From contig QHWT01000043.1 of the NCBI GenBank assembly GCA_003222675.1, forward strand, positions 1 to 64,000: 64,000 nucleotides of DNA. Reading direction: 5' to 3'. Source of the DNA: Acidobacteriota bacterium (GTDB taxonomy: Bacteria; Acidobacteriota; Vicinamibacteria; Vicinamibacterales; 2-12-FULL-66-21). Positions 1 through 64,000 of this stretch are shown here, in pieces. A program made the position numbers and the translations under genes. A model generated the notes under the pieces. The model did not search any database. It worked only from the letters and a program-made list of their open reading frames with translations, and had not been told where the DNA came from. Within the stretch, counting starts at the first letter, position 1; the number at the start of each line of letters is the position of its first letter.

Positions 1-20
1 AACCGTGAACCGTGAACCTA
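1..20. repeat. Heptamer array A (AACCGTG word), cut by window edge
   Basis: Nearly three tandem copies of a 7-nt word, AACCGTG AACCGTG AACCTA, run from the first base to the stop codon of the minus-strand RND permease. The TAG stop (CTA at 18-20) lies inside the third unit. The rest of the array is outside the window. It belongs to the class of locus-specific heptamer arrays seen elsewhere in this window. Confidence 0.6.
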
Positions 21-3000
21 TTGCGGTCGCAGCGCGCGGTATGCGACGGGCACTAGTAATAGCGTCACGAACGTCGACAGTGACAGGCCCCCGATGACGG
101 CGAGCGCGAGGGGGCGCTGCAGCTCAGCTCCCGCCCCGAAGCCGAGCGCGAGCGGCAGCAATCCGAACAGCGTGCACAACGTCGTCATCAGGATCGGCCG
201 CAGCCGCACTCGACCGGCGATCTCCAGCGCCTCGGTGAACGGGTGCCCCGCGGCCTGCAGGTGATGCACGTAATCGAGCAGCACGATTCCGTTCTTCACC
301 ACGAGCCCCACCAGCAGGATCAATCCCATCGCGGACGAGACGTTGAGGTCGGTGCCCGTCAGCAGCAACAGCGCGAACGCCCCGGCCAGCGACAGCGGCG
401 CCGCCGCGAGAATGAGCAGCGCCGGAAGGAAGTGTCCGAACTGAACGAGCAGGATGATGAAGACCAGCGCGGCGGCAATCGCGAACACCGTCAGCAGCTC
501 GCGGAACGATTGGCGCTGCGACGCGTACTGTCCGCCGACTTCCGTGGTGTAACCAACCGGCAGCTTCAGCCCTTGCAGCTTTGTCTGGATTTCGCCGACG
601 GCGCTCCCGAGATCGCGCTCCTCCAGGCGGCCCGTCACGAGCGCCATCTGTCGCAGGTTCTCGCGCTGCAGGATGATTTCACCTTCTGTCGTCGTCGCAT
701 GCGCAAGCGTGCCGAGCGGCACGGTCTTGCCGTCGGCCGCGCGCACGGGTGTCGCGGCCATCTGCCGCGGATCGAACCGATACGCGTCCGGATAGCGGAC
801 GCGCACCGGAATGGTGCGATCGCTCAGCCGCAGCTCCGTCTGCACGTCGCCGAGCCAGGCATCCGACAGTTGTGCCGAGACTTGCGTCACCGTCAGACCG
901 AGACGGCCAGCCGAGAGGGGATCGATCTCCCACGTCGCTTCCGGATTGCCCCGTTGCACACCCACGATGTCCACGACGCCGGTGGTGCCTTCGAGAATCT
1001 TCTCGACGCTCTCTGAAATCTCGGCCAGCCTGTCCGGATTGTCCCCGAAGACCTTCACCTCGATCGGCGTCGGGGCGCCCTCGAGATCGCCAATCATGTC
1101 CTGGAGGAGCTGAATGAATTCGATCTCGACGCCTGGCGCCGCTTCCGCCAGCTTGCCACGCAGGTCGTTGATGACTTCATCTGCCGCGCGTCGATTACCG
1201 CGGGACTTCAGACGCACCAGGATGTCGCCCTTGTTGGGTTGTGTGGCAAACAAGCCCAGCTCGGATCCCGTCCGGCGCGTGAATGCCGCGATGTCTGGTG
1301 TCTTCTGCAGCACCGCTTCGACCTTGCGAAGGATGCGGTCGGTTTCTTCGAGCGCGCTGCCAGCGGGCGTCAGGTAATCGATGACGAAGCCCCCCTCGTC
1401 CGCCTGCGGCAGGAAGCCGCTTCCGATCGTCTTGAACAGCAGCACGCCCGCCACTGCCAGCACGAGCGCCGCAACGATTCCGGCGACCGGCCGTCGCAGC
1501 GTCGCGTCCAGTCCGCGCGAGTATGTCCGTTCCAGTCGTCCGCCGGTGTGATGCAGCGGCACGGCGGTCTTCTCGCGCCGCCTCGCCGCGATGCGCGCGA
1601 GCAGCGGAATCAGCGTGAGCGCCTGAATGAGCGAGATGAGGACGGCCGCGGCGAGCGTGATCGACAATGCGCGGAAGAACTGGCCGACGACCCCGGAGAG
1701 CATGCCGAGCGGCACGAAGACGACCACGGTCGTCAGCGTGGAGCCAACGACAGGTGCAACGAGCTCGTGCATCGCGAGCTGCACGGCCTGCGCGGGAGGG
1801 TCTCCGCCATCGAGATGACGATAGATCCCTTCCACGACGACAACCGCGTCGTCGATCACCAGTCCTATCGCGACCGCGAGTCCTCCCATGGACATGACGT
1901 TGATCGTCTCGCCCAGCCAGCGCATGACGAGAAACGTCGTCATCACCGTCAACGGCAGCGTGACCGATGCGACGAGCGTAAGGCGCCAGTCGCGCAGGAA
2001 CACGAGCAGCACGATCACGGCGAGCGCGGCGCCAATGAGGATCGCGTCGCGCACGTTGGCGATCGCGGTCGAGACGAACTCGGCGAGATCGTAGGTCTTC
2101 GACATCCGAAGACCCGCGGGCAAGGAGCGCGAGAGATCCGCCAGCGCGCGCTCGACGCCGTCGCGGACCTCCAGGATGTTGGCGCCGATCTGCTGCGAGA
2201 CGTTGATGTTCGCGGCGACGCGTCCGTCGCCGCTGATGAGCATCGTTCGATCCGGCGCGCCGTTCTGCACGGTCGCGATGTCGGCGACGCGGATCGTCGA
2301 GGCCCCTTTCACCACAACGGGTGTCGGCGGAATGTCGTCGATCGATTTCCACAGTCCGGACGCGAGCACGAGGTGCTGGAGTCCTGCGGCGGGATAGCGG
2401 CCGACTGGTTGGAGCTGGTTCGAAGCCTTCAGGGCATCGGCGACGTCACCGATCGTGAGCGACGCGGCCGTCAGCCTGGCCGGATCGGCGATCACTTCGA
2501 TCTCGCGCGTGTCGCTCGAGAGCACCTCGACGTTGCCGACACCCGCGACCCGCGAAATCGCGGGGCGCATCACGAAGAAGGCGTAGTCGCGCAGCTCGGC
2601 GGATGTCAGGCCGCCCGACAGGTTGATGCTGACGAACGGAAACGCACTCGGCGTCAGCCGCTCGAGCACGAGATCGAGATCCGCGGGCAGCTCGCCTCGG
2701 ACCTCCGCAACTTTGCCCTGCGCCTGCTGCAGCGCCACGACCATGTCGGTTGCAGGGTCGAACTGCGCGGAGATTTCGGTTGCGCCGCGGAACGTCTTCG
2801 AGCGCACGCGCCGGACGCCCGGCACCTCCATCAGGGTCTGTTCGATCGGCCGCGTGACGGTCAGCATCATCATGCGCGCCGGCAGCGTGCCGCTGTGACC
2901 GACCGCGACAATGCGTGGAAAGATCAATGGCGGATAGATGTCGCTCGGCAGCGCGAACGCGGACAGCAGTCCCGCGATCGCCAGGATCACGGTGATCGTG

Positions 3001-3044
3001 AGGATGGCCCGCCCGAAGCGCTCGACGAACGACGAAAGATTCAT
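18..3044 (-). CDS. RND efflux transporter permease (AcrB/CzcA-type)
   Basis: Inner-membrane proton-driven pump subunit of a tripartite efflux system; 1008 residues, close to the usual RND length. The N-terminus has the first membrane segment (about residues 12-32) followed by the conserved periplasmic start. A membrane segment near residue 400 carries the paired acidic residues of the proton relay (IDDA, D398/D399). A second hydrophobic block occupies about the last 150 residues. The start ATG overlaps the adaptor stop by 4 nt, so the two are translationally coupled and the order is outer-membrane factor, adaptor, pump. The substrate cannot be told from sequence; both drug (HAE) and metal (HME) types share these motifs. 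The stop codon lies in a heptamer repeat. Confidence 0.93.
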   Translation of the reverse strand: MNLSSFVERFGRAILTITVILAIAGLLSAFALPSDIYPPLIFPRIVAVGHSGTLPARMMMLTVTRPIEQTLMEVPGVRRVRSKTFRGATEISAQFDPATDMVVALQQAQGKVAEVRGELPADLDLVLERLTPSAFPFVSINLSGGLTSAELRDYAFFVMRPAISRVAGVGNVEVLSSDTREIEVIADPARLTAASLTIGDVADALKASNQLQPVGRYPAAGLQHLVLASGLWKSIDDIPPTPVVVKGASTIRVADIATVQNGAPDRTMLISGDGRVAANINVSQQIGANILEVRDGVERALADLSRSLPAGLRMSKTYDLAEFVSTAIANVRDAILIGAALAVIVLLVFLRDWRLTLVASVTLPLTVMTTFLVMRWLGETINVMSMGGLAVAIGLVIDDAVVVVEGIYRHLDGGDPPAQAVQLAMHELVAPVVGSTLTTVVVFVPLGMLSGVVGQFFRALSITLAAAVLISLIQALTLIPLLARIAARRREKTAVPLHHTGGRLERTYSRGLDATLRRPVAGIVAALVLAVAGVLLFKTIGSGFLPQADEGGFVIDYLTPAGSALEETDRILRKVEAVLQKTPDIAAFTRRTGSELGLFATQPNKGDILVRLKSRGNRRAADEVINDLRGKLAEAAPGVEIEFIQLLQDMIGDLEGAPTPIEVKVFGDNPDRLAEISESVEKILEGTTGVVDIVGVQRGNPEATWEIDPLSAGRLGLTVTQVSAQLSDAWLGDVQTELRLSDRTIPVRVRYPDAYRFDPRQMAATPVRAADGKTVPLGTLAHATTTEGEIILQRENLRQMALVTGRLEERDLGSAVGEIQTKLQGLKLPVGYTTEVGGQYASQRQSFRELLTVFAIAAALVFIILLVQFGHFLPALLILAAAPLSLAGAFALLLLTGTDLNVSSAMGLILLVGLVVKNGIVLLDYVHHLQAAGHPFTEALEIAGRVRLRPILMTTLCTLFGLLPLALGFGAGAELQRPLALAVIGGLSLSTFVTLLLVPVAYRALRPQ

Positions 3045-4120
3045 TGCGTGAGTGTGATCGCCGCGCCGTCGGGCAGGCCCTGCTGTCCCTGCACGACCAC
3101 CACGTCGCCCGCCTTGAGGCCGCCCGTGATCTCCGCTTCCCTGGCCGTGGTGAGGCCGACTTCCACTTTGCGTTTGTGCGCCTTGTGATCGGATCCCGCA
3201 ACCATCACGAACGCCTCCTCGTCTTCGTGCAGTACGGCCTCCACCGGAACGGCGAGCGCGTTCGCGTGCTGCTCGGCGACGATCTCGATGCGCACCGGGG
3301 TGCCGGCTGCGAGCCGCGTCGCGCCCGCAAACGACACGCGCACGTCGGCAGTGACGCCGGCGGGATCGACGGCCGCCGGGCGGGTGAGAACCTTGCCGGT
3401 TTCGGGCTCGTCGCTCCCTGGCACGAGAACGCGAACCGCTCGGCCGATCTCGACGCGCCGCAGGTCAGGAATCGCGACCGCGGCGACCACCTGCAGTCTC
3501 GACGGATCGATCACGCGCAGGATGACGTCCGACGCAGACGCTTCGACCATGTCGCCGGGATTGTGCGCACGTTTCGCGATCACGCCGGTGAATCGCGCAC
3601 GGACGACGGCCCGCGAGGCGAGGACGCCGGCATTCTGGCTGGCGCTTTCCGCCTGTGCGAGCGCGGCACGCGCTTCCGCGAGCTCGCGTCGCGCGTCTTC
3701 GATCTCTTTCTGTGCTGCGACGCCGTGCTCGACGAGCGTCGTCAACCGGGTCACGTTCGCCTGCGCGTTCTCCACGCGCGCGTGCGCCGTCTGCGCTTCG
3801 GCCCGGCGCGTTGCGACGTCTGTCGAGAGCGAGGGAATCTCGAATCGGACGAGCAGATCGCCGGGCTTGACACGATCGCCTTCCGCCTTGGGCAACTCGA
3901 CGATCCGCGCGGATTCTGGCGCGGTGATCGTCCAATCGGCCCCCGGCGCCGCGCTGACGATGCCCGTAGCGGTAACGGTCCCCTCGACCGTTTTGGGCGC
4001 GAGCGTGAGCGTCTTGACGGGGGTCGCGGCAGTCGTCTCGACTTCTTCGACCGGCTTGTGCGAGCAGGCGGCCGGGAGCAGCGCGAGCGCGAGCACGAGC
4101 GCCGCGTTTCGTCGCGTCAT
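3041..4120 (-). CDS. RND efflux periplasmic adaptor (membrane fusion protein), lipoprotein
   Basis: Periplasmic adaptor linking the RND pump to the TolC-like channel; 359 residues. It starts with a lipoprotein signal ending LPAAC, so Cys19 is the probable lipidation site. Next come a barrel-sandwich/lipoyl half-motif, an alanine-, glutamate- and arginine-rich helical hairpin (about residues 85-150) and a C-terminal beta-barrel region, the usual HlyD/AcrA order. The start overlaps the TolC-gene stop in an ATGA arrangement and its own stop overlaps the pump start, so the three genes form one operon. Function follows from family and context; specificity is unknown. Confidence 0.92.
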   Translation of the reverse strand: MTRRNAALVLALALLPAACSHKPVEEVETTAATPVKTLTLAPKTVEGTVTATGIVSAAPGADWTITAPESARIVELPKAEGDRVKPGDLLVRFEIPSLSTDVATRRAEAQTAHARVENAQANVTRLTTLVEHGVAAQKEIEDARRELAEARAALAQAESASQNAGVLASRAVVRARFTGVIAKRAHNPGDMVEASASDVILRVIDPSRLQVVAAVAIPDLRRVEIGRAVRVLVPGSDEPETGKVLTRPAAVDPAGVTADVRVSFAGATRLAAGTPVRIEIVAEQHANALAVPVEAVLHEDEEAFVMVAGSDHKAHKRKVEVGLTTAREAEITGGLKAGDVVVVQGQQGLPDGAAITLTQ

Positions 4121-5331
4121 CGGAGTGGCGTTCCCATGGCGCGCTCGAGATCGGCGAGCGCGATCTGATAATCGAGGCCCGCCTGCAGTGCGCGCTGGCG
4201 GACCTCGCGCGCGGCTTGAACCGTTTGCAGCAGCGCGGGAAGACCCGTTTGTCCGGACTGATACGATTCCTGCGCCATCTGTTCGACCTGGAGGGATGCC
4301 GGAAGAATATCGGCCTGGTAACGCTGTACGGCCTGCCGCGCGCTCGCCGCGCGCGCTACCGCCGCGGCGACCGCGCCGGTAACCTGCACGACGCGCGCCT
4401 CACGATCCGCGACTGCACGATTCAGCGTCGCTTCGGCGACGGCAACCTCCGCCCGACCGGTCGTGAGAATCGGCAGCGCGATGGCGACGCCGGCGCGCCA
4501 GCCGACGTTGAATTCGGGCTGCGCGTCATAGGTCAGCGTGCCCGATAGACTTGGATCCGGCCGGCGCAGCGCGCGCGCCAGCGCCACGCGCGCCCGCTCC
4601 GCTTCGATCTGCTTTTGCAGGACCTGCAGTTCCGCGTTGCCGTTGATCGCCTGCGCGGTTGCCTCCTGGGACGACGGCAGCGGTCCGCCTTCGAGCGGAT
4701 CGGCCAGCGTCGGCGCGGCCTCTGAGGGGAAGGCCAGCAGCGCGTTCAGCTCGGCACGCGCCGCTGCGATCTCGCCGTGCCCGCGCGCCGATTCATTCTG
4801 GGCTTGGGACAACGCGAGCTGCGCCTGCAGCGCTTCGAGGCGTGGCGCGGCCCCGGTTTGAAAGCGGTCCTGCGCGGCGTCGCGCGCGCGCCTCGCGATC
4901 GTTTCGAGCTCCTGCGCGATGTCGACCCGCCGCACGGCGGCCACGACCTGGTAATATGCGCGGCGAACATCGCTTCGGACATCCGCCGTGATGCGCGCCG
5001 TTTCGGCGTCGGTGACGGCGAGCGTCGCGTTCGCCACGTCGATGCGCCGCTGACGCTTGCCGGAGATCTCGAGCGGCATGGTGCTGCCAAACGCCCAGTG
5101 CGGCGTCTCCCGCTCGGCTTCCACGCTGACTTCGGGATTCGGCCGCTGGGCGGCGACCTGACGCGCGGCGAGATCGATCGCGCGCGCGCTGCGCGCCGCC
5201 AGCACGGCGCGATTGGCCTCGACCGCGCGGCCGATCGCCTCGTTCAACGTGAGGCTCGCGGGCGCCTGCGCGGCAGCAGTGATACTTCCGATGACTACGG
5301 CAAACAGCCCGCATGCGGGGCATGTCTTCAT
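4117..5331 (-). CDS. TolC family outer membrane efflux protein
   Basis: Outer-membrane channel of the tripartite pump; 404 residues from the ATG chosen. It has a signal peptide (MKTCPACGLF..., ending near TAAAQA) and two alanine- and glutamate-rich coiled-coil halves typical of the outer membrane efflux protein family, each starting with an LxxAxxxA-type helix. I chose the ATG at 5331 because it opens the signal peptide directly. A TTG 33 nt upstream is in frame and would nearly touch the PAP2 stop codon (5361), so it cannot be excluded. The gene is followed by the adaptor with a 4-nt overlap. Confidence 0.9.
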   Translation of the reverse strand: MKTCPACGLFAVVIGSITAAAQAPASLTLNEAIGRAVEANRAVLAARSARAIDLAARQVAAQRPNPEVSVEAERETPHWAFGSTMPLEISGKRQRRIDVANATLAVTDAETARITADVRSDVRRAYYQVVAAVRRVDIAQELETIARRARDAAQDRFQTGAAPRLEALQAQLALSQAQNESARGHGEIAAARAELNALLAFPSEAAPTLADPLEGGPLPSSQEATAQAINGNAELQVLQKQIEAERARVALARALRRPDPSLSGTLTYDAQPEFNVGWRAGVAIALPILTTGRAEVAVAEATLNRAVADREARVVQVTGAVAAAVARAASARQAVQRYQADILPASLQVEQMAQESYQSGQTGLPALLQTVQAAREVRQRALQAGLDYQIALADLERAMGTPLR

Positions 5332-5360
5332 CCAATGGATAGTACTACGCGGCAAGAGCG

Positions 5361-6089
5361 TCAACGGATGAAGACGACGGCGAATCCATCCCGCAGCGGG
5401 ATTGGGGTCGCGATGAGACGTGCGCGGGAGTTGTGAGCGACGGCGACGGCCCGCCCGCTGACGGCACCGAGCGCCGCACCGAACACCACGTCACTGAGAT
5501 AATGCTGGCGCTCTCCAAGTCGCGCGGCGCCGACGTAGGCGCCGACGGCGTATGCGGCTATTCCCGTCTTCCACCCGAAGCGGTGCTGGATCACCGCTGC
5601 GCTAGCGAACATCGCCGACGTGTGACCCGAGGGAAACGAGTTGCGTCCGCCGTCTGGCCGCGGGCGCCGGACCGCGTACTTGAGACTCTGAGTGAATACG
5701 CCGTTGAGTAGTTGCGCTTCCACGAGGTCGGCGCCGGTGCCCGAAACTCGAGGATGACCTGTCGCATGCCCTGCCGCCCATAGACCGGCCGCCGCGGCGA
5801 ACTGCACGTAGCCGTCGCCGATGACATTCCCAGGTTCGAGCGCCCGTTCGAACGCGCGGGAGCTCGCGAACGATTCCGTAACGTCCCGGTCCTTGGGCCG
5901 CGCCGCAAGCGCGGCGACACCGCCAGCGCCGAGAATCAGCATGGCGGGGCCCGAAATCATCTCTCGCAGATCGTCCCGCGCATGCCGGGCGATCGCGCGC
6001 CCGACGTGACGATCGCCCGCGGGCGCTGTGTCCGGCGCCGCGTGTGGCGCAACCATCGCGGCGGCGATTGCCAGGGCGGTCAGCGTCAT
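5361..6089 (-). CDS. PAP2 superfamily phosphatase, secreted
   Basis: Phosphatidic-acid-phosphatase type 2 family protein of 242 residues with an N-terminal signal-like segment. The three family motifs are visible: K137-x6-R144-P145, PSGH at 153-156 and R190-x5-H196-x3-D200; the Ser that often precedes this Arg is Ala here. The two His residues are the expected catalytic base and nucleophile. Members dephosphorylate lipid phosphates or polyprenyl pyrophosphates on the periplasmic side; the substrate here is unknown. It is the first gene of the efflux operon, 29 nt ahead of the TolC-type gene. It could link envelope lipid turnover to the pump, or simply be cotranscribed. Confidence 0.88.
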   Translation of the reverse strand: MTLTALAIAAAMVAPHAAPDTAPAGDRHVGRAIARHARDDLREMISGPAMLILGAGGVAALAARPKDRDVTESFASSRAFERALEPGNVIGDGYVQFAAAAGLWAAGHATGHPRVSGTGADLVEAQLLNGVFTQSLKYAVRRPRPDGGRNSFPSGHTSAMFASAAVIQHRFGWKTGIAAYAVGAYVGAARLGERQHYLSDVVFGAALGAVSGRAVAVAHNSRARLIATPIPLRDGFAVVFIR

Positions 6090-6218
6090 TGTCGTTTCCT
6101 TCCGTTTCCATTATGAATGGACTATGGCAGGGAGGCAGATGAGACGAGTGTTATCGGACGTTCATCCGGCGCAGAACACGATGCGCAGGATGTTGCCCCG
6201 GGTGCCCTTGGAATCCGA

Positions 6219-8717
6219 CTATCTCCGGGGCTCGCGGCCGGTAGACAAGACCTCCCGCCTCCCACCCCACGTCCACAGCACCGCTTTCTGTCCATCGGTA
6301 TCGAGAAAGATCGCGCCGTCTTCGTCGGTCCGGAAGATCCGCGCGCCGGCCGCACGGTAGCGATCGACGATTGCCGGCGCGGGATGGCCGAACGGATTGC
6401 GGCGGCCGGCACTGAAGATGACGGCGGCGGGATGCGTGGCTTCGATCAATCCCGGCGAACTGCTGCCGGCGCTCCCGTGATGCGGTGCCTTCACGATGAC
6501 CAGCAGGCCACGGCCAAGGCTGGAGGAGATCGTTCGCTCCACGTCCTTGCCGATATCTCCCGGCAGCACGATCTCGACATCGCCAAGACGCAGGTCCAGA
6601 ACGACAGAGTCGTCGTTCCGCACCTTGCGTCGCTCCCAGTCAGGCTCGGGCGGATTGAGGACGTGGATCGCTGTCGTGCCGGCGTCGACCGTCTGGCCGG
6701 CGCGCAACTCGCGCCACGGAACTCCCCGCGCCGCCGCACTCGCGTGCAGGCGGACCATCAGATCGTGATCCGGAACCGGGACGCCTTCGCAGATTTGCGC
6801 CGGCTGAAGCGCGTGGAGCACGGCGGCCGCGCCGCCGACATGATCCGGATCGCCGTGCGTGAGCACTATCGACCCCAGTCGACGGACGCCCAGTGCCCAA
6901 AGAACGGGGACCGTTACACGACGTCCGACATCAAACGATCCGCCGGGCGCTCCCCCCGCATCGACCAGGAGCGGGAGCATCGGTTCGGGCCCGGCTGGCC
7001 AGACGAGCGTCGCATCCCCCTGGCCGACATCGATGAACACGACCCGCGTCCAACCGGGTAGAGGAGGAGGCACGCGCGAGCCGCGCACAAACGGCGGCGC
7101 CGCCACCATGAGCAGCGCACTGGCCGCGATTGCGACGACGGCAGGAGCGGTGACCCGGTTGCGCGCGCGCGGGCGCAAGGCGCGGCGCCAGAGCAGTGCG
7201 CCCCAGGCCGCATACCACGACAGGATCAGCCACATCGCTGGGGGCGGCACGTCGAGCACGAGCCACGGCGCGATATCGACCAGGCCAGCTGATCGAATCA
7301 GTGCCGAGGTCGATACGTTCGCCACCCAGCCGCAGGCCATCGCGGCAGATGCCGACGCGCGTGCGCATACGACCGCGGCAAGTCCCGCGACCTGAATCAC
7401 CGACATCAGGGGAATCGCGACGAAGTTGAGTACGAGGCCGGCGACGCTGATGCGTCCGAACAGACGTGCGCCCACCGGTGCGAGCGCTACTTCCGCGCAG
7501 AGCGTCGCCGCGCCGAGTGCGCGCAAGGCGAGCAGCAGGGTTCTTCCAACACGACGCCAGCGTGGCTCGCCCCTAATCCGCTCTCGACGTGGGGTCACGC
7601 GGGTGGCCGCGACGACAATCGCGACCGTCGCCGCGTACGAGAGCGCGAATCCTGGGTCGAGGATGGAGAGCGGCGCCGCCGCCGCCGCAATCGCCGCGGC
7701 CACGGCGAGCGCGTTGAGCGCGGGGCCCCGATGATCGAGCAGACGAGCGGCGAGGTAGATGATGCCCGCAAGCGTCGCACGCAGGACTGACGCGGCGAGT
7801 CCCGCGGCGTACCCGTAGAAAGCGAGGAAGACGATTGCGCCGGCCGCCGTCGCTCGGGGCGACAATCGCAGCGCACGTCCGATCACCACGAGGAGGGTCG
7901 TCAGCAGCGCAATGTTCCCGCCCGAGATCGCGATCACGTGGTACGTGCCCGCCTCCTGCAGCCGCCGCTCGTCCTCGGGGTCGAGGCCGCTGCGATCGCC
8001 GATCAGGATCGCCGTCACGACACCGGCGGCGCGAGGGCTCCAGCGTCCGACGGCGATTCGCGTGACATCCCGCACGTGCGCACGGAGCGCTGACGCCGCT
8101 TCTTCGAGCATCGACCCGCGCGCGACGAGCGTGACAAGCGCCGCGCTCTTCACCGTTCCGATGAGCGCGATCCCCTGCCGCGCCAGTCGTTCACGATCGC
8201 TCGCGACCCCCGGGTCTCTGTAATCAACCGGTTCGCGGAGTAACGTGACGAGCGTGACCGTTCGCCCCTGTGTCCATTGGCGCGCGGCAGCGGCCGCAAG
8301 CGCGCCGACGACCGCCACTCGGACGCCCCCCGTCGTTCCTGCGGATCGATCCTGATCTACGAGCTGGCGAGCATCGATCGTCAGCGCCACGCCGAACGCG
8401 GTGACGCCGGCGTCTTCGCGAAGCACGCCTGTCAGCCGAATCGGCCGGGAGGGCGCGGCGTCGCGGAACCAGGCGAGCAAGGGCGGATTGTCGGCCTGCC
8501 GCGCGGCGCCTGCGCCGATGGCGACACCTGCCGACAGGCATCCGCACGCCGCGGCCGCCGTCAGTACCCGGCCACGGCCCGTGAAGAGCGACAGAGCGGC
8601 GGCCAACCACGCGGCCGCAAGAACAACGAACGCGAGGCGTAGCGGAAGGTGACCGAGTGCCCCGGCCGCTACGCCGACAAGCAGGGGAAGGGCAGCGAGC
8701 AAAGCCGGCGCTGACAT
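6219..8717 (-). CDS. comEC: ComEC/Rec2 family DNA-internalisation protein
   Basis: Inner-membrane channel for uptake of single-stranded DNA in natural transformation; 832 residues, normal for three-domain ComEC. The order is N-terminal membrane segments plus a soluble DUF4131-like region (about 1-200), a competence domain with many membrane helices (about 210-530), and a C-terminal metallo-beta-lactamase-like domain starting at VVFIDVGQGDATL, with the metal-binding motif THGDPDHVGG and later HHGSAGSS. The ATG at 8717 opens the first membrane helix. No other competence genes are nearby. The domain set makes the family call firm; actual competence is an inference. Confidence 0.9.
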   Translation of the reverse strand: MSAPALLAALPLLVGVAAGALGHLPLRLAFVVLAAAWLAAALSLFTGRGRVLTAAAACGCLSAGVAIGAGAARQADNPPLLAWFRDAAPSRPIRLTGVLREDAGVTAFGVALTIDARQLVDQDRSAGTTGGVRVAVVGALAAAAARQWTQGRTVTLVTLLREPVDYRDPGVASDRERLARQGIALIGTVKSAALVTLVARGSMLEEAASALRAHVRDVTRIAVGRWSPRAAGVVTAILIGDRSGLDPEDERRLQEAGTYHVIAISGGNIALLTTLLVVIGRALRLSPRATAAGAIVFLAFYGYAAGLAASVLRATLAGIIYLAARLLDHRGPALNALAVAAAIAAAAAPLSILDPGFALSYAATVAIVVAATRVTPRRERIRGEPRWRRVGRTLLLALRALGAATLCAEVALAPVGARLFGRISVAGLVLNFVAIPLMSVIQVAGLAAVVCARASASAAMACGWVANVSTSALIRSAGLVDIAPWLVLDVPPPAMWLILSWYAAWGALLWRRALRPRARNRVTAPAVVAIAASALLMVAAPPFVRGSRVPPPLPGWTRVVFIDVGQGDATLVWPAGPEPMLPLLVDAGGAPGGSFDVGRRVTVPVLWALGVRRLGSIVLTHGDPDHVGGAAAVLHALQPAQICEGVPVPDHDLMVRLHASAAARGVPWRELRAGQTVDAGTTAIHVLNPPEPDWERRKVRNDDSVVLDLRLGDVEIVLPGDIGKDVERTISSSLGRGLLVIVKAPHHGSAGSSSPGLIEATHPAAVIFSAGRRNPFGHPAPAIVDRYRAAGARIFRTDEDGAIFLDTDGQKAVLWTWGGRREVLSTGREPRR

Positions 8718-8815
8718 GCAACCGGAGTGCTGAGCATCGGATGCTCGAGATTCGCGGAAACTGACGGGGACTCAGTCGGCCGGTGGGCAGAAACCGCGCA
8801 CTCGAACCAGTTTCA

Positions 8816-8859
8816 GATCGTCGTGATCTGCGTACCTTAGTGATCTTCGTGATCAGAGC
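8816..8859. repeat. Nonamer array (GATCTTCGT / GATCACGAA word)
   Basis: Four copies of a 9-nt word separated by one degenerate 8-nt unit: GATCGTCGT, GATCTGCGT, ACCTTAGT, GATCTTCGT, GATCAGAGC. The TAA stop of mazG (TTA at 8837-8839) is part of the degenerate unit. The last residues of MazG (D-H-E-D-H) are encoded by the repeat. It resembles the heptamer arrays of this window but has period 9, a multiple of 3. Confidence 0.6.
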
Positions 8860-9664
8860 CGTGGGCCGTCGCAGACTTGATGGTCTTCCAGGCGCCCTCC
8901 ATCTCGTCGAGCGTCGCCTCGTGAACGGATCGCCCCTGCGTGTGGAGGTGCTCTTCGAGCGCGCCAAAACGCGTCGTGAACTTCTCATTCGCCTTCCGCA
9001 GCGCCGACTCCGGCTCAATCCCGAGCTTGCGCGCGAGGTTCGCGATGGAAAACAGCAGATCGCCCATCTCTTCTTCCGTTCGCCCCGCGCCTTCGTTGGA
9101 GACCGCCTGGCGCAGTTCGGCGACTTCCTCTTCGATCTTGTCCACGACCTCCGACGCGCGCGACCAGTCGAAGCCCACGGCGGCGACGCGTGTGCCGATC
9201 TCATATGCACGCAGCAGCGCGGGCAGGGTCTTCGGCATGCCGCGGAGGACGCCGCGTCGCTCTCCCGCATCGCGCTGTTCCTGCGCCTTGATCTGTTCCC
9301 ACTGCTGAACCACCTCGCCCGGCGTATCAAGCGGCCGCCCGGCGGGATCGAAAATGTGCGGATGACGGCGAATCAGCTTCGACGTGATCGCGTTGAGCGA
9401 CGCCACCACCGTGAAATGGCCGGCATCGGCCGCCACCTGCGCGAGGAATACGCCCTCGAAGATCAGATCGCCGATCTCGCCCCGCAGCGCAGCGGTGTCG
9501 CCGCGATCGATCGCGTCGAGCACTTCGTGCGTTTCCTCGAGCAGGAATCCGCGCAGCGACTCGAGCGTCTGGTCGCGGTCCCACGGGCAGCCGCCAGGCC
9601 CGCGCAGCCGCGCCATGATATCGACGAGTTTCTGGAACGCTTCTCCGGCGGATGACGAGGACAT
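8837..9664 (-). CDS. mazG: Nucleoside triphosphate pyrophosphohydrolase MazG
   Basis: Hydrolyses (d)NTPs to monophosphate and pyrophosphate, thought to cleanse the nucleotide pool or tune (p)ppGpp-linked stress. The 275 residues carry two MazG folds: the N-terminal one with GGCPWDRDQT and the acidic helix EETHEVLDAID, the C-terminal one with EEEMGDLLF and a following acidic helix, the usual all-alpha layout. The start ATG at 9664 is 26 nt from the divergent DUF1844 gene. The C-terminus is odd: the last five residues (DHEDH) and the stop codon are written by a 9-nt repeat array, so this tail is probably a recent addition. Confidence 0.93.
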   Translation of the reverse strand: MSSSSAGEAFQKLVDIMARLRGPGGCPWDRDQTLESLRGFLLEETHEVLDAIDRGDTAALRGEIGDLIFEGVFLAQVAADAGHFTVVASLNAITSKLIRRHPHIFDPAGRPLDTPGEVVQQWEQIKAQEQRDAGERRGVLRGMPKTLPALLRAYEIGTRVAAVGFDWSRASEVVDKIEEEVAELRQAVSNEGAGRTEEEMGDLLFSIANLARKLGIEPESALRKANEKFTTRFGALEEHLHTQGRSVHEATLDEMEGAWKTIKSATAHGSDHEDH

Positions 9665-9690
9665 GGAGGCGATTATGCTAGCATCGCATC

Positions 9691-9981
9691 GTGGCTGACG
9701 AAGACCGCGAAGAAGGCATCAGCTTCTCGGAGTTCATCTACTCGCTCGGCAGGTCCGCGGCGTTCGCCTTCGGCGACATCGCCGATGCGAACGGGGAAGC
9801 GGGGCAACCGAACCTTGCGATCGCCGCGCAGATGATCGACATCATTTCGATGCTGCAGGAGAAAACGCAGGGCAACCTGTCCGCCGAAGAGGCCAGGTTC
9901 GTCGACGAACTCCTCTACGATCTGCGCATGCGCTTCGTGCGAGCCCAGGAGCAGGGCGGCGGGCGCATCATCATGCCCTGA
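9691..9981 (+). CDS. DUF1844 family protein
   Basis: Small acidic helical protein of 96 residues with the DUF1844 pattern (ISFSEFIYSL near the N-terminus, then IDIISMLQEKTQGNLS and a helix ending in LRMRFV). Its function is unknown; the family is common in Acidobacteria and Deltaproteobacteria near housekeeping genes. It starts with GTG and has no clear ribosome binding site. A -10-like TAGCAT ends 6 nt before the start, so the transcript may be leaderless. It is followed 5 nt later by the MBL hydrolase gene, probably in one operon. Confidence 0.8.
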   Translation: MADEDREEGISFSEFIYSLGRSAAFAFGDIADANGEAGQPNLAIAAQMIDIISMLQEKTQGNLSAEEARFVDELLYDLRMRFVRAQEQGGGRIIMP

Positions 9982-9986
9982 CGCGT

Positions 9987-10709
9987 TTGCGTATCACGTT
10001 TCTCGGCACCGGAACCTCGCACGGCGTGCCGATGATCGGCTGCGACTGCGCGACGTGCCGTTCGCGCGACGCCCACGACCGCCGCCTTCGCCCTTCGATC
10101 TTCATCCAGACCGCCGATACGAATCTCCTCGTGGATGCGGACCCGGATCTGCGCGCGCAGGCGCTCGCCCACGATATTCGTCGCCTCGACGCGATCCTCT
10201 TCACCCACGGGCACGCCGATCACATCCTCGGCATGGACGATCTGAGACGGTTCAACGCCATGCAGAAAGGGCCGCTCGCCTGCTTCGGTGATGCGCACAC
10301 GCTCGACGATATCCGCCATACCTTCGGCTATGTCTTCGACCCCGCCACGCCAAAAGGCGGAGGGCTGCCGCGGCTGGAGCTGTTCCGGATCATGGGCGCC
10401 TTCTGCGCGGGACGCACCGAGGTGACGCCGGTTCCACTCTGGCATGGCAAGCGCGCGATTCTGGGGTACCGCGTCGGCGCGTTTGCGTACCTGACGGACT
10501 GCAGCCGAATCCCGGATGAATCCTGGCCGCTGCTCGGCGGGCTCGAGGTCCTCGTGCTCGACGCGCTGCGCGAGCGTCCGCACCCGACGCATTTCTCGCT
10601 CGACGAGGCGAGCGACGCCGCGTCGCGCGTCGGCGCGCGGCAGACCTACTTCACGCACATGTGCCACGATCCCCTCGCGTACGACGGGCTCGTCATCCAT
10701 GTTCAATGA
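9987..10709 (+). CDS. MBL fold metallo-hydrolase (PhnP-like)
   Basis: Metallo-beta-lactamase-fold hydrolase of 240 residues. It has the family start FLGTGTSHGVP followed by a CDCATC cysteine cluster, as in PhnP-type phosphodiesterases, then the metal ligands HGHADH and later His/Asp ligands including THMCHD near the C-terminus. Members cleave cyclic or linear phosphodiesters; the true substrate is unknown. The start is a TTG 5 nt after the DUF1844 stop. The final codons (GTT CAA TGA) form the first unit of a heptamer array, so the stop codon is supplied by the repeat. Confidence 0.87.
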   Translation: MRITFLGTGTSHGVPMIGCDCATCRSRDAHDRRLRPSIFIQTADTNLLVDADPDLRAQALAHDIRRLDAILFTHGHADHILGMDDLRRFNAMQKGPLACFGDAHTLDDIRHTFGYVFDPATPKGGGLPRLELFRIMGAFCAGRTEVTPVPLWHGKRAILGYRVGAFAYLTDCSRIPDESWPLLGGLEVLVLDALRERPHPTHFSLDEASDAASRVGARQTYFTHMCHDPLAYDGLVIHVQ

Positions 10710-10827
10710 TCAATGATCAATGCTCAATGGTGGTTCGAGATTCATGTTCAATGCTGATCAAGGGTGTCGCGGCGAATATGACGAATGAACCCATTGGACA
10801 TTGAGCATCTATCATTGAACACTGACA
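10701..10827. repeat. Inverted heptamer array B (GTTCAAT / ATTGAAC)
   Basis: The left arm reads GTTCAAT GATCAAT GATCAAT GCTCAAT from 10701, followed by more degenerate copies (a GTTCAAT recurs near 10745). The right arm, from 10793, reads ATTGGAC ATTGAGC ATCTATC ATTGAAC ACTGACA. The arms are reverse complements in word and keep strict 7-nt spacing, so RNA or single-stranded DNA could form a long imperfect hairpin in several registers. It spans the MBL gene stop to just before the ribF ATG. Confidence 0.75.
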
Positions 10828-10832
10828 CCGTC

Positions 10833-11711
10833 ATGATCGCCCATTACCCCGATGATCCGCCGCCGCGCTGGCACAATCCCGTGCTCGCGCTCGGCAACTT
10901 CGATGGCCTGCATCGCGGCCACATGAAGATCATCGACCGCGTGCGACGCCGCGCGGGAGAACGAGGCGGCACGCCCGCCGTCATGACCTTCGATCCCCAC
11001 CCGCCGCGCATCGTCCGCCCCGACAAGGCGCCGCCGCTGCTGATGACGACGGAGCAGCGGCTGGAGGCGTTGGCGAAGACCGGCATGCAGGGAGTCGCGG
11101 TCGTCCGCTTCACCTACGATCTGTCGCTGTGGGATCCGGAGACATTCGTGCGGACCGTGCTCGTCGAGTGGCTGCGGGTCGTCGAGGTGTGGGTCGGGGC
11201 GAACTTTCTCTTCGGCCATGACCGCGCGGGCACGTTCACGGTGCTGCGCAGTCTCGGTGCGCGCTACGGTTTCCGCGCGGAGAAGATCGATCCGGTCCGC
11301 TACAAGGAATTCGTCGTCAGCAGCACGCGCATTCGCCGGCTGGTGTCGGAGGGGCGCGTCGACGAGGCGAGCGCCCTCCTCGGGCACCATTACTTCATCG
11401 ACGGCACGGTGACGCGCGGCGCGGGGCGCGGACGCGAGCTCGGATTTCCCACCGCGAACCTCACCACCCCCAACGAACTGTTGCCGCCGAGCGGCGTGTA
11501 CGCGACGACGGCAACGATCAACGGGATTGCGTATCCCTCGGTGACGAACGTCGGGATGCGTCCAACGTTCGGCGACGTCGATCGCGTCCAGGTCGAGACG
11601 CACCTGCTCGATGCCGAGCGCGATCTCTACGATGCGCCGCTGCGGGTTTCGTTCCAGATCGAGGCAGACTGCCGGGCGGCCCGGCGCCTGTTCGGCCGCA
11701 TTTCGCTATAG
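10833..11711 (+). CDS. ribF: Bifunctional riboflavin kinase / FAD synthetase
   Basis: Makes FMN and then FAD from riboflavin. The N-terminal FAD synthetase domain shows GNFDGLHRGH (nucleotidyltransferase HxGH-type motif) and a later SSTRIR; the C-terminal flavokinase domain shows GRGRELGFPTAN and NVGMRPTFG. I chose the ATG at 10833 because the 16 codons upstream in frame are written by a repeat array. From this ATG it is 292 residues, slightly short. The tail goes from LRVSF straight to QIEADCRAARRLF, whereas the family normally has about 20 residues between these (a V-x-x-L-R-x-E-x-x-F segment), so a small in-frame deletion is likely. The active-site regions are intact. Confidence 0.92.
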   Translation: MIAHYPDDPPPRWHNPVLALGNFDGLHRGHMKIIDRVRRRAGERGGTPAVMTFDPHPPRIVRPDKAPPLLMTTEQRLEALAKTGMQGVAVVRFTYDLSLWDPETFVRTVLVEWLRVVEVWVGANFLFGHDRAGTFTVLRSLGARYGFRAEKIDPVRYKEFVVSSTRIRRLVSEGRVDEASALLGHHYFIDGTVTRGAGRGRELGFPTANLTTPNELLPPSGVYATTATINGIAYPSVTNVGMRPTFGDVDRVQVETHLLDAERDLYDAPLRVSFQIEADCRAARRLFGRISL

Positions 11712-11743
11712 CAGGCTGCTGCAACACGAGAGCCTGGACGGCG

Positions 11744-11811
11744 AAATGTCACATGCCGAACGCCGACCGCCAGAATTCAGCGGGTTTTCTGCATTTGGCA
11801 TTCAGCATTGT
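11744..11811. repeat. Inverted heptamer array C (AATGCCA / GCATTTG)
   Basis: The degenerate left arm is AAATGTC ACATGCC GAACGCC GACCGCC AGAATTC; the right arm, from 11791, is GCATTTG GCATTCA GCATTGT. The spacing is 7 nt within each arm and the arms are reverse complements in word. It lies between ribF and the small gene upstream of cysS. It uses the same word as arrays at 33.9 and 63.0 kb. Confidence 0.65.
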
Positions 11812-11855
11812 CACCGACCGTGGCGCTCTCAACGACCTGCTAGAATCGTTGGGAT

Positions 11856-12134
11856 ATGTCCGGTGCCGATTTCCGGCTCACGCTGCGGGCGTCGGCCCCT
11901 TTCCGCGATCTGGCCGCCGACGTGGCCGCGAAGTTCGCCGAGTCCGCCGGTTCGAGCGCCGGCGCCGCCGCCAGCGTCGGCAAGGCCGTCGAGCGATTGG
12001 CCGCGCGCGTGACGAGCGGATCCGCGCATGATGCGGACGTGGAATTCGAGATGGAGCGCCGCGACACCAGGCTGATCGTCCGGGCGTCGAGCGGCAACCG
12101 CATCGAAGAGACATCATGTCCGCTCGCGGGATGA
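11856..12134 (+). CDS. Small protein of unknown function upstream of cysS
   Basis: A 92-residue protein that I cannot assign. It alternates strands and alanine-rich helices (FRLTLRASAPFRDLAADVAAKFAE, shown only in part here, then VGKAVERLAARV and FEMERRDTRLIVRAS). This faintly recalls the anti-sigma-type HATPase fold, but no nucleotide-binding motifs are present. It overlaps the start of cysS by 19 nt (or 4 nt if cysS starts at 12131), so the two are probably cotranscribed. A -10-like TAGAAT ends 9 nt before the ATG and no Shine-Dalgarno is seen, so initiation may be leaderless. Codon use is like its neighbours. Confidence 0.6.
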   Translation: MSGADFRLTLRASAPFRDLAADVAAKFAESAGSSAGAAASVGKAVERLAARVTSGSAHDADVEFEMERRDTRLIVRASSGNRIEETSCPLAG

Positions 12135-13558
12135 GACTCTTCAATACCCTGACAAGACGCGAAGAACCGTTTGCCCCCGCGGATGGCAAGACGGTGCGGA
12201 TGTACACGTGCGGGCTGACGGTGTACGCGCGTGGCCACATCGGCAACTTCCGCACGTTCGTCGCGCTCGATGTCCTGCGGCGCGCGCTCGAGTTCGAAGG
12301 CTATGCCATCCGGCAGGTGCGCAACTACACCGACGTCGACGATCGAACCATCGCGGAATCCCTGAAGGCGCGGAAGCCGCTGCGCGAACATACGCAGCAG
12401 TTCGTCGAGGCCTTCGAGCGCGACGCGGCGGCACTCGGCCTCGAGCCGGTCGAGTACGCGCCGCGCGCGACCGATCACATCGCGGCGATGGCCGGCATGA
12501 TCCAGGCGCTCGAGCGCAACGGCCACACCTATACGACCGACGGATCCATCTACTACAAAATTTCGACCTTTCCCGAATACGGCAAGCTCGCGCGGCTCGA
12601 TCACGCCGGGATCAAGAGCGGCGCGCGCGTCGACAGCGACAAGTACGAAAAGGACGACGCGCGGGATTTCGTTCTCTGGAAGGCCATCAAACCGGGAGAG
12701 CCGTCGTGGGAGGCCGGCCTGCCGCCGGGCCGCCCCGGGTGGCACATCGAGTGTTCCGCGATGGCGGCGGAGTTGCTCGGCGAGCTGCCGATCGACCTTC
12801 ACGGCGGCGGCATCGATCTGATCTTCCCGCACCACGAGAACGAAATCGCGCAGGCGGAAGGGGCCACCAACCGCCAGTTCTCGCGCTTCTGGGTGCACGT
12901 CGAGCACCTGATGATCGAGATCGAGGCGGAAGAGCTCCCCAGCTCCGAGAAGATGTCGAAGTCGCTCGGCAACGTGTACAACCTCGAAGATGTTGCCGCG
13001 CAGGGATTCCGGCCCTCCACACTCCGCTACGTCTATCTCAACACGCACTACCGCAAGCAGTTGAAATTCTCGTGGAGCGTGATGGCGCAGGCGGAGGAGG
13101 CGTTGAAGCGCCTCACGGATTTTCTCGCGCGACTCGACGCGCTGCCTGCCGGAGATGCGAACCCGGCGACCGCTGCGCGGCTCGATGAAGCCTCGGCAGC
13201 ATTCGCCGACCATATCCGCACGGACCTGAACACGGCGGCAGCGCTCGGCGTGATGTTCGAGCTCGTTCGTGCGCTGAACTCCGCGATCGATGCCGGCGAG
13301 CTGCCCGCCGGCGACGCGGCGTCCGTGCGCGATACGTTCGAACGCTTCGATCGCGTGCTCGGCATCCTTTCGCTGCGACGCGCCGAAGAGGCGCGGCCGC
13401 CGGTACCCGTCGAAGACATCGAGCGGCTGATCCACGAGCGCCGCGCGGCACGAGCGTCCCGCAACTTCGCGGAAGCAGATAGAATTCGAAAGGACCTGGA
13501 TTCACGCGGCATCCTGCTCGAGGACACGACAGCGGGCACGCGGTGGAAGAGAAAGTGA
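12116..13558 (+). CDS. cysS: Cysteinyl-tRNA synthetase
   Basis: Charges tRNA-Cys with cysteine. It has 480 residues, class I fold. The HIGH-type signature appears as GHIGNF, the KMSKS loop as SEKMSKSLGN, and the zinc ligands as MYTCG near the N-terminus, IECSAMA and HHENE. The C-terminal DALR-type helical domain ends near the last 60 residues. The start at 12116 has a GAAGAG ribosome-binding-like sequence; an in-frame ATG at 12131 forms an ATGA overlap with the upstream stop and is the alternative. A heptamer array begins 8 nt after the stop. The tRNA-Cys gene lies 6.7 kb downstream and is invaded by mobile elements. Confidence 0.96.
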   Translation: MSARGMRLFNTLTRREEPFAPADGKTVRMYTCGLTVYARGHIGNFRTFVALDVLRRALEFEGYAIRQVRNYTDVDDRTIAESLKARKPLREHTQQFVEAFERDAAALGLEPVEYAPRATDHIAAMAGMIQALERNGHTYTTDGSIYYKISTFPEYGKLARLDHAGIKSGARVDSDKYEKDDARDFVLWKAIKPGEPSWEAGLPPGRPGWHIECSAMAAELLGELPIDLHGGGIDLIFPHHENEIAQAEGATNRQFSRFWVHVEHLMIEIEAEELPSSEKMSKSLGNVYNLEDVAAQGFRPSTLRYVYLNTHYRKQLKFSWSVMAQAEEALKRLTDFLARLDALPAGDANPATAARLDEASAAFADHIRTDLNTAAALGVMFELVRALNSAIDAGELPAGDAASVRDTFERFDRVLGILSLRRAEEARPPVPVEDIERLIHERRAARASRNFAEADRIRKDLDSRGILLEDTTAGTRWKRK

Positions 13559-13565
13559 GTACCGG

Positions 13566-13723
13566 CCAGTCGCCAGTATCCAGTTTCCGGTTCCCAGTCG
13601 CCAGTTCCCAGTGTCCAGTTCCCCATGGAGGGAGTTGTCTGGCAGCAACTGGTGACCGCTAACGGGTAACTGGAAACTGGAAACTGACTGGTAACGGGTA
13701 AGTGGCAACTGGCAACTGACAAC
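13566..13723. repeat. Inverted heptamer array D (CCAGTTT / AAACTGG), the clearest copy
   Basis: The left arm holds eight uninterrupted 7-nt units from 13566: CCAGTCG, CCAGTAT, CCAGTTT, CCGGTTC, CCAGTCG, CCAGTTC, CCAGTGT, CCAGTTC. A loop of about 24 nt follows. The right arm from 13646 is CAACTGG, TGACCGC, TAACGGG, TAACTGG, AAACTGG, AAACTGA, a 4-nt break, then TAACGGG, TAAGTGG, CAACTGG, CAACTGA. The arms are reverse complementary in word. It fills the whole gap between cysS and the aminotransferase gene. Confidence 0.85.
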
Positions 13724-13726
13724 CTA

Positions 13727-15025
13727 ATGATGAATGCTCCGCACATCAAGACGTCCCTCCCCGGCCCGAAAGCCAAAGCGATCATCGACAAGGACTCGCG
13801 GTTCGTTTCGCCATCTTACACACGCGATTACCCGCTGGTAATCGCGCGCGGCGAGGGAGCGATTGTTGAAGACGTCGACGGCAACCTGTTCCTGGACTGC
13901 GCGGCGGGTATCGCGGTCAATTCCACAGGCGTGTCGCATCCGGATGTCGTGAAGGCGATCTCGGAGCAGGCGGCGAAGTTCATCCACATGTCAGGCACCG
14001 ACTTCTACTACGAGCCGCAGGCGCGCCTGGCCGAGGAGCTCGCGAGCCTGGTGCCGATCGACGGCGACGTCCGGACGTTCTTCGGCAACTCCGGAACGGA
14101 AGCGACCGAGGCGGCGCTGAAGCTGTCGCGCTATCACACGAAGCGTCCGGGGATCATCGCGTTCCTCGGATCGTTTCACGGCCGCTCCCTCGGATCACTT
14201 GCGCTCACATCGAGCAAGGCTGTGCAACGCCGCGGGTTCGGCCCGTTCATGCCGGGTGTCTATCACGCGCCGTACCCGGACGTCTATCGTTTCAACGGCA
14301 GCGCGGACGCGTGCGCCGAAGCGTCGCTCACCGTCATCCGCGAACAGATCCTCGTCCACCTCATTTCCCCGGACGAAGTCGCTGCGATTGTCGTCGAACC
14401 GATCCAAGGTGAAGGCGGGTACGTCGTCCCCCCTGCATCGTTCCTGCAGGGACTGCGCGAGCTTGCGTCACAGCACGGCATCATGCTCGTCGCCGACGAG
14501 GTGCAGTCGGGCATGGGACGAACAGGCAGGATGTTCGCATCGGAACACTTCGGTCTGAAGGCCGACATCGTCAACATTGCCAAAGGGATTGCGTCGGGCC
14601 TGCCGCTCGGCGTCACGTGCGCGCGCACCGACGTCATGAACTGGCCGCCGGGCGCCCACGCGAGCACGTTCGGCGGCAATCCCGTTGCGTGTGCCGCCGC
14701 GCTCGCCACGATTCGCCTGCTCTGTGACCAGTACGTGAAGAACGCGGCGACTGTTGGCGAGCACCTGATGAACAGGTTGCGCGAGCTGCAGCAGAAGCAC
14801 GCGCTCGTGGGCGATGTGCGCGGCAAAGGGATGATGATTGGCGTTGAGCTCGTGCGCGATCGGAAGACCAAGGCGCGCGCGATTGAAGAGCGCAACGCGC
14901 TCGTGCAGGCGATGTTCCGCCGTGGCGTGCTGATCCTGATTCTTCGTGTGTTCGACGAGTCGCTGACCGAAGTGTCGCGCGACCACGCGGTCGCGACATC
15001 GGTCTCCGACGGCACGGCCTCGTAA
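13727..15025 (+). CDS. Class III aminotransferase (acetylornithine/4-aminobutyrate type), C-terminal deletion
   Basis: PLP-dependent aminotransferase of 432 residues. Family landmarks: FFGNSGTEATEAALK near the cofactor phosphate site, VADEVQSGMGRTG (Asp contacting the pyridine), the PLP lysine in NIAKGIASG, and STFGGNPV. The precise substrate is not clear; 4-aminobutyrate, acetylornithine or a related omega-amine are options. Odd: after RRGVLIL the family normally has a GxGxNxIRxxPPL segment of about 22 residues carrying the Arg that holds the substrate carboxylate. Here the sequence jumps to ILRVFDESLTEVSR, so that Arg is missing. The gene may be inactive or altered, or the deletion may be an assembly error at short repeated CTGAT sequence. 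Confidence 0.85.
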   Translation: MMNAPHIKTSLPGPKAKAIIDKDSRFVSPSYTRDYPLVIARGEGAIVEDVDGNLFLDCAAGIAVNSTGVSHPDVVKAISEQAAKFIHMSGTDFYYEPQARLAEELASLVPIDGDVRTFFGNSGTEATEAALKLSRYHTKRPGIIAFLGSFHGRSLGSLALTSSKAVQRRGFGPFMPGVYHAPYPDVYRFNGSADACAEASLTVIREQILVHLISPDEVAAIVVEPIQGEGGYVVPPASFLQGLRELASQHGIMLVADEVQSGMGRTGRMFASEHFGLKADIVNIAKGIASGLPLGVTCARTDVMNWPPGAHASTFGGNPVACAAALATIRLLCDQYVKNAATVGEHLMNRLRELQQKHALVGDVRGKGMMIGVELVRDRKTKARAIEERNALVQAMFRRGVLILILRVFDESLTEVSRDHAVATSVSDGTAS

Positions 15026-15031
15026 TCCGAA

Positions 15032-15051
15032 CTTCCGCCTGCAGGCGGAAG
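15032..15051. repeat. Palindromic REP-like element, copy 1
   Basis: Perfect 20-nt palindrome CTTCCGCCT-GC-AGGCGGAAG followed by CCACGA, placed 7 nt after the aminotransferase stop. The same palindrome, differing at one central base, with the same CCACGA flank recurs at 36894-36919 inside a coding sequence, which marks it as a dispersed element. It could also act as a terminator hairpin without a U-tract. Confidence 0.65.
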
Positions 15052-15065
15052 CCACGAAATCAATC

Positions 15066-15112
15066 GTAGGCCGGGTCTTTGGACCCGGCATCAGCGGTCT
15101 TGAGACCCGGCG
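15066..15112. repeat. GCCGGGTC palindromic repeat pair
   Basis: It begins GTAGGCCGGGTCT and contains the hairpin GCCGGGTC-TTTG-GACCCGGC (15070-15089). A second, inverted copy follows (GGTCTTGAGACCCGGC). The start motif GTAGGCCGGGTCT is repeated exactly at 59700-59712 after the other large permease gene. Here the element abuts the stop of the minus-strand permease (15113). Confidence 0.55.
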
Positions 15113-17497
15113 TCAACCTCGCATCGCCGTAACTGGTTCCACGCGCGCAGCCTTGCGCGCGGGAAGCCAGCTCGCGACGAGCGCCGCCATCATCAATACC
15201 GCCGCCACGAACGCGAAGGTGGCGGGATCTTTCGGGCTCACCCCGAACAATAGCGTCTCGGTCAACCTTGTCGCGAAGAACGCGCCGATCAGGCCGATCG
15301 CCACACCGGTGACGGCCATGACGCCGGCATCCTTCAGCACCAGCGACACGAGATCCGTCCGGCGCGCGCCGAGCGCCGCTCTGATCCCGAGCTCCTGGCG
15401 TCGCTGCGACACGCTGTACGCCATGACCCCGTATACGCCAACGAGCGCGAGTACGAGACCCAGAAGACCGAAGCTGGCGAGCACGAACGTCCGGAACCGC
15501 GACTCCCCGGATGCGCGCGCCATCAGCTCGTCCATCGTGCGCAAACGCCCAAGCGGCAGATCTCGATCGATCGACCACACCGCCTGGCGCACGCTGTCAG
15601 CTGCCGCGGCGGGGCTTCCCGCGGTGCGAACGACGATGAATTGGCTGCTCCATGAATGCTGCCTGAAGGGCAGGTAGTAGGCCGGCTCGGGCGTCACCGC
15701 AAGCCCGTCATACTTCACGTCGCCGACGACCCCGACAATGCGCATCCATTTATTGTTCGGACGTTCCGGGCCGCCGGTGCGGAAGTGGCGCCCGATAGCG
15801 CCCGTCGGATAGTACCGCTCGGCGAGCGTGCGGCTGACGATCACGACCGGCTCGCTCTCTGCCTGTTCTCGCCGGTCGAAGACGCGTCCGTTCAGGAGCG
15901 GGATGGCGAGCGTCTTGAAATACGAATCGCTCGACACGACCATCGTGCCCACCGGTGCGGATTCCCCGGGCAGATAAGTGCGCCCCTCGGCCGTGAAGTT
16001 ATCCGTCACCGTCAGCTGGTCCGGCGGAAGGCTCACCGCGAGCGCGGCCGATTCGACGGCCGGCAGCGCCTGCAGACGGTCGATGAGCCGTTCGTAAAAA
16101 CTTCGCATGGACGCTGAGTCTTTATATCGCGCCTCCGGCAGATCGAGTGCGAACGTCAGAAGGCGTTGCGGATTGAAACCCGCGTCGACGTGCTCCAGGC
16201 GCATCAGGCTTCGCACGAGAAGACCCGCGCCGATCGAGAGCACCAGCGCGAGCGCCACCTCGGCGATGACCAGGACGCGCTGCGCGTGACGATGTCTCCG
16301 GCTTGTCCCGGCGCGCTGGCCATCGCGCAGCGACGCGGCGAGATCGCCGCCCGACGCGTGCAGGGCGGGGGCTGTGCCGAACAGCAGGCCCGCCGCGATC
16401 GAGATTATTGCGGTAAAGGCGAACACCCGCGAATCCAGCCGGATGTCTGCAAGGCGAGGGATGTTCGTTTCGCCCAGCGTGAGCAGCGCGTGTGTCAGCC
16501 AGATGGCCAGGAGCAATCCGAGTGCGCCGCCAGCCAGACTGAGGAGAGCGGCCTCAGTGAGCAGCTGACGCACGAGGCGCGCGCGTCCAGCGCCGAGCGC
16601 AGCGCGGACGGCCATCTCGCGTTGTCGCGCGGTGGATCTCGAGAGCAGCAGGTTGGCCACGTTGGTCAGGGCGATGAGCAGCAGGACGCCAACGGCGGCG
16701 AGCAGGAGATACAGCGGCGTGCGCGCGTCGCCGACGAGCGCGTCGGTCATCGGCAGCACCTCGAAATTCCAATCCTTCGCGCCGCCGTACTGCCGCAGGA
16801 TTTCGCGCGACACGGTTTCGAGGTTGGCGCGTCCCGCGGCGATGTCGGTGTTCAAGCGGGCAACGCCGGTCAGGTAGAAGGGCCCGCGCCGCGGCGGCAC
16901 GCCGATCGTGAGATTGCGCCAGAGATCGATGTCGGCCCGCGGAAACACGAAGCGCGGCGGCGCCACGCCGACAATCGTGCATGTCTCATCGTTCAGACGA
17001 AGCGTGCGGCCGAGCACACTCCGGTCCGCCCCGAACCGCGCAGTCCAGTACGAATGCGCCAGCACGATGAACCGTCCTGCACCCGGTGCATCTTCTCCGT
17101 CCGTAAAGAGCCGTCCCAAGTACGGCGCCACCCCCAGCGTGGTGAAAAAGTCGCTCGAGACGCTCGCGGCCCGGACGACCTCGGGACTCCCGGATCCGGT
17201 CAGGTTGAACGAGGTGTTGGTAAAGACCGCGACGTGATCGAATGCGGGATGATTCGCGCGCCACGCCAGGAAATCGGCGTCAGGCAGCGGAAAAATCCCT
17301 CCCTGCATGCCGGCGATCCGGACGAGCGCAACCGCCTTGGGGTCGCGGAAGGGCAGCGGCCGCAACAACACTCCATTCACCACTGTGAACATCGCCGTCG
17401 TCGCGCCGATGCCGAGGGCGAGCGTGGTGAGCGCGATCGCCACGAAACCGGGCTGCAGCCTGAGCGTTCTGAGCGCCAGCCGGACGTCCTGCCACAC
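15113..17497 (-). CDS. Large MacB/FtsX-type permease (ADOP family)
   Basis: Integral membrane protein of 794 residues with the layout of the 'acidobacterial duplicated orphan permease' group: MacB-like periplasmic core after the first helix (FVAIALTTLALGIGATTAM), an FtsX block near the middle (ALTNVANLLLSRST, AVRAALGAGRARLVRQLLTE), a second periplasmic domain, and a second FtsX block at the C-terminus (GVYGVMAYSVSQRRQELGIRAALGA). No ATPase gene is adjacent, as is usual for this group. MacB relatives couple a cytoplasmic ATPase to periplasmic work; the role here is unknown. It is divergent from yraN. Confidence 0.9.
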   Translation of the reverse strand: MWQDVRLALRTLRLQPGFVAIALTTLALGIGATTAMFTVVNGVLLRPLPFRDPKAVALVRIAGMQGGIFPLPDADFLAWRANHPAFDHVAVFTNTSFNLTGSGSPEVVRAASVSSDFFTTLGVAPYLGRLFTDGEDAPGAGRFIVLAHSYWTARFGADRSVLGRTLRLNDETCTIVGVAPPRFVFPRADIDLWRNLTIGVPPRRGPFYLTGVARLNTDIAAGRANLETVSREILRQYGGAKDWNFEVLPMTDALVGDARTPLYLLLAAVGVLLLIALTNVANLLLSRSTARQREMAVRAALGAGRARLVRQLLTEAALLSLAGGALGLLLAIWLTHALLTLGETNIPRLADIRLDSRVFAFTAIISIAAGLLFGTAPALHASGGDLAASLRDGQRAGTSRRHRHAQRVLVIAEVALALVLSIGAGLLVRSLMRLEHVDAGFNPQRLLTFALDLPEARYKDSASMRSFYERLIDRLQALPAVESAALAVSLPPDQLTVTDNFTAEGRTYLPGESAPVGTMVVSSDSYFKTLAIPLLNGRVFDRREQAESEPVVIVSRTLAERYYPTGAIGRHFRTGGPERPNNKWMRIVGVVGDVKYDGLAVTPEPAYYLPFRQHSWSSQFIVVRTAGSPAAAADSVRQAVWSIDRDLPLGRLRTMDELMARASGESRFRTFVLASFGLLGLVLALVGVYGVMAYSVSQRRQELGIRAALGARRTDLVSLVLKDAGVMAVTGVAIGLIGAFFATRLTETLLFGVSPKDPATFAFVAAVLMMAALVASWLPARKAARVEPVTAMRG

Positions 17498-17553
17498 TCC
17501 GTTCAGGTCGTGCTGCCGGAGCGAGGCATCACCCTTGCGATACGGCGAGCGCC

Positions 17554-17925
17554 ATGACCATGCGTCGACAGGAACTCGGAAATCTGGGGGAAAACCTCGC
17601 GGTCGAAGAGCTCACGCGCCGCGGGTACGCAATTCTCGAGCGTCGCTACCGAACTCGGTATGGCGAAATCGACATCGTGGCCGAGGACCAGGGCACCATC
17701 GTCTTTGTCGAGGTGAAGGCGCGCGAGGACGTCAGGTGCGGCACCGCGGCCGAGGCGGTTACGCGGGACAAGCAGCGGAAGGTCGCGTCACGGGCGGTCG
17801 AGTACCTGGCGCGCAAGCACGTCACCGAGCGTCCCTGCCGTTTCGACGTCGTCGCGATCGATTTTGCGGGGACGCCGAAGCAGACGATCATCGTCTACGC
17901 GCACGCGTTCGACGCCAGTGGTTGA
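17554..17925 (+). CDS. yraN: YraN family (UPF0102) predicted nuclease-like protein
   Basis: A 123-residue protein with the UPF0102 core: GENLAVEELTRRGYAILERRYRTRYGEIDIVA then FVEVKARED (acidic and lysine residues of a PD-(D/E)xK nuclease-like fold: E in GEIDI, D, then E-x-K in VEVKAR) and a C-terminal RFDVVAI. The activity is not established for most members; links to replication restart or DNA processing have been suggested. It begins 56 nt from the divergent permease gene. The length is normal for the family. Confidence 0.9.
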   Translation: MTMRRQELGNLGENLAVEELTRRGYAILERRYRTRYGEIDIVAEDQGTIVFVEVKAREDVRCGTAAEAVTRDKQRKVASRAVEYLARKHVTERPCRFDVVAIDFAGTPKQTIIVYAHAFDASG

Positions 17926-17997
17926 GTTGCGTCAGGCTGCGGTTTTTTTCTTGCGATCCGCCGGGTCTCCTGCTACACCACGCCGGGAGGATCTCGG

Positions 17998-19812
17998 GTG
18001 CACACGTTCGCGTCCTGCTTCGGTGCGGCCGTCCTGGCGTTAACGCTGGCATCGGACGTCGCGGTTGCGGATGCCAAGTGGTCGCGGGTCGATACCACCA
18101 ACTTCATCGTGATCGGTGCGGCGGGCGAGCAGCGCCTGCGCGCGATTGGCGCGCAGTTCGAAGGTTTTCGCGAAGCGTTGACGCGCTTGCTCTCGAGCAA
18201 CGTCACCAGGACCGCGGTGCCGATCGTCGTGATCGCGTTTCCCGATCAGAAATCGTTTCAGCCGTTCAAGCCCGTCTACCAGGGAAAGACCGTCGACGTT
18301 GGGGGATTGTTCCTGCCGCGGCGGGACGTGAACTACATCCTCCTGGGGCCCGACACGACCTCGGACGCGCTGCGGCCCGTCTTTCACGAGTACTCGCACC
18401 TGATTGTGAACAACGTGGCGCCCGACTTGCCGGTGTGGCTGAACGAAGGGCTCGCCGAGTACTACAGCACGTTCGAGATTGGCAACAACGGCCGCACCGT
18501 GACGTTCGGGCGCCTGATCGAGAGCCACATCCGCGAACTGGCGGAGCAACCGTGGATCCCGCTGAACGATCTGCTGGCCACGAAGCGCGATTCTCCGCAC
18601 TACAACGAAGGGTCGCGCCGGGGTGTGTTTTACGCAGAGTCGTGGCTGCTCGTGCACATGCTGCTCCACGGCCAGCCGGACCGCCGCCCCACGTTCGCCG
18701 GGTACACGCGCGAGCTGTCGACTGGCGCCGCGCCGGAGGCTGCGTGGCAGCATCATTTCGGCAACGATGATGTCTACAAGGCCGTCCGTCTGTATGCCGG
18801 ACGAAGCCTCATGTCGGCTCGCCAGTACACGCTGTCGGATCAGATCGTGCGCGCACCGGCGGTCGCGGTGCCGATTGCGCCGCACGACCTGGAAACGACG
18901 CTCGCCGAAGTCCTCAGCGCGGAAGCGAGATCCGATCTCGCCGCGGAGCGCTTCGATCGTGCGCTCGCGCTGCAGCCTGGCTCCGCGCGCGCGTCGGTTG
19001 GGAAAGCGCACGCGCGGGCCGCGGTGCCGCGGCTGATTGCCACGACCGGAACACCACCCGACTGGCTTGGCGACTACATGATCGGCGCCACGCTCCTGGA
19101 ACACTCGGAGGCGATCGATCGCGCGTCGCTCGAGGCCGCACGTGCCGCGCTGGGCCGCGTCGTCGTGGCGCGCCCGGAGCTGCCGAACGCGTACGTGCTG
19201 CTCGCGATGGCCAGCGACAAGGTCGACGGGGATCCAAAGGCGGCAGTCGACGCGTTGACGAAGGCGCACGTGGCGGTTCCCGCGCGCGACGATTACACCA
19301 TCACGCTCGCGCACGCGCTGATGCGAACCGGGGACTTCGCAGGCGCCCGATCGGTGCTCGGCGGCGTCCTGGCGCACCCGCACCTGCCGGGCGCACGCGA
19401 CATGGCGATTGCGGCGATGGGACAGGTCGTTGCAGCGGAGCAACGTGCCGCGACACGCGCGTCGGACGCCGCCCGGGCGGCGCAGGACACGCCCTCGTCG
19501 ACGGTCGCCGAGCCGGCGGAACCGCAGCCTGTGTTTCGCAAAGTCGGCGCGGGCGAACAGCGGGTCGAAGGACAGCTGCAGCGCATTGACTGTTCGCCGA
19601 AGCGGATCGAGTTCATCGTCGACGTCGGGGACCGCGTCGCGCACTTCCGGGCGGCGAAGATGGAGCAGGTGGAATTCATCACGTATCGGACGGACCTGCA
19701 GGGGAGCGTCGCGTGCGGCGCGCGCACGCCGGCCGATCCTGTCTATGTCACGTGGCGGCCCGGAGAGCTCGACGGGACGGTGGTCGCGATCGAGTTCGTC
19801 CCGCGTCGTTGA
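17998..19812 (+). CDS. Secreted HExxH protein (DUF1570/peptidase MA-like) with helical repeats
   Basis: Exported protein of 604 residues. The signal peptide ends near VAVADA. A gluzincin-like domain follows: VFHEYSHLIV provides HExxH and LNEGLAEYYS the downstream Glu ligand, so a zinc peptidase is likely. The second half (about 270-480) is alanine-rich and helical with TPR-like periodicity (LDRALALQPGSARAS-type stretches), and the C-terminus holds a small beta domain. The start is a GTG preceded by GGGAGGATC at good distance. The protein substrate is unknown. The gene ends inside the tRNA-Gly promoter. Confidence 0.8.
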   Translation: MHTFASCFGAAVLALTLASDVAVADAKWSRVDTTNFIVIGAAGEQRLRAIGAQFEGFREALTRLLSSNVTRTAVPIVVIAFPDQKSFQPFKPVYQGKTVDVGGLFLPRRDVNYILLGPDTTSDALRPVFHEYSHLIVNNVAPDLPVWLNEGLAEYYSTFEIGNNGRTVTFGRLIESHIRELAEQPWIPLNDLLATKRDSPHYNEGSRRGVFYAESWLLVHMLLHGQPDRRPTFAGYTRELSTGAAPEAAWQHHFGNDDVYKAVRLYAGRSLMSARQYTLSDQIVRAPAVAVPIAPHDLETTLAEVLSAEARSDLAAERFDRALALQPGSARASVGKAHARAAVPRLIATTGTPPDWLGDYMIGATLLEHSEAIDRASLEAARAALGRVVVARPELPNAYVLLAMASDKVDGDPKAAVDALTKAHVAVPARDDYTITLAHALMRTGDFAGARSVLGGVLAHPHLPGARDMAIAAMGQVVAAEQRAATRASDAARAAQDTPSSTVAEPAEPQPVFRKVGAGEQRVEGQLQRIDCSPKRIEFIVDVGDRVAHFRAAKMEQVEFITYRTDLQGSVACGARTPADPVYVTWRPGELDGTVVAIEFVPRR

Positions 19813-19838
19813 TTGTCCCGCCAGCCGGATGCTATGAT
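19809..19838 (+). promoter_or_regulatory. Sigma-70-like promoter of tRNA-Gly
   Basis: A -35-like TTGATT (19809-19814) and -10-like TATGAT (19833-19838) are separated by 18 nt. They lie 14 nt before the first base of tRNA-Gly. The -35 overlaps the stop codon of the upstream gene. Predicted from sequence only. Confidence 0.6.
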
Positions 19839-19852
19839 TGGGGTTCACGCGA

Positions 19853-19927
19853 GCGGGAATAACTCAGTGGTAGAGTGCGACCTTGCCAAGGTCGAAGTCG
19901 CGGGTTCGAATCCCGTTTCCCGCTCCA
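19853..19927 (+). tRNA. tRNA-Gly (GCC)
   Basis: Complete cloverleaf: acceptor GCGGGAA pairs with TTCCCGC, the D-arm contains CTCAGTGGTAGAG, the anticodon stem CGACC/GGTCG encloses TTGCCAA with anticodon GCC at 19885-19887, and the T-arm has GGTTCGAATCC. The discriminator is T and CCA is encoded. It reads GGC and GGT glycine codons. Confidence 0.97.
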
Positions 19928-20234
19928 ATTTTGAATGGGCGGGGCCCCCGCACCCCGCTTGGCGCGCTCCGCTACGCGGGTCCCGGTCTCCCGCTCCGCT
20001 CCGCGCGTACTGGAGAGTGGGGCATCGGGCGCGCTGGACCCGGACGGGCGGCCTCCACTCCGCTGGCGCTACCCCGCCAGCTCCGTTCCGGCCGCTCATC
20101 CTTGGATGCGCGGGGACTGCTGTGAGCGCTAACGCCTTCCTGATCGCACGCTGTTGTCGCCGCTCCTAGACACCGCGGAAGTTCCAAGCAAGGATAGCTG
20201 TTGGACGGCTCTTCAGAGCCGCCGACCCTCAAAC
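19928..20234. other. GC-rich spacer between two tRNA genes, no gene seen
   Basis: No plausible coding sequence. The first half is a low-complexity run of G/C words (GCGGGGCCCCCGCACCCCGC, CGCTCCGCTACGCGGG). It resembles the GGGGTGGGGCCCCGCGAGCG segment in the tandem repeat at 36.4 kb read on the other strand. A small hairpin GACGGCTCTTCAGAGCCG lies near 20204-20222, just before tRNA-Cys. Confidence 0.4.
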
Positions 20235-20308
<74 letters not shown>

Positions 20309-20322
20309 AATCAGATCAATAA

Positions 20323-20799
20323 CTAACGCCCACGGCGCGCGTCGCCGTGGGGTCCATGGTTCTTCGTCGTGCCGATCTCCAGCCGCACCTCGGCCGCCTT
20401 CAAATCGACCCGGCGCCATTCGAGTGACAGCACCTCCGACTTGACGCGCCAGCCGGTGATGTAAGCGAACGTCACGACAGGGCGCAAGTCGCCGGGCAGC
20501 TGGCGCAGGACGGCTTCGTATTCGTAGCGCTCGAAGAATCCCTGACGCGCGTTGTTCTCCTTGAGAAGGACGATCTTCGGACGCGTCATCAGCTTGCCTG
20601 CATCGACGGCCAGCCGAAACATGTGCTTCAGCCACGCGATTTCGCGATTGATGGTGGCGTTGGCGACGTGCTTTTGGCGTTCGGGGATCGTGATTGTGCC
20701 CTTGCGTGTCGTCGTCACGGTGCGAGCTGGGATGGTGGTCACTTCCGACTGTCGCTTGATGATATAGCGATTGATCATCGCGCCATCGATCTCCGTCAT
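20323..20799 (-). pseudogene. Tyrosine recombinase (integrase) remnant, int1
   Basis: A 158-residue fragment reading the core-binding domain (MINRYI, then ATINREIAWLKHMFRLAVDAG in part) and the start of the catalytic domain with the first Arg in ITGWRVKSEVLSLEW. It stops at VRLEIGTTKNHG, before the HxxR and the catalytic Tyr would appear. A stop codon sits directly upstream of the first ATG in this frame, so the N-terminal part is also lost. The truncated 3' end lies 14 nt from tRNA-Cys. It must be inactive. Confidence 0.85.
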
Positions 20800-21422
20800 T
20801 TTTCACTTGCGCGCGTTCGAGGCGTGGCGCGAACCGCACCTCATCGTCGCCGAGTTCATTGGTTGTCGAGGTCGTGCAGGAACTCAGCGAGAGCCCTAGC
20901 CATGTCGAGGGCTCTGCGTAGCGGTTCGTTGTCGTTGCGAATCGAGTCGAGGTCAGTCATGGCGTTGTGCCTTGATGAAATGGGGCCGCCCGCGCATCGA
21001 GACGGCCCGCGTTGGTGACTACGCCTTCGACTTCTTCGACTTCTTCGGCGCGAGCCTGCGCCGTGCGCGGTTGATGCCGCGTTGAATGTGCCCGTCCGCT
21101 GAAGAGACTCGCGACACGAGGACAACAGCCAACATTCGGCATGCGTCGTGATTTGCGCGTGAAAACGCGAGCGCCGCGACGCGCGCACCAGAACTTCACC
21201 TCGCGAGAGGAACCAATGCGACGACTTCAGTCGAAGGCGCTGGCGTCTTCCCTCGCGTGTGAAATGCGTGCAGGATGGAATCAGGCGTGTGACCCGTCCA
21301 CGCTTCATCGAAGAACCAGTGCAGAAGGCGTGACGGTGCGCTGGTCATTTCATCGCTCGTCAGTCGGCGTCGGACAACGAAGCCGGCGAGCTTGCGGACG
21401 TATCACCCTTCGCGCTTATTGA
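20800..21422. other. Element 1 interior, no clear gene
   Basis: I see no recognisable protein. A 34-codon minus-strand reading frame (20856-20960, MTDLDSIRNDNEPLRRALD...) has normal codon use but no known homologue to my eye. The rest has mixed composition with interrupted frames, consistent with decayed insert DNA. Confidence 0.3.
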
Positions 21423-21690
21423 AATTCCGGGCGCAGGTCGCGCCCAGGTCCTTCGTCTCGTGATGCGTCAGACGATGATCGTCGTGGCGATTGGCGCAGC
21501 CATTGGGTTTGGCCTGGCGCTCGCCGCCTCGCGGCTCATCGCCGGCTTACTATTCGGCATCCCGCCGAGCGATTCGTTGGCCATTAGGTCAGCGCTCGCT
21601 GTCCTAATGGCCGTCGCATTCGTTGCCGCGTATGTGCCTGCACGTCGCGCGACGCAGCTCGATCCGACGCAAGCGCTCAGATATGAATGA
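21423..21690 (+). pseudogene. C-terminal fragment of a MacB/FtsX-type permease
   Basis: Reads GAGRAQVLRLVMRQTM then two hydrophobic helices and ends VPARRATQLDPTQALRYE, the standard C-terminus of large acidobacterial permeases. The two complete permeases in this window end in similar ways (ARKAARVEPVTAMRG and ARRAALMDPQQALRME). Only about 85 residues remain and there is no start or ATPase gene. It is a fragment carried into or left in the element. Confidence 0.8.
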
Positions 21691-21800
21691 CTCCAGCGTG
21701 ATCCGCCATTTGAGACGCCAGCACGCAGGCGGCTCGTCGCAGATGCTCGAGTTCGTGCAGGACTTGCTGATCGCGCTCCCATGCGATTCATCGCGAAGCG

Positions 21801-21935
21801 CCTGATCGCGTCTTCTGGCGTACGCCCAACGTGATCATCACGTCGCACACGGCGGCACCGAGCGCCGGAAGACATAGCGCCGGTATTCATCGTCGAGCGG
21901 CATCGAGATCGTGTCGATCAGAGCGCGGTGTGAAT
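21801..21935 (+). pseudogene. Fragment of a D-2-hydroxyacid dehydrogenase
   Basis: Reads FWRTPNVIITSHTAAPSAG, the C-terminal catalytic His region (PNV-I-T-H-T-A) of the D-isomer-specific 2-hydroxyacid dehydrogenase family. A shift of frame then gives VFIVERHRD, matching the usual end helix. No N-terminal or cofactor-binding region is present. It is a non-functional fragment. Confidence 0.65.
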
Positions 21936-22158
21936 CTTCCTTCCTTGCGCGCCTTCGACACGCAACCACGGTGTTCACGGAGGCGGAACCTGCAAATCGA
22001 GGACACAGTCGCGCCGGGCACGTGGCAGGACGCGGCTGTGGCGCGTGCCTTGCACAGCGCGCGTAGCTGCGGGTCGTGCTTCCTGCCCGCACAGAATTTC
22101 ATCGGCCAAGCCCGCCGGCGATCGGCTGGCGTGCTCGCCAGGTCGAAGGGGGAGTGAA

Positions 22159-22524
22159 ATGCTTCTCAAGAAGTCTTTCGCCGTTGCCATCCTCGCCGTC
22201 GCGCTGCAAACTGTCGCGCTGGCCGACCCACCGACTCTCAGCATCGAGCAGCAGGCAATACTAATCCCCGGCGGCGTTGTAGTGTTGGTTGACGTGAACT
22301 GCGGTACTGGCGAATCCATCGCGTCGGTCGTCGCCGGTGTCAGACAGGGCGACTTCGCCAGCGAAGGTTCCGCAACGTTCAACGCCACCGGCAGCAGGCA
22401 GCGGGTCGGCGTCCCGGTCCCAGGCGCCTTCACCGCCGGTGATGCGGTCGCCAGCGCCGTTCTGCAGTGCGCAACGCTGTTGGAAGGGACCGACTTGGGA
22501 GAGACAATCAAGATCATCGAGTGA
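22159..22524 (+). CDS. Small secreted protein of unknown function
   Basis: A 121-residue protein with a clear signal peptide (MLLKKSFAVAILAVALQTVALA) and a GGGGGAG ribosome binding site 7 nt before the ATG. The mature part is rich in Val, Ala, Gly and Thr with two Cys, and looks like a beta-sandwich (strand-like GGVVVLVDVNCGTG, VGVPVPGAFTAGDAV). I do not recognise the family. It is the only intact-looking gene in element 1, so it may be cargo. An upstream in-frame extension to 22045 is unlikely because of the good ribosome binding site here. Confidence 0.65.
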   Translation: MLLKKSFAVAILAVALQTVALADPPTLSIEQQAILIPGGVVVLVDVNCGTGESIASVVAGVRQGDFASEGSATFNATGSRQRVGVPVPGAFTAGDAVASAVLQCATLLEGTDLGETIKIIE

Positions 22525-22619
22525 ACGCACCGGACCGAGACCTGCACGAATCCGCGTGCTCGCGTCGCTATGGAATCGTTTGCCGACTTTGGGAAGCGTT
22601 TTTCCCGGTAGCGCGAACG

Positions 22620-22970
22620 CCATGATGAGGTGTGTATGCGGAGTCGAGGTTTCGCGGCTTCAACGCAAACAGCAGTCCCGCCGTAACCCAGAACGCCAGC
22701 AACACCCTCATTCCAATCGCGAACGAGTGCGTCCGCGCTCTGCAGCCACCCCATCAGATAGGGGCCGACGAATCCGGCAAGATTTTCGATCGAGTTGATC
22801 AGCCCCACGCTCACGGCGGCCGCCACGCCAGACAAGTGGCGTCCGGGCAACGACCAGAAGCTCGGAATGAACGTGTATACGCCGGCACCGACGAGCACAG
22901 AAGCCGAACATCAGCCATCCGAGCGTGTAGACCATCCAGATGCTGCCGATCGACAAGCCCGCTGCCATGT
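22620..22970 (-). pseudogene. C-terminal fragment of an MFS transporter
   Basis: Read on the minus strand it gives helices typical of anion:cation symporter-type MFS proteins: MAAGLSIGSIWMVYTLGWLMFGF, then after a frame change GVYTFIPSFWSLPGRHLSG and NSIENLAGFVGPYLMGW, then another shift to a last helix and ALKPR. At least two frameshifts and no N-terminal half. Non-functional. Confidence 0.75.
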
Positions 22971-23097
22971 TTCCTATCGTCCCTAATGTTTGCTATCGTC
23001 CTGTCGTCGGCGACCGCTAGATTGGGCTCAGAATCCAACGATTCCCGCTTGTCATGCCAGGATACGTCCGTGCTGTTCTGCTGCATCTCAGAGCTGA

Positions 23098-23355
23098 ATG
23101 ACGGATAGACCAGGGATGCGCCCGAAGTGGCGCGCATTGACAGTCAGCACGGAGTACCGAGCGAGAGCGCGGTGGCACCGCGGCGCTCGGCCGCAATCGC
23201 GACACTCGAATCGAGAATTAGTCCCACGCAGGCGGCGTGAGCGGTTAGCGGTGGCTGCTGACGACGGTTTCAAGGTCGCGGCCGAACTCGTCGTCGAGCG
23301 TGGTGGTCGAGCCGCGCTCCTTTGCCAGGCGAAGCGACTCCGATAGCAGCCGGAT
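23098..23355 (-). pseudogene. Decayed VapB/VapC-like (PIN toxin) module
   Basis: On the minus strand a short antitoxin-like frame (LAKERGSTTTLDDEFGRDLE) loses its frame just before its natural end (LTPPAWD then stop). A GTG at 23227 opens a PIN-type start, LILDSSVAIAAERRG, with the first conserved Asp. The toxin frame breaks after about 25 codons, then the PIN C-terminus LTVNARHFGRIPGL appears in another frame. The middle of the toxin is deleted. Element 1 therefore once carried an addiction module. Confidence 0.7.
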
Positions 23356-23403
23356 AGAGACCAGAGAGCAAGACGATTCAATAACTCGCAGAACCCGGCG
23401 AAG

Positions 23404-23448
23404 TCTGCAAAATCTCCATCCCCGGTTCAAATCCGGGCGGCGCCTCCA
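23404..23448. repeat. att copy 2: tRNA-Cys 3' half
   Basis: 45 nt matching tRNA-Cys positions 20264-20308 with one C-to-T mismatch, including the anticodon loop, T-arm, acceptor strand and CCA. No 5' half is present, so it is an att junction and not a tRNA gene. int2 remains begin about 80 nt to the right. Confidence 0.9.
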
Positions 23449-23529
23449 AAATTTCTTAGGGAATTTAGAGAGTCACCCTCTGGCGGGAACCGCGATCGGG
23501 GCTCACTGTGCCCGAATTGTGACTGACTT

Positions 23530-24040
23530 CGCCGCTGCGCGGCTTCGTCGCGGCAAGCCCGTCGCGATCTGAATTGCTGGCTGGACTGGCTGGCGGGACC
23601 GGCTGCAAGCGTTGAGCTTCTTTGCAGCCTCAACGAGATCGCATTCGCTCACGATGTTGTAGCGCTCGATGGCGCCACTGCAGCCGGAGGACCTCGCTCG
23701 GGATGCGCCAGCCGGTGATGTACGATCGCCGGTGGCAGGTGTGCGAGGATGCGCTCGATCTGCTCGCGCTCGAAGAAGCCCGTACGCACCTTTCCGTTCC
23801 TTGAGCATCGGGACGTGCGGCAGGTGCATTAACTCGCCATTCTGCCGCGCCAGGTTGAGGATTCGTTTCAGCGTGGTCAGCTCGCAATTGATCTCGCCGT
23901 TGGAATACTTCCGCTCTCGGCGTTCCTCGCCTTCGCCGACGACCATCAGCGACAGGCCCGCGCGCGCCAACATGGTTGACCGCATCTGCACTGCGTAGGT
24001 GCGATAAACTGGCCTCAGAGCCTCGGACCCTCGAACATGA
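23530..24040 (-). pseudogene. Tyrosine recombinase remnant, int2
   Basis: Pieces of one integrase lie in different frames: INCELTTLKRILNLARQNGEL (core-binding helix), VRTGFFEREQIERILAHLP, ITGWRIPSEVLRLQWR (first catalytic Arg) and ERYNIVSECDLVEAAKKLN (catalytic Tyr, codon at 23659-23661). The part between the Arg and the Tyr, about 130 residues in intact relatives, is missing. At least two frameshifts plus an internal deletion. Inactive. Confidence 0.85.
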
Positions 24041-24261
24041 AGCAGAACGAGCCGGTCATTCACAGCGATCCGGAAATCATGGGCGGCACGCCCGTGTTCG
24101 TCGGCACGCGTGTGCCGCTCGCGACCCTGCTGGACTACCTCGAGGCAGGGCAGCCACTCTCTGAGTTCCTGGAGGATTTTCCAACCGTGACCCGCGAGCA
24201 GGCTGTAGCGGCCCTGGAGCAGGCCAAGGAGGCGCTCCTCGCCCGTGCGCGTCCTGCTTGA
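24037..24261 (+). CDS. DUF433 family protein, probable antitoxin
   Basis: A 74-residue protein with the full DUF433 pattern: a start in IHSDPEIMGGTPVFVGTRV, then LLDYLEAGQPLSEFLEDFP and a helix EQAVAALEQAKEALL. DUF433 proteins bind DNA through a winged-helix-like fold and pair with DUF5615 PIN-like toxins. The toxin frame starts at a GTG inside this gene (24245, 17-nt overlap), the usual coupling. The partner is frameshifted here, so the antitoxin may be an orphan. Confidence 0.85.
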   Translation: MKQNEPVIHSDPEIMGGTPVFVGTRVPLATLLDYLEAGQPLSEFLEDFPTVTREQAVAALEQAKEALLARARPA

Positions 24262-24564
24262 CGAGTGCCTTCCGCGTCGTCTGAAAGGCGAACTGGTCGG
24301 TCACGACGTGAGAACCGCTCCTGAGATGGGGTGGCCAGCAAGACTAACGGCGAACTGCTCACGCTAGCCGTGGGCAAGTTCGACGTATTCCTCACTGCGG
24401 ATCGGAATCTCTCGTACCAGCAAGATCTCTCGTCATTCGACATCGCGATCGTGGTGCTCGTTGCGCCAAGCAATCGGTTCGAGGAACTTCGACCCTTGGT
24501 GCCGCGGATTCTTGAAGTCCTCCCGAGTGCGCAACGTCGCGAAGTGACGATGGTGCGCTGCTGA
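24245..24564 (+). pseudogene. DUF5615 PIN-like toxin, frameshifted
   Basis: From the GTG at 24245 the first frame gives RVLLDECLPRRLKGEL and APEMGW, the usual DUF5615 start with its conserved Asp and Glu. It runs into a stop at 24365-24367. The rest (ASKTNGELLTLA, FDVFLTADRNLSYQQ, ending LEVLPSAQRREVTMVRC) continues in another frame from about 24331. Loss of one G in the TGGGCC that would encode W-A explains the break. Restoring it would give a normal protein of about 106 residues, so either a recent mutation or a sequencing error. Confidence 0.8.
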
Positions 24565-24753
24565 CAAACGATTCCAACAATCATTGAAACGCCCGCTGCT
24601 CGGTTTGCGCGAACACGCCTATAATCCGGGACCAGCGCGAGGGGCGCATCCAGTCCGCGGAAAGGGCCGTGCCCACCCACCAACGTCGAAGGCTACGAAC
24701 CTTCTTTCAGCCTGATCGGGCGGACTCCAGGCGCGTGATGAAAGGAGATTCGT

Positions 24754-26244
24754 ATGGCCGCCAGAGCACTACCAGCCCGCCCAAATCTCGAGCAGTACAA
24801 GAAACAAGCGAAAGAGCTCGTGAAAGCGTGGAAGACGGGTGACTCCGTTACGCTCACCCGGATCAGGGAGCATCATCCGCACTTGAGCGGCCGCTCTGAC
24901 GCTGACCTGCGGCGCGCTCGCTTCACGCTTGCCGATGCGCAGTTCATCATCGCGCGCGAGCATGGCTTCGATAGCTGGCCGAAGTTTGCCGCACAGATCG
25001 GGTCGATGATGGGTCAAGCGCCGTCGAGCGAAATCTGGAAGCTTGCCGAGCGTGCGGTCGTGGGTGGCGATGCGTCGACGCTGGACGCGTTGCTTCGCGA
25101 CCATGGTGAAATGCTGCGCACGGGCCCTGTCCAGTCGACGTGGTGGGGCGGACTGGCGCCGGACTATTCGGTGGGCGACGCGCGTGCCATCATCGCGAGA
25201 GAACACCACTTCGAAAGCTGGGACCAGTTCGAAAGTCTGGCCGAAGCCCTGAAGGATCCCAGTTCGCCGGCCGCGCAGTTCGAGGCCGCCGTCGATGCCA
25301 TTGTGACCGGCGATGTGGCGACGCTGGAACGTTTGATTCATGCCAACCTGGACCTGATTCGCGCGCGGTCGACACGCACGCACCACTCGACCCTGTTGCA
25401 TTACGTCGGCGCGAATGGAGTCGAGGGCTTCCGTCAGCGGACGCCGAAAAATGCCGTCCGAATCGCAGAGATCCTCCTGAATGCGGATGCGGATGTCGAC
25501 GCGAAAGCGGACATGTACGGCGGCGGGTCGACCACCTTGGGTCTTGTAGCCACCAGCATTCATCCCGTGACTGCCGGCGTGCAGGAAGATCTGATGTCGT
25601 TCCTACTCGCTCGCGGCGCATCAGTGGGCACCGCGAAGGGGACCGAGGCATGGTCGAGTCTGATTAATGGGTGCCACGCAAATGGTCGCGGTAAGGCGGC
25701 GCAGTTCCTCGCCGAGCGCGCTCCGGGACTGGATCTCGAGGCCGCAGCGGGCGTCGGGCGACTCGACGTGGTCAAGACCTTTTTCACCCCTGATGGAAAA
25801 CTGCGGGAGAACGCGACCGAGCAGCAGATGAAGGACGGCTTCACGTGGGCCTGTGAGTACGGCAGGACTGAAGTGGTGGATTTCCTCTTGCACAGAGGTA
25901 TGGACGCGGCCGCGAAGCTCAGACATCACGGCCAGACAGGCCTGCATTGGGCTGGCTATGGCGGACATGCAGACACGGTGCGAGTGCTGTTGCAGCGGCA
26001 GGCGCCTGTCAACGCGAAGGACGACGCGTTCGGCGGAACACCGCTCGGCTGGGCGCTGTATGCATGGGGCGGCGGAGGGCCGGATGCCGGCAGCGACCGC
26101 TACTATGCCGTCGTGAACCTATTGGTCGCCGCCGGAGCCACGGTCGAAGAGGAATGGCTTGCCGAAACCGAGCGAGGATTGCCGCTTGCGAAAAAGATCC
26201 GTGAGGACGCCCGCATGCGCGCAGCGCTCGGAGCCGGTAGTTGA
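24754..26244 (+). CDS. Ankyrin repeat protein
   Basis: A 496-residue cytoplasmic protein (no signal peptide). The N-terminal part LEQYKKQAKELVKAWKTGD and FTLADAQFIIAREHGFDSWPKF occurs in a family of bacterial ankyrin proteins and is partly repeated at about 140-165 (DARAIIAREHHFESWDQF). Ankyrin units are visible from about residue 200 on (NADADVDAKADMYGGG, LLHRGMDAAAKLRHHGQTGLHWAGYGGHADTV in part, APVNAKDDAFGGTPLGWALY). Such proteins mediate protein contacts; the partner is unknown. There is a good GAAAGGAG ribosome binding site. It is intact cargo of element 2. Confidence 0.88.
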   Translation: MAARALPARPNLEQYKKQAKELVKAWKTGDSVTLTRIREHHPHLSGRSDADLRRARFTLADAQFIIAREHGFDSWPKFAAQIGSMMGQAPSSEIWKLAERAVVGGDASTLDALLRDHGEMLRTGPVQSTWWGGLAPDYSVGDARAIIAREHHFESWDQFESLAEALKDPSSPAAQFEAAVDAIVTGDVATLERLIHANLDLIRARSTRTHHSTLLHYVGANGVEGFRQRTPKNAVRIAEILLNADADVDAKADMYGGGSTTLGLVATSIHPVTAGVQEDLMSFLLARGASVGTAKGTEAWSSLINGCHANGRGKAAQFLAERAPGLDLEAAAGVGRLDVVKTFFTPDGKLRENATEQQMKDGFTWACEYGRTEVVDFLLHRGMDAAAKLRHHGQTGLHWAGYGGHADTVRVLLQRQAPVNAKDDAFGGTPLGWALYAWGGGGPDAGSDRYYAVVNLLVAAGATVEEEWLAETERGLPLAKKIREDARMRAALGAGS

Positions 26245-26534
26245 CGTCAGGACTCGGTCCGTTCGAAGCGAGCCGCGTCAGGCGATTCACCGTGCTGGTT
26301 ACAAAGCCGCAAAGATGAGGCTTGCCACGCGGACGCGTCGAAACGTCCGTTTTGGACGTCCGTCGAGCCCTGCCCGAACTGTGCCCGCGACGAGCCAAAG
26401 ACAGTCAATTTCACCGAACGCCACACAGCGTTCGAGCGAAGTGACGTATTCGATTGAGCACGTGTGATTTCTGTCGCGATGGCGCCGATTGATGCCGATT
26501 GATGACGATCGCGCGAAAAACGACCGGGGACAGC

Positions 26535-26579
26535 TCTGCAAAACCTCCATCCCCGGTTCAAATCCGGGCGGCGCCTCCA
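26535..26579. repeat. att copy 3: tRNA-Cys 3' half
   Basis: 45 nt identical to tRNA-Cys 20264-20308, without a 5' half. It forms the right end of element 2 and the left end of a third, more eroded element that has only an integrase C-terminus left (27012-27190). No fourth copy is seen to the right. Confidence 0.9.
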
Positions 26580-26754
26580 ACTTTTTCTTAACAAAAACGC
26601 GCGTCTTGACCCGCAGCCGGGCTGCGGTTTCGGTCAAATCCGGGCTTATCCAAGGAAAAGCGCGCACGTGCTATGATGGCGCCCTGCTTTCCTGAGTTCT
26701 GACCCGTGCCGGCGGGCCTCTGCTCACCGAAGCTCCGTACCTTTGGAGTTCACG

Positions 26755-26970
26755 ATGAGCGCGTTGCCGAACGCGTTGCCGGATTGCTCCCACTGCCACT
26801 CATTCGCCGTGCGTCCTCTGATCGCAGCCGTCACCGGCGTCGCGGGATACCGCTGCCACGATTGCGGCAGGGTTTTCTTCGTGGCCTCGCTGGACGTCGC
26901 CAAGCGGATCCAAGAGGCACAGGCGATGCGCCAGCAGCACACCCACGACGAGCCTGATTACGTGGGATGA
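26755..26970 (+). CDS. Small zinc-ribbon protein
   Basis: A 71-residue protein with two Cys pairs, CSHC and CHDC, spaced about 25 residues apart, a typical zinc ribbon. The C-terminal half is helical and ends in a His-rich tail (QQHTHDE). The start ATG has GGAG 6 nt upstream; a TTG 12 nt upstream is less likely. It sits between att copy 3 and int3 remains, so it may be cargo of a third element. Function is unknown; a nucleic-acid-binding regulator is possible. Confidence 0.65.
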   Translation: MSALPNALPDCSHCHSFAVRPLIAAVTGVAGYRCHDCGRVFFVASLDVAKRIQEAQAMRQQHTHDEPDYVG

Positions 26971-26972
26971 GT

Positions 26973-26996
26973 CTGCGGGCCGGGCGTGACCCGCAG
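26973..26996. terminator. Hairpin after zinc-ribbon gene
   Basis: Stem CTGCGGG / CCCGCAG with a 10-nt loop begins 2 nt after the stop codon. No U-tract follows. A likely transcript end, but not a canonical terminator. Confidence 0.4.
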
Positions 26997-27011
26997 GCCG
27001 CGGAGGGAGGC

Positions 27012-27190
27012 TTACTGCCGCCGACTGGCGACAGTGGTGGTGGCCACGTCGAGGAGACGCGCCGCGTCGCGAAGATCGCCGGGCGACGTGATGTTGTAGC
27101 GCTCCAACACCTGCGGGCGCAGCCTTTTCGCGTAGCTGATCAACGGCGCGCCCGTCATCCCCTGCGGCGGCACGAACGATACCCTGGCGC
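27012..27190 (-). pseudogene. Tyrosine recombinase C-terminal remnant, int3
   Basis: Reading the minus strand and ending at a TAA at 27012-27014 gives LERYNITSPGDLRDAARLLD, the catalytic-Tyr end of the same integrase family as int1 and int2, followed by a short tail VATTTVASRRQ. Upstream sequence soon stops matching an integrase. It is all that is left of a third recombinase. Confidence 0.75.
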
Positions 27191-27327
27191 CTGCCGCTCT
27201 ACCACCGGACCGCTTCGAGAGGGTGAATCGCCTGCGGGGAGCGACCGAAACGGATGCGCCGGCGCCTATCGAACGATGCGTCTGGGTCCCTGACGAAACG
27301 GCGCTCGCGGGCCGTCCAACTACAGTG

Positions 27328-29275
27328 ATGAAGAAGTCAGCGACGGTTGTTCTGTTCGCCGCTCAAATCCTGGCGGTAGCAGTCGGCCAGACGCCGCGGT
27401 CATCTGCCTCGCCGATTTTCACGATCGAAACAGACGAATTCTGGCTGAACCTGCATCACTTCCTCTACGTCCTCGGCCGTGCGCAGGCGCAGGTTCCGGA
27501 CGCGTCTCGGCCCGCCGTCGCAGGCGCACCGGCGGACGCTGAGCGTGGACTGACGGGTTCTCACCGAGGCCGAGCGAAAGTCTTGGGGCGAGGCCCTGAG
27601 CACCTACGCGAAGGCGCTGAGCCTCAAGGATGTTCTCTTCGACGATCCATTGCCGGCGCTGGGAAGAGCCCTTGCCGATGTCGACGAGACAGCAGCGTTA
27701 ACGGACGCAGCGATCGATCCAACCGCGCGAGCGGCGCTCGAACGCGCAGCGCCGATTTACCGGAAGGCATGGTGGCCTGCGCATCGCGCGGCGAATCGTG
27801 TGTGGCGATCGTCGGTCGAGGAGCTCGTCGATCGTCACGGCCGAACGATTCTTGACTTCATCACCAGAGCCTACGCGCTCGGATGGCCGGCGGGCGGCTA
27901 TCCGGTGCATGTGTCCGCTTATGCGAATTGGGCTGGGGCGTATTCCTCGACCCGGAGCAACATGCTTGTGGTGTCGAGTCTCGACAAGGCCACCCAGGGT
28001 CTTCGCGGGCTCGAGACGATTTTCCACGAACCCATGCATCAATGGGACAACCAGGTTTTTGCGGCGCTGGGTGTCCAGGGAAAGGCCCTCAAGGTCAGCG
28101 TGCCGCGTGATCTTCCACATGCCATGATCTTCTTCACGGCGGGCGAGGCGGTCCGCCGCGCGTTACCCGAGTACGTGCCTACCGCCGACGCGTTTGATAT
28201 CTGGCGGCTGCAGCTGTCTGGCTCTTCGTTGCCTGCCGCGCGCCTCAAACCGCTCCTCCAGCAAATCTGGCTGCCGTATCTTGACGGACGCGGCACGCGC
28301 GACGAAGCCCTGGCCGCACTTCTCGCGGCCGCAGCACAGGCCTCTGGGACTTCGCCCATCTTCACGATCGAGACCGATGAATTCTGGCTCAATCTGCATC
28401 ACTTCCTGTACGTGCTTGGCCGTGCGGAAGCAAAGATCCGCGACGCGTCGCGGTCTGCCGTTGTCGATGCGCCGGCCGAGGCGGAGCGCGGCGCAGTGAC
28501 TCTCAGCGACGAAGAGCGGAAGACATGGGCAGATGCCGTGACCGCGTATGCGTCGGGCCTGAGTCGCAAGGATCCGATTGTCGACGAATCCTTGGCCGCG
28601 ATAGTCGGGGCGCTTGTCGCGTTGGATGGCGGAACCGCGATATCAGGTGCTCCGATTGATTCTGCCGCTCGAACAGTCCTCGAGCGCGCGGCGCCGATCT
28701 ATCGCAAGGCGTGGTGGCCCTCGCATCGCGCAAGCAACCAGTCGTGGCGAGCATCGATCCAGCCGTTGATCGATCGACACGGGCAGACAGTGCTCTCCTT
28801 GATCACGCGGTGGTACGGAATGTCATGGCCTGCCAGAGGATACCCGGTGCATCTCGTCACATACGCCCACCCGTTGGGCGCCTACTCGACGTCGCGCGGT
28901 GGCCTCATCATGTCCACGAACGCGAAGTCCGGCCTGCAGGGCCTGAATGGCCTTGAGATGGCCTTTCACGAAGCGATGCATCAATGGGACGATGACGTCC
29001 TGCGACTGCTTCGCGGACATGCCGACAAGATTGGCAAGGATGTGCCGGATAGTCTGCCGCACGCGATGATTTGGATGACGGCCGGCGAGGCTGTTCGAGG
29101 CGCCGTGCCAGAGCACGTTCCTTACGCTGAAGTCTTTGGGCTATGGAAGCGTGCCATGGCGCCACTCGTTGTCCCACTGAACGAGATATGGAAACCGTAC
29201 CTCGAGGGCCATGGGACGCGCGACGAAGCTCTGGCCTCGCTCGTGGCGGTCGTGACCGGCGGACCCCGCCGCTAG
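27328..29275 (+). pseudogene. Secreted two-copy HExxH protein, one frameshift
   Basis: Starts with a signal peptide (MKKSATVVLFAAQILAVAVG). After about 75 codons the frame changes near 27555 (an extra base in GACGGGTT) and continues to 29275. The protein consists of two homologous units of about 310 residues, each opening with SPIFTIETDEFWLNLHHFLYVLG in near-identical form and each carrying an HExxH motif (FHEPMHQWDN, FHEAMHQWDD) plus a later FTAGEAVRRALPEYVP / MTAGEAVRGAVPEHVP segment. A zinc hydrolase is suggested; the family is unknown to me. With the frame restored it would be about 649 residues. Confidence 0.7.
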
Positions 29276-29492
29276 AAGGTCAGTATCGAGAAACGCAGTA
29301 CGCACGGCTCCGTCGGAACGCCGCAGCCGCTTGCGAACTGCGCTCAGTGACGATCGACGCGGATCTGAGGGACGCATTGCGTCGCGGAGCGAGCATGGCT
29401 GCAGCCGAGCTCCGATGTCTCGTGATCTCAACTTCTGCACGCTTCGCAGACACGCCGATGCCCCACACCCGAAGACCTGATACGATCCAGAC

Positions 29493-29900
29493 GTGGCTCT
29501 CGACGAACGCGCTTTCTTTACCGACAAGGCGGAAACCCGCTCAGGCCGGTATACCTGCCCGAAATGCCGGCGGACCGGCGACTACAGCATCCGCTGGGTC
29601 CGGCGATCGAAGAAGGATCGCCTTCCCGCAGGTGCTGACGACGTGGATCGCGCGAAGTTCGCAAAACTGCGCGACTATCTCCTGCGGCTGGACGACGAGG
29701 TCATCTGCAAGACGTGCGGCAAGAAGTTCGATATCCCGTCGCAGCAGTCGATGGTGTTCGTCGACCAGCTGGCGGGTCTCCCGAACGACGAGGAACTCGA
29801 AAAGGAGATCGCGGCGGCGGCGGACGCCGGCGATGAGCCAGTCGAAACGAAGCGTCCGGCCGCGCCGCGGTTCAGACCGAACTCCGGCGGCTGGAAGTAG
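29493..29900 (+). CDS. Zinc-ribbon protein of unknown function
   Basis: A 135-residue soluble protein with two CxxC pairs (CPKC near residue 22 and CKTC near 73), enough for one split zinc ribbon. A basic stretch RWVRRSKKDR lies between them and an acidic, alanine-rich tail follows. I do not recognise the family. It starts with GTG, has no ribosome binding site, and a TACGAT -10-like box ends 6 nt before, so it may be leaderless. The molybdenum hydroxylase operon begins 51 nt after its stop. Confidence 0.65.
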   Translation: MALDERAFFTDKAETRSGRYTCPKCRRTGDYSIRWVRRSKKDRLPAGADDVDRAKFAKLRDYLLRLDDEVICKTCGKKFDIPSQQSMVFVDQLAGLPNDEELEKEIAAAADAGDEPVETKRPAAPRFRPNSGGWK

Positions 29901-29951
29901 TCGACACGCTCGCTGATTCTGGAGAACGAGCGATACCGTGAAGGAGCTTCC

Positions 29952-30557
29952 ATGAGCAAGAAGCAGAACGACGGCCTGTCGCGCCGGCAGTTCCTCAGGG
30001 GCTCGGCGCTCACCGCCGCCGGAACCACAATCCTCAATTCCGGATTGCTCGCACATGCGGAAAGCCCCACCAGCAATGCCGTCGGCCCCGGTCCCGTTCC
30101 CATCACCTTGCGGATCAACGGGAAGGACCACGACCTTTCGGTGGAACCGCGGACCACGCTGGCCGATGCGCTGCGTGACACCCTGCATCTGACGGGAACC
30201 AAGGTCGTCTGCGACCGCGGCGCATGTTCTGCGTGCACCGTCTGGATCGACGGCATACCGGTGAACTCCTGCCTCACCTTCGTACTCGATGTAGGCCAGC
30301 GCGAGGTGACCACGATCGAGGGACTCGGCACGCCTGACCACATGCATCCCGTACAAGCCGCGTTCGTCGAGTACGATGCGGCGCAGTGTGGCTACTGTAC
30401 GCCCGGCATGGTGATGAGCACCGCGGCGCTGCTGAAATCGAATCCGAATCCGACACTCGAGGACGTCCAGCATGCGGTCAGCGGAAATCTTTGCCGCTGC
30501 GGTACATATCCGAAGGTTTTCGCGGCGGCGCTCGCGGCTGCACGGAAGGGAGCCTGA
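29952..30557 (+). CDS. Periplasmic (2Fe-2S) subunit of a xanthine-dehydrogenase family enzyme (PaoA/YagT-like)
   Basis: Electron-transfer subunit of 201 residues. A Tat signal (SRRQFLRGSALTAAG) sends it, folded and with partners, to the periplasm. The plant-type [2Fe-2S] cluster uses CDRGACSACTVW plus NSC, the second cluster CGYCTPGM plus CRCGTYP, the normal four-helix arrangement. A GAAGGAG ribosome binding site precedes the ATG. The next gene begins 2 nt after the stop. The subunit order small, large, FAD and the Tat signal on the small subunit resemble periplasmic aldehyde oxidoreductase PaoABC; the substrate is inferred only. Confidence 0.9.
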   Translation: MSKKQNDGLSRRQFLRGSALTAAGTTILNSGLLAHAESPTSNAVGPGPVPITLRINGKDHDLSVEPRTTLADALRDTLHLTGTKVVCDRGACSACTVWIDGIPVNSCLTFVLDVGQREVTTIEGLGTPDHMHPVQAAFVEYDAAQCGYCTPGMVMSTAALLKSNPNPTLEDVQHAVSGNLCRCGTYPKVFAAALAAARKGA

Positions 30558-30559
30558 TC

Positions 30560-32959
30560 ATGCCCCCGGCCAATCAACAACAACAGAAAAAGAAGCAGCA
30601 GATAAAAGAGGAACCTCGCGCGGTCACAGAGAAAACGCAGGATCAGGCCGCTCGGGAAAAGCCGGGGACACGCAAGGAATCCGTGTATTTCGGCATTCCA
30701 GGCACGGAACCGCTGACGAGGATCGAGCGCACCGTTCCTGCCGACGAGCCGCCGGCGCTCCCTCCGAACGATCAGCTGAAGTACATCGGAAACCGTGTTC
30801 CGCGCCAGGATGGCCGCTTCAAGACGACCGGCGCCGCGAAGTACCCGAGCGACACGCATCTTCCAAACATGCTGTACGGCAAATTCCTCAGTTCGACCGT
30901 GCCGCATGCGCGCGTCAGTTCCGTCGATACGTCTTCGGCCGAGAGACACCCCGGCGTCAAAGCCGTGCATGTGATCGAGAACGATCTGCTGAGCGCGCAG
31001 GTGCTCGACAAGACGAAAGAGGTTCAATCGAAGTACCCGGTCATCCGATACTCGGGTCAGCCGATCGCCGCGGTCGCGGCGACTTCGCCGCAAGCGGCGC
31101 AGGAAGCTGTCAGCCTGATCAAGGTGCAGTACGAGGAACTGCCGTTCGTTCTCGGCGCGGACGAAGCACGCAGGCCGGACGCTCCCAAGGTATTTCCCGC
31201 GCCTGCGGCGCAGGCCGAGACTGCCGGAGGAGGCGGTGGCAGCGAGAAGGTGCCCCAGAGCGGGAATGTGCGTGGCCCTGAGCGCAAGGATGCGGGTGAT
31301 GTTGCGAAAGGCTTCGCTGCTTCCGACGCAATGGTCGAAGGCGAATTCCGCACGCAGGTGCAGACACACTCTGCGCTCGAGCCGCACGGCGTCGTTGCGG
31401 ACTGGAAGCCGGACATGCTGACCGTCTCTGCTTCCACCCAGAGCACGATGAGCGTGCGCGACGAGCTCGCGACGATCTTCAAACTCCCGAAGAGCAAAGT
31501 CCGTGTGCTCACCGAATATATGGGCGGCGGCTTCGGCGCAAAGTTTGGCGCCGGCAATGTCGGAGTGGTAGCCGTGCACCTTTCAAAGAAAGCCGGCGCG
31601 CCGGTCAAGCTCTTCTCCGATCGCAAGGAAGAGCACTGGACGGGTGGAAATCGCCCTGACTCACAGCAGCACGTCAAGATCGGCGCCACCAGGGATGGCA
31701 AGCTGCAAGCGATCCAGTTCACCAGCTACGGGACCGCAGGTGTGGGCACCGGCGCGGGCACCGCGGGCCCGGCGCACGCGATGTACAAATGCGACAACCT
31801 GAAGACGGAAGAGTATGACGTGTTCACCAACGCGAGTCCTGGTACTGCCTTCCGCGCGCCGGGACATCCGCCAGGCTGTTTCGCTCTCGAGCAGGCGATG
31901 GACCAACTGGCCGAGAAACTCGGCATGGATCCGCTTGTTATTCGAGACCTGAACGACGAGAGTCCCGCGCGTCGCGAGGAGCGGCGGATCGGCGCGGAGA
32001 AGTTCGGATGGAAGCAGAAGTTCCGCAGGCCGAACAGCGATCCAGGTCCGATCAAACGTGGTGTGGGTGTTGCGCAATCCGTCTGGTATCGCATCGTCAA
32101 CATGGACTCCGGCGTCGAGGTCCGCATCAATCGCGACGGCTCGGTGGAAGCGCTCTCGGCCGTTCAGGACATCGGCGGCGGCATCAAGACAGTGATCGCA
32201 CAGGTGGTTGCGGAGGAACTCGGGATCCAGCCAAGGGATGTCCAAGTCACGATCGGTGACACCGTATCGCCGCCAGGGCCGCCATCGGGCGGCAGCATGA
32301 CGACGACCTCGATCACTCCTGCTGTCCGGAATGCCGCGTATAAGGCAAAGCAGCAATTGCTCGCGCACGTGAAGGCGCCGCTCAGGGGTGCAGACCCTGT
32401 TTCGTTGAGTCTGAAGCAACTGGCGGCCAGGTTGCCGATCGAGATGGTCAGCGCCACTGCGCAGCGCAGTCCGGAGTACGGCAAGCGCGAAGGCATGTTC
32501 CTCGGCGGCGTGCAGTTCGTTGAGGTGAGGGTGGACACCGAGACCGGGATCGTCAAGGTCGAGCACGTGGTCGCCGTGCACGATTGCGGCCGGCCGATGA
32601 ACATGCTGCAACTCGAAAGTCAGGTCAACGGCGGCGTTTTGCAGGGCATCTCGTATGCGCTGTACGAGAATCGCCGTCTCGACCGCAACACCGGCATCAT
32701 GGTGAATCCGAACCTCGAACAGTACAAGATTCTGGGAGCGAAAGAGACGCCGACGATCGAGGTGCATATCATCGAGCACTACCTGGCGCGGAGTTCCACC
32801 GACGCGGGAGGGATCGGCGAACCGGCGACGATCCCGACCGCCGCCGCGATCGCCAATGCGTTCTACAACGCGACCGGTGTCCGCGTGCGCGAGCTGCCGA
32901 TAACTCCGGCGCGCGTGCTGGCCGCGCTCGGCAACTTGCGGCAAGGAGCGACAGCATGA
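30560..32959 (+). CDS. Molybdopterin-binding subunit, xanthine-dehydrogenase family (PaoC/YagR-like)
   Basis: Catalytic subunit of 799 residues that holds the Mo-cytosine dinucleotide cofactor and oxidises aldehydes or N-heterocycles. Visible: the aldehyde-oxidase a/b hammerhead start YIGNRVPRQDGRFKTTGAAKY, the MGGGFGAKF cofactor loop, GTAFRAPGHPPG, and the catalytic Glu in GGIGEP near the end. It has no signal of its own and is presumably carried by the Tat-bearing small subunit. Odd: the first 70 or so residues are a Lys/Gln/Glu-rich extension (NQQQQKKKQQIKEE) not part of the fold. Its stop overlaps the FAD-subunit start (ATGA). Confidence 0.91.
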   Translation: MPPANQQQQKKKQQIKEEPRAVTEKTQDQAAREKPGTRKESVYFGIPGTEPLTRIERTVPADEPPALPPNDQLKYIGNRVPRQDGRFKTTGAAKYPSDTHLPNMLYGKFLSSTVPHARVSSVDTSSAERHPGVKAVHVIENDLLSAQVLDKTKEVQSKYPVIRYSGQPIAAVAATSPQAAQEAVSLIKVQYEELPFVLGADEARRPDAPKVFPAPAAQAETAGGGGGSEKVPQSGNVRGPERKDAGDVAKGFAASDAMVEGEFRTQVQTHSALEPHGVVADWKPDMLTVSASTQSTMSVRDELATIFKLPKSKVRVLTEYMGGGFGAKFGAGNVGVVAVHLSKKAGAPVKLFSDRKEEHWTGGNRPDSQQHVKIGATRDGKLQAIQFTSYGTAGVGTGAGTAGPAHAMYKCDNLKTEEYDVFTNASPGTAFRAPGHPPGCFALEQAMDQLAEKLGMDPLVIRDLNDESPARREERRIGAEKFGWKQKFRRPNSDPGPIKRGVGVAQSVWYRIVNMDSGVEVRINRDGSVEALSAVQDIGGGIKTVIAQVVAEELGIQPRDVQVTIGDTVSPPGPPSGGSMTTTSITPAVRNAAYKAKQQLLAHVKAPLRGADPVSLSLKQLAARLPIEMVSATAQRSPEYGKREGMFLGGVQFVEVRVDTETGIVKVEHVVAVHDCGRPMNMLQLESQVNGGVLQGISYALYENRRLDRNTGIMVNPNLEQYKILGAKETPTIEVHIIEHYLARSSTDAGGIGEPATIPTAAAIANAFYNATGVRVRELPITPARVLAALGNLRQGATA

Positions 32960-33912
32960 TTGCCAAATTCCAGTGGCAGGACGCGCGCACCGTTCAAGAC
33001 GCCATCGCCCAACTCGACGGCACGTCGATGGTAAAAGCCGGCGGCATCGACGTCATGGATCGCCTCAAAGAGGGGCTGGATTCGCCGGCAACGCTGGTCA
33101 ACATCCGCACAATTCCAGGTCTCGATCAGATCCGTGAGGATGCGACGGGTCTACACATCGGTCCGATGGTGACGCTCGATCAGCTCGATAAGAACGAGAC
33201 AGTCCGCGCGAGCTACACCGCTCTGGCCGACGCCGCCGGCCACGCAGCGACGCCGCACATCCGCAACGTCGCGACTGTCGGCGGGAACATCCTGCAGCGG
33301 CCGCGTTGCTGGTACTTTCGCAACGAGCAGTTCCACTGCCTGAAGAAAGGCGGCGACCGCTGCTTCGCCCAGGATGGAGAGAACGAGTACCACGCCATCT
33401 TCGGCAACCAGATCTGCGCGATCGTGCACCCATCGGCTGTCGCTGTTGCACTCCTTGCGCTGGGCGCCACTTTCGAAGTGACAGGCAAGCGCGGCGAGCG
33501 GCAGGTCCCGAGCGAACAGTTCTTCGTCCGGCCGGATGAGGACGTGCACCGCGAGCACACGCTCGCTGCCGATGAACTTCTGACGGCAATCAACATCCCG
33601 AAACCGGCGAGTGGAACCCGCTCGGCGTACATGAAGCTCGGCGAGAAGGAATCGTTCGACTGGCCGATCGCTGAAGTCGCCGTGGTACTCGGCGCAAGAC
33701 CTGGGGTCGTCCTCGGTGCTGCCGCGCCGGTCCCGTGGCGCGCGGTCGGTGCCGAACGGATCCTTGCCGGCAATCCGATCAACGAAGACACGGCGCGCGC
33801 GGCGGCCAAGGCTGCATTGCAGGGAGCGACTCCGCTGAGGAACAACTCTTACAAACTGCCGATCTTCGAGACGATCGTTCGCCGGACGATCCTGGCGGCC
33901 GCCAGGGCCTAG
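32956..33912 (+). CDS. FAD-binding subunit with extra Cys cluster (PaoB/YagS-like)
   Basis: FAD subunit of 318 residues passing electrons from the Fe-S subunit. The FAD domain shows a KAGGID motif and IRNVATVGGNI; the C-terminal CO-dehydrogenase flavoprotein domain follows. Between them lies a Cys-rich insertion (RPRCWYFRN, FHCLKKGGDRCFA, NQICAIVHPS) that in YagS/PaoB-type subunits binds a [4Fe-4S] cluster. This supports a PaoABC-like enzyme rather than a CO dehydrogenase. The start overlaps the previous stop by 4 nt. A heptamer array starts 22 nt after the stop. Confidence 0.9.
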   Translation: MIAKFQWQDARTVQDAIAQLDGTSMVKAGGIDVMDRLKEGLDSPATLVNIRTIPGLDQIREDATGLHIGPMVTLDQLDKNETVRASYTALADAAGHAATPHIRNVATVGGNILQRPRCWYFRNEQFHCLKKGGDRCFAQDGENEYHAIFGNQICAIVHPSAVAVALLALGATFEVTGKRGERQVPSEQFFVRPDEDVHREHTLAADELLTAINIPKPASGTRSAYMKLGEKESFDWPIAEVAVVLGARPGVVLGAAAPVPWRAVGAERILAGNPINEDTARAAAKAALQGATPLRNNSYKLPIFETIVRRTILAAARA

Positions 33913-33934
33913 GCCACGTGCTGTCGAAAACCGT

Positions 33935-34004
33935 GTCAATGCCAAATGCCAAATGCCAAAAACCTGCCGTTTGGCATTGAGCATTGGGCATTCAGCATTG
34001 ACGG
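33935..34004. repeat. Inverted heptamer array F (AATGCCA / TTGGCAT)
   Basis: The left arm is GTCAATG CCAAATG CCAAATG CCAAAAA (33935-33962); the right arm is TTTGGCA TTGAGCA TTGGGCA TTCAGCA TTGACGG (33970-34004). A 7-nt loop separates them and the arms pair almost perfectly. The word is the same as in arrays C and K. Confidence 0.8.
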
Positions 34005-34047
34005 GCAGGCGGTCTTGTCACCAGCCTGCTATGTCAGGGATACCTCG

Positions 34048-34299
34048 ATGCGCGAATTCATGGACGAGGACGACTCGCCGGTCGAGACTCAGCTGCCGCA
34101 CGTGTGCGAGATGCTGCGTACGAAGAACGCCTTCGGCAACCATGTCGGGTACCGTGCGTGGCAGAGGGGCGAGAGTTCGACCGCGGTCTATTGGTGTCTT
34201 TACACCATGGGCACCGTCGGACCCGATGACCAGCTCGTTCATCCGCATAAGTGCTGCTGCGGCCGCGCCTGCTTTCACCGCGAAACCGACATCTCTTGA
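34048..34299 (+). CDS. Small Cys-rich protein of unknown function
   Basis: An 83-residue protein; codon use is strongly coding-like. It is acidic at the start (MREFMDEDDSP), then LPHVCEMLRTKNAFGNHVG, an aromatic middle (YRAWQRGESSTAVYWCLYTMG) and a Cys/His cluster HPHKCCCGRACFH at the end. This could bind a metal ion. No signal peptide. I do not know the family. It lies between the molybdenum enzyme operon and the FG-GAP gene, so cotranscription with the former is possible. Confidence 0.6.
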   Translation: MREFMDEDDSPVETQLPHVCEMLRTKNAFGNHVGYRAWQRGESSTAVYWCLYTMGTVGPDDQLVHPHKCCCGRACFHRETDIS

Positions 34300-34363
34300 A
34301 TCGGCGGGCACAGTGCTCGGCGTGAGCGTGCAGCGCTGGCGTCAGCGGAGGACCTAGCAAGTT

Positions 34364-34381
34364 CGCCTTCCTGCGAAGGCG
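34364..34381. terminator. Short GC hairpin
   Basis: Stem CGCCTTC / GAAGGCG with a 4-nt loop, 65 nt after the small Cys-rich gene. No U-tract. It is related in sequence to the CTTCCGCCT palindromes of this window, so it may be a degenerate copy of that element instead of a terminator. Confidence 0.35.
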
Positions 34382-34442
34382 GACCGCCCTCACCAACGTG
34401 ATGTGCGCTGCAGCGTCGATTGTGGTCCAGAATGACGCCCGG

Positions 34443-37400
34443 ATGACTTCCCCGCGCGTACGTCGGCCAAAGTACTGTTGCCTCCTCATCGCGGGTGTTC
34501 TGCCGGCGTTTCTTTCGGCTGATGTAGCCGCGCGCACGCCAGGTCTAAAGACCCTGCCTCCACTGCAATCTCAGCTCGCGGTTCCGGAAACGATGCGACC
34601 GTTTCTGAAGCATCTCGAACCGGGAAGCGACGCGTTCCCGATGGAGCGTCAGGTGAAGGAGCTCGAAGCGCGGCTCCGCGAGGTGTCCGACGCGTTTCGT
34701 GCGGGCGCGGCCGGCGCGGCCGGCGTCACCAAAGGGCTGCTCGATCCGAGCTTCCGCGGCGCACGACTTCTCCCGCTCGAAGAGACGGCCACGACGCAGG
34801 CGCCGCTCGAGGTGAAGCGAGCGAAGGATCTGCCGCGCGCGCTCACGCTGGACGCTGCCTCGTTCGCCGCGGAACTGCAACGACTGATGGACGATCTTCG
34901 CGATGTCACCGTCGCGGAGTTCCTCATCACCTCGATCGAACCGGATGGTCCGGCTGATTCGCCGTCTGGCCTTCGCACCACTGTCCGCTACGACATCGTC
35001 GGCGCCGGAAGGAAGGCGTACCGCGTCGAGCACGTCGGCGAGTGGGCGATGACCTGGCGCCGAAACGCGTCAGGCTGGCAGGTCCTTCGATGGACCGCCA
35101 CTGCCCATGTGGTCAGCCGCGCGCGAACCCCGATCTTCACCGAGATCACCGCGGCGGCTCTCGGAGGCAACGACTCGTTCCGACATCAACTCAACATCGA
35201 TCTCGACTCCTGGATGGCGGCGTTCGACTCGGTCTTGACGCGCGACTCCAACGGGCATCATGGCGTCTCGGTCGGAGACGCGGATGGTGACGGACTTGAC
35301 GATCTTTACGTCGCCCAGCCCGCCGGATTGCCCAATCGCCTCTACCGAAATCGCGGCGACGCAACCTTCGAAGACATTACAGACACCGCGGGAGTCGGCG
35401 TCCTCGACGACACCGCGGCGTCGCTCTTTGCTGACGTCGATAACGACGGCGATGAGGATCTCGTATTGGCTACCGCGACCAGACCCCTGCTCTTCATCAA
35501 CGACGGCAAGGGACGCTTCACTCTTGCGCAGGACGCCTTTCAATTCGCCCGGCCGCTTCAGGGCGTGCTGACGTCGATCACGATGGCGGACTACGACCGT
35601 GACGGCTTTCTCGATCTGTACTTGTGCGTCTACTCCTATTTCTTCGGGGCCGGTGAGGACAAGGCCGGAACGCCGGCTCCGTACTACGACGCGCGCAACG
35701 GACCGCCGGGCGTCCTCTTACGAAATGACGGCCACGGGCGATTCATCGACGTGACACAGGAATCGGGCCTCGACGTCGGGAACGATCGCTATCACTTTGC
35801 GGCGGCCTGGGCCGACTACGACGCCGACGGCTGGCCCGATCTTCTCGTCGCGAACGACTTCGGGACCAAGAACCTGTATCGCAATCTCGGGCGTCGTTAC
35901 GGCAAAGTGAGATTCGAGGACGTGGCCGCTTCAGCGGGAGCTCTCGATTACGGCGCCGGCATGAGCGCCACATTCTTCGACTACGACAACGACGGCCTGC
36001 TCGACATCTATACGGGCAACATGTGGAGTGCGCCTGGCCAGCGCGTGACCTCCGCGCCAACGTTCATGCCCGATGCGACGCCGGAGGTGCGCGCGCTCTA
36101 TCGCCGGCATGTTCGAGGGAACTCGTTGTTACGAAATCTCGGCGATGGACGCTTCGAGGACAAGACGCTCGAGGCGCACGCCGAGATGGGGCGCTGGGCA
36201 TGGTCGTCGGACGCGCTCGATTTCGACAGCGACGGTTGGGACGACCTCTACGTCGTCAACGGCATGCTGACGCGAGCGCCTGCGGCCGCCGTGAGGAGCG
36301 AGTCTTCGAGTGACCGGGCGGTAAGAGCGCCTGCGGCCGCCGTGAGGAGCGAGTCTTCGAGCGACCGAGCGGTAAGAGCGCCTGCGGCCGCCGCGAGGAG
36401 CGAGTCTTCGAGTGACCGAGCGGCAGTGAGCGGGGGTGGGGCCCCGCGAGCGGTAAGAGCGCCTGCGGCCGCCGCGAGGAGCGAGGCTTCGAGCGACCGA
36501 GCGGCAGCGAGCGGGGGTGGGGCCCCGCGAGCGTTGAGAAAAGATGCTCGGGATTCGCCTACGGAAGATCTCGAGGGATTCTTCTGGCGACAGGTTGTCG
36601 CCCACTCGCCGCTCACGCGGCTGCCCGGCACGTCGTATGACGATGCCTGGCGTGCGATCAACGAGCTGCTGATTCACGGCTCGATCGCCAGCCGACAGCG
36701 CAACGTGTTCCTGCGCAACGACGGACATGGCGGCTTCGATGAGATCTCAGGCGCGCTCGGGCTCGATCTCAATCAGGACGGCCGATCGTTCGCGGTGCTC
36801 GACGTCGATCGCGACGGCGATCCGGACCTCGTCGTGATGGCCGCCCGGCAGGCGCCGCAGCTTCGGGTGTTCCGAAATGATTTTGGGACGGATCTTCCGC
36901 CTGAAGGCGGAAGCCACGAGTTGGCGGTCCGGCTCACCGGGACGAAGAGCAACCGCGACGCAATCGGCGCTCGTGTGATCGTCGAAACCGATCGCATGCG
37001 CCGGACGAAAATCGTGCAGGCCGGTTCCGGATTCCTGTCGCAGCACTCGAAGGAGCTGCTGATCGGTCTCGGTGCGAGCGAGCGCCTCGTGAAGCTGACG
37101 GTCGAGTGGCCCTCGGGCGGAACGCAGGTCTTCACCGACGTGCCACTGAACACTCGCGTCCGGATTGTCGAAGCGGGCGACATCAAGACGGAGCCCTTCG
37201 CGAGACGATCGGCAGGGAGGACGGCGACGCTCACAATCCCGCCGGCTTCACCGCCAACTGAAACCTGGTTGTATGAGCCATTCCCGGCACCGGACTTTTC
37301 GCTTCAGGACCTCTCCGGAGGAGCGCGTTCGCTCGCGGCATTAAAGGGAAAGCCGGCCGTCGTACTTCTCTGGTCTTTCGATGTGGTCGCGGCGCGCACG

Positions 37401-38528
37401 GCGCTCGAGACACTCGAGCGCGGCGCCAAGGCGCTCAGTCAGGCCGGCGTGGGATCGATCGCGATTGCCACCGATGTTCTGCGAGATCAGGCGCCTCTAC
37501 GTGCTCTCGCTTCGAGCGCGATCCCAATCGTCATTGCAACTCGTGAGGTCAGCCTGAGCTACGCCATCCTCAACCGCCACCTGTTCATGAACCGGCAGGA
37601 CCTACGTCTGCCGATGTGTCTGCTGCTCGATGCCAGCGGGAACGTCGTGAAGGCCTACCGCGATCGCGTGGACGTTGCTCAGATCATGAAAGACGCGACG
37701 ACGATCGACGTGTCTCCGGCCGAGCGGCTCACCCGTGCGGTGCCGTTTCACGGAACCTTCTATTCCGGCCTGCCGCTCCGCAACTACCTGCCGTATGGGC
37801 GAGAGCTTCTCGATCAGCGTCTGGAGGCTGCCGCCGTGATGGCGTTCGAGCGCGCCGCAGAGGCGAACCCGGGCGCCCCCACGCTGTATCGGTTGGGTAC
37901 GCTGCTGTCCAGGAGCGGCGAGACGGCGCGGGCTCGGGCGGCGTTCGAGCGCGCCCTGATGCTGCAGCCGGACCTAGCCGAGGCCAACAACGATCTCGGA
38001 GCCCTCCTCGCACAGGGAGGGGATCTCGACGCTGCCATCAGTCGGTTTCGTGCAGCGCTTGCGTCGATTCCTGAGTACCCCGATGCGTTGAACAACCTTG
38101 GCTACGCCCTGCTACTTAAAGGTCGCGACGAGGAAGCTCGCGCGCTCTACGAAAAAGCCTTGGCGCTGCAGCCTGACTTTCCTGAAGCCTTGAACAATCT
38201 CGGAATGCTTCTCGGTCGAGCGGGAGAGATGGATCGGGCGGAGCGCTATTTCCGTGATGCGCTGGACCGGCGCGCGGACTACGGAGAGGCAGCCAACAAT
38301 CTGGCGCTCGTACTTGTCTCGAGGGGACAACTGGACGCTGCTGTCAGCCTTCTCGAAGGCGTTCTGAAGCGGACACCGGAGTACGAGGGAGCCTACGTGA
38401 CTCTAGCCAAGGTCTACTTCAGCGTCGGCCGCTCCGCGGAGGCCATCGGTGTACTCGAACGGCTTCTGCAGAGGAATCCCAAACACCCGGTCGCCCTGGA
38501 ACTGCTCCGGCAATGGAAGCGGGACTGA
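34443..38528 (+). CDS. Secreted FG-GAP/ASPIC-UnbV, thioredoxin-like and TPR fusion protein
   Basis: Giant exported protein of 1361 residues from the ATG at 34443, which opens a signal peptide (MTSPRVRRPKYCCLLIAG...). In order: an N-terminal helical region, seven calcium-loop FG-GAP units forming a propeller (DADGDGLDDLYVA, DVDNDGDEDL, DYDRDGFLDLYL, DYDADGWPDLLV, DYDNDGLLDIYTG, DFDSDGWDDLYVV, DVDRDGDPDLVV), an ASPIC/UnbV domain (AGSGFLSQHSKELLIGLGA), a thioredoxin/AhpC-like domain without a CxxC (PDFSLQDLSGG), and about six TPRs. FG-GAP/ASPIC proteins often sit beside TonB receptors in Acidobacteria. A repeat insertion (36274-36536) and a REP-like palindrome lie in frame inside it. Confidence 0.87.
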   Translation: MTSPRVRRPKYCCLLIAGVLPAFLSADVAARTPGLKTLPPLQSQLAVPETMRPFLKHLEPGSDAFPMERQVKELEARLREVSDAFRAGAAGAAGVTKGLLDPSFRGARLLPLEETATTQAPLEVKRAKDLPRALTLDAASFAAELQRLMDDLRDVTVAEFLITSIEPDGPADSPSGLRTTVRYDIVGAGRKAYRVEHVGEWAMTWRRNASGWQVLRWTATAHVVSRARTPIFTEITAAALGGNDSFRHQLNIDLDSWMAAFDSVLTRDSNGHHGVSVGDADGDGLDDLYVAQPAGLPNRLYRNRGDATFEDITDTAGVGVLDDTAASLFADVDNDGDEDLVLATATRPLLFINDGKGRFTLAQDAFQFARPLQGVLTSITMADYDRDGFLDLYLCVYSYFFGAGEDKAGTPAPYYDARNGPPGVLLRNDGHGRFIDVTQESGLDVGNDRYHFAAAWADYDADGWPDLLVANDFGTKNLYRNLGRRYGKVRFEDVAASAGALDYGAGMSATFFDYDNDGLLDIYTGNMWSAPGQRVTSAPTFMPDATPEVRALYRRHVRGNSLLRNLGDGRFEDKTLEAHAEMGRWAWSSDALDFDSDGWDDLYVVNGMLTRAPAAAVRSESSSDRAVRAPAAAVRSESSSDRAVRAPAAAARSESSSDRAAVSGGGAPRAVRAPAAAARSEASSDRAAASGGGAPRALRKDARDSPTEDLEGFFWRQVVAHSPLTRLPGTSYDDAWRAINELLIHGSIASRQRNVFLRNDGHGGFDEISGALGLDLNQDGRSFAVLDVDRDGDPDLVVMAARQAPQLRVFRNDFGTDLPPEGGSHELAVRLTGTKSNRDAIGARVIVETDRMRRTKIVQAGSGFLSQHSKELLIGLGASERLVKLTVEWPSGGTQVFTDVPLNTRVRIVEAGDIKTEPFARRSAGRTATLTIPPASPPTETWLYEPFPAPDFSLQDLSGGARSLAALKGKPAVVLLWSFDVVAARTALETLERGAKALSQAGVGSIAIATDVLRDQAPLRALASSAIPIVIATREVSLSYAILNRHLFMNRQDLRLPMCLLLDASGNVVKAYRDRVDVAQIMKDATTIDVSPAERLTRAVPFHGTFYSGLPLRNYLPYGRELLDQRLEAAAVMAFERAAEANPGAPTLYRLGTLLSRSGETARARAAFERALMLQPDLAEANNDLGALLAQGGDLDAAISRFRAALASIPEYPDALNNLGYALLLKGRDEEARALYEKALALQPDFPEALNNLGMLLGRAGEMDRAERYFRDALDRRADYGEAANNLALVLVSRGQLDAAVSLLEGVLKRTPEYEGAYVTLAKVYFSVGRSAEAIGVLERLLQRNPKHPVALELLRQWKRD
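36274..36536 (+). repeat. In-frame tandem repeat of 51 and 81 nt inside the FG-GAP gene
   Basis: Four units start with GAGCGCCTGCGGCCGCCG at 36274, 36325, 36376 and 36457. The first two repeat at 51 nt, the third is extended to 81 nt by GGGGTGGGGCCCCGCGAGCG, and the last has the same extension. All lengths are multiples of three, so they add units of 17 or 27 residues (RAPAAAVRSESSSDRA type) right after the sixth propeller blade. Base composition and residues differ sharply from the flanks. Confidence 0.9.
36894..36913. repeat. Palindromic REP-like element, copy 2, inside a CDS
   Basis: CTTCCGCCT-GA-AGGCGGAAG followed by CCACGA: the same palindrome and flank as at 15032-15057 except one central base. 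Here it is read in frame as L-P-P-E-G-G-S-H in a loop of the FG-GAP protein. It resembles coding-region palindromic elements such as those of Rickettsia in behaviour. Confidence 0.7.
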
Positions 38529-38534
38529 TTCCCC

Positions 38535-38564
38535 TTGACTTCTCTCTCCGATAGGGCCTAGCTA
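38535..38564 (+). promoter_or_regulatory. Sigma-70-like promoter of the TonB receptor gene
   Basis: TTGACT (38535-38540) and TAGCTA (38559-38564) with an 18-nt spacer lie 50 nt before the TonB receptor ATG. They start 7 nt after the stop of the FG-GAP gene, so the receptor can be transcribed on its own. Predicted by sequence only. Confidence 0.45.
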
Positions 38565-38614
38565 TCAGGTTCCACTATCGCTCTGGGGCTCAGACGAAAG
38601 TAGAGGAGGAGTCT

Positions 38615-41600
38615 ATGTCCTTCGGCAGAAGGCTCGGGGGAGCGGTGGGTCTTGCCCTTGTAGCCTTTGTCTTCGCGGGTCATCCCACGGTCCTTCGAGC
38701 GCAGACGACGAGCGCATCCGTTTCAGGGTCCATCCAGGATTCACAGGGCGGGGTCCTCCCGGGCGTCACGGTCACGATGACCAGTCGCTCGCAGGGCAAC
38801 GTTCTCACGGCGGTCACCGACGAAGGCGGTCGTTTCGTCTTCCCCATCGTCCGTCCGGACACCTATTCACTCCAGGTCACGCTCCAGGGCTTCAAGACGC
38901 TCGAGCGGACGAACGTGGTCGTGAACGCGAACGACAAGCTTTCGACAGGCGCGCTGACGCTGGAAGTCGGCGCCATGACCGAGCAGGTCAGCGTCACCGG
39001 CCGCGTGACCGAGCTGCAGTCGACGAGCGGCGAGCGGTCGTTCACGCTGGAAAGCGAAGCGCTGAAGAACATCGCCAACAACGGACGGATGCTGTTCAAC
39101 TTCGCGACGCTCGTGCCGGGCGCGCTGGCGCAGGGCACCGGTGGGAGCGAGATCGGGGCAGCAGACGGATTCACCGTCAATGGCCAGCGGCCAAACTCCA
39201 ATAACGTCACGATCGATGGCGTTGCCAACATCGATACCGGGAACAACGGCGGCAACATGGCGACGACCAATATCGATTCAGTCGCCGAGTTCAAGGTCCT
39301 CACCAACTCGTACCAGGCAGAGTACGGGCGCGCCGTCGGTGGACAGGTGCAGGTGGTCACCAAGAGCGGGACGCAGGCGTTCCGCGGCTCGGGTTACTGG
39401 TACGGACGCCGATCGGGCTGGGACGCGAACACGTGGTTGAACAATCGTAATACCCCCGCGATCCAGCCGGCCAAGACGGCAAGGAACGACTCCGGCTACA
39501 CGATCGGCGGGCCGATCGCGTTTCCGGGTTTCAACATGGACAAGAAGAAATTGTTCTTCTTCTGGAGCCAGGAGTGGCAGCGGCGCACGATCCCGGCGAC
39601 CCTGCATCAGACGCGGGTGCCCACCGCGCTCGAGCGGCGCGGTGATTTCTCGCAGAGCGTCGACAGCAGCGGCAACCCGTTCCCCCTCATTCGCGATTTC
39701 ACCACGGGGCTGCCGTGCACCGCGTCGAACACGAGCGGATGTTTCCAAGACGGCGGCGTGCTCGGCCGGATCCCGGCGAACCGGCTCTATGCGCCCGGAC
39801 TGGCGGCCCTGAACATTTTCCCCAGCGCGAATTTCTCGGGCGGCAGCGGCCTGAACTTCACGAGCCAGGACCCCGACAGCCCGAAGCGGCGCGAAGACCT
39901 TCTCCGGATGGACTTCCAGGCGACGAACAACTGGCGCGTCACCGGCCGCTACATGAAGAACAAGGAAGACATCCTGCAGGCGTACGGCACGACATGGGCC
40001 GGCAATGGCAGCGATCAGCTCCCGACGCCAACGCTGTTCTTGCACCCCGGCTCGAACTACATGCTGTCCGCGACGGGCACGTTGAACAATTCGACGTCGC
40101 TCGAGGTCAGCTGGGGACGTGCAGCCAACTCGCTGAACTACCAGCTTCAGCTGGACCCGTTGTTCCGTTCAAACGCGGGAGTTTCCGCGCTGCCGCTGCT
40201 ATTCCCGGATGCGGTGCAGTCGGATTACGTTCCGTGGTTTGTGTTCCGCGGCGGGCGCACCGGGAACGCCGGACAGTACCAGACCGATCGCGGTCCGTTC
40301 ACCAACGAGAACATCACCCACGACGTCCTCGCGAACCTGACGAAGGTGTGGGGCTCGCACGCGTCGAAAGCCGGCTTCTACTACCAGAACAGCTTCAAGC
40401 CGCAGAGCATCTTCGCCAGCTTCAACAGTCAGATTGACTTCACTGACAACTCGAGCAGCCCGTTCGACACCGGGTTTGCCTACGCGAACGCGGCACTCGG
40501 GGTGTTCAACAGCTACACCCAGGCATCCAAGTACGCGCTGCCGGAATGGCGATATCACAATTTCGAGTGGTACGCGCAGGACAACTGGAAGCCAACCAAC
40601 CGTCTTACGCTCGATTACGGCGTGCGGTTCTACTACCTCACGCCGCAGTGGGACACGACGCTGCAGGCCTCGAACTTCATCCCCGAACTGTTCGATCCGA
40701 ACGCAGCGGCGCGGCTGTATACGCCAGTCTGCATCGGTGCGTCCCCGTGCTCGGGGAACGACCGCCGCGGAATCGATCCCGTGCTGACTGCCGCGGGTGC
40801 GACGCCGACGCTGGCCAACACCGTGGATGCGCGCTTCATCGGCCGGCTTACCCCCGGCTCGAATCAGTTCAACGGCGCCTTTCAGGCAGGCCAGGGCATC
40901 AACGACCAGCTTCAGAATGGAAATGCCTTCAGGATCTCACCGCGGATAGGGGCGGTGTACGACCTGACCGGCAGAGGCGACACCATCGTCCGTGGAGGCT
41001 TCGGGATTTTCTACGACCGGCCGCAGGGGAACATGGTCTTCGACATGATCTCCAACGCGCCGGGCGTGCTGAACTCGACGCTCCAGTTTGGTCAGCTGCA
41101 GACTCTGACGGCAGCTGGCGGCGACCCCAATCCGACGCTGTCGCTCAATCCCACCGCGTTTGATTTCAAGCCGCCACGGGTCAATCAATGGAACGTCGGC
41201 ATCCAGCACAAGGTGTGGAGGGAAGTGATCCTCGACCTCGCCTACGTGGGCTCCAAATCGACGGACCTGTTGCGTCAGGTGCAAATCAATGCGATTCCGT
41301 TCGGCGGGACATTCCTGCCGCAGAACCAGGATCCCACTCGTGCGCCGAGCGCGCAACTGGGGTCATCGGCACTGTCGAATGACTTCCTGCGGCCATTCAG
41401 GGGATACGGCGGCATCCGAATGTGGGACTACAGCGGCTACTCGAACTATCACGGGCTTCAGACGTCGGTGACCCGCCGGTTCGACCGCGGATTCATGTTC
41501 TCCGGCTTCTACGTCTGGAGCAAGGCGCTCGGCATCAACAGCGACGATTTTGCCGCCGGCGTGCCCAATGTCAGCAAAGCGGAAACGCGGCGCCTCGATT

Positions 41601-42223
41601 ACTCGTTGCTGAATTACGACCGTCCGCACAACTTCGTGCTCAACGCGATCTATCAGACGCCCACGGTTACGCGCAGCAAACCGCTCGGCCTGCTGGCGAA
41701 CGACTGGCAGATCTCCGGCGTGTATCGTTGGACGAGCGGCCGTCCGTACACGGTCGACTTCACGATTCCGGGTATCGGTTCCGTGAACCTTACCGGTACC
41801 GACACGCCAAACGCGCGTATCGCCCTCACGTGCAACCCGGGTCGCGGGTGGAGCGGCGATCCGTACGGGCAGCTCGAGACCTCGTGCTTCGCGCCGCCGC
41901 AGCCCGGCAGCGATGGCGCCGAATCCGCGCGGTTCTTCGTGCGCAATCCGCCGGTCAACAACCTGGACATGTCGCTGTCCAAGATCTTCGCGGTGGTGAG
42001 AACCGTGAAGTTCGAGTTCCGCGTCGACATGTTCAACGCCTTGAACCACACGCAATTCACCGGCATCAATGCGAGGGCCAACTTCGCCAGCCTGACCGAT
42101 CGGACGATCACCAACCTGCCCTTCGACGCGAGCGGCAAACTGGTGCAACCGAACGGATTCGGGACGATCAACGGCGTCGCGCCGCCGCGCACGCTGCAGC
42201 TCGTCACCCGCGTGACGTTCTAG
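38615..42223 (+). CDS. TonB-dependent receptor with carboxypeptidase-regulatory N-terminal domain (Oar-like)
   Basis: Outer-membrane receptor of 1202 residues. Signal peptide (ends near TVLRAQ), a carboxypeptidase-regulatory-like beta-sandwich (GSIQDSQGGVLPGVTVTMTS, then TYSLQVTLQGFKT), a plug domain (about 110-260, VNGQRPNSNNVTIDGVANID in part) and a large beta-barrel ending in VTRVTF, the usual C-terminal aromatic. Takes up large or scarce substrates using TonB energy; the substrate is unknown, with oligosaccharides or peptides likely. A strong GAGGAGGAG ribosome binding site precedes the ATG and an intrinsic terminator follows. The upstream FG-GAP/TPR protein may be its surface or periplasmic partner. 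Confidence 0.94.
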   Translation: MSFGRRLGGAVGLALVAFVFAGHPTVLRAQTTSASVSGSIQDSQGGVLPGVTVTMTSRSQGNVLTAVTDEGGRFVFPIVRPDTYSLQVTLQGFKTLERTNVVVNANDKLSTGALTLEVGAMTEQVSVTGRVTELQSTSGERSFTLESEALKNIANNGRMLFNFATLVPGALAQGTGGSEIGAADGFTVNGQRPNSNNVTIDGVANIDTGNNGGNMATTNIDSVAEFKVLTNSYQAEYGRAVGGQVQVVTKSGTQAFRGSGYWYGRRSGWDANTWLNNRNTPAIQPAKTARNDSGYTIGGPIAFPGFNMDKKKLFFFWSQEWQRRTIPATLHQTRVPTALERRGDFSQSVDSSGNPFPLIRDFTTGLPCTASNTSGCFQDGGVLGRIPANRLYAPGLAALNIFPSANFSGGSGLNFTSQDPDSPKRREDLLRMDFQATNNWRVTGRYMKNKEDILQAYGTTWAGNGSDQLPTPTLFLHPGSNYMLSATGTLNNSTSLEVSWGRAANSLNYQLQLDPLFRSNAGVSALPLLFPDAVQSDYVPWFVFRGGRTGNAGQYQTDRGPFTNENITHDVLANLTKVWGSHASKAGFYYQNSFKPQSIFASFNSQIDFTDNSSSPFDTGFAYANAALGVFNSYTQASKYALPEWRYHNFEWYAQDNWKPTNRLTLDYGVRFYYLTPQWDTTLQASNFIPELFDPNAAARLYTPVCIGASPCSGNDRRGIDPVLTAAGATPTLANTVDARFIGRLTPGSNQFNGAFQAGQGINDQLQNGNAFRISPRIGAVYDLTGRGDTIVRGGFGIFYDRPQGNMVFDMISNAPGVLNSTLQFGQLQTLTAAGGDPNPTLSLNPTAFDFKPPRVNQWNVGIQHKVWREVILDLAYVGSKSTDLLRQVQINAIPFGGTFLPQNQDPTRAPSAQLGSSALSNDFLRPFRGYGGIRMWDYSGYSNYHGLQTSVTRRFDRGFMFSGFYVWSKALGINSDDFAAGVPNVSKAETRRLDYSLLNYDRPHNFVLNAIYQTPTVTRSKPLGLLANDWQISGVYRWTSGRPYTVDFTIPGIGSVNLTGTDTPNARIALTCNPGRGWSGDPYGQLETSCFAPPQPGSDGAESARFFVRNPPVNNLDMSLSKIFAVVRTVKFEFRVDMFNALNHTQFTGINARANFASLTDRTITNLPFDASGKLVQPNGFGTINGVAPPRTLQLVTRVTF

Positions 42224-42276
42224 CGGCGGACAATCGGATCACTGCGGACTCGCGCCAGGCGTACCACAAAAACAAC

Positions 42277-42311
42277 GGGCGTCCGTTTAACCGGACGCCC
42301 GTTTTTGTTTT
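42277..42311. terminator. Intrinsic terminator after the TonB receptor
   Basis: Perfect 9-bp stem GGGCGTCCG / CGGACGCCC with a 6-nt loop, followed by GTTTTTGTTTT. An A-rich stretch precedes it, so it can work on both strands. 53 nt after the stop codon. Confidence 0.9.
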
Positions 42312-42571
42312 CACGACGGTCGGGCATGAGACCCGAGTCTTGTGCGTGCCGCTCGGCACTCCAGCCTCGCTCGCCTGGTCCGACGTAACCTTCGGCGCCA
42401 ACCTTCGCGTCGTTGATCCCGGCGGCGGACATCCAGATCGTGAACAGCACACGCCGCCAGCCGCAAATTCGGCACCTTGATCTGCTCAGCGACAGCAATC
42501 CCTTCTAGAAATAATTTCCAGCCGACTGCGCGCTTCGCCCGTCAAGATGAGAGTGGCATAGGAGGTCTCGC
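42312..42571. other. Intergenic stretch, no gene seen
   Basis: No convincing coding sequence on either strand. It presumably holds the promoter for the small secreted protein gene at 42572. Confidence 0.3.
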
Positions 42572-42883
42572 ATGTTGAATCGACTGTCTGCCCTGTGGCT
42601 CGTGCTCGGTGCTATCGGCGGCTATGCGGTCGCCGGCCCGTCCGTGACGGCGCAAAGTGGCACGTCCTTGTTTAACACCGCACTCAATTCCGGGAATACC
42701 GTCCGGTTGACGTTCCAACGCGACACCTTCGGTCCCGAGCGCAGTAATTACGTGAACTGCACCGTGGCCGAGGTGCAAGGCCGCTGGGTCAGATGCAAGG
42801 CGGCAGATTCGTTTCAAGAGGACCGCGAGCAACAGTGGTACAGCCTGGAGCGGGTCGTCCAGATAACAAAAAAGGAAAAATAA
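42572..42883 (+). CDS. Small secreted protein of unknown function
   Basis: A 103-residue protein with a signal peptide (MLNRLSALWLVLGAIGGYAVAG...) and an AGGAGGT ribosome binding site 7 nt upstream. The mature part has the pattern of a single small beta-barrel (TVRLTFQRDTFG, YVNCTVAEVQGRWVRCKA, WYSLERVVQITKK) with two Cys that could form a disulfide. It resembles the small SH3-like periplasmic domains seen beside secreted enzymes, but I cannot name a family. The convergent amidase gene begins 27 nt beyond its stop. Confidence 0.65.
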   Translation: MLNRLSALWLVLGAIGGYAVAGPSVTAQSGTSLFNTALNSGNTVRLTFQRDTFGPERSNYVNCTVAEVQGRWVRCKAADSFQEDREQQWYSLERVVQITKKEK

Positions 42884-42910
42884 GCTCCGCAGCCGAGCGT
42901 CGCGTCACGC

Positions 42911-44713
42911 TCAAAAACCCGGCGGCCGCTCGCCGCTGACGGCGAACGCGCGCTCGAGCGCCAGACCGGCGCGCGCGACGGTGCCTTCATCGAACAACCG
43001 CCCGAGCAGCGTAACGCCGTGTGGCACGCGGCGTGGCGTGGAGAATTTCGGCAACGGGTTGTTCGGATCGGGTGCCCAGTCGCTGCGTGCCTCGGAGACG
43101 GTGACGAAACCGGCGCGAAGCGTCAGTGACGGATGTCCGGTGAAGTTTGACAGCGTGAGCATCTCGTCGCGCAGCGACGGCACGAGGAGCAGATCCACCC
43201 GCGAGAACACCCGCGCCATCTCCAGAGCGACGCGGCGGCGGAATCGATCGGCCTGCACGAAATCCACGGCCGAGAGGAACCGCGCTTCGCGAAAGAGATT
43301 GGGCCACGCGTCCGGCACCTGCACCTTTAACGTGCGTAGCTCGCCGCTCAGCGTCAGCTCCTCGAACGACGCGGCCGCCTCGCTGAAGAGCACCGGCATC
43401 AACGAACCGTACGGCCAGTCGGGCAGGCTGACTTCGGTCGTCACCATGCCCACCTTCCTGACGGTCTCGAGTGCGGCCCGGTCGACGTCCGTCGCCGGGC
43501 TCTCCTTCATCCATGCCGGGAAGTAGCCGACGCGAAGGCCGCTTGCGGCAGCCGTGGCGTCAAACTCCATGTGACTCGATACGCTCGACGGGTCGCCCGC
43601 ATGCGGTCCGGTGATCGCCTGCAGGACGAGCATCGCGTCTTCCACGGTTCGCGTCATCGGACCCAGCTTGTCGAGCGACCAGCAGAGCGTCATCGCGCCC
43701 GTGCGCGCCACGCGACCGAATGTCGGGCGGAGACCGGTCACGCCGCAGCGCATCGCGGGAGCCACGATGCTGCCACCTGTCTCGCTTCCAATCGAGAAAG
43801 CCACAAGCCCCGCAGCTGTCGCCGCGCCGGGACCCGCGCTCGATCCCGACGCGCCTTCCTCCAACAGCCACGGATTCATCGTCTGTCCGCCGAACCAGAT
43901 GTCGTTGAGCGCGAGCGCGCCCAGACTGAGCTTGGCGATGAGCACGGCGCCGGCGTCCTTCAGGCGCTGAACGACGGCGGCATCGACGGTGGGCACGCGA
44001 TTGCGAAATGGTTCTGCGCCGTAGGTCGTCGCGATGCCTGCCGTGTCGAGCAGATCCTTCACGCCGTACGGAATGCCGTGCAGCGGGCCCCGATACTTCC
44101 CCGCGGCAATCTCCGCGTCGGCTTGTCTGGCCTGCGCGAGCGCGACGTCTTTTGTGAGCGTGATGATGCATCGCAGCTTCGGATCGAACTGCTCGATCCG
44201 CCGGAGATAGATATTTGTCAGGCGTTCCGAGCTGAGCGCCTTCTGCTCGATCCAGCGCGACAGCCTGGTGACGGGCGAGAACGCGATATCAGCGTCGCTC
44301 GCGGGCAACGGAATCGACTCGCTCGCGCTGCGGACGAACGTGTCACGCGCTGGGCCTGCGCTACCTGCGGTGAGCACAGGGTTCCAACGCGTGGCGGGGG
44401 CGACGTCCGGATCGAGGGAGACCTTGCGCGGTCCTGCACGGCGCTCGAGAAACGGCGCCATCGACTGTCGCCAGCTCGCGGCCGCCATCTCGCGCTCCGC
44501 AGCGCTCATCGTCAGCTGCGCGAGCTTCTCCGCTTCAGCGAACGTCGACGCCGAGACCGCAGGGCCGGAGACTGGACCGGTGCCGAACGTCGGCGGTGCG
44601 CCTGGCGTCGTCGGGTTCGGAGGCGTCCCCGCTTGCGTTTCGGCGCCGCGCGCGATCGCCGTTGCGAGGACGCCCATCGGGGCAGTAATCAGGAATTGCC
44701 TGCGTGTGTTCAT
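42911..44713 (-). CDS. Amidase signature family enzyme, exported
   Basis: A 600-residue amidase. The N-terminus (NTRRQFLITAPMGVLAT) resembles a Tat signal, so it should act in the periplasm. The catalytic triad is visible: Lys in YGVKDLLD, the cis-Ser in ASGSSAGPGAA, and the Ser nucleophile in SETGGSIVAPA. After the signal is a long linker and helical domain (about 60-160) before the core, which is common in acidobacterial members. The substrate is unknown; small amides or peptide amides are plausible. Divergent from the lipoprotein gene to the right. Confidence 0.9.
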   Translation of the reverse strand: MNTRRQFLITAPMGVLATAIARGAETQAGTPPNPTTPGAPPTFGTGPVSGPAVSASTFAEAEKLAQLTMSAAEREMAAASWRQSMAPFLERRAGPRKVSLDPDVAPATRWNPVLTAGSAGPARDTFVRSASESIPLPASDADIAFSPVTRLSRWIEQKALSSERLTNIYLRRIEQFDPKLRCIITLTKDVALAQARQADAEIAAGKYRGPLHGIPYGVKDLLDTAGIATTYGAEPFRNRVPTVDAAVVQRLKDAGAVLIAKLSLGALALNDIWFGGQTMNPWLLEEGASGSSAGPGAATAAGLVAFSIGSETGGSIVAPAMRCGVTGLRPTFGRVARTGAMTLCWSLDKLGPMTRTVEDAMLVLQAITGPHAGDPSSVSSHMEFDATAAASGLRVGYFPAWMKESPATDVDRAALETVRKVGMVTTEVSLPDWPYGSLMPVLFSEAAASFEELTLSGELRTLKVQVPDAWPNLFREARFLSAVDFVQADRFRRRVALEMARVFSRVDLLLVPSLRDEMLTLSNFTGHPSLTLRAGFVTVSEARSDWAPDPNNPLPKFSTPRRVPHGVTLLGRLFDEGTVARAGLALERAFAVSGERPPGF

Positions 44714-44910
44714 GGCAATCGCGAATGATAGCCGGTCTGAGATCAGCCCAGGTCACCCGAGCTAAGCCGCGTGACGCGTGGTCACGCCATGACACGAACT
44801 CAGCCTGTTATGGATGTGATGCGTTCAGAGCTGTAATCGCGTTACGGTCGTCTTTTCCGCGCTTATCGCTGGCCGGGAGCTTGCGTCCGCACCGCAGCCG
44901 TGAGGCTCCC

Positions 44911-45408
44911 ATGCAAAAACTTGTGGTGATCGCGGCGCTCGTCGTTGGCGGGTTCCTGGCCACGTCGTGTAGCGATACAGACGCACGTGTGACCGCGACG
45001 GGACCCACGACACTTGCCTTTGAACCGGCGTCAGCGTTCTTCAACGTCTCGCCCTCCACCGTCTTCGCGCAAACGGTTCGTCCTTCGTTCTGTCCGGCGT
45101 TTCCCCCGTTTACGGCTGTGCTGGACCTGTCGATCAGTGCGGGATCCCTGAGCCTCTCGGTTACGGATATCACCGTGCGGTTCGTCGATACCTTCGGCGT
45201 CAGCATGCCGCAGGTCACTCTTCCGGCGCCGGTGATGACGACGCAGTTCGGATCTGCGCTCGTCCAGGCGCGGCAGACCCGCGTGTTTCCTCTGTCGCTC
45301 GGGTTGGGCTGTGCGACGGGACAGCAGGGTACCGCGACCGTCATCGTGGTGTTCCGCGACTCGAACGGCCGCATGAGCTCCGGGCAGGTCATGGCGTTCA
45401 TCCGCTGA
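44911..45408 (+). CDS. Lipoprotein of unknown function
   Basis: A 165-residue lipoprotein: signal MQKLVVIAALVVGGFLATSC with the lipobox ATSC (Cys20). The mature part is beta-rich, with an immunoglobulin-like feel (TLAFEPASAFFNVSP, VLDLSISAGSLSLSV, TVIVVFRDSNGR), and ends shortly after. Two more Cys (FCPAF and LGCATG) may pair. I do not recognise a family. A weak GAGGC ribosome binding site lies 6 nt upstream. Upstream in-frame extension lacks a better start. Confidence 0.65.
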   Translation: MQKLVVIAALVVGGFLATSCSDTDARVTATGPTTLAFEPASAFFNVSPSTVFAQTVRPSFCPAFPPFTAVLDLSISAGSLSLSVTDITVRFVDTFGVSMPQVTLPAPVMTTQFGSALVQARQTRVFPLSLGLGCATGQQGTATVIVVFRDSNGRMSSGQVMAFIR

Positions 45409-45665
45409 CCGTGCAGAAAGTCAGCGCGGGGCGGCATGAAAGTCGCCCTGCAGGAAGATTAACCGTCATCAATCGGGCGTCGCCTGACTGCACGGGGCGC
45501 CCGACATGTCTCCGCCGAAGTTCCCACGACACGGCCGTTTTGATAAACCTGTTGCGCTGCATGTATTAGCGAGTCCCGCCGCTGATTCACAATCCGCGCG
45601 GCACATCCTGTGCTATAAGATTTGCGTCTCCTATCTACAACCGAAAAGCCCCTGCGGAGGAATGA

Positions 45666-47924
45666 ATGCGTCGAATTGCCGTCGCTGTGTGCCTGGCCCT
45701 CGGCTCAGCGAGCCCCGCGTTCGCGGAACGCGTCATCGTGAAATGCAGACAATCATGCGATCCGGTCGCCGCTGCGGTGGAGCAGGATGGCGGACGCGTT
45801 GTGCAACGATTCAAGTACGTGACGGCGCTCGTCGCCGAAGTACCGAATCTCTTCCTACCGCGGACGCGAGACGTCGTCGACGCGGGGGCTGTCCGGAAGG
45901 ATCTCATCGTTCGCGCCATCAGCGTTGACAAGGATGCGGCCGGACGAGAGCTCTCGGCCGCTTGGGAAGCCGTCAGCCTGGCGCCACTCGACGCGCAGGC
46001 GCTCGCTGCGTCAGACGCCAGTCCGGCAGGCTATGCCGGAAACAACATCCTGACGAAAGTGCAAACTCTCCATGCGCAAGGCCATAGGGGCGCGGGCATG
46101 ACGGTGGCGGTGATCGACAGCGGCATACGCCCGGGCTTTCCACACCTTGACCTCGACGGCTCGGTGATCGGCGGCGAGGACCTGGTCGTCCCTGCCGATC
46201 ACTCTGGCTACAGCAACCTCGACAACAATGGTCACGGCACGTTCGTGGCGGGGATGATTTCCGCGAATGTCGTCTTCGGCTTTGCGCCGGGCGACCGGTT
46301 CCTTAGTGCGGTTGCCAACGAGTGTCCGGCGTGCATCTTCAACAACAACTTCATACCGATGGTCGGATCTGCGCCCAGCGCGAGCATCTATGCGATTCGG
46401 GTGCTCAATAAGAATGGCAGCGGCCGGCAGTCGGGGGTCCTTGCCGGCATGGAACGCGTGATCGATCTGCGGCGTGCCTACGACGACAGCCGTACGGAAA
46501 TCCGGAACGCCGACGGCAGCTACAGCGCTCTGAACATCCAGGTGGCGAACATGAGCCTTGGCGGCGCGACGCTGTTTCCGGGCCGCGACATCGAGGACGA
46601 GCTCACGAACGCGTTCCTCGACAACGATATCGTGCTGGTCGTCAGCGCCGGTAACAACGGGCCCAGCGGCTCGACGATCGCGAGCCCTGGCAGCGGTTTC
46701 GGCAGCCTCACGGTGGGCGCGGCTTCCACGGCGATGCACGAGCGCATCGTTCGCGAGTTCCAGTTCGGCCTTGAGAAAGGCGCAAAGTACCGGCCATTCA
46801 GCGGCACGCAGATGGCCTTCTTCAGTTCGCGCGGGCCGAACGCGGATGGCCGGCCGGATCCGGATATCGTCGCGAACGGGTTCGCGAGTTTCGGTCAGGG
46901 CTTTTCAGCGCCGCCCACCGGCATCAATTTCGCAAGCGGCACAAGCTTCAGCGCGCCGACTGTTGCGGGCATTGCGGCTGTCCTACGGGAGATCGTGCCG
47001 GGTGCCACCGCCCGTCAGGTGCGCAACGCGCTCATTCTCACAGCGGATCCTACTGCGATCGCCGACGGAAGCGGGCCGAACGATCGCGGCGCGGGCTTCG
47101 TGAACGCCGCCGCGGCGGCCGAGATGCTCAAAGCTGACGCAGCGCCGGACACACCTGGAGCGGTGGGAGGAACGAACAAGAACGTGACAGCGAACCTGGA
47201 ACGGTTTTCAGGCATTGAGACGGTGAGCCGAAATGTGATGCGCTCCACCGGTCCACTCCTCCCCGGTCAGCGATTCGAGACCTTCTATCGTGTGAGTCCG
47301 AACACGTCTGCGGTGGTTGTGACGCTGGCGGACATCAAGCCCGGCGCGGTGCAGAACCAGTACTTCGGGAGAGACGACGTCCTGCTGGCCGTGCACTCGT
47401 CGAAGATGAGTGCCGTCACTGATGCAGCCGGACATGCCGGCGACTACAGGGTGTTTGAATACAGAACAAGCGACAAGACGTACGTCATCGATAATCCCGA
47501 CAACGGGATCATGCGGATCACCGTGAGTGGTGACGGGACTAACGCCAGTCCGATCAGCGCTGTCATCAAGATTTCGTCGATTGAGGACCCCGAGTCGGGA
47601 AAGAAGACCGCGAAGAACACCATCGCCGATCAGCAAACGCAGGTTGTGCCGTTCGTCGTCCCCTTCGGTACGCAGACGCTGTCGGTGAAAGCCGACTGGG
47701 ACGGGGACTGGGGAAACTATCCAGCGAACGATCTGGACGTGATCCTCGTCGATCCGAATAAGAAGCTCAATTTCAGCGGAGCGACCCTGAACAACCCGGA
47801 GCGGGCGGAACTCTCCAATCCTGCGCCGGGACGGTGGCTCGCGGTCGTTCAGGGCTTCAGCGTCAATACGACGACCGACAAGTACACGCTCCGAATCGCG
47901 GCAGACGGCGACGTCATCAAGTAG
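45666..47924 (+). CDS. S8 family serine protease (subtilase), secreted
   Basis: Exported endopeptidase of 752 residues. Signal peptide MRRIAVAVCLALGSASPAFA; a propeptide region to about residue 125; the catalytic core with Asp in VAVIDSGIRPG, His in NGHGTFVAGM and Ser in GTSFSAPTVAG; and a C-terminal beta domain (from about 630, DWDGDWGNYPANDLDVILVDP) like a P- or PPC-type domain, ending in Lys. A GGAGG ribosome binding site lies 5 nt before the ATG. A strong hairpin follows 27 nt after the stop. Probably degrades proteins outside the cell; specificity unknown. Confidence 0.93.
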   Translation: MRRIAVAVCLALGSASPAFAERVIVKCRQSCDPVAAAVEQDGGRVVQRFKYVTALVAEVPNLFLPRTRDVVDAGAVRKDLIVRAISVDKDAAGRELSAAWEAVSLAPLDAQALAASDASPAGYAGNNILTKVQTLHAQGHRGAGMTVAVIDSGIRPGFPHLDLDGSVIGGEDLVVPADHSGYSNLDNNGHGTFVAGMISANVVFGFAPGDRFLSAVANECPACIFNNNFIPMVGSAPSASIYAIRVLNKNGSGRQSGVLAGMERVIDLRRAYDDSRTEIRNADGSYSALNIQVANMSLGGATLFPGRDIEDELTNAFLDNDIVLVVSAGNNGPSGSTIASPGSGFGSLTVGAASTAMHERIVREFQFGLEKGAKYRPFSGTQMAFFSSRGPNADGRPDPDIVANGFASFGQGFSAPPTGINFASGTSFSAPTVAGIAAVLREIVPGATARQVRNALILTADPTAIADGSGPNDRGAGFVNAAAAAEMLKADAAPDTPGAVGGTNKNVTANLERFSGIETVSRNVMRSTGPLLPGQRFETFYRVSPNTSAVVVTLADIKPGAVQNQYFGRDDVLLAVHSSKMSAVTDAAGHAGDYRVFEYRTSDKTYVIDNPDNGIMRITVSGDGTNASPISAVIKISSIEDPESGKKTAKNTIADQQTQVVPFVVPFGTQTLSVKADWDGDWGNYPANDLDVILVDPNKKLNFSGATLNNPERAELSNPAPGRWLAVVQGFSVNTTTDKYTLRIAADGDVIK

Positions 47925-47951
47925 CGTCATCAACTAGATTCGTGCACGCTT

Positions 47952-47986
47952 CAATGGAGCGGCAAGGCCGGCTTGCCGCTCCATTG
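47952..47986. terminator. Perfect 15-bp hairpin after the subtilase gene
   Basis: CAATGGAGCGGCAAG and CTTGCCGCTCCATTG form a perfect 15-bp stem with loop GCCGG. No U-tract follows. It is probably a transcript-end structure or a REP-like element. Confidence 0.7.
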
Positions 47987-48075
47987 CTCCTCCTCGACCC
48001 TCATTCATCGCAAACAGTCCGAAGTCTCAGAGCGGGTTTTTGCTCCGGGCGCGCAGACTATACTTGCGCCTGCGA

Positions 48076-49215
48076 ATGACCATCTCATTCCGCGCGCTCG
48101 GCGCGTCGGCGCTCCTGCTCGTCGCTGCTGCGCTTCCAGTCGGGACGCAGGTCGAAACGCGGGTTCCTCTTCCGGTCCCGGACATCCCCGGTTACCGCAC
48201 GCTCAAGGCGGACCTACATCTCCACACCGTCTTCTCTGACGGCAACGTCTGGCCCACGGTGCACGTGATGGAAGCGTGGCGCGACGGCCTCGACGTCATC
48301 GCACTGACCGACCACGTCGAGTACCGGCCGCATGTCGCCGACGTGACGACGAGCATCGACCGCGCGTATTCCGTTGCCAAGTCCGCGGCGGATGAACTCG
48401 GCATCGTCCTCGTGCCCGGGGCCGAGATCACGAGGCCCGTTTCGGCGGACGATCCCTTCGGCGCGACGGCGCACTTCAACGCGCTCTTCGTGCGCAATGC
48501 CAGCGCGCTCGATGCGCCCACGCTGCTCGAGGAGCTCCGCAAGGCGCGGGAGCAGGATGCCTTCATCTTCTGGAACCATCCCGGTTTTCGCGTCGAGAAG
48601 GCGGAGTGGTTTCCGGCCATTGCCGAGGCGTACGAACAGCAGCTCTTTCAAGGTGTCGAGCTCGTCAACGGGCCGAACGTCTACCCGGAAGTCTTTCCAT
48701 GGATTGAGCAGAAGCGCCTGACGATCCTCTCGAACAGCGACGCGCACGATCCGATGCCGCCGCGCGTCGCTGCGGGGGTGCGGCCGATCACGCTCATCTT
48801 CGCGCGAAGCGCGGATCTGCAGGGCATCCGCGACGCGCTCGTCCAGCGTCGCACGGCGGCGTGGATGGGCGGGGAATTGTGGGGCGCTGAAGAACACCTG
48901 CGTGCGCTCTGGTCGGCGGCGGTTCGCTTCGAGACGAGCCGCATAAAGCCAGGCACCTTCGCGCTGTTCCGCGTGCGGAACGTGTCCGCGTTGCCGTTCC
49001 ACTTCGTTCCGCCCAAGGCGCCTGCATGGCTGCGGTTCGAAGCAGCCGCGATCGCGCCCGAGGCCGACTCTCTCTTGCGCGCACGCATCACTGCCGACGC
49101 GCCGACAAGGCAGACAACGGTCGACGTGCAGTTCGAGCTGACCAACGTCCACATCGCGCCGCAGCGCAATCTCGTCGTGACAATCCCGCTCCGTATCGAC
49201 GTGACTCGCCCGTGA
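48076..49215 (+). CDS. PHP-domain phosphodiesterase (Sb-PDE family), secreted
   Basis: A 379-residue exported enzyme. I chose the ATG at 48076, which opens the signal peptide (MTISFRALGASALLLVAAALPVG). PHP-type metal ligands follow: KADLHLHTVFSDG, ALTDHVEYRPH, LVPGAEITRP, FWNHPGF and NSDAHDP. This order matches the Sb-PDE group of phosphodiesterases, which hydrolyse phosphodiesters including organophosphates in some members; the natural substrate here is unknown. A -10-like TATACT lies 11 nt upstream. The PIG-L gene starts within its stop codon (GTGA overlap), so the two are coupled. Confidence 0.87.
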   Translation: MTISFRALGASALLLVAAALPVGTQVETRVPLPVPDIPGYRTLKADLHLHTVFSDGNVWPTVHVMEAWRDGLDVIALTDHVEYRPHVADVTTSIDRAYSVAKSAADELGIVLVPGAEITRPVSADDPFGATAHFNALFVRNASALDAPTLLEELRKAREQDAFIFWNHPGFRVEKAEWFPAIAEAYEQQLFQGVELVNGPNVYPEVFPWIEQKRLTILSNSDAHDPMPPRVAAGVRPITLIFARSADLQGIRDALVQRRTAAWMGGELWGAEEHLRALWSAAVRFETSRIKPGTFALFRVRNVSALPFHFVPPKAPAWLRFEAAAIAPEADSLLRARITADAPTRQTTVDVQFELTNVHIAPQRNLVVTIPLRIDVTRP

Positions 49216-51842
49216 GGCTTCAGCCATTCCCCCTGCTCGTCATCGTCCTCGCGTTCGGCGCCGGTGCTTTTACGCAGAAGCTCGCGCAGGACGAAGGGGC
49301 CGCCGGCACGTGGCAGAAGCTCCGGAAACTGCAGACCACGGCCAGCGCGATGCACACGACGGCACACCCCGATGATGAGCATGGCGGCGTGCTCGCGATG
49401 CTCAGTCGAGGACAGGGCGCACGGGTCTCGATGCTGACGCTGACGCGTGGCGAGTCCGGCGACAACGCTATCGGGTCAGAGCTGTTCGATGCCCTTGGAC
49501 TGATTCGCACCGAGGAGCTGCTGCTCGCGGATCGCTACTACGGCATCGACCGCCAGTACTTCACCAGCGTCGTCGACTACGGGTTCTCGAAGCGCCTCGA
49601 CGAAGCGCTCGACAAGTGGGGAAAGGAGAACGTCCTTCGCGAGGTGGTGCGCGTAATTCGCCTGGATCGCCCGTTCGTGGTGATTGCGCGCTTCCAGGGA
49701 AACGAGCGTGACGGCCATGGCAATCATCAGGCCGCAGGGCTGATTACGCAGGAGGCGTTCAAAGCCGCCGGGGATCCCGGCATGTTTCCCGAGCAGCTAT
49801 CGTCGGGCTTCCGTCCGTGGCAGCCGTTGAAGCTTTACATGGGAGGCGTGGGTGCGAATGAAGATTGGACCTTGAAGGTTGACGCAGGCACCTACGATCC
49901 GGTACTGGGCGATTCCTACAGCACCGTTGCACGCCTCGGCCTCAGCTTTCAGCGCTCGCAGAACAGCGGTCGCTTCACGCCGCAGCCAGGACCCGCCATC
50001 TCCTATTACAAGCGACTGCAATCCATCGTCGATGCGCCGGCAAGGGAGGGCAGCTTCTTCGACGGCATCGACACAAGGATTCCTGGACTCTATAAGGCGT
50101 TGCGGAAGCCGGAACCAACGGGAGCGGATTCGGCACTGCTCGCGATCGAGCGCAACGTCAAATCGGCCATCGACACCTTCAAGATGACCGATCCGTCCGC
50201 TTCGGTCCCCGCACTCGCGCGCGCGCTTTCCGCGACGCGTGATGCCATGCGCCAGCTTGGCGCCGATCCGGACGTCACGCTGCTCCTCGACGTGAAGGAG
50301 CGTCAGATCCAAGACGCGATCAACACCGCCCTCGGCATCGTCCTCGTTGCTGCGGCGCAGCCCGCCGGCACCGAGGAACCGCCAGGTCCATTTGCAGCAT
50401 TCGCCGCGCCGGCGGTGATGCCGCCCGTCGTACCGGGTCAGACGTTCCAGGTGCGCACGGAGGTGACGAACCGCAGCGCGCTTGCTGTACAGGCCATGCG
50501 AGTCACCCTGGAAGGCAAAGGCAACTGGGCGATAGGCGGTGGTGCAGCCCCGACGGATGCGCACGCCAACGAGCCGGTGTCTGCGATCTTCACGGTGACC
50601 GTGCCGCAGAATGCGGACGTCACGCGGCCATCGTTCACACGAACGTCCATCCAGGATGCGCGGTACACGGTGACGGACGAATCGCGGCGCTGTGAGCCGG
50701 TTCCCGAACCGCCGCTCACTGCCATCGCCGCGTACAGTATCGACGGAGTTGGCGTCGAGGTGCGCCAGCCCATCACGCGCCTCGAGGCGAGTCTTCCGTA
50801 TGGCTACGACACGCGCGTGCTCGCGATCGTGCCGGCACTCGCCGTCACGATGACGCCGTCGACCATTGTCGTTCCGCTCCAGAACGCGGAAAAGAAGATT
50901 CGTATTACGACCGGCGTCACCAGCAACATTGAAGAGATGTCCAAGGGGACACTGAAGATCCAGGTTCCTGCGGGGTGGACCGTCGATCCACCATCGCAGC
51001 CGTTCCAGTTCGCGCACGCAGGGGAGCGTGCGTTCTATCCGTTCACCATCACCATCCCGTCGCTCGAGCGGCGCGAGTACCGCATAGAAGCGGTCGCGAC
51101 GTCCGGAGGACGCGAGTTCCGCGAGGGCCACGAGGTCATCCGGCATCGGGATCTCGAGACGCGCTATCTCTATCGAGCCGCCGCTGCCGGCGTGAAAGGC
51201 ATCGATGTCACGATAGCGTCCGGGTTGAAGGTCGGTTATGTGATGGGCGTGGGTGATGACGTGCCTTCGGGCCTCGCGCAGCTCGGCATTGACGTGCAGT
51301 TGCTCGGCGCGCAGGATCTCGCGACCGCCGATCTCGGACGGTTCAACGCGATCATCACAGGCACTCGCGCCTATGCCGTGCGCGATGATCTGAGAATGTT
51401 CAATCGGCGGCTGCTCGATTACGCAAGAAACGGCGGCAACCTGATCGTGCTCTACAACACCCAGGAGTTCGTTCCGAATCAACACGCGCCGTTCGCGGGC
51501 GATCTGCCTCGCGACGCCGAGGAAGTGTCGGAGGAGGATTCACCGGTCGAGATCCTCGCGCCCGCCGACCCCGTCTTCAATACGCCCAACAAGATCACGA
51601 AAGCGGATTTCGACGACTGGGTGGAGCAGCGCGGCTCGAAATTCTGGTCTGTCTGGGACGCCGCCTACACACCGATGATTGCCACGCACGATCGAGGTCA
51701 GGCCGCGCAGAAAGGTGGCTGGCTGCACGCCAGGTACGGCAAGGGACACTACACGTACTTCGCGTACGCATTTCATCGACAGTTGCCGTATGGCGTGCTG
51801 GGGGCATATCGGCTGCTGGCAAACCTGCTGTCATTGAACTGA
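49212..51842 (+). CDS. PIG-L family deacetylase with C-terminal ThuA/GATase-like domain
   Basis: An 876-residue exported protein. It starts at a GTG overlapping the previous stop by 4 nt, opening a signal peptide (RLQPFPLLVIVLAFGAGAFT). The N-terminal PIG-L domain has the zinc motif AHPDDE and later GHGNHQ, so N-deacetylation of an amino sugar or similar is expected. A middle part has beta-sandwich regions (NEW3/CARDB-like, about 420-670), and the C-terminus (about 680-876) resembles a ThuA-like glutamine-amidotransferase fold (FNAIITGTRAYAV, GGNLIVLYNTQEF). Such long PIG-L proteins are common in Acidobacteria; their target is not known. Confidence 0.88.
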   Translation: MRLQPFPLLVIVLAFGAGAFTQKLAQDEGAAGTWQKLRKLQTTASAMHTTAHPDDEHGGVLAMLSRGQGARVSMLTLTRGESGDNAIGSELFDALGLIRTEELLLADRYYGIDRQYFTSVVDYGFSKRLDEALDKWGKENVLREVVRVIRLDRPFVVIARFQGNERDGHGNHQAAGLITQEAFKAAGDPGMFPEQLSSGFRPWQPLKLYMGGVGANEDWTLKVDAGTYDPVLGDSYSTVARLGLSFQRSQNSGRFTPQPGPAISYYKRLQSIVDAPAREGSFFDGIDTRIPGLYKALRKPEPTGADSALLAIERNVKSAIDTFKMTDPSASVPALARALSATRDAMRQLGADPDVTLLLDVKERQIQDAINTALGIVLVAAAQPAGTEEPPGPFAAFAAPAVMPPVVPGQTFQVRTEVTNRSALAVQAMRVTLEGKGNWAIGGGAAPTDAHANEPVSAIFTVTVPQNADVTRPSFTRTSIQDARYTVTDESRRCEPVPEPPLTAIAAYSIDGVGVEVRQPITRLEASLPYGYDTRVLAIVPALAVTMTPSTIVVPLQNAEKKIRITTGVTSNIEEMSKGTLKIQVPAGWTVDPPSQPFQFAHAGERAFYPFTITIPSLERREYRIEAVATSGGREFREGHEVIRHRDLETRYLYRAAAAGVKGIDVTIASGLKVGYVMGVGDDVPSGLAQLGIDVQLLGAQDLATADLGRFNAIITGTRAYAVRDDLRMFNRRLLDYARNGGNLIVLYNTQEFVPNQHAPFAGDLPRDAEEVSEEDSPVEILAPADPVFNTPNKITKADFDDWVEQRGSKFWSVWDAAYTPMIATHDRGQAAQKGGWLHARYGKGHYTYFAYAFHRQLPYGVLGAYRLLANLLSLN

Positions 51843-51957
51843 GCGCACGAAACGGCGCAATCAGCTTCAGCCGTCACCTCACCCGCCAGATGGCGCGCCG
51901 AGCCTTGGGACAGGTCGCGTTCGCGGGTCCGCGGCGGCGCCGCCTGTCACTCGACGG

Positions 51958-52407
51958 TCAGCGCGACGGGTTTGCGTCAGGCGTAGGAAAGGGCTGAATG
52001 CGATAGCGGCCATCGCCCAGGATGAACCGGGCGAGACGGCCGCGATCGCCTTCAGCCTCCACGGCGCGAGCGTTTCGCACCGGTCGCGGCAGGGCCGAAC
52101 GTCGTATTTCGGACGATTCGGCAGTCCGGCGGGTTGAGATGTGGACGATCGTGCGGGGCAGGGAAGTTTGGGCTGTCGGAGGGACGAGCGCCGGCGACAG
52201 CCGCACATCAACCTGGACGCTCTCGAGCCGGGAGGACGGCATCAAGGGCATCATGAAAAGACAGGTCGACATCACCGCGGCCGCCGCCAACGTCGCCAAT
52301 TCGCACTTCTGGCGACGAGGAAGTACGCCGAACGTCGGGCTCGGAAGATTCTCGTGAATCTCCGGGCCAGACGCGTCCGCCGACCAACCGTCACCAGGGA
52401 TGTGCAT
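51958..52407 (-). CDS. Hypothetical protein, possibly membrane-anchored
   Basis: A 149-residue reading frame whose codon use is like real genes here, notably over the last 35 codons (EGDRGRLARFILGDGRYRIQPFPTP). A single hydrophobic stretch (about 38-58, ATLAAAAVMSTCLFMMPLMP) could anchor it, followed by a soluble strand-rich part (VQVDVRLSPALVPP, RTIVHIST). No family is recognised; an ECF anti-sigma-like layout is only a guess. The start is uncertain. It lies alone in the 775-nt gap between the PIG-L and GH16 genes; nothing else is seen there. Confidence 0.4.
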   Translation of the reverse strand: MHIPGDGWSADASGPEIHENLPSPTFGVLPRRQKCELATLAAAAVMSTCLFMMPLMPSSRLESVQVDVRLSPALVPPTAQTSLPRTIVHISTRRTAESSEIRRSALPRPVRNARAVEAEGDRGRLARFILGDGRYRIQPFPTPDANPSR

Positions 52408-52617
52408 GGCCCAAAAGAATCCAAAAGCAGCGCCACTCTGAGCGGTTGAGTCGGATCCGGGTAAGCCATTCTCCGGACGACGCCTTAGACGGGTTGCCCG
52501 CGTTTCCAGGAGAGCCTGGCGCCGATGGGTTTCACTGCAAGCTCGGCACTTCTTACACGCCGAAATTACCCTCCTTCGCCGCGCGGCCGCAAGGGCTGGT
52601 CCGGCCGGCAGGTTTGC

Positions 52618-53472
52618 TTACGATTTTGTTACCCGGATCCAGTCCACTAGCAGCACCGCGTTCCCTTCCTTAATGACATCAACGGTCGACTGCGGCAGCC
52701 CCTTGTACGGGGCGGTAACGCCGTTCACCGCCCGGGGATAGTCGCCGCCGATGCCCTGGTTCACGATGAGGAATTTCGGGTTGTCGAAGGCCCACCGGCC
52801 GCGCTGTTCGACAGCCGCGCGCGTGACGCGGTACTCCTCGCGATCGTCCACGAGGAACACGAGCGCATCCGTCGTCCACCGCATCGTGTAGACGTGCCAG
52901 CCGGTGATACCTTCAGGCGCGGTGAAGTACTTCCGTTTCGCGAGCGCGCTGCCGCCGGAGTATTTCGGACCGTGGAGCGCGAAGTTGATCCAGGCCGGAT
53001 CGCCGACGTTCTCCATGATGTCCATCTCGCCGGTGTCCGGCCAGTTCCCGTTGCCGAGCGTCCAGAACGCCGGCCACAAGCCAGCGCCGGCCGTCAGCTT
53101 CACGCGCGCGGACGCCGTCCCGTAGGTGAAATCGAACTTCGATCGCGTGTCGAGGCGCCCCGAGATGAAGTCGAACTTCGCCCCTTCGGGCGTGGTGAAT
53201 TGAGGTTTGTAGCGGGCGCGAATAGCCAGCGCGCCGCCGTCCGAGCCCTGCGCGTCGTGAACGATGGCGATCGTTTCCTCCGAGTCGACGTACGCCTGCT
53301 GCTCGTCGTTAACGGTTTCTCCCGTGATGATGACGTTCCACTTCGATCGATCGAGCTCCCGGCCGGAGAATTCGTCGGCGAAGATGGTGCGGTCGGTGGG
53401 CCGGGATTGCGCCGGCGCCAGAATGCCGGCGCAACCCATAATGAGCAGCGAGGACAGGATCCACTGACGCAT
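52618..53472 (-). CDS. GH16 family glycoside hydrolase, secreted
   Basis: A 284-residue exported beta-glucanase/laminarinase-type enzyme. Signal peptide MRQWILSSLLIMGCAGILAPAQS; the catalytic motif GEMDIMEN (two Glu around an Asp) is near the centre, and WPAFWTLG upstream and WHVYTMRW downstream are standard GH16 landmarks. I moved the start to the ATG at 53472; the 20 codons further upstream are written by a heptamer repeat. It probably cleaves beta-1,3 or mixed-linkage glucan. It follows the Gfo/Idh gene on the same strand, separated only by the repeat array, so they may be cotranscribed. Confidence 0.9.
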   Translation of the reverse strand: MRQWILSSLLIMGCAGILAPAQSRPTDRTIFADEFSGRELDRSKWNVIITGETVNDEQQAYVDSEETIAIVHDAQGSDGGALAIRARYKPQFTTPEGAKFDFISGRLDTRSKFDFTYGTASARVKLTAGAGLWPAFWTLGNGNWPDTGEMDIMENVGDPAWINFALHGPKYSGGSALAKRKYFTAPEGITGWHVYTMRWTTDALVFLVDDREEYRVTRAAVEQRGRWAFDNPKFLIVNQGIGGDYPRAVNGVTAPYKGLPQSTVDVIKEGNAVLLVDWIRVTKS

Positions 53473-53475
53473 CGC

Positions 53476-53541
53476 GGACCTCGGACCTTGGGACCTCGGA
53501 CCTCGGCTTTGTCGTCCTCCATCCTCCGTCAACCGTCCTCC
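53476..53541. repeat. Heptamer array H with two words (GGACCTC and GTCCTCC)
   Basis: From 53476: GGACCTC GGACCTT G GGACCTC GGACCTC, then a 9-nt spacer, then GTCCTCC ATCCTCC GTCAACC GTCCTCC to 53541. The two words differ and are not simple reverse complements. In the direction of the flanking genes it reads GGAGGAC x4 then GAGGTCC x4, so it offers several ribosome-binding-like GAGG sequences before the GH16 ATG. Confidence 0.7.
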
Positions 53542-53545
53542 GGCT

Positions 53546-54880
53546 CTACGTCGTGGTCGTGAGCGGCGGTCCGGGATTGACGCCCGGGACGGGCGCTTCG
53601 GCCTTGAACGGCACCGGCCCGAGCGCGTACTCCGTCGGTCCGAGACGATTCGTCGACGCCAGCAGATCGTCCCACGTAATCGCTTTGCCCGTATACGCCG
53701 AGTCGCGGCCCATGATCGCCGTCAGCGTCGCAAGTGCCGTTTCCTTTGCCGTGTTGACCGGCTTGCCCCCGCGGATTGACGTGACCCAGTCGGCGTGCTC
53801 CTGCACCAGCGGATCATTGGTCGGCCCCTCGTACTTCCAGGTCCGCTTGCCATTCTGGTCGTAGATCAGACCATCGAGGTTCGCGCTGCCTTTCGTGCCG
53901 ACGATCACCTCCTGCCGATCGTTCGCGCAGCCATTGAGCTGGCGGATGGTGCTGTGCATGTGGACGCCATTATCGTACTCGTAGTCGATGCTGAAGAAAT
54001 CGTACTGATCGCCGGTCGGGCGGCGCGCATGCGCCCCCATGCCGGTCGCCTTCACCGGCGTCTTGCCGAGGACCCACAGCATCGCATCGAGATGATGAAT
54101 GTGCTGTTCGACGATGATGTCGCCGGAGAGCCACGCCCAGTTGACCCAGTCGCGAATCATGTATTCCATGTCGGACCAGCCTGGCTGCGGCGTCCGGTAC
54201 CAGAGCGCGCCCTGGTTGCGGATCGCGCGAAGCGCGCGAATGTCGCCGATCGCGCCGTCGCGCACTCGCTTATAGACCTCGATGCGCGTGAGATCGCGGC
54301 GGAGCTGCGTCCCCGTGACGATGCTCAGTCCGAGACTCGCCGCGCGCTCCGCGGTTTCCATGACCGCCTTCGCGCCCGGCACGTCGACCGCGACCGGCTT
54401 TTCCATGAACAGGTGCTTGCGCGCGTCGATGACCGCCTTCATGTGCATGGGGCGGAAGTGCGGCGGCGTCGCATGGATCACGAGGTCGACGCCCGAGTCG
54501 AGCAGCTTCTGGTACGCATCGAAGCCGGTGAAGCATTTCGACTCGTCGATCTGCTGCCCGCGCTGCTCATTGAGCAAACGTCGTCCCTCGGCGACACGGT
54601 CGGGAAATACGTCGGCGAGCGCGACGATCTGGAGGTTCGGGCCTGCATCGAGGAAGTTCTGGGCGGCGCCGCGTCCGCGGCCTCCGCATCCGATCAGTCC
54701 TGCCTTGAGAACGGGGCCGTCGGGCGCCTTTACCGTGGCGTCTTTCGTGGTTCCGGGCGCCGGGGCGGTCTGGGCGCGTGGGGTGGAAGTCGACGCGCAG
54801 GCCGATGCCGCCGCCGCGCCGGCGGCAGCCACCGATCCGATGAACGCCCGACGGCTCATGTCAGGCTTGACTCGCTTCAT
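53546..54880 (-). CDS. Gfo/Idh/MocA family oxidoreductase, Tat-exported
   Basis: A 444-residue NAD(P)-dependent sugar dehydrogenase-like protein. The start at 54880 has a GGAG ribosome binding site and opens a Tat signal (MSRRAFIGSVAAAGAAAASAC). The Rossmann fold begins GLIGCGGRGRG, with the catalytic-lysine motif EKPVAVD near residue 170 and HIHHLDAMLWVLGK later. Members of this exported group are widespread in Acidobacteria and Planctomycetes and act on sugars or sugar acids with a tightly bound cofactor. It is divergent (58 nt) from the TIM-barrel gene and in line with GH16: a small carbohydrate cluster. Confidence 0.92.
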   Translation of the reverse strand: MKRVKPDMSRRAFIGSVAAAGAAAASACASTSTPRAQTAPAPGTTKDATVKAPDGPVLKAGLIGCGGRGRGAAQNFLDAGPNLQIVALADVFPDRVAEGRRLLNEQRGQQIDESKCFTGFDAYQKLLDSGVDLVIHATPPHFRPMHMKAVIDARKHLFMEKPVAVDVPGAKAVMETAERAASLGLSIVTGTQLRRDLTRIEVYKRVRDGAIGDIRALRAIRNQGALWYRTPQPGWSDMEYMIRDWVNWAWLSGDIIVEQHIHHLDAMLWVLGKTPVKATGMGAHARRPTGDQYDFFSIDYEYDNGVHMHSTIRQLNGCANDRQEVIVGTKGSANLDGLIYDQNGKRTWKYEGPTNDPLVQEHADWVTSIRGGKPVNTAKETALATLTAIMGRDSAYTGKAITWDDLLASTNRLGPTEYALGPVPFKAEAPVPGVNPGPPLTTTT

Positions 54881-54938
54881 ACTGTGCTCCTTGCCTGGAT
54901 ACGGATTCTCGGTCGATGGGAGTATAACTGCACGTACC

Positions 54939-55898
54939 ATGAATCATCGCCGCATGTTTTTGAAAGCGCTCGCGGCCGCGGTTGCGGCGGCGAGCCAGGC
55001 CAGCCGCAGCGATGCGGGCCAGGCGCCCAAGACGGGTGCCTCCGGATCAGCTCCCTCGAAAATCCACAAGTCGGTGTTGATCTCGATGCTGCCAAAGGAG
55101 GGCGCTTACGCGGAGCGGTTTGCGACGGCGCGCGACGCCGGGTTCGAAGCCGTCGAGATGCAGACGATGACGAACCAGGATGAGGCGGCGGAAGCCAAGG
55201 AAGCCGCTCAGAAGACGGGCTTGCGAATTCATTCCGTGATGAACATGGAGCACTGGCAGTCGCCGCTGTCGAGCGCCGACCCCGACGTCGTGAGCCGCAG
55301 TGTGCGCGGTATGGAGACGTCGCTCAAGAATGCCGCGCTATGGGGCGCGGATACCGTCCTGCTCGTTCCCGCCGTGGTCGATGCGACTACGTCGTACAAG
55401 GATGCGTATTCGCGATCGCAGAGCGTAATCCGCGAGCGCCTCGTGCCGATGGCCCGCGACCTGAAGGTGATCATTGCCATCGAAGAGGTCTGGAACAAGT
55501 TTCTGCTGAGTCCATTGGAGTTCGCGCGGTATATCGACGAGTTCGATTCGCCATGGGTCCGCGCGTACTTCGACGTCGGCAACGTCGTCATCTATGCGTT
55601 CCCGCAGGACTGGATCCGCACCTTGGGGCCGCGCATTGTCAAGATTCACCTGAAGGACTTCAACCTCGATCGCCGCAACGGCCGGTTTACGTGGAAGAAC
55701 ATCGGCGAGGGGGACATCGACTGGGTCGAAGTTCGCCGTGCGCTCACAGAGATTCATTACTCAGGCTACGTGACGACTGAAGTGTCCGGTGGGGATGCGG
55801 CCTACCTGAAAGATCTTGCCGGACGCGTCGATCGCTTCCTGGCAGGAGAGAAGCCGCTCACGACAGCCCCCAGCCTCCAGCTTCCAGCTTCCAGCTAG
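54939..55898 (+). CDS. Sugar phosphate isomerase/epimerase-like TIM-barrel protein, exported
   Basis: A 319-residue protein of the xylose-isomerase-like TIM-barrel superfamily. A signal segment (MNHRRMFLKALAAAVAAAS) precedes the barrel. Barrel motifs: FEAVEMQTM, GLRIHSVM, IIAIEEVWN, RAYFDVGN, IVKIHLKDF and GYVTTEVSG, containing the Glu/Asp/His/Glu metal ligands. Usual partners are exported Gfo/Idh enzymes, as here (divergent pair). A TATAAC -10-like box ends 10 nt before the ATG and there is no ribosome binding site. The last nine codons and the TAG stop lie in heptamer array I, so the end SLQLPASS is repeat-coded. Confidence 0.88.
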   Translation: MNHRRMFLKALAAAVAAASQASRSDAGQAPKTGASGSAPSKIHKSVLISMLPKEGAYAERFATARDAGFEAVEMQTMTNQDEAAEAKEAAQKTGLRIHSVMNMEHWQSPLSSADPDVVSRSVRGMETSLKNAALWGADTVLLVPAVVDATTSYKDAYSRSQSVIRERLVPMARDLKVIIAIEEVWNKFLLSPLEFARYIDEFDSPWVRAYFDVGNVVIYAFPQDWIRTLGPRIVKIHLKDFNLDRRNGRFTWKNIGEGDIDWVEVRRALTEIHYSGYVTTEVSGGDAAYLKDLAGRVDRFLAGEKPLTTAPSLQLPASS

Positions 55899-55932
55899 CT
55901 GACAGCTGGGAGCTGCTGGCTGGTAGCTTTCA
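55870..55932. repeat. Heptamer array I (CCAGCTT / GCTGGGA) between convergent genes
   Basis: Nine contiguous 7-nt units: CCAGCCT CCAGCTT CCAGCTT CCAGCTA GCTGACA GCTGGGA GCTGCTG GCTGGTA GCTTTCA. The first four form the left arm, the rest the inverted right arm, with almost no loop. The stop codons of both convergent genes lie in it (TAG at 55896-55898; TCA at 55930-55932 on the minus strand). Confidence 0.8.
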
Positions 55933-57129
55933 CTCGACTGCGCGATCGAGCGGTGGGGCTGAGGCGTGAAAGTCGGCGTAAAAGCGCGTGACGTATGAAT
56001 CGAGCAGCGCGCGGATGCGCTGGTCGTCGTCCGATGCCACGATCACGCCAGCGTGATGGTGCTTGCGGATCCGGCTGACGATCTCCGGCTCGACGTAGGC
56101 GCTCATGTCCGGTTCTTCCTGGCGGGCGAGCGACAGCACGATGCCCGCGGACTGTCCCGTGGAGATCGGCGGCTCGTACTTGCCGTGTTCCCCCGCGATT
56201 TCGATCTTCGCCCACTCACGCCACAGGTTCACGCCGGTTGCCGCTTCGACCACGTCGACGATGAATGCGCCGCCGACCCGCGCCGAGGTCTCGAGAAAGT
56301 AAACTCGCCCGTCGCGATCGCGGATGAACTCGGTGTGCGAGACGCCGCGCAGCAGCGCGAACGAATCGAGCACGCGAGCATTCATCTCCTTCAAGGCCTT
56401 CCCGATCGCATCAGCGTCTGGCAGCGTGCGGGTGACGAAGATGCCTCCTTCGTGCGCGACGGTCATCGGCGGCGTGCCATAACGGCTCGCGATGGCGAAC
56501 ACCACGCGCCGGTCGAAGACGAGCGAGTCAACGTGATAGACGTCGCCAGGGACGAACCGCTCGAGGACGTAATCAGCCTGCGCGTCGCCCAGCGCATGAA
56601 CCGTCTCCCACAGCTGCTCCCCCGACGCGATCTTGCGAATGCCAATCGCAGCCGCCTGAGCACGCGGCTTCAACACCCATGGCGGGGCGACGCGCGACGT
56701 CCATTCGGTGACGGTTGCGTGGTTCAGCACGTGCACGAATTCGGGGTACCGAATGCCGGCGCTCCGCGCACGCGAGCGCATCGCGAGCTTGTCGCGAAAT
56801 CCGCGGGCGGTCGTCTCTCCCATCCCGGGGACGTGCAGGTATTCGCGCAGCATTGCGGCCATCTCGACATCGAAATCGTCGAGCGCAACGATCCGATCGA
56901 GACGTTCGGTGCGGGCGAGGTAGGCCGCTCCCTTGCGAATGTCGTCTTCCGGCATATCGCGGCGGAGGTAGAAGAACGCGTCGATTGCGTCGCGCGGCCA
57001 ATCCGAGTCGGCCAGCTTCTGCTCGGTCAGCAACAGCACGCGGCAACCCTGCCGGCGGCATTCCCTGAGGAACTCGTCCCCCTTGCGATACGTGCTGATG
57101 CAGAGGACGGTCAGCGGCATACCCGGCAT
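55930..57129 (-). CDS. ATP-grasp family protein
   Basis: A 399-residue cytoplasmic protein with the ATP-grasp fold: N-terminal Rossmann-like part (LTVLCISTYRKGDEFLRECR in part), a central domain with WVLKPRAQAAAIGIRKI as the nucleotide-contact lysine loop, and the C-terminal core with YVLERFVPGDVYHVDSL and FLETSARVGGAFIVD, where Glu and the last conserved residues bind Mg-ATP. Members ligate a carboxylate to an amine or thiol; closest in style to carboxylate-amine ligases. The substrate is unknown and no partner gene is nearby. The ATG at 57129 or the one 9 nt downstream may be used. Divergent from the second large permease. Confidence 0.85.
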   Translation of the reverse strand: MPGMPLTVLCISTYRKGDEFLRECRRQGCRVLLLTEQKLADSDWPRDAIDAFFYLRRDMPEDDIRKGAAYLARTERLDRIVALDDFDVEMAAMLREYLHVPGMGETTARGFRDKLAMRSRARSAGIRYPEFVHVLNHATVTEWTSRVAPPWVLKPRAQAAAIGIRKIASGEQLWETVHALGDAQADYVLERFVPGDVYHVDSLVFDRRVVFAIASRYGTPPMTVAHEGGIFVTRTLPDADAIGKALKEMNARVLDSFALLRGVSHTEFIRDRDGRVYFLETSARVGGAFIVDVVEAATGVNLWREWAKIEIAGEHGKYEPPISTGQSAGIVLSLARQEEPDMSAYVEPEIVSRIRKHHHAGVIVASDDDQRIRALLDSYVTRFYADFHASAPPLDRAVE

Positions 57130-57177
57130 TATGGCCGATGCGCAACCCTCGACGCCGTGGCTTACGTCTAACTCGAC

Positions 57178-59703
57178 GTGATCAACGACGTCACGCTCTC
57201 AGTTCGGCGTCTGTTGCAGGCGCGCGGTTTCACGTTCGTCTGCGTGCTCACGCTCTCGCTTGGAATTGGCGGCACGACGGCCGTGTTCACGCTCGTTCAG
57301 CAGGTCCTGCTCGCGCGGCTGCCCGTCATGCGTCCTGCCGAGCTCTACCGCCTCGGCGATGACGACACGTGCTGCGTGAACAGTGGGCTGCAGGACGCCT
57401 GGTCGCTCTTTTCGTACGACCTGTATCGGTCGCTCCGCGACAACCTTCCGCAGTTCATTGAGCTGGCGGCGTTCCAGACGCACCCCAATCCCGTCAGCGT
57501 GCGGCGCAACGCCGCCGATCCGGCCGAGGCGTTCGCTGGCCAGTTCGTGTCGGGGAACTATTTCCAAACATTCGGGGTCGGCGCGGCGCTTGGCCGTCCG
57601 CTGGCCGCATCGGACGATCAACCTGGCGCGGTGCCGGTTGCCATTGTGAGCTATCGAGCGTGGCAGCGCCGCTTGGGTGCCGATCCGCGAATTGTGGGAC
57701 AGCCGGTGGCGATCAATGGCGTCGCATCGGTGGTTGTGGGGGTTGCTCCCGCCGACTTTTATGGCGAGATGCTGCGACCGGATCCGCCGGATTTCTGGAT
57801 TCCGCTATCGAGCGAGCCTCTGCTGCAACCGCAGTCGCGGCTCCTTGCTGCGCCGGCATCTCATTGGCTGTATGTGATCGGCCGACTCCGGCCGGGAGCG
57901 AAGCCCGCGGAGGCTCAGAACCATGCCGCGGCGACGGTCCGTCAGTGGCTGATGGCGTCGGCAGACGTTGCGCCAGAGGAACGGAAGCGGATCCCGCAGG
58001 TCACGGTGCGGCTCTCGTCAGCCGCGGCCGGCGTTTCCAACATGCGCAATGCCGTGGCGCCGTCCTTGCGGCTGCTGTTCGCCATCGCGGTTGCGACGCT
58101 CTTGATCGCGTGCGCGAACCTCGCCAATCTGCTGCTCGCACGAGGCCTCGGACGTCGCGTCGAGTTCGCGGTTCGAACGGCGCTTGGCGCCTCGCGCGCG
58201 CGACTGGTCACCGGAACGCTGATCGAAAGCCTGCTGCTATCCCTGTGCGGGGCGGCAGCGGGACTTCTCATCTCGTATGCAGGGGCGCATGCGATGGTGG
58301 CGATGACGTTCCGCGGCGCGACGTACGTGCCGATCAATCCATCGCCGTCACTCGTGGTCCTTGGTTTTGCATTCGTGGTTGCCCTGATCACCGGCGCGCT
58401 GTTTGGCGTTGCGCCTGCGATCATCGGCTCCAGGACCGATCCGATCGATGCGATGCGCGGCTTCGGCCGCGTCGCCGGCGATCGGGGATCAGTCATGCGC
58501 CGATCGCTCGTGGCGGTGCAAGTGGCGCTCTCTCTATCGCTCGTCACGAGCGCGGGACTGCTCGCAAAGAGCCTCGACAACCTGGAACGGCAGGACTTCG
58601 GCTTCCGCGTGGAAGGACGATACGTCGCCGGGATCAACATCGCGCTTGGCGGCGCGCCGACCGAGCAGATCGCGGCGGCATACAGACGCCTTCCGGAGGC
58701 GCTCGGCGCGGTTCCCGGCGTGCAGAGTGTGGCGTTTTCGCTCTACAGCCCGATGGAAGGGGACAACTGGGGCGGACGCATTGCTGTCGAGGGGCACGCA
58801 GCAGCCGAGATGCTTCACTCGTCGTGGAATCGCGTCAGTCCGCGTTACTTCGAGACGATCGGCACCCCGCTGCTGCGGGGACGGGTCATCGACGAGCGGG
58901 ACACGCCGTCATCGACCCGCGTGGCGGTCGTGAACGAAACATTCGCCCGGAGGTTCTTCATCAACGGCGATGCGATCGGCAGGCACTTCGGTTTTGCTGA
59001 CCTGAACGGCGCGGGCGGGCCCGACTACGAGATCGTCGGCATCGTCGGCGATGCGAAGTACCAGGACGCGCGCGAAGCGGCATACGCGACATTTTTTCTG
59101 CCGTTTTTGCAGCGCGAGCCGCTCTCGCCAGGGACGCCGCCCGGAGCGCTGCCGCGATCGCACTATGCGCAGGCGATCGAACTGCACGTCACGCGGCCGG
59201 GTCTGAATCTCGAGGCCGATATCCGGCGCGCGCTGGCCACGGTCGATCCCGGGCTGACGCTGGAACGCGTGCTCAGCCTCGACGAACAGGTTGCGCTCAA
59301 TTTCAACCGCGAACGACTGATCGCGACGCTGACGGTCGCGTTCGGCGGCATGGCATTGTTGCTCGCCTGCCTTGGGCTCTATGGCGTCACGATGTACTCG
59401 GTCTCCCAGCGGACGCGTGAGATCGGCGTGCGCATGGCGATAGGGGCGACGCGCGCGAGAGTCCTGGCCACGGTGCTGCGCACCGCGCTGGGCCAGGTTG
59501 CCATCGGTTTCGGTTTGGGTGTGCCGCTGGCATTCGTGGCGGGCCGCCTCCTCGCACGGGAGCTGTACGGCGTGTCGGCGCGCGATCCCCGCGTGCTCGC
59601 GGGCGCTGCGACCGTGCTGGCACTCTGCGCCGCGTGCGCCGCCGTCATTCCGGCGCGCCGGGCCGCACTGATGGATCCACAGCAGGCGCTGCGCATGGAG
59701 TAG
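57178..59703 (+). CDS. Large MacB/FtsX-type permease (ADOP family), second copy
   Basis: An 841-residue integral membrane protein with the same layout as the permease at 15-17 kb: first helix VCVLTLSLGIGGTTAVF, a MacB-like periplasmic domain (about 60-270), FtsX block with CANLANLLLARGLGRRVEF and AVRTALGASRARLV, a second periplasmic domain, and a C-terminal FtsX block (GLYGVTMYSVSQRTREIGVRMAIGA) ending MDPQQALRME. Starts with GTG 48 nt from the divergent ATP-grasp gene. The two permeases are clearly related but not near-identical. Function unknown. Its TAG stop is part of a GTAGGCCGGGTCT repeat. Confidence 0.9.
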   Translation: MINDVTLSVRRLLQARGFTFVCVLTLSLGIGGTTAVFTLVQQVLLARLPVMRPAELYRLGDDDTCCVNSGLQDAWSLFSYDLYRSLRDNLPQFIELAAFQTHPNPVSVRRNAADPAEAFAGQFVSGNYFQTFGVGAALGRPLAASDDQPGAVPVAIVSYRAWQRRLGADPRIVGQPVAINGVASVVVGVAPADFYGEMLRPDPPDFWIPLSSEPLLQPQSRLLAAPASHWLYVIGRLRPGAKPAEAQNHAAATVRQWLMASADVAPEERKRIPQVTVRLSSAAAGVSNMRNAVAPSLRLLFAIAVATLLIACANLANLLLARGLGRRVEFAVRTALGASRARLVTGTLIESLLLSLCGAAAGLLISYAGAHAMVAMTFRGATYVPINPSPSLVVLGFAFVVALITGALFGVAPAIIGSRTDPIDAMRGFGRVAGDRGSVMRRSLVAVQVALSLSLVTSAGLLAKSLDNLERQDFGFRVEGRYVAGINIALGGAPTEQIAAAYRRLPEALGAVPGVQSVAFSLYSPMEGDNWGGRIAVEGHAAAEMLHSSWNRVSPRYFETIGTPLLRGRVIDERDTPSSTRVAVVNETFARRFFINGDAIGRHFGFADLNGAGGPDYEIVGIVGDAKYQDAREAAYATFFLPFLQREPLSPGTPPGALPRSHYAQAIELHVTRPGLNLEADIRRALATVDPGLTLERVLSLDEQVALNFNRERLIATLTVAFGGMALLLACLGLYGVTMYSVSQRTREIGVRMAIGATRARVLATVLRTALGQVAIGFGLGVPLAFVAGRLLARELYGVSARDPRVLAGAATVLALCAACAAVIPARRAALMDPQQALRME

Positions 59704-59727
59704 GCCGGGTCTCAAGGCCGGGCAACG
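59700..59727. repeat. GTAGGCCGGGTCT repeat, second copy
   Basis: GTAGGCCGGGTCTCAAGGCCGGGC. The first 13 nt are identical to 15066-15078, and the GCCGGGTCTCAAG core matches the inverted copy at 15094-15109. The permease stop codon TAG is bases 2-4 of the repeat. Confidence 0.55.
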
Positions 59728-59861
59728 TTTCCTCACGAGCGTGCGAGGACTGTTGCTTTCTGCTCGAGACGATGGCATCGTCGTCGTCACGGAGGGTCGG
59801 GCTGGAAAGGAAAGCCGTGGGAGCTCCATACCGTGCCCGGAGAGTTCGAAGGAGAGCAGGG

Positions 59862-60395
59862 ATGACCACGACCGAGTATTTGCAGACGCCAGAAACCGTC
59901 CTCCCGCGGGAGCTCGCGTTTGGAGTTCTGCGGGTCGCGGAGTCACCGACAGTGCTGCACCAGCGAGTCGTACGCGACCTCACACTGGCACTGTGCACGT
60001 TCGTCAAGGAGCGGCACATCGGCGAGGTTCTGCCGGCTCCGATGGACGTAGTGCTCGATTACGCGAACGCGCTGGTCGTTCAGCCGGATCTGCTGTTCGT
60101 GTCCAACGATCGGCGCGAGATCATCACCGATCGGGTGTACGGCGCACCCGACATGGTGGTTGAAGTCCTTTCCCCACGTCCGAGGATTGGAAAGCTGGAC
60201 GAGCGCGTTGCCTGGTTTGCGCAGTACGGCGTGCGCGAGTGCTGGATTGCGGATGCCGTGCGCAAAGAGATGACCGTGTTGACGTTTGCGGACGGCGAGA
60301 TCGCGCACCGCGAGGCAGCGAAGGGCGCAACGCGGATTGCGACGGCCGTCCTGGATGGACTTCGGCTGACGCCCGACAGCGTGTTCGGCTGGTAG
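59862..60395 (+). CDS. Uma2 family (DUF820) putative endonuclease
   Basis: A 177-residue protein of the Uma2/DUF820 restriction-endonuclease-like family. The PD-(D/E)xK-type core is visible as VQPDLLFVSNDRRE, DMVVEVLSPRPR with the second acidic residue, and the following KLDERVAWFAQYGVRECWIAD. It starts at an ATG with GGAGAG 9 nt upstream; a long upstream frame lacks coding character. The natural role is not established; many copies occur in cyanobacteria and Acidobacteria, often singly, and links to mobile elements have been proposed. Convergent with the dienelactone hydrolase gene (9 nt apart). Confidence 0.87.
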   Translation: MTTTEYLQTPETVLPRELAFGVLRVAESPTVLHQRVVRDLTLALCTFVKERHIGEVLPAPMDVVLDYANALVVQPDLLFVSNDRREIITDRVYGAPDMVVEVLSPRPRIGKLDERVAWFAQYGVRECWIADAVRKEMTVLTFADGEIAHREAAKGATRIATAVLDGLRLTPDSVFGW

Positions 60396-60404
60396 CCGAG
60401 GGCA

Positions 60405-61292
60405 TTACCGCAGGTTCTTGTTGAAGAAATCGATGGTCCGCTGCCACGCGAGCTTCGCGGCCGCTTCGTCGTAGCGCGGCGTGGTGTCGTTGTTGAATCC
60501 GTGCTGCGTGCCAGGGTACTTGTACATGGTGTGCGGCACGTTATTCGCCTTCAATGCGGCTTCGTACGCCGGCCATCCGGCGTTGATGCGGTCGTCGTTG
60601 TCCGCGTAATGGATCAGCAGCGGCGATTTGATCTTTGCCGCGTCCTCGGCGGATGGCTGGTTGCCGTAAAACGGGACCGCGGCGTTGAGATCGGGCAGTC
60701 GTGTCGCGAGCATGTTCACGATCCCGCCGCCATAACAGAAGCCGACCGCGCCGGTCTTTCCCGTGCACTCCGGTCGCTTCTTCAAGTACTCGGCCGCGGC
60801 GATGAAATCCTCGCGCGTCTTCGCCTGATCCAGTTGCGGAAACAGCGCACGCGCCTTGTCCTCGTCGCCAGGATATCCACCGAGCGGTGCGAGCGCGTCC
60901 GGCGCGAACGCGACGAACTTCTCGAGCGCGAGCCGGCGCGCGACGTCCTCGATATGAGGATTCAGGCCCCGGTTCTCGTGGACCACGAGAATTCCCGGCA
61001 GCTTGCCATTACCTGCGGCCGGCCGTGCGAGATAGCCTCGCGTTTTCGTGTTGCCCTTCGGCGACGGATACTCGACGTACTCGGTCTTGAGCCGCTTGTC
61101 GTCTTTCGCGATCTGCTGCGCCGCGACGAATTGCGGATTCAGCTGATCGAGCAGCATCGCGGCGGTCACGCCGGCAGACGCGAACTTCGTGGCGCGTTCG
61201 AGGAAGCCACGCCGATCGAGCGCGCCGTGCACGTACTGGTCGAACAGATTCAGTAATCCCTGGTCGAAATCTTTAGCGGTCTTGCGCTCCAT
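60405..61292 (-). CDS. Dienelactone hydrolase family protein, exported
   Basis: An alpha/beta hydrolase of 295 residues. Catalytic residues: nucleophile Cys in GAVGFCYGGG, Asp in HYADNDDRIN, His in PGTQHGFNND, the dienelactone hydrolase set. The N-terminus (LDRRGFLERATKFASAGVTA) looks like a Tat signal. The start at 61292 has AGGAG 7 nt upstream. Dienelactone hydrolases act in chlorocatechol breakdown, but exported family members probably cleave other esters. It lies 8 nt after the YciI gene and is probably cotranscribed. Confidence 0.9.
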   Translation of the reverse strand: MERKTAKDFDQGLLNLFDQYVHGALDRRGFLERATKFASAGVTAAMLLDQLNPQFVAAQQIAKDDKRLKTEYVEYPSPKGNTKTRGYLARPAAGNGKLPGILVVHENRGLNPHIEDVARRLALEKFVAFAPDALAPLGGYPGDEDKARALFPQLDQAKTREDFIAAAEYLKKRPECTGKTGAVGFCYGGGIVNMLATRLPDLNAAVPFYGNQPSAEDAAKIKSPLLIHYADNDDRINAGWPAYEAALKANNVPHTMYKYPGTQHGFNNDTTPRYDEAAAKLAWQRTIDFFNKNLR

Positions 61293-61300
61293 GCCCGCTC

Positions 61301-61999
61301 CTATTTCAGAATGCCTTTGAACGTCATCCACGGGTGCGCCTCGAGCGTGAGCCGACCCGCTTTCACCGCCGGGTCGCCGGCGGCGAGCGTCTTCGCTTCG
61401 TCGACGTTCGCGACGCGGTAGATGACGACGCCTCGCGCCCTGGTGTTATCGAGCAACGGGCCGGCCGCAACAAGCTTGCCGAGTTTGTGCAGAGTTTCCA
61501 TGTAAGCGAGGTGGCCCTTCTGAATGTCGTCCGCGCCCGTGCTGTTGTTGGTCGTGTTGGGCCCGCGGACGAGGAATCCGAGCACGAGTGGCTCGAGGTT
61601 CTCCGCACTCGGCATCTCGAGCTCGGTCGTGGCTGGCGGATTGAACCAGTTCTTCGGGGCCATCCACGGGTGAACTTCGGCGACCATGGCGCCCGCCTTT
61701 ACAAATGGATCGCTCTCGAACGCCCGCATCGCCTCCTCGGCTGACGGCACGTCGAGGATCGCGATGCCGCGAAGATCGCCGCCATCGAGTACGGGGCCGT
61801 ACGCCAGGTTGATCCGCTTGCGATTGAGCGCCGCGAGATTGGCGAGATGGGCCTCCTGCATTTTCTGAGCTTGCGTGCCGGTGGGTTCGGCAGCGGGTCC
61901 TTTCAGGAGGAACACTATCTGGTAAGTCATCATCTCCAGCCGCGCTTCTTGCGGAGCGAGCGCCGGGAGCAGCGTCAAGAGCAGTGCGGCAGGAATCAT
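61301..61999 (-). CDS. Exported protein with two YciI-like domains
   Basis: A 232-residue protein with a signal peptide (MIPAALLLTLLPALAPQ). It contains two tandem YciI-like alpha/beta units, each ending in a DPxVKAG...EVHPWM / DPAVKAGRLTLEAHPWM segment and each with a His/Asp pair (EAHLANLAALNRKRINLAYG; KGHLAYMETLHKLGKLVAAG), shown in part. YciI domains form a ferredoxin-like fold with unclear enzyme role; dechlorination or isomerisation have been suggested in relatives. I chose the ATG at 61999; further upstream codons are repeat-coded. Same operon as the dienelactone hydrolase. Confidence 0.85.
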   Translation of the reverse strand: MIPAALLLTLLPALAPQEARLEMMTYQIVFLLKGPAAEPTGTQAQKMQEAHLANLAALNRKRINLAYGPVLDGGDLRGIAILDVPSAEEAMRAFESDPFVKAGAMVAEVHPWMAPKNWFNPPATTELEMPSAENLEPLVLGFLVRGPNTTNNSTGADDIQKGHLAYMETLHKLGKLVAAGPLLDNTRARGVVIYRVANVDEAKTLAAGDPAVKAGRLTLEAHPWMTFKGILK

Positions 62000-62029
62000 G
62001 CGCGGAGTATACCGCGTGCATAGACAGCG

Positions 62030-62183
62030 GATCGCCAATCCCTTATCCCCGATCCTGGATCCCTGATCGCCATCGTGAATCCTCAATCCTTGGTCCCGAA
62101 TCAGCGTACCGATTCGTGATGGGCGATCCAGGATAAAGATTGGCGATGAGGGATCCCGGATTAGGGATCAGCGATTGACGATG
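62030..62183. repeat. Heptamer array J (GATCCCT / GGGATCA), longest
   Basis: 22 consecutive 7-nt units from GATCGCC AATCCCT TATCCCC GATCCTG GATCCCT to AGGGATC CCGGATT AGGGATC AGCGATT GACGATG, with a change of orientation near the middle (about 62100-62120). The first half carries ATCCCTG-type words, the second half their reverse complement. It spans most of the gap between the DUF2071 stop and the YciI start. Confidence 0.85.
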
Positions 62184-62194
62184 ACGCGTCTCGG

Positions 62195-62965
62195 CTAGAT
62201 GCGTTCCGGCGGCCAAGCGACCATATCCTGGCGCTTCGAGAAATGGAGCAACGGCGCCATTGACGGTAATCGGAGGCCGGCTGCCTCGGCCATCGTGTTC
62301 GTGGAGATTTCCGCCTCCGCTGATTGCAGTGGCCACGGCGGATGATGGATGTCCAGCCGATACGGACGATTTCCATGATCGACGGCATAGAGGCAGTAGC
62401 GCTCTGTCAGGAAGTACTCGAGTGTTCCGGGTTGTGGCGTGAGCACGGGATCAGTTGGCCGATACCGTCCGACGAATTCCGCCGTGGCGCCTTCGGAAGA
62501 TGTGCGACGGCTGGCGTAGTGGACGTATCCATCGCGTGCGTCCACCTGCATTGATGCGGTGAAGTAGGGGAGGCGCAGCAGCGTGCGCGCGGCTCCCACC
62601 GCGACCGGGTTGCCGGCATCGAGACTGAAGAAATACACACCAGGTTTTCCGTCCACCGTGACGTAGGTCCGCACGTTCATCTCGGGGAACGACGACACCC
62701 AGGGCAGCGCCGGCATGAAGCGCGGCGCGACATTCGTCATGTAGAACGGGACGATTCCGAGCCACGCCTGATTCTCGAAGCGGTCGATTTCAAAGCCTGC
62801 CGGCACTTTCTCAGCGAGCGCGTTCACACTGACCGGCCAGTGCGCAAACAGCAGGTCGTGCCAGGTTTGCGTCATGATCCAGGCCGACTGCGGCATCGGC
62901 CAGGGCCGATGCGCGGTTTCCTGAAGGATGTCGTGATTGAAATCGTGCTGTGGAGCAGCGGTCAT
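62195..62965 (-). CDS. DUF2071 (YqjF-like) family protein
   Basis: A 256-residue protein of the DUF2071/YqjF family with the typical start RPWPMPQSAWIMTQTWHDLLFAHWPV, shown only in part here, then LAEKVPAGFEIDRFENQAWLG and a YFFSLDAGNPVAV strand, LPYFTASM, and a C-terminal part with LTERYCLYAVDHGNRPYRLDIHHPPWPLQ in part. Members have an acetoacetate-decarboxylase-like fold; no function is established. The start at 62965 opens the conserved domain; upstream codons in frame have no coding character and run through a repeat array. Confidence 0.87.
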   Translation of the reverse strand: MTAAPQHDFNHDILQETAHRPWPMPQSAWIMTQTWHDLLFAHWPVSVNALAEKVPAGFEIDRFENQAWLGIVPFYMTNVAPRFMPALPWVSSFPEMNVRTYVTVDGKPGVYFFSLDAGNPVAVGAARTLLRLPYFTASMQVDARDGYVHYASRRTSSEGATAEFVGRYRPTDPVLTPQPGTLEYFLTERYCLYAVDHGNRPYRLDIHHPPWPLQSAEAEISTNTMAEAAGLRLPSMAPLLHFSKRQDMVAWPPERI

Positions 62966-63004
62966 GGTTTCGAACAAGTTGCCGAGAAAGCAATATGAAT
63001 CACA

Positions 63005-63078
63005 GATGCTAAATGTTAAATCCCGGAAAGCCATCGAAGTTCTGGCATTGCGGATACGCATTCGGCATTCGGCATCGG
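63005..63078. repeat. Inverted heptamer array K (AATGCCA / TTCGGCA)
   Basis: The left part is GATGCTA AATGTTA AATCCCG GAAAGCC ATCGAAG; the right part is TTCTGGC ATTGCGG ATACGCA TTCGGCA TTCGGCA. Units are 7 nt. The word is that of arrays C and F. Unlike most others it sits between divergent genes (DUF2071 and the small membrane protein). Confidence 0.65.
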
Positions 63079-63169
63079 CGTCCACGCGCTGTGTCTTCAG
63101 CAGCCCGCCTTTCCGAAAGCCCATCCGTTGCCCGGCACGATCCGTGATTACGCCCGCCGCGGAGGCTTC

Positions 63170-63334
63170 ATGCTGAGTGTCTTTGCGCGGATCCTGCTCG
63201 TGCTCCTGGTGGCCGTCACCCTCGCCGGCTGCGCTGCGATCGCCGGCATCTTCAAAGCCGGCTTCTGGGTCGGCATCGTCATCGCCGTCATTGTCGTCGT
63301 TGCGCTGTTCGCGCTGTTCGGACGACGGGGATAG
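63170..63334 (+). CDS. Small membrane lipoprotein
   Basis: A 54-residue protein with a lipoprotein-like start (LSVFARILLVLLVAVTLAGC, lipobox LAGC at the end) followed by a second hydrophobic helix (FWVGIVIAVIVVVALFALFG) and a basic GRRG end. GGAGG lies 5 nt before the ATG. No family is recognised. If lipidated it would be an inner-membrane-anchored single-helix protein; otherwise a two-helix membrane peptide. Confidence 0.6.
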   Translation: MLSVFARILLVLLVAVTLAGCAAIAGIFKAGFWVGIVIAVIVVVALFALFGRRG

Positions 63335-63405
63335 CGCGTCACTGTCGAGTGGCGGGATCACTGGCGCGAGCCTGTTGCGATTCCATGCCATAATCCCGCC
63401 ACACG

Positions 63406-63978
63406 ATGAAATCTGCCGGGGCCGCGCTCGCGGTTGCTGCGTTGCTGGCGGGCGTGGCGATGCTCGCATACGCCCGATGGACGCGCGACGTCGATCGCGC
63501 AGACGAGGCGCTTGCAGCAGGCCGGCTGGAAGAGGCGCTGGCCGCCTACAAGGCCGCGGACCTGGGATTCGATCGAGCGCCGGCCGCGCGTCAGATGTTC
63601 GGCGCCGACTACGATCGCGCGGTCGCGAATCATCTGTGGCTGCTGTATCGCCTGAAGCGGTACGACGAGACGATCGAGCTCGCCGAGCGCGCACCTGCTG
63701 CCGCACTGCCGCACTTCTGGTCCGGCTGCGCGTTCTTCGAAAAAGCGGTGGTCGAACCGAAGCCCGAGCCTCGGCTTGGCTGGCTCTCGAGGGCCGAGGA
63801 AGAATTCCGTAAAGCCGTTGAGGCCACGCCGGAAGACTGGGACACGAAGTACGACTTCGAGTTGACGTCGCGGCTCGCGGCGGAACTGCGGAAGCAGCCG
63901 AAGACACCGCCCCGTCAGTTGATGCAGCTCCTGCGTCCGCCATCGCCGACCGGCAAACCGGCGAGGTCTGTCGGATAG
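63406..63978 (+). CDS. Membrane-anchored TPR-like protein (MxaK-like?)
   Basis: A 190-residue protein: one N-terminal membrane anchor (MKSAGAALAVAALLAGVAMLAYARW), then helical TPR-like repeats (ADEALAAGRLEEALAAYKAAD, RLKRYDETIELAERAP, AEEEFRKAVEATPEDW). The size and layout recall MxaK-type proteins that sit in MoxR/VWA operons; the neighbouring genes would be beyond the window, so this is a suggestion. A CATAAT -10-like box lies 11 nt upstream of the ATG, with no ribosome binding site. The gene is complete. Confidence 0.6.
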   Translation: MKSAGAALAVAALLAGVAMLAYARWTRDVDRADEALAAGRLEEALAAYKAADLGFDRAPAARQMFGADYDRAVANHLWLLYRLKRYDETIELAERAPAAALPHFWSGCAFFEKAVVEPKPEPRLGWLSRAEEEFRKAVEATPEDWDTKYDFELTSRLAAELRKQPKTPPRQLMQLLRPPSPTGKPARSVG

Positions 63979-64000
63979 CCTGCTGTCCAGCGGTGATGCG

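Follow-up and report, generated by a model that had tools for sequence, protein, structure and literature searches.

Family A, a GTGG-tagged REP family of this Acidobacteriota genome, has very probably been inserted in frame into protein-coding genes, moved by a RAYT and tolerated where it falls in linkers or loops. Comparison with relatives shows insertion, and the transposase step is one that we infer. Family A is a hairpin of ~26 nt, non-coding, and it has spread as single copies and inverted dimers. The RAYT (TnpA-REP, a single-strand Y1 HuH transposase) that presumably moved it would recognise a guide tetranucleotide together with the hairpin, and this enzyme may have been lost from the genome or missed. 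Insertions in genes would survive if the hairpin is read in one of five stop-free frames, if the total change in length keeps the frame and if the site is a linker or a loop. In the host gene of the window, LPPEGGSH would have been added just ahead of the UnbV/ASPIC domain, and this most likely alters function little.

The window, i.e., the whole stretch of 64,000 nt that was analysed, holds two copies of the motif, whose general form is CTTCCGCCT-NN-AGGCGGAAG-CCACGA (Table 1). Read on the opposite strand, the motif is TC-GTGG-CTTCCGCCT-TC-AGGCGGAAG, and both copies consist of a GTGG tag, a 9-bp stem and a 2-nt loop, ~26 nt in all. With a 2-nt loop, the pattern has exactly two matches in the window at ≤3 mismatches, where 0.04 are expected, and this is beyond chance; with a 1-nt loop, it has none at ≤2 mismatches. 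The sequence-only reading had described a 26-nt palindrome at these two places, and both copies are real, but its pattern omitted the 2-nt loop. Together with the adjacent family B copy, the intergenic copy forms a mixed dimer (15032-15089) joined tag to tag. A survey of REP transposases used the rule of GTAG or GTGG located 0-2 nt 5′ of a fully paired 7-20-nt stem with a loop of 2-5 nt (PMC6006769), and the family A motif agrees with it in tag, spacing, stem length and loop length. As a separate observation, the window also contains, at 20256, 23396 and 26527, three copies of a 54-nt stretch resembling the 3′ end of tRNA-Cys, 3.1 kb apart. ARAGORN places a tRNA gene at the first of them only, and the three tRNA-Cys-like ends may mark repeated integration at the tRNA.

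Table 1. Features of the window, with positions counted from its first nucleotide.
Feature	Position	Strand	Remarks
Host gene	34398-38528	+	FG-GAP repeats, UnbV/ASPIC domain, AhpC-TSA domain, TPR repeats; start given by the hexamer caller, 34593
In-frame tandem repeat	36264-36527	+	In the host gene; 51- and 81-nt spacing; distinct from the REP
Family A REP	36894-36919	-	CTTCCGCCTGAAGGCGGAAGCCACGA, loop GA; GTGG tag and hairpin; + strand in frame as LPPEGGSH
Family A REP	15032-15057	-	CTTCCGCCTGCAGGCGGAAGCCACGA, loop GC; intergenic, between two converging predicted genes
Family B REP	15066-15089	+	GTAG and GCCGGGTCTTTGGACCCGGC

Across the whole genome (7.16 Mb, 152 contigs), the 26-nt pattern has 165 matches at ≤3 mismatches, split 88 to 77 between the two strands; a backwards control pattern has none at the same threshold. 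These are matches and not copies, as a palindrome whose two ends both have a tag-like flank is scored once per strand. Because some palindromes match on both strands, the 138 raw matches found in a 2.40-Mb sample of this genome merge into 127 places; the sample was chosen partly for holding listed matches and was used for shares per copy, with no density drawn from it. Hairpins with a GT[AG]G tag and a stem of at least 7, 8 or 9 bp number 69, 56 and 45 in 837.8 kb of the genome, versus 57, 17 and 4 in the reversed-sequence control. The two dominant families are A (GTGG-CTTCCGSCTTYAGSCGGAAG) and B (GTAG-GSCSGGTCTTYAGACCSGSC).

The tag is GTGG in 138 of the 143 family A-like copies of the 2.40-Mb sample, the others carrying GTAG by the selection rule. 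Perfect stem pairing is seen in only 73 of these 143 copies, and any single stem position is unpaired in 13 to 19 of them. At stem position 7, 108 copies have C:G and 21 have G:C, and at position 6, 118 have G:C and 12 have A:T; the changes at these two positions are often compensatory. After merging, 64 of 141 family A copies are located ≤200 bp from another one, where ~1.7 neighbours are expected by chance, and an inverted arrangement is seen in 32 of 33 neighbour pairs, 21 with the tags inside and 11 with the tags outside. The earlier description of the palindrome as REP-like is borne out by its tag, by its stem and loop, and by the compensatory changes and the inverted dimers.

We scanned 162 genomes of the order, including this one (G000), for family A at ≤1 mismatch. 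Four of them hold at least 130 matches each (G000, 131; its congener G001, 130; G003, 151; G034, 183), seven hold 1 to 7, and 151 hold none. Among the matches listed, the CCAC end, equivalent to the GTGG tag, is present in 24 of 24 for G000, 23 of 24 for G003 and 24 of 24 for G034. In G001, all 24 matches listed have the CTAC end (tag GTAG), and at least three others in that genome end in CCAC. In a scan of public genomes, Acidobacteria MAGs account for 79 of the best 80 of 97 stretches. The sole exception among the matches listed is an exact family A match on a contig of an Acidimicrobiia MAG (L253, 577-600), which may reflect chance, contamination or transfer.

This genome has two Y1_Tnp genes (L031 and L032). 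No GT[AG]G hairpin with a stem of at least 8 bp was found within 600 bp of either, and both were therefore dropped as candidate movers of family A; an unrelated hairpin is located ~630 bp from L031. A shorter kind of Y1_Tnp, the RAYT type, is characterised by the consensus AYCFMPDHLHLL, RLWQ and RYILxNPVRAGLV. Within 600 bp of this kind of gene, GT[AG]G hairpins (stem ≥8), of REP families other than A, are present at 12 of 17 loci versus 0 of 24 for the remaining Y1_Tnp type, two of the 12 having a single hairpin that could be due to chance, as 3 of 28 unrelated loci also have one. The set of 24 is without L103-L105, which have no hairpin or a single 7-bp one. The 13 weaker matches L179-L191 are in neither set as such, although several of these genes also figure among the 24; L181, L187 and L191 have at least two GT[AG]G hairpins each, and L190 has one. 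In G001, four family B REPs come after a RAYT-type gene, whose stop codon is provided by the first of them. Loci L162-L177, in genomes of the order, were also observed to contain eight or more distinct REP families, every one adjacent to a RAYT of its own.

Family A is beside a RAYT at none of the loci examined. A RAYT-type profile search with E up to 10 found none in G003, G034 and G023 (93, 74 and 87% complete) and only two genes of the other type in G000 (99.9% complete), so that the enzyme that spread family A is one that we infer. The lack of a REP-type RAYT in three of the four family A-rich genomes (G000, G003 and G034) would agree with a miniature element that is REP-like in shape only and is mobilised by a transposase of a different kind, that of an IS with terminal inverted repeats. 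Terminal-repeat transposases have been reported from other Acidobacteria, which is the single mention of this phylum in the available text of PMC3733652. We consider such an origin improbable, given the GT[AG]G tag, with GTGG and GTAG exchanged between species, and given that the REPs beside the RAYTs of L171, L172 and L177, such as GTGGTGTCCGGCTTCAGCCGGAC, are near-identical to family A, differing mainly in the outer stem.

For the distribution of the REP family relative to genes, we ran a simple hexamer gene caller made for this analysis on the 2.40 Mb. Counting family A at ≤2 mismatches and dropping copies ≤200 nt from a stretch end gave 132 copies, of which 49 are within predicted genes, 8 lie across a gene end and 75 are intergenic, versus ~12% expected. 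Random places fall in genes in 88% of cases (first 1.61 Mb); thus, genes are avoided by family A. Intergenic copies in turn avoid divergent spacers (3 of 75, versus 275 of 1337 spacers; p = 8e-5, by number and not by length). Family B is found in genes less often than family A (15 of 90 versus 49 of 132, Fisher p = 9e-4), also under a strict rule that asks for room and a good coding signal on both sides (3 of 90 versus 20 of 132, p = 0.006).

The 49 in-gene copies are spread over 38 genes, 11 of which have two copies. The motif leaves five frames open, and these copies are read as LPPEGGSH-type (22), VASAFRRK-type (11), GFRLQAE-type (7), FRLKAEAT-type (6) and WLPPSGG-type (3) peptides, with none in the stop frame. 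The LPPEGGSH frame exceeds the one fifth expected (22 of 49, p = 9e-5), and it accounts for 8 of 20 copies in the strict set (p = 0.04). For the four genomes together, with at least 100 in-gene copies, the respective frame counts are 36, 21, 16, 18 and 9, and again 0 for the stop frame; outside this genome, the counts come from at least 31 loci of G003, 10 of G001 and 37 of G034, the other two of the 80 public stretches being from further genomes. Based on this frame bias, and on the REP-derived residues that the argS linker carries in G000, G001 and G003, one could propose that in-gene copies are kept for a useful peptide, i.e., a domesticated linker or tag. This is decidedly unlikely: the G003 loci use the frames evenly (6, 5, 5, 5 and 4, among the matches listed), genes are avoided overall, and the bias is accounted for, with no benefit required, by a Pro/Gly-rich peptide being tolerated.

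It could also be argued that gene calling has produced many of the in-gene copies as artefacts and that the element is essentially extragenic, since the caller was home-made, 29 of the 49 copies fail the strict rule and some are at gene ends; five are in called genes of <120 aa. We regard this as very unlikely, because 20 copies in 16 genes pass the strict rule, 32 copies in 23 genes are at least 30 aa from both protein ends, and at several sites the alignment of orthologous proteins extends to either side of the insert.

The positions of the inserts within proteins were determined from Pfam matches, for which 20 of the 38 host proteins were searched. In the window gene, which is open through the insert and has a normal coding signal on both sides, the insert corresponds to residues 768-776, ahead of the UnbV/ASPIC match (790-856). 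The AlphaFold model of a host fragment (mean pLDDT 51.5) places it in a low-confidence coil between two strands, and no weight is given to this model. The insert of argS (109-117) is between the N-terminal (9-94) and catalytic (125-367) matches, and that of uvrA (290-298) is between the interaction (207-279) and DNA-binding (346-410) matches. In two fusion proteins the inserts are located between catalytic domains, and in truA, a family 2 glycosyltransferase and a Na/H exchanger they fall within a Pfam match. ArgS is expected to be essential, and its insert must therefore be tolerated.

The window gene contains a second kind of repeat, the tandem repeat of Table 1 (RAPAAAVRSESSSDRAV and variants), which is absent from the four closest orthologues. 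It was considered as a second dispersed family and rejected, as four test words occur on this contig only (2.40 Mb).

The window site was compared with its relatives at 30 loci, of which 28 were aligned (all but L101 and L102), one being the window itself. Among the 27 other loci aligned, 26 extend across the site, and PPEGGSH is present in none of these. These relatives are mostly distant, with ~29 to 42% identity, and four are close (L074-L077). The nearest orthologue, from G003 (L074), is 85% identical and has RNDFEAPHTASLAVRL where the window gene reads RNDFGTDLPPEGGSHELAVRL, which makes it 15 nt shorter; for L075-L077, the shortfall relative to the window gene at this site is 21 nt. The sequence-only reading had placed the palindrome in frame within this gene as an inserted element, naming as the contrary case that all orthologues contain PPEGGSH. 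The in-frame insertion is borne out, and the contrary case fails with the 85%-identical orthologue included. Ancestral coding sequence that is palindromic by accident and resembles a repeat elsewhere is extremely unlikely and is refuted at the window site, the open frame and normal coding signal being outweighed by the 165 genome matches, versus none for the control, and by the absence of the palindrome from the aligned relatives.

Sixteen further host genes were compared with G001 and G003, the sites being judged by eye. Counting the window gene, a recognisable REP is missing from one or more of the aligned relatives at 11 of the 17 intragenic sites. Two sites, argS and a PMT/TPR protein at C22:298559, have a REP in every aligned relative, the argS linker carrying a single REP-derived stretch in this genome, two in G003 as a pair and several in G001. 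Two sites are ambiguous (C126:28924 and C139:68895), and two are without a usable comparison, C38:95417 having no match and uvrA only a 30%-identical paralogue. A search for an empty site that is exact to the base gave none, the flanks differing by at least 15%. The best candidate for such a site, L146, was discarded, as a decayed REP is present in both genomes, this one included.

Apart from family A, the nearest orthologue of the window gene has two in-frame copies of another imperfect palindrome (L074, reverse strand, ~248 and ~1931, around TCGACAAGCTC), coding for RPSTSSGRPEPVEGR, and these palindromes are absent from the corresponding places in this genome. One gene has thus taken up different in-frame palindromes in two genera.

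Family A resembles the GTAG-tagged REPs and their RAYTs described in other bacteria in its guide tetranucleotide, stem and 2-nt loop, and also in its inverted dimers, its high copy number and the presence of some in-gene copies (PMC3733652, PMC6006769). As in those systems, REP-flanked RAYTs are present in genomes of the same order, and it is the cognate RAYT of family A that was not found. Unlike them, family A is mostly GTGG-tagged, and it is not among the families named in the available text of either source. GTAG repeats have been reported from Proteobacteria, Cyanobacteria, Chloroflexi and the PVC group (PMC3733652). The GTAG-20 repeats of O. terrae, the species with the most intragenic GTAG repeats of that survey, are mostly GTGG-tagged like family A, in a comparison made by description only and with another phylum (PMC3733652). 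In the available text of PMC6006769, Acidobacteria appear with a class 3 enzyme with atypical structures.

The likeness to the RPE of Rickettsia proposed by the sequence-only reading holds for behaviour, both being palindromes found in frame in protein genes, but not for membership (PMC3733652, PMC10969869). The RPE repeats of R. conorii are described as CGTC-tagged (PMC3733652), a tag that family A, with GTGG, does not have. RPE are described as ~150 bp long, and the sources, as available, report no transposase association for CGTC repeats (PMC3733652, PMC10969869). The same reading had held that an in-frame element in Acidobacteria would be notable, which is only partly so, as intragenic REPs of other phyla were catalogued in 2013, including those in uvrA, tRNA synthetases, truA and truB (PMC3733652). 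A literature search of titles and the beginnings of abstracts, with few subscription papers, returned no other descriptions of REPs in this order. REPs are an already known kind of element; family A and its hosts look new.

Because uvrA, tRNA synthetases and pseudouridine synthases of unrelated phyla are on the published list of intragenic REPs (PMC3733652), a general property of some REPs is possible. We suggest only tentatively, and as a doubtful proposition, that family A, with its tag and stem and five of six frames open, is a standing source of in-frame linker insertions in some Acidobacteriota, including those in ArgS, UvrA and TruA, and that coding compatibility or recurrent targeting of gene classes may be general in some REPs. 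The present analysis shows REP families beside RAYT genes in an Acidobacteriota order, and the in-frame insertions of one palindrome, set against relatives without the insert, make its effects on proteins testable. For annotators, peptides like LPPEGGSH, FRLKAEAT, VASAFRRK, GFRLQAE and WLPPSGG, when encountered in proteins of these genomes, probably originate from REPs.
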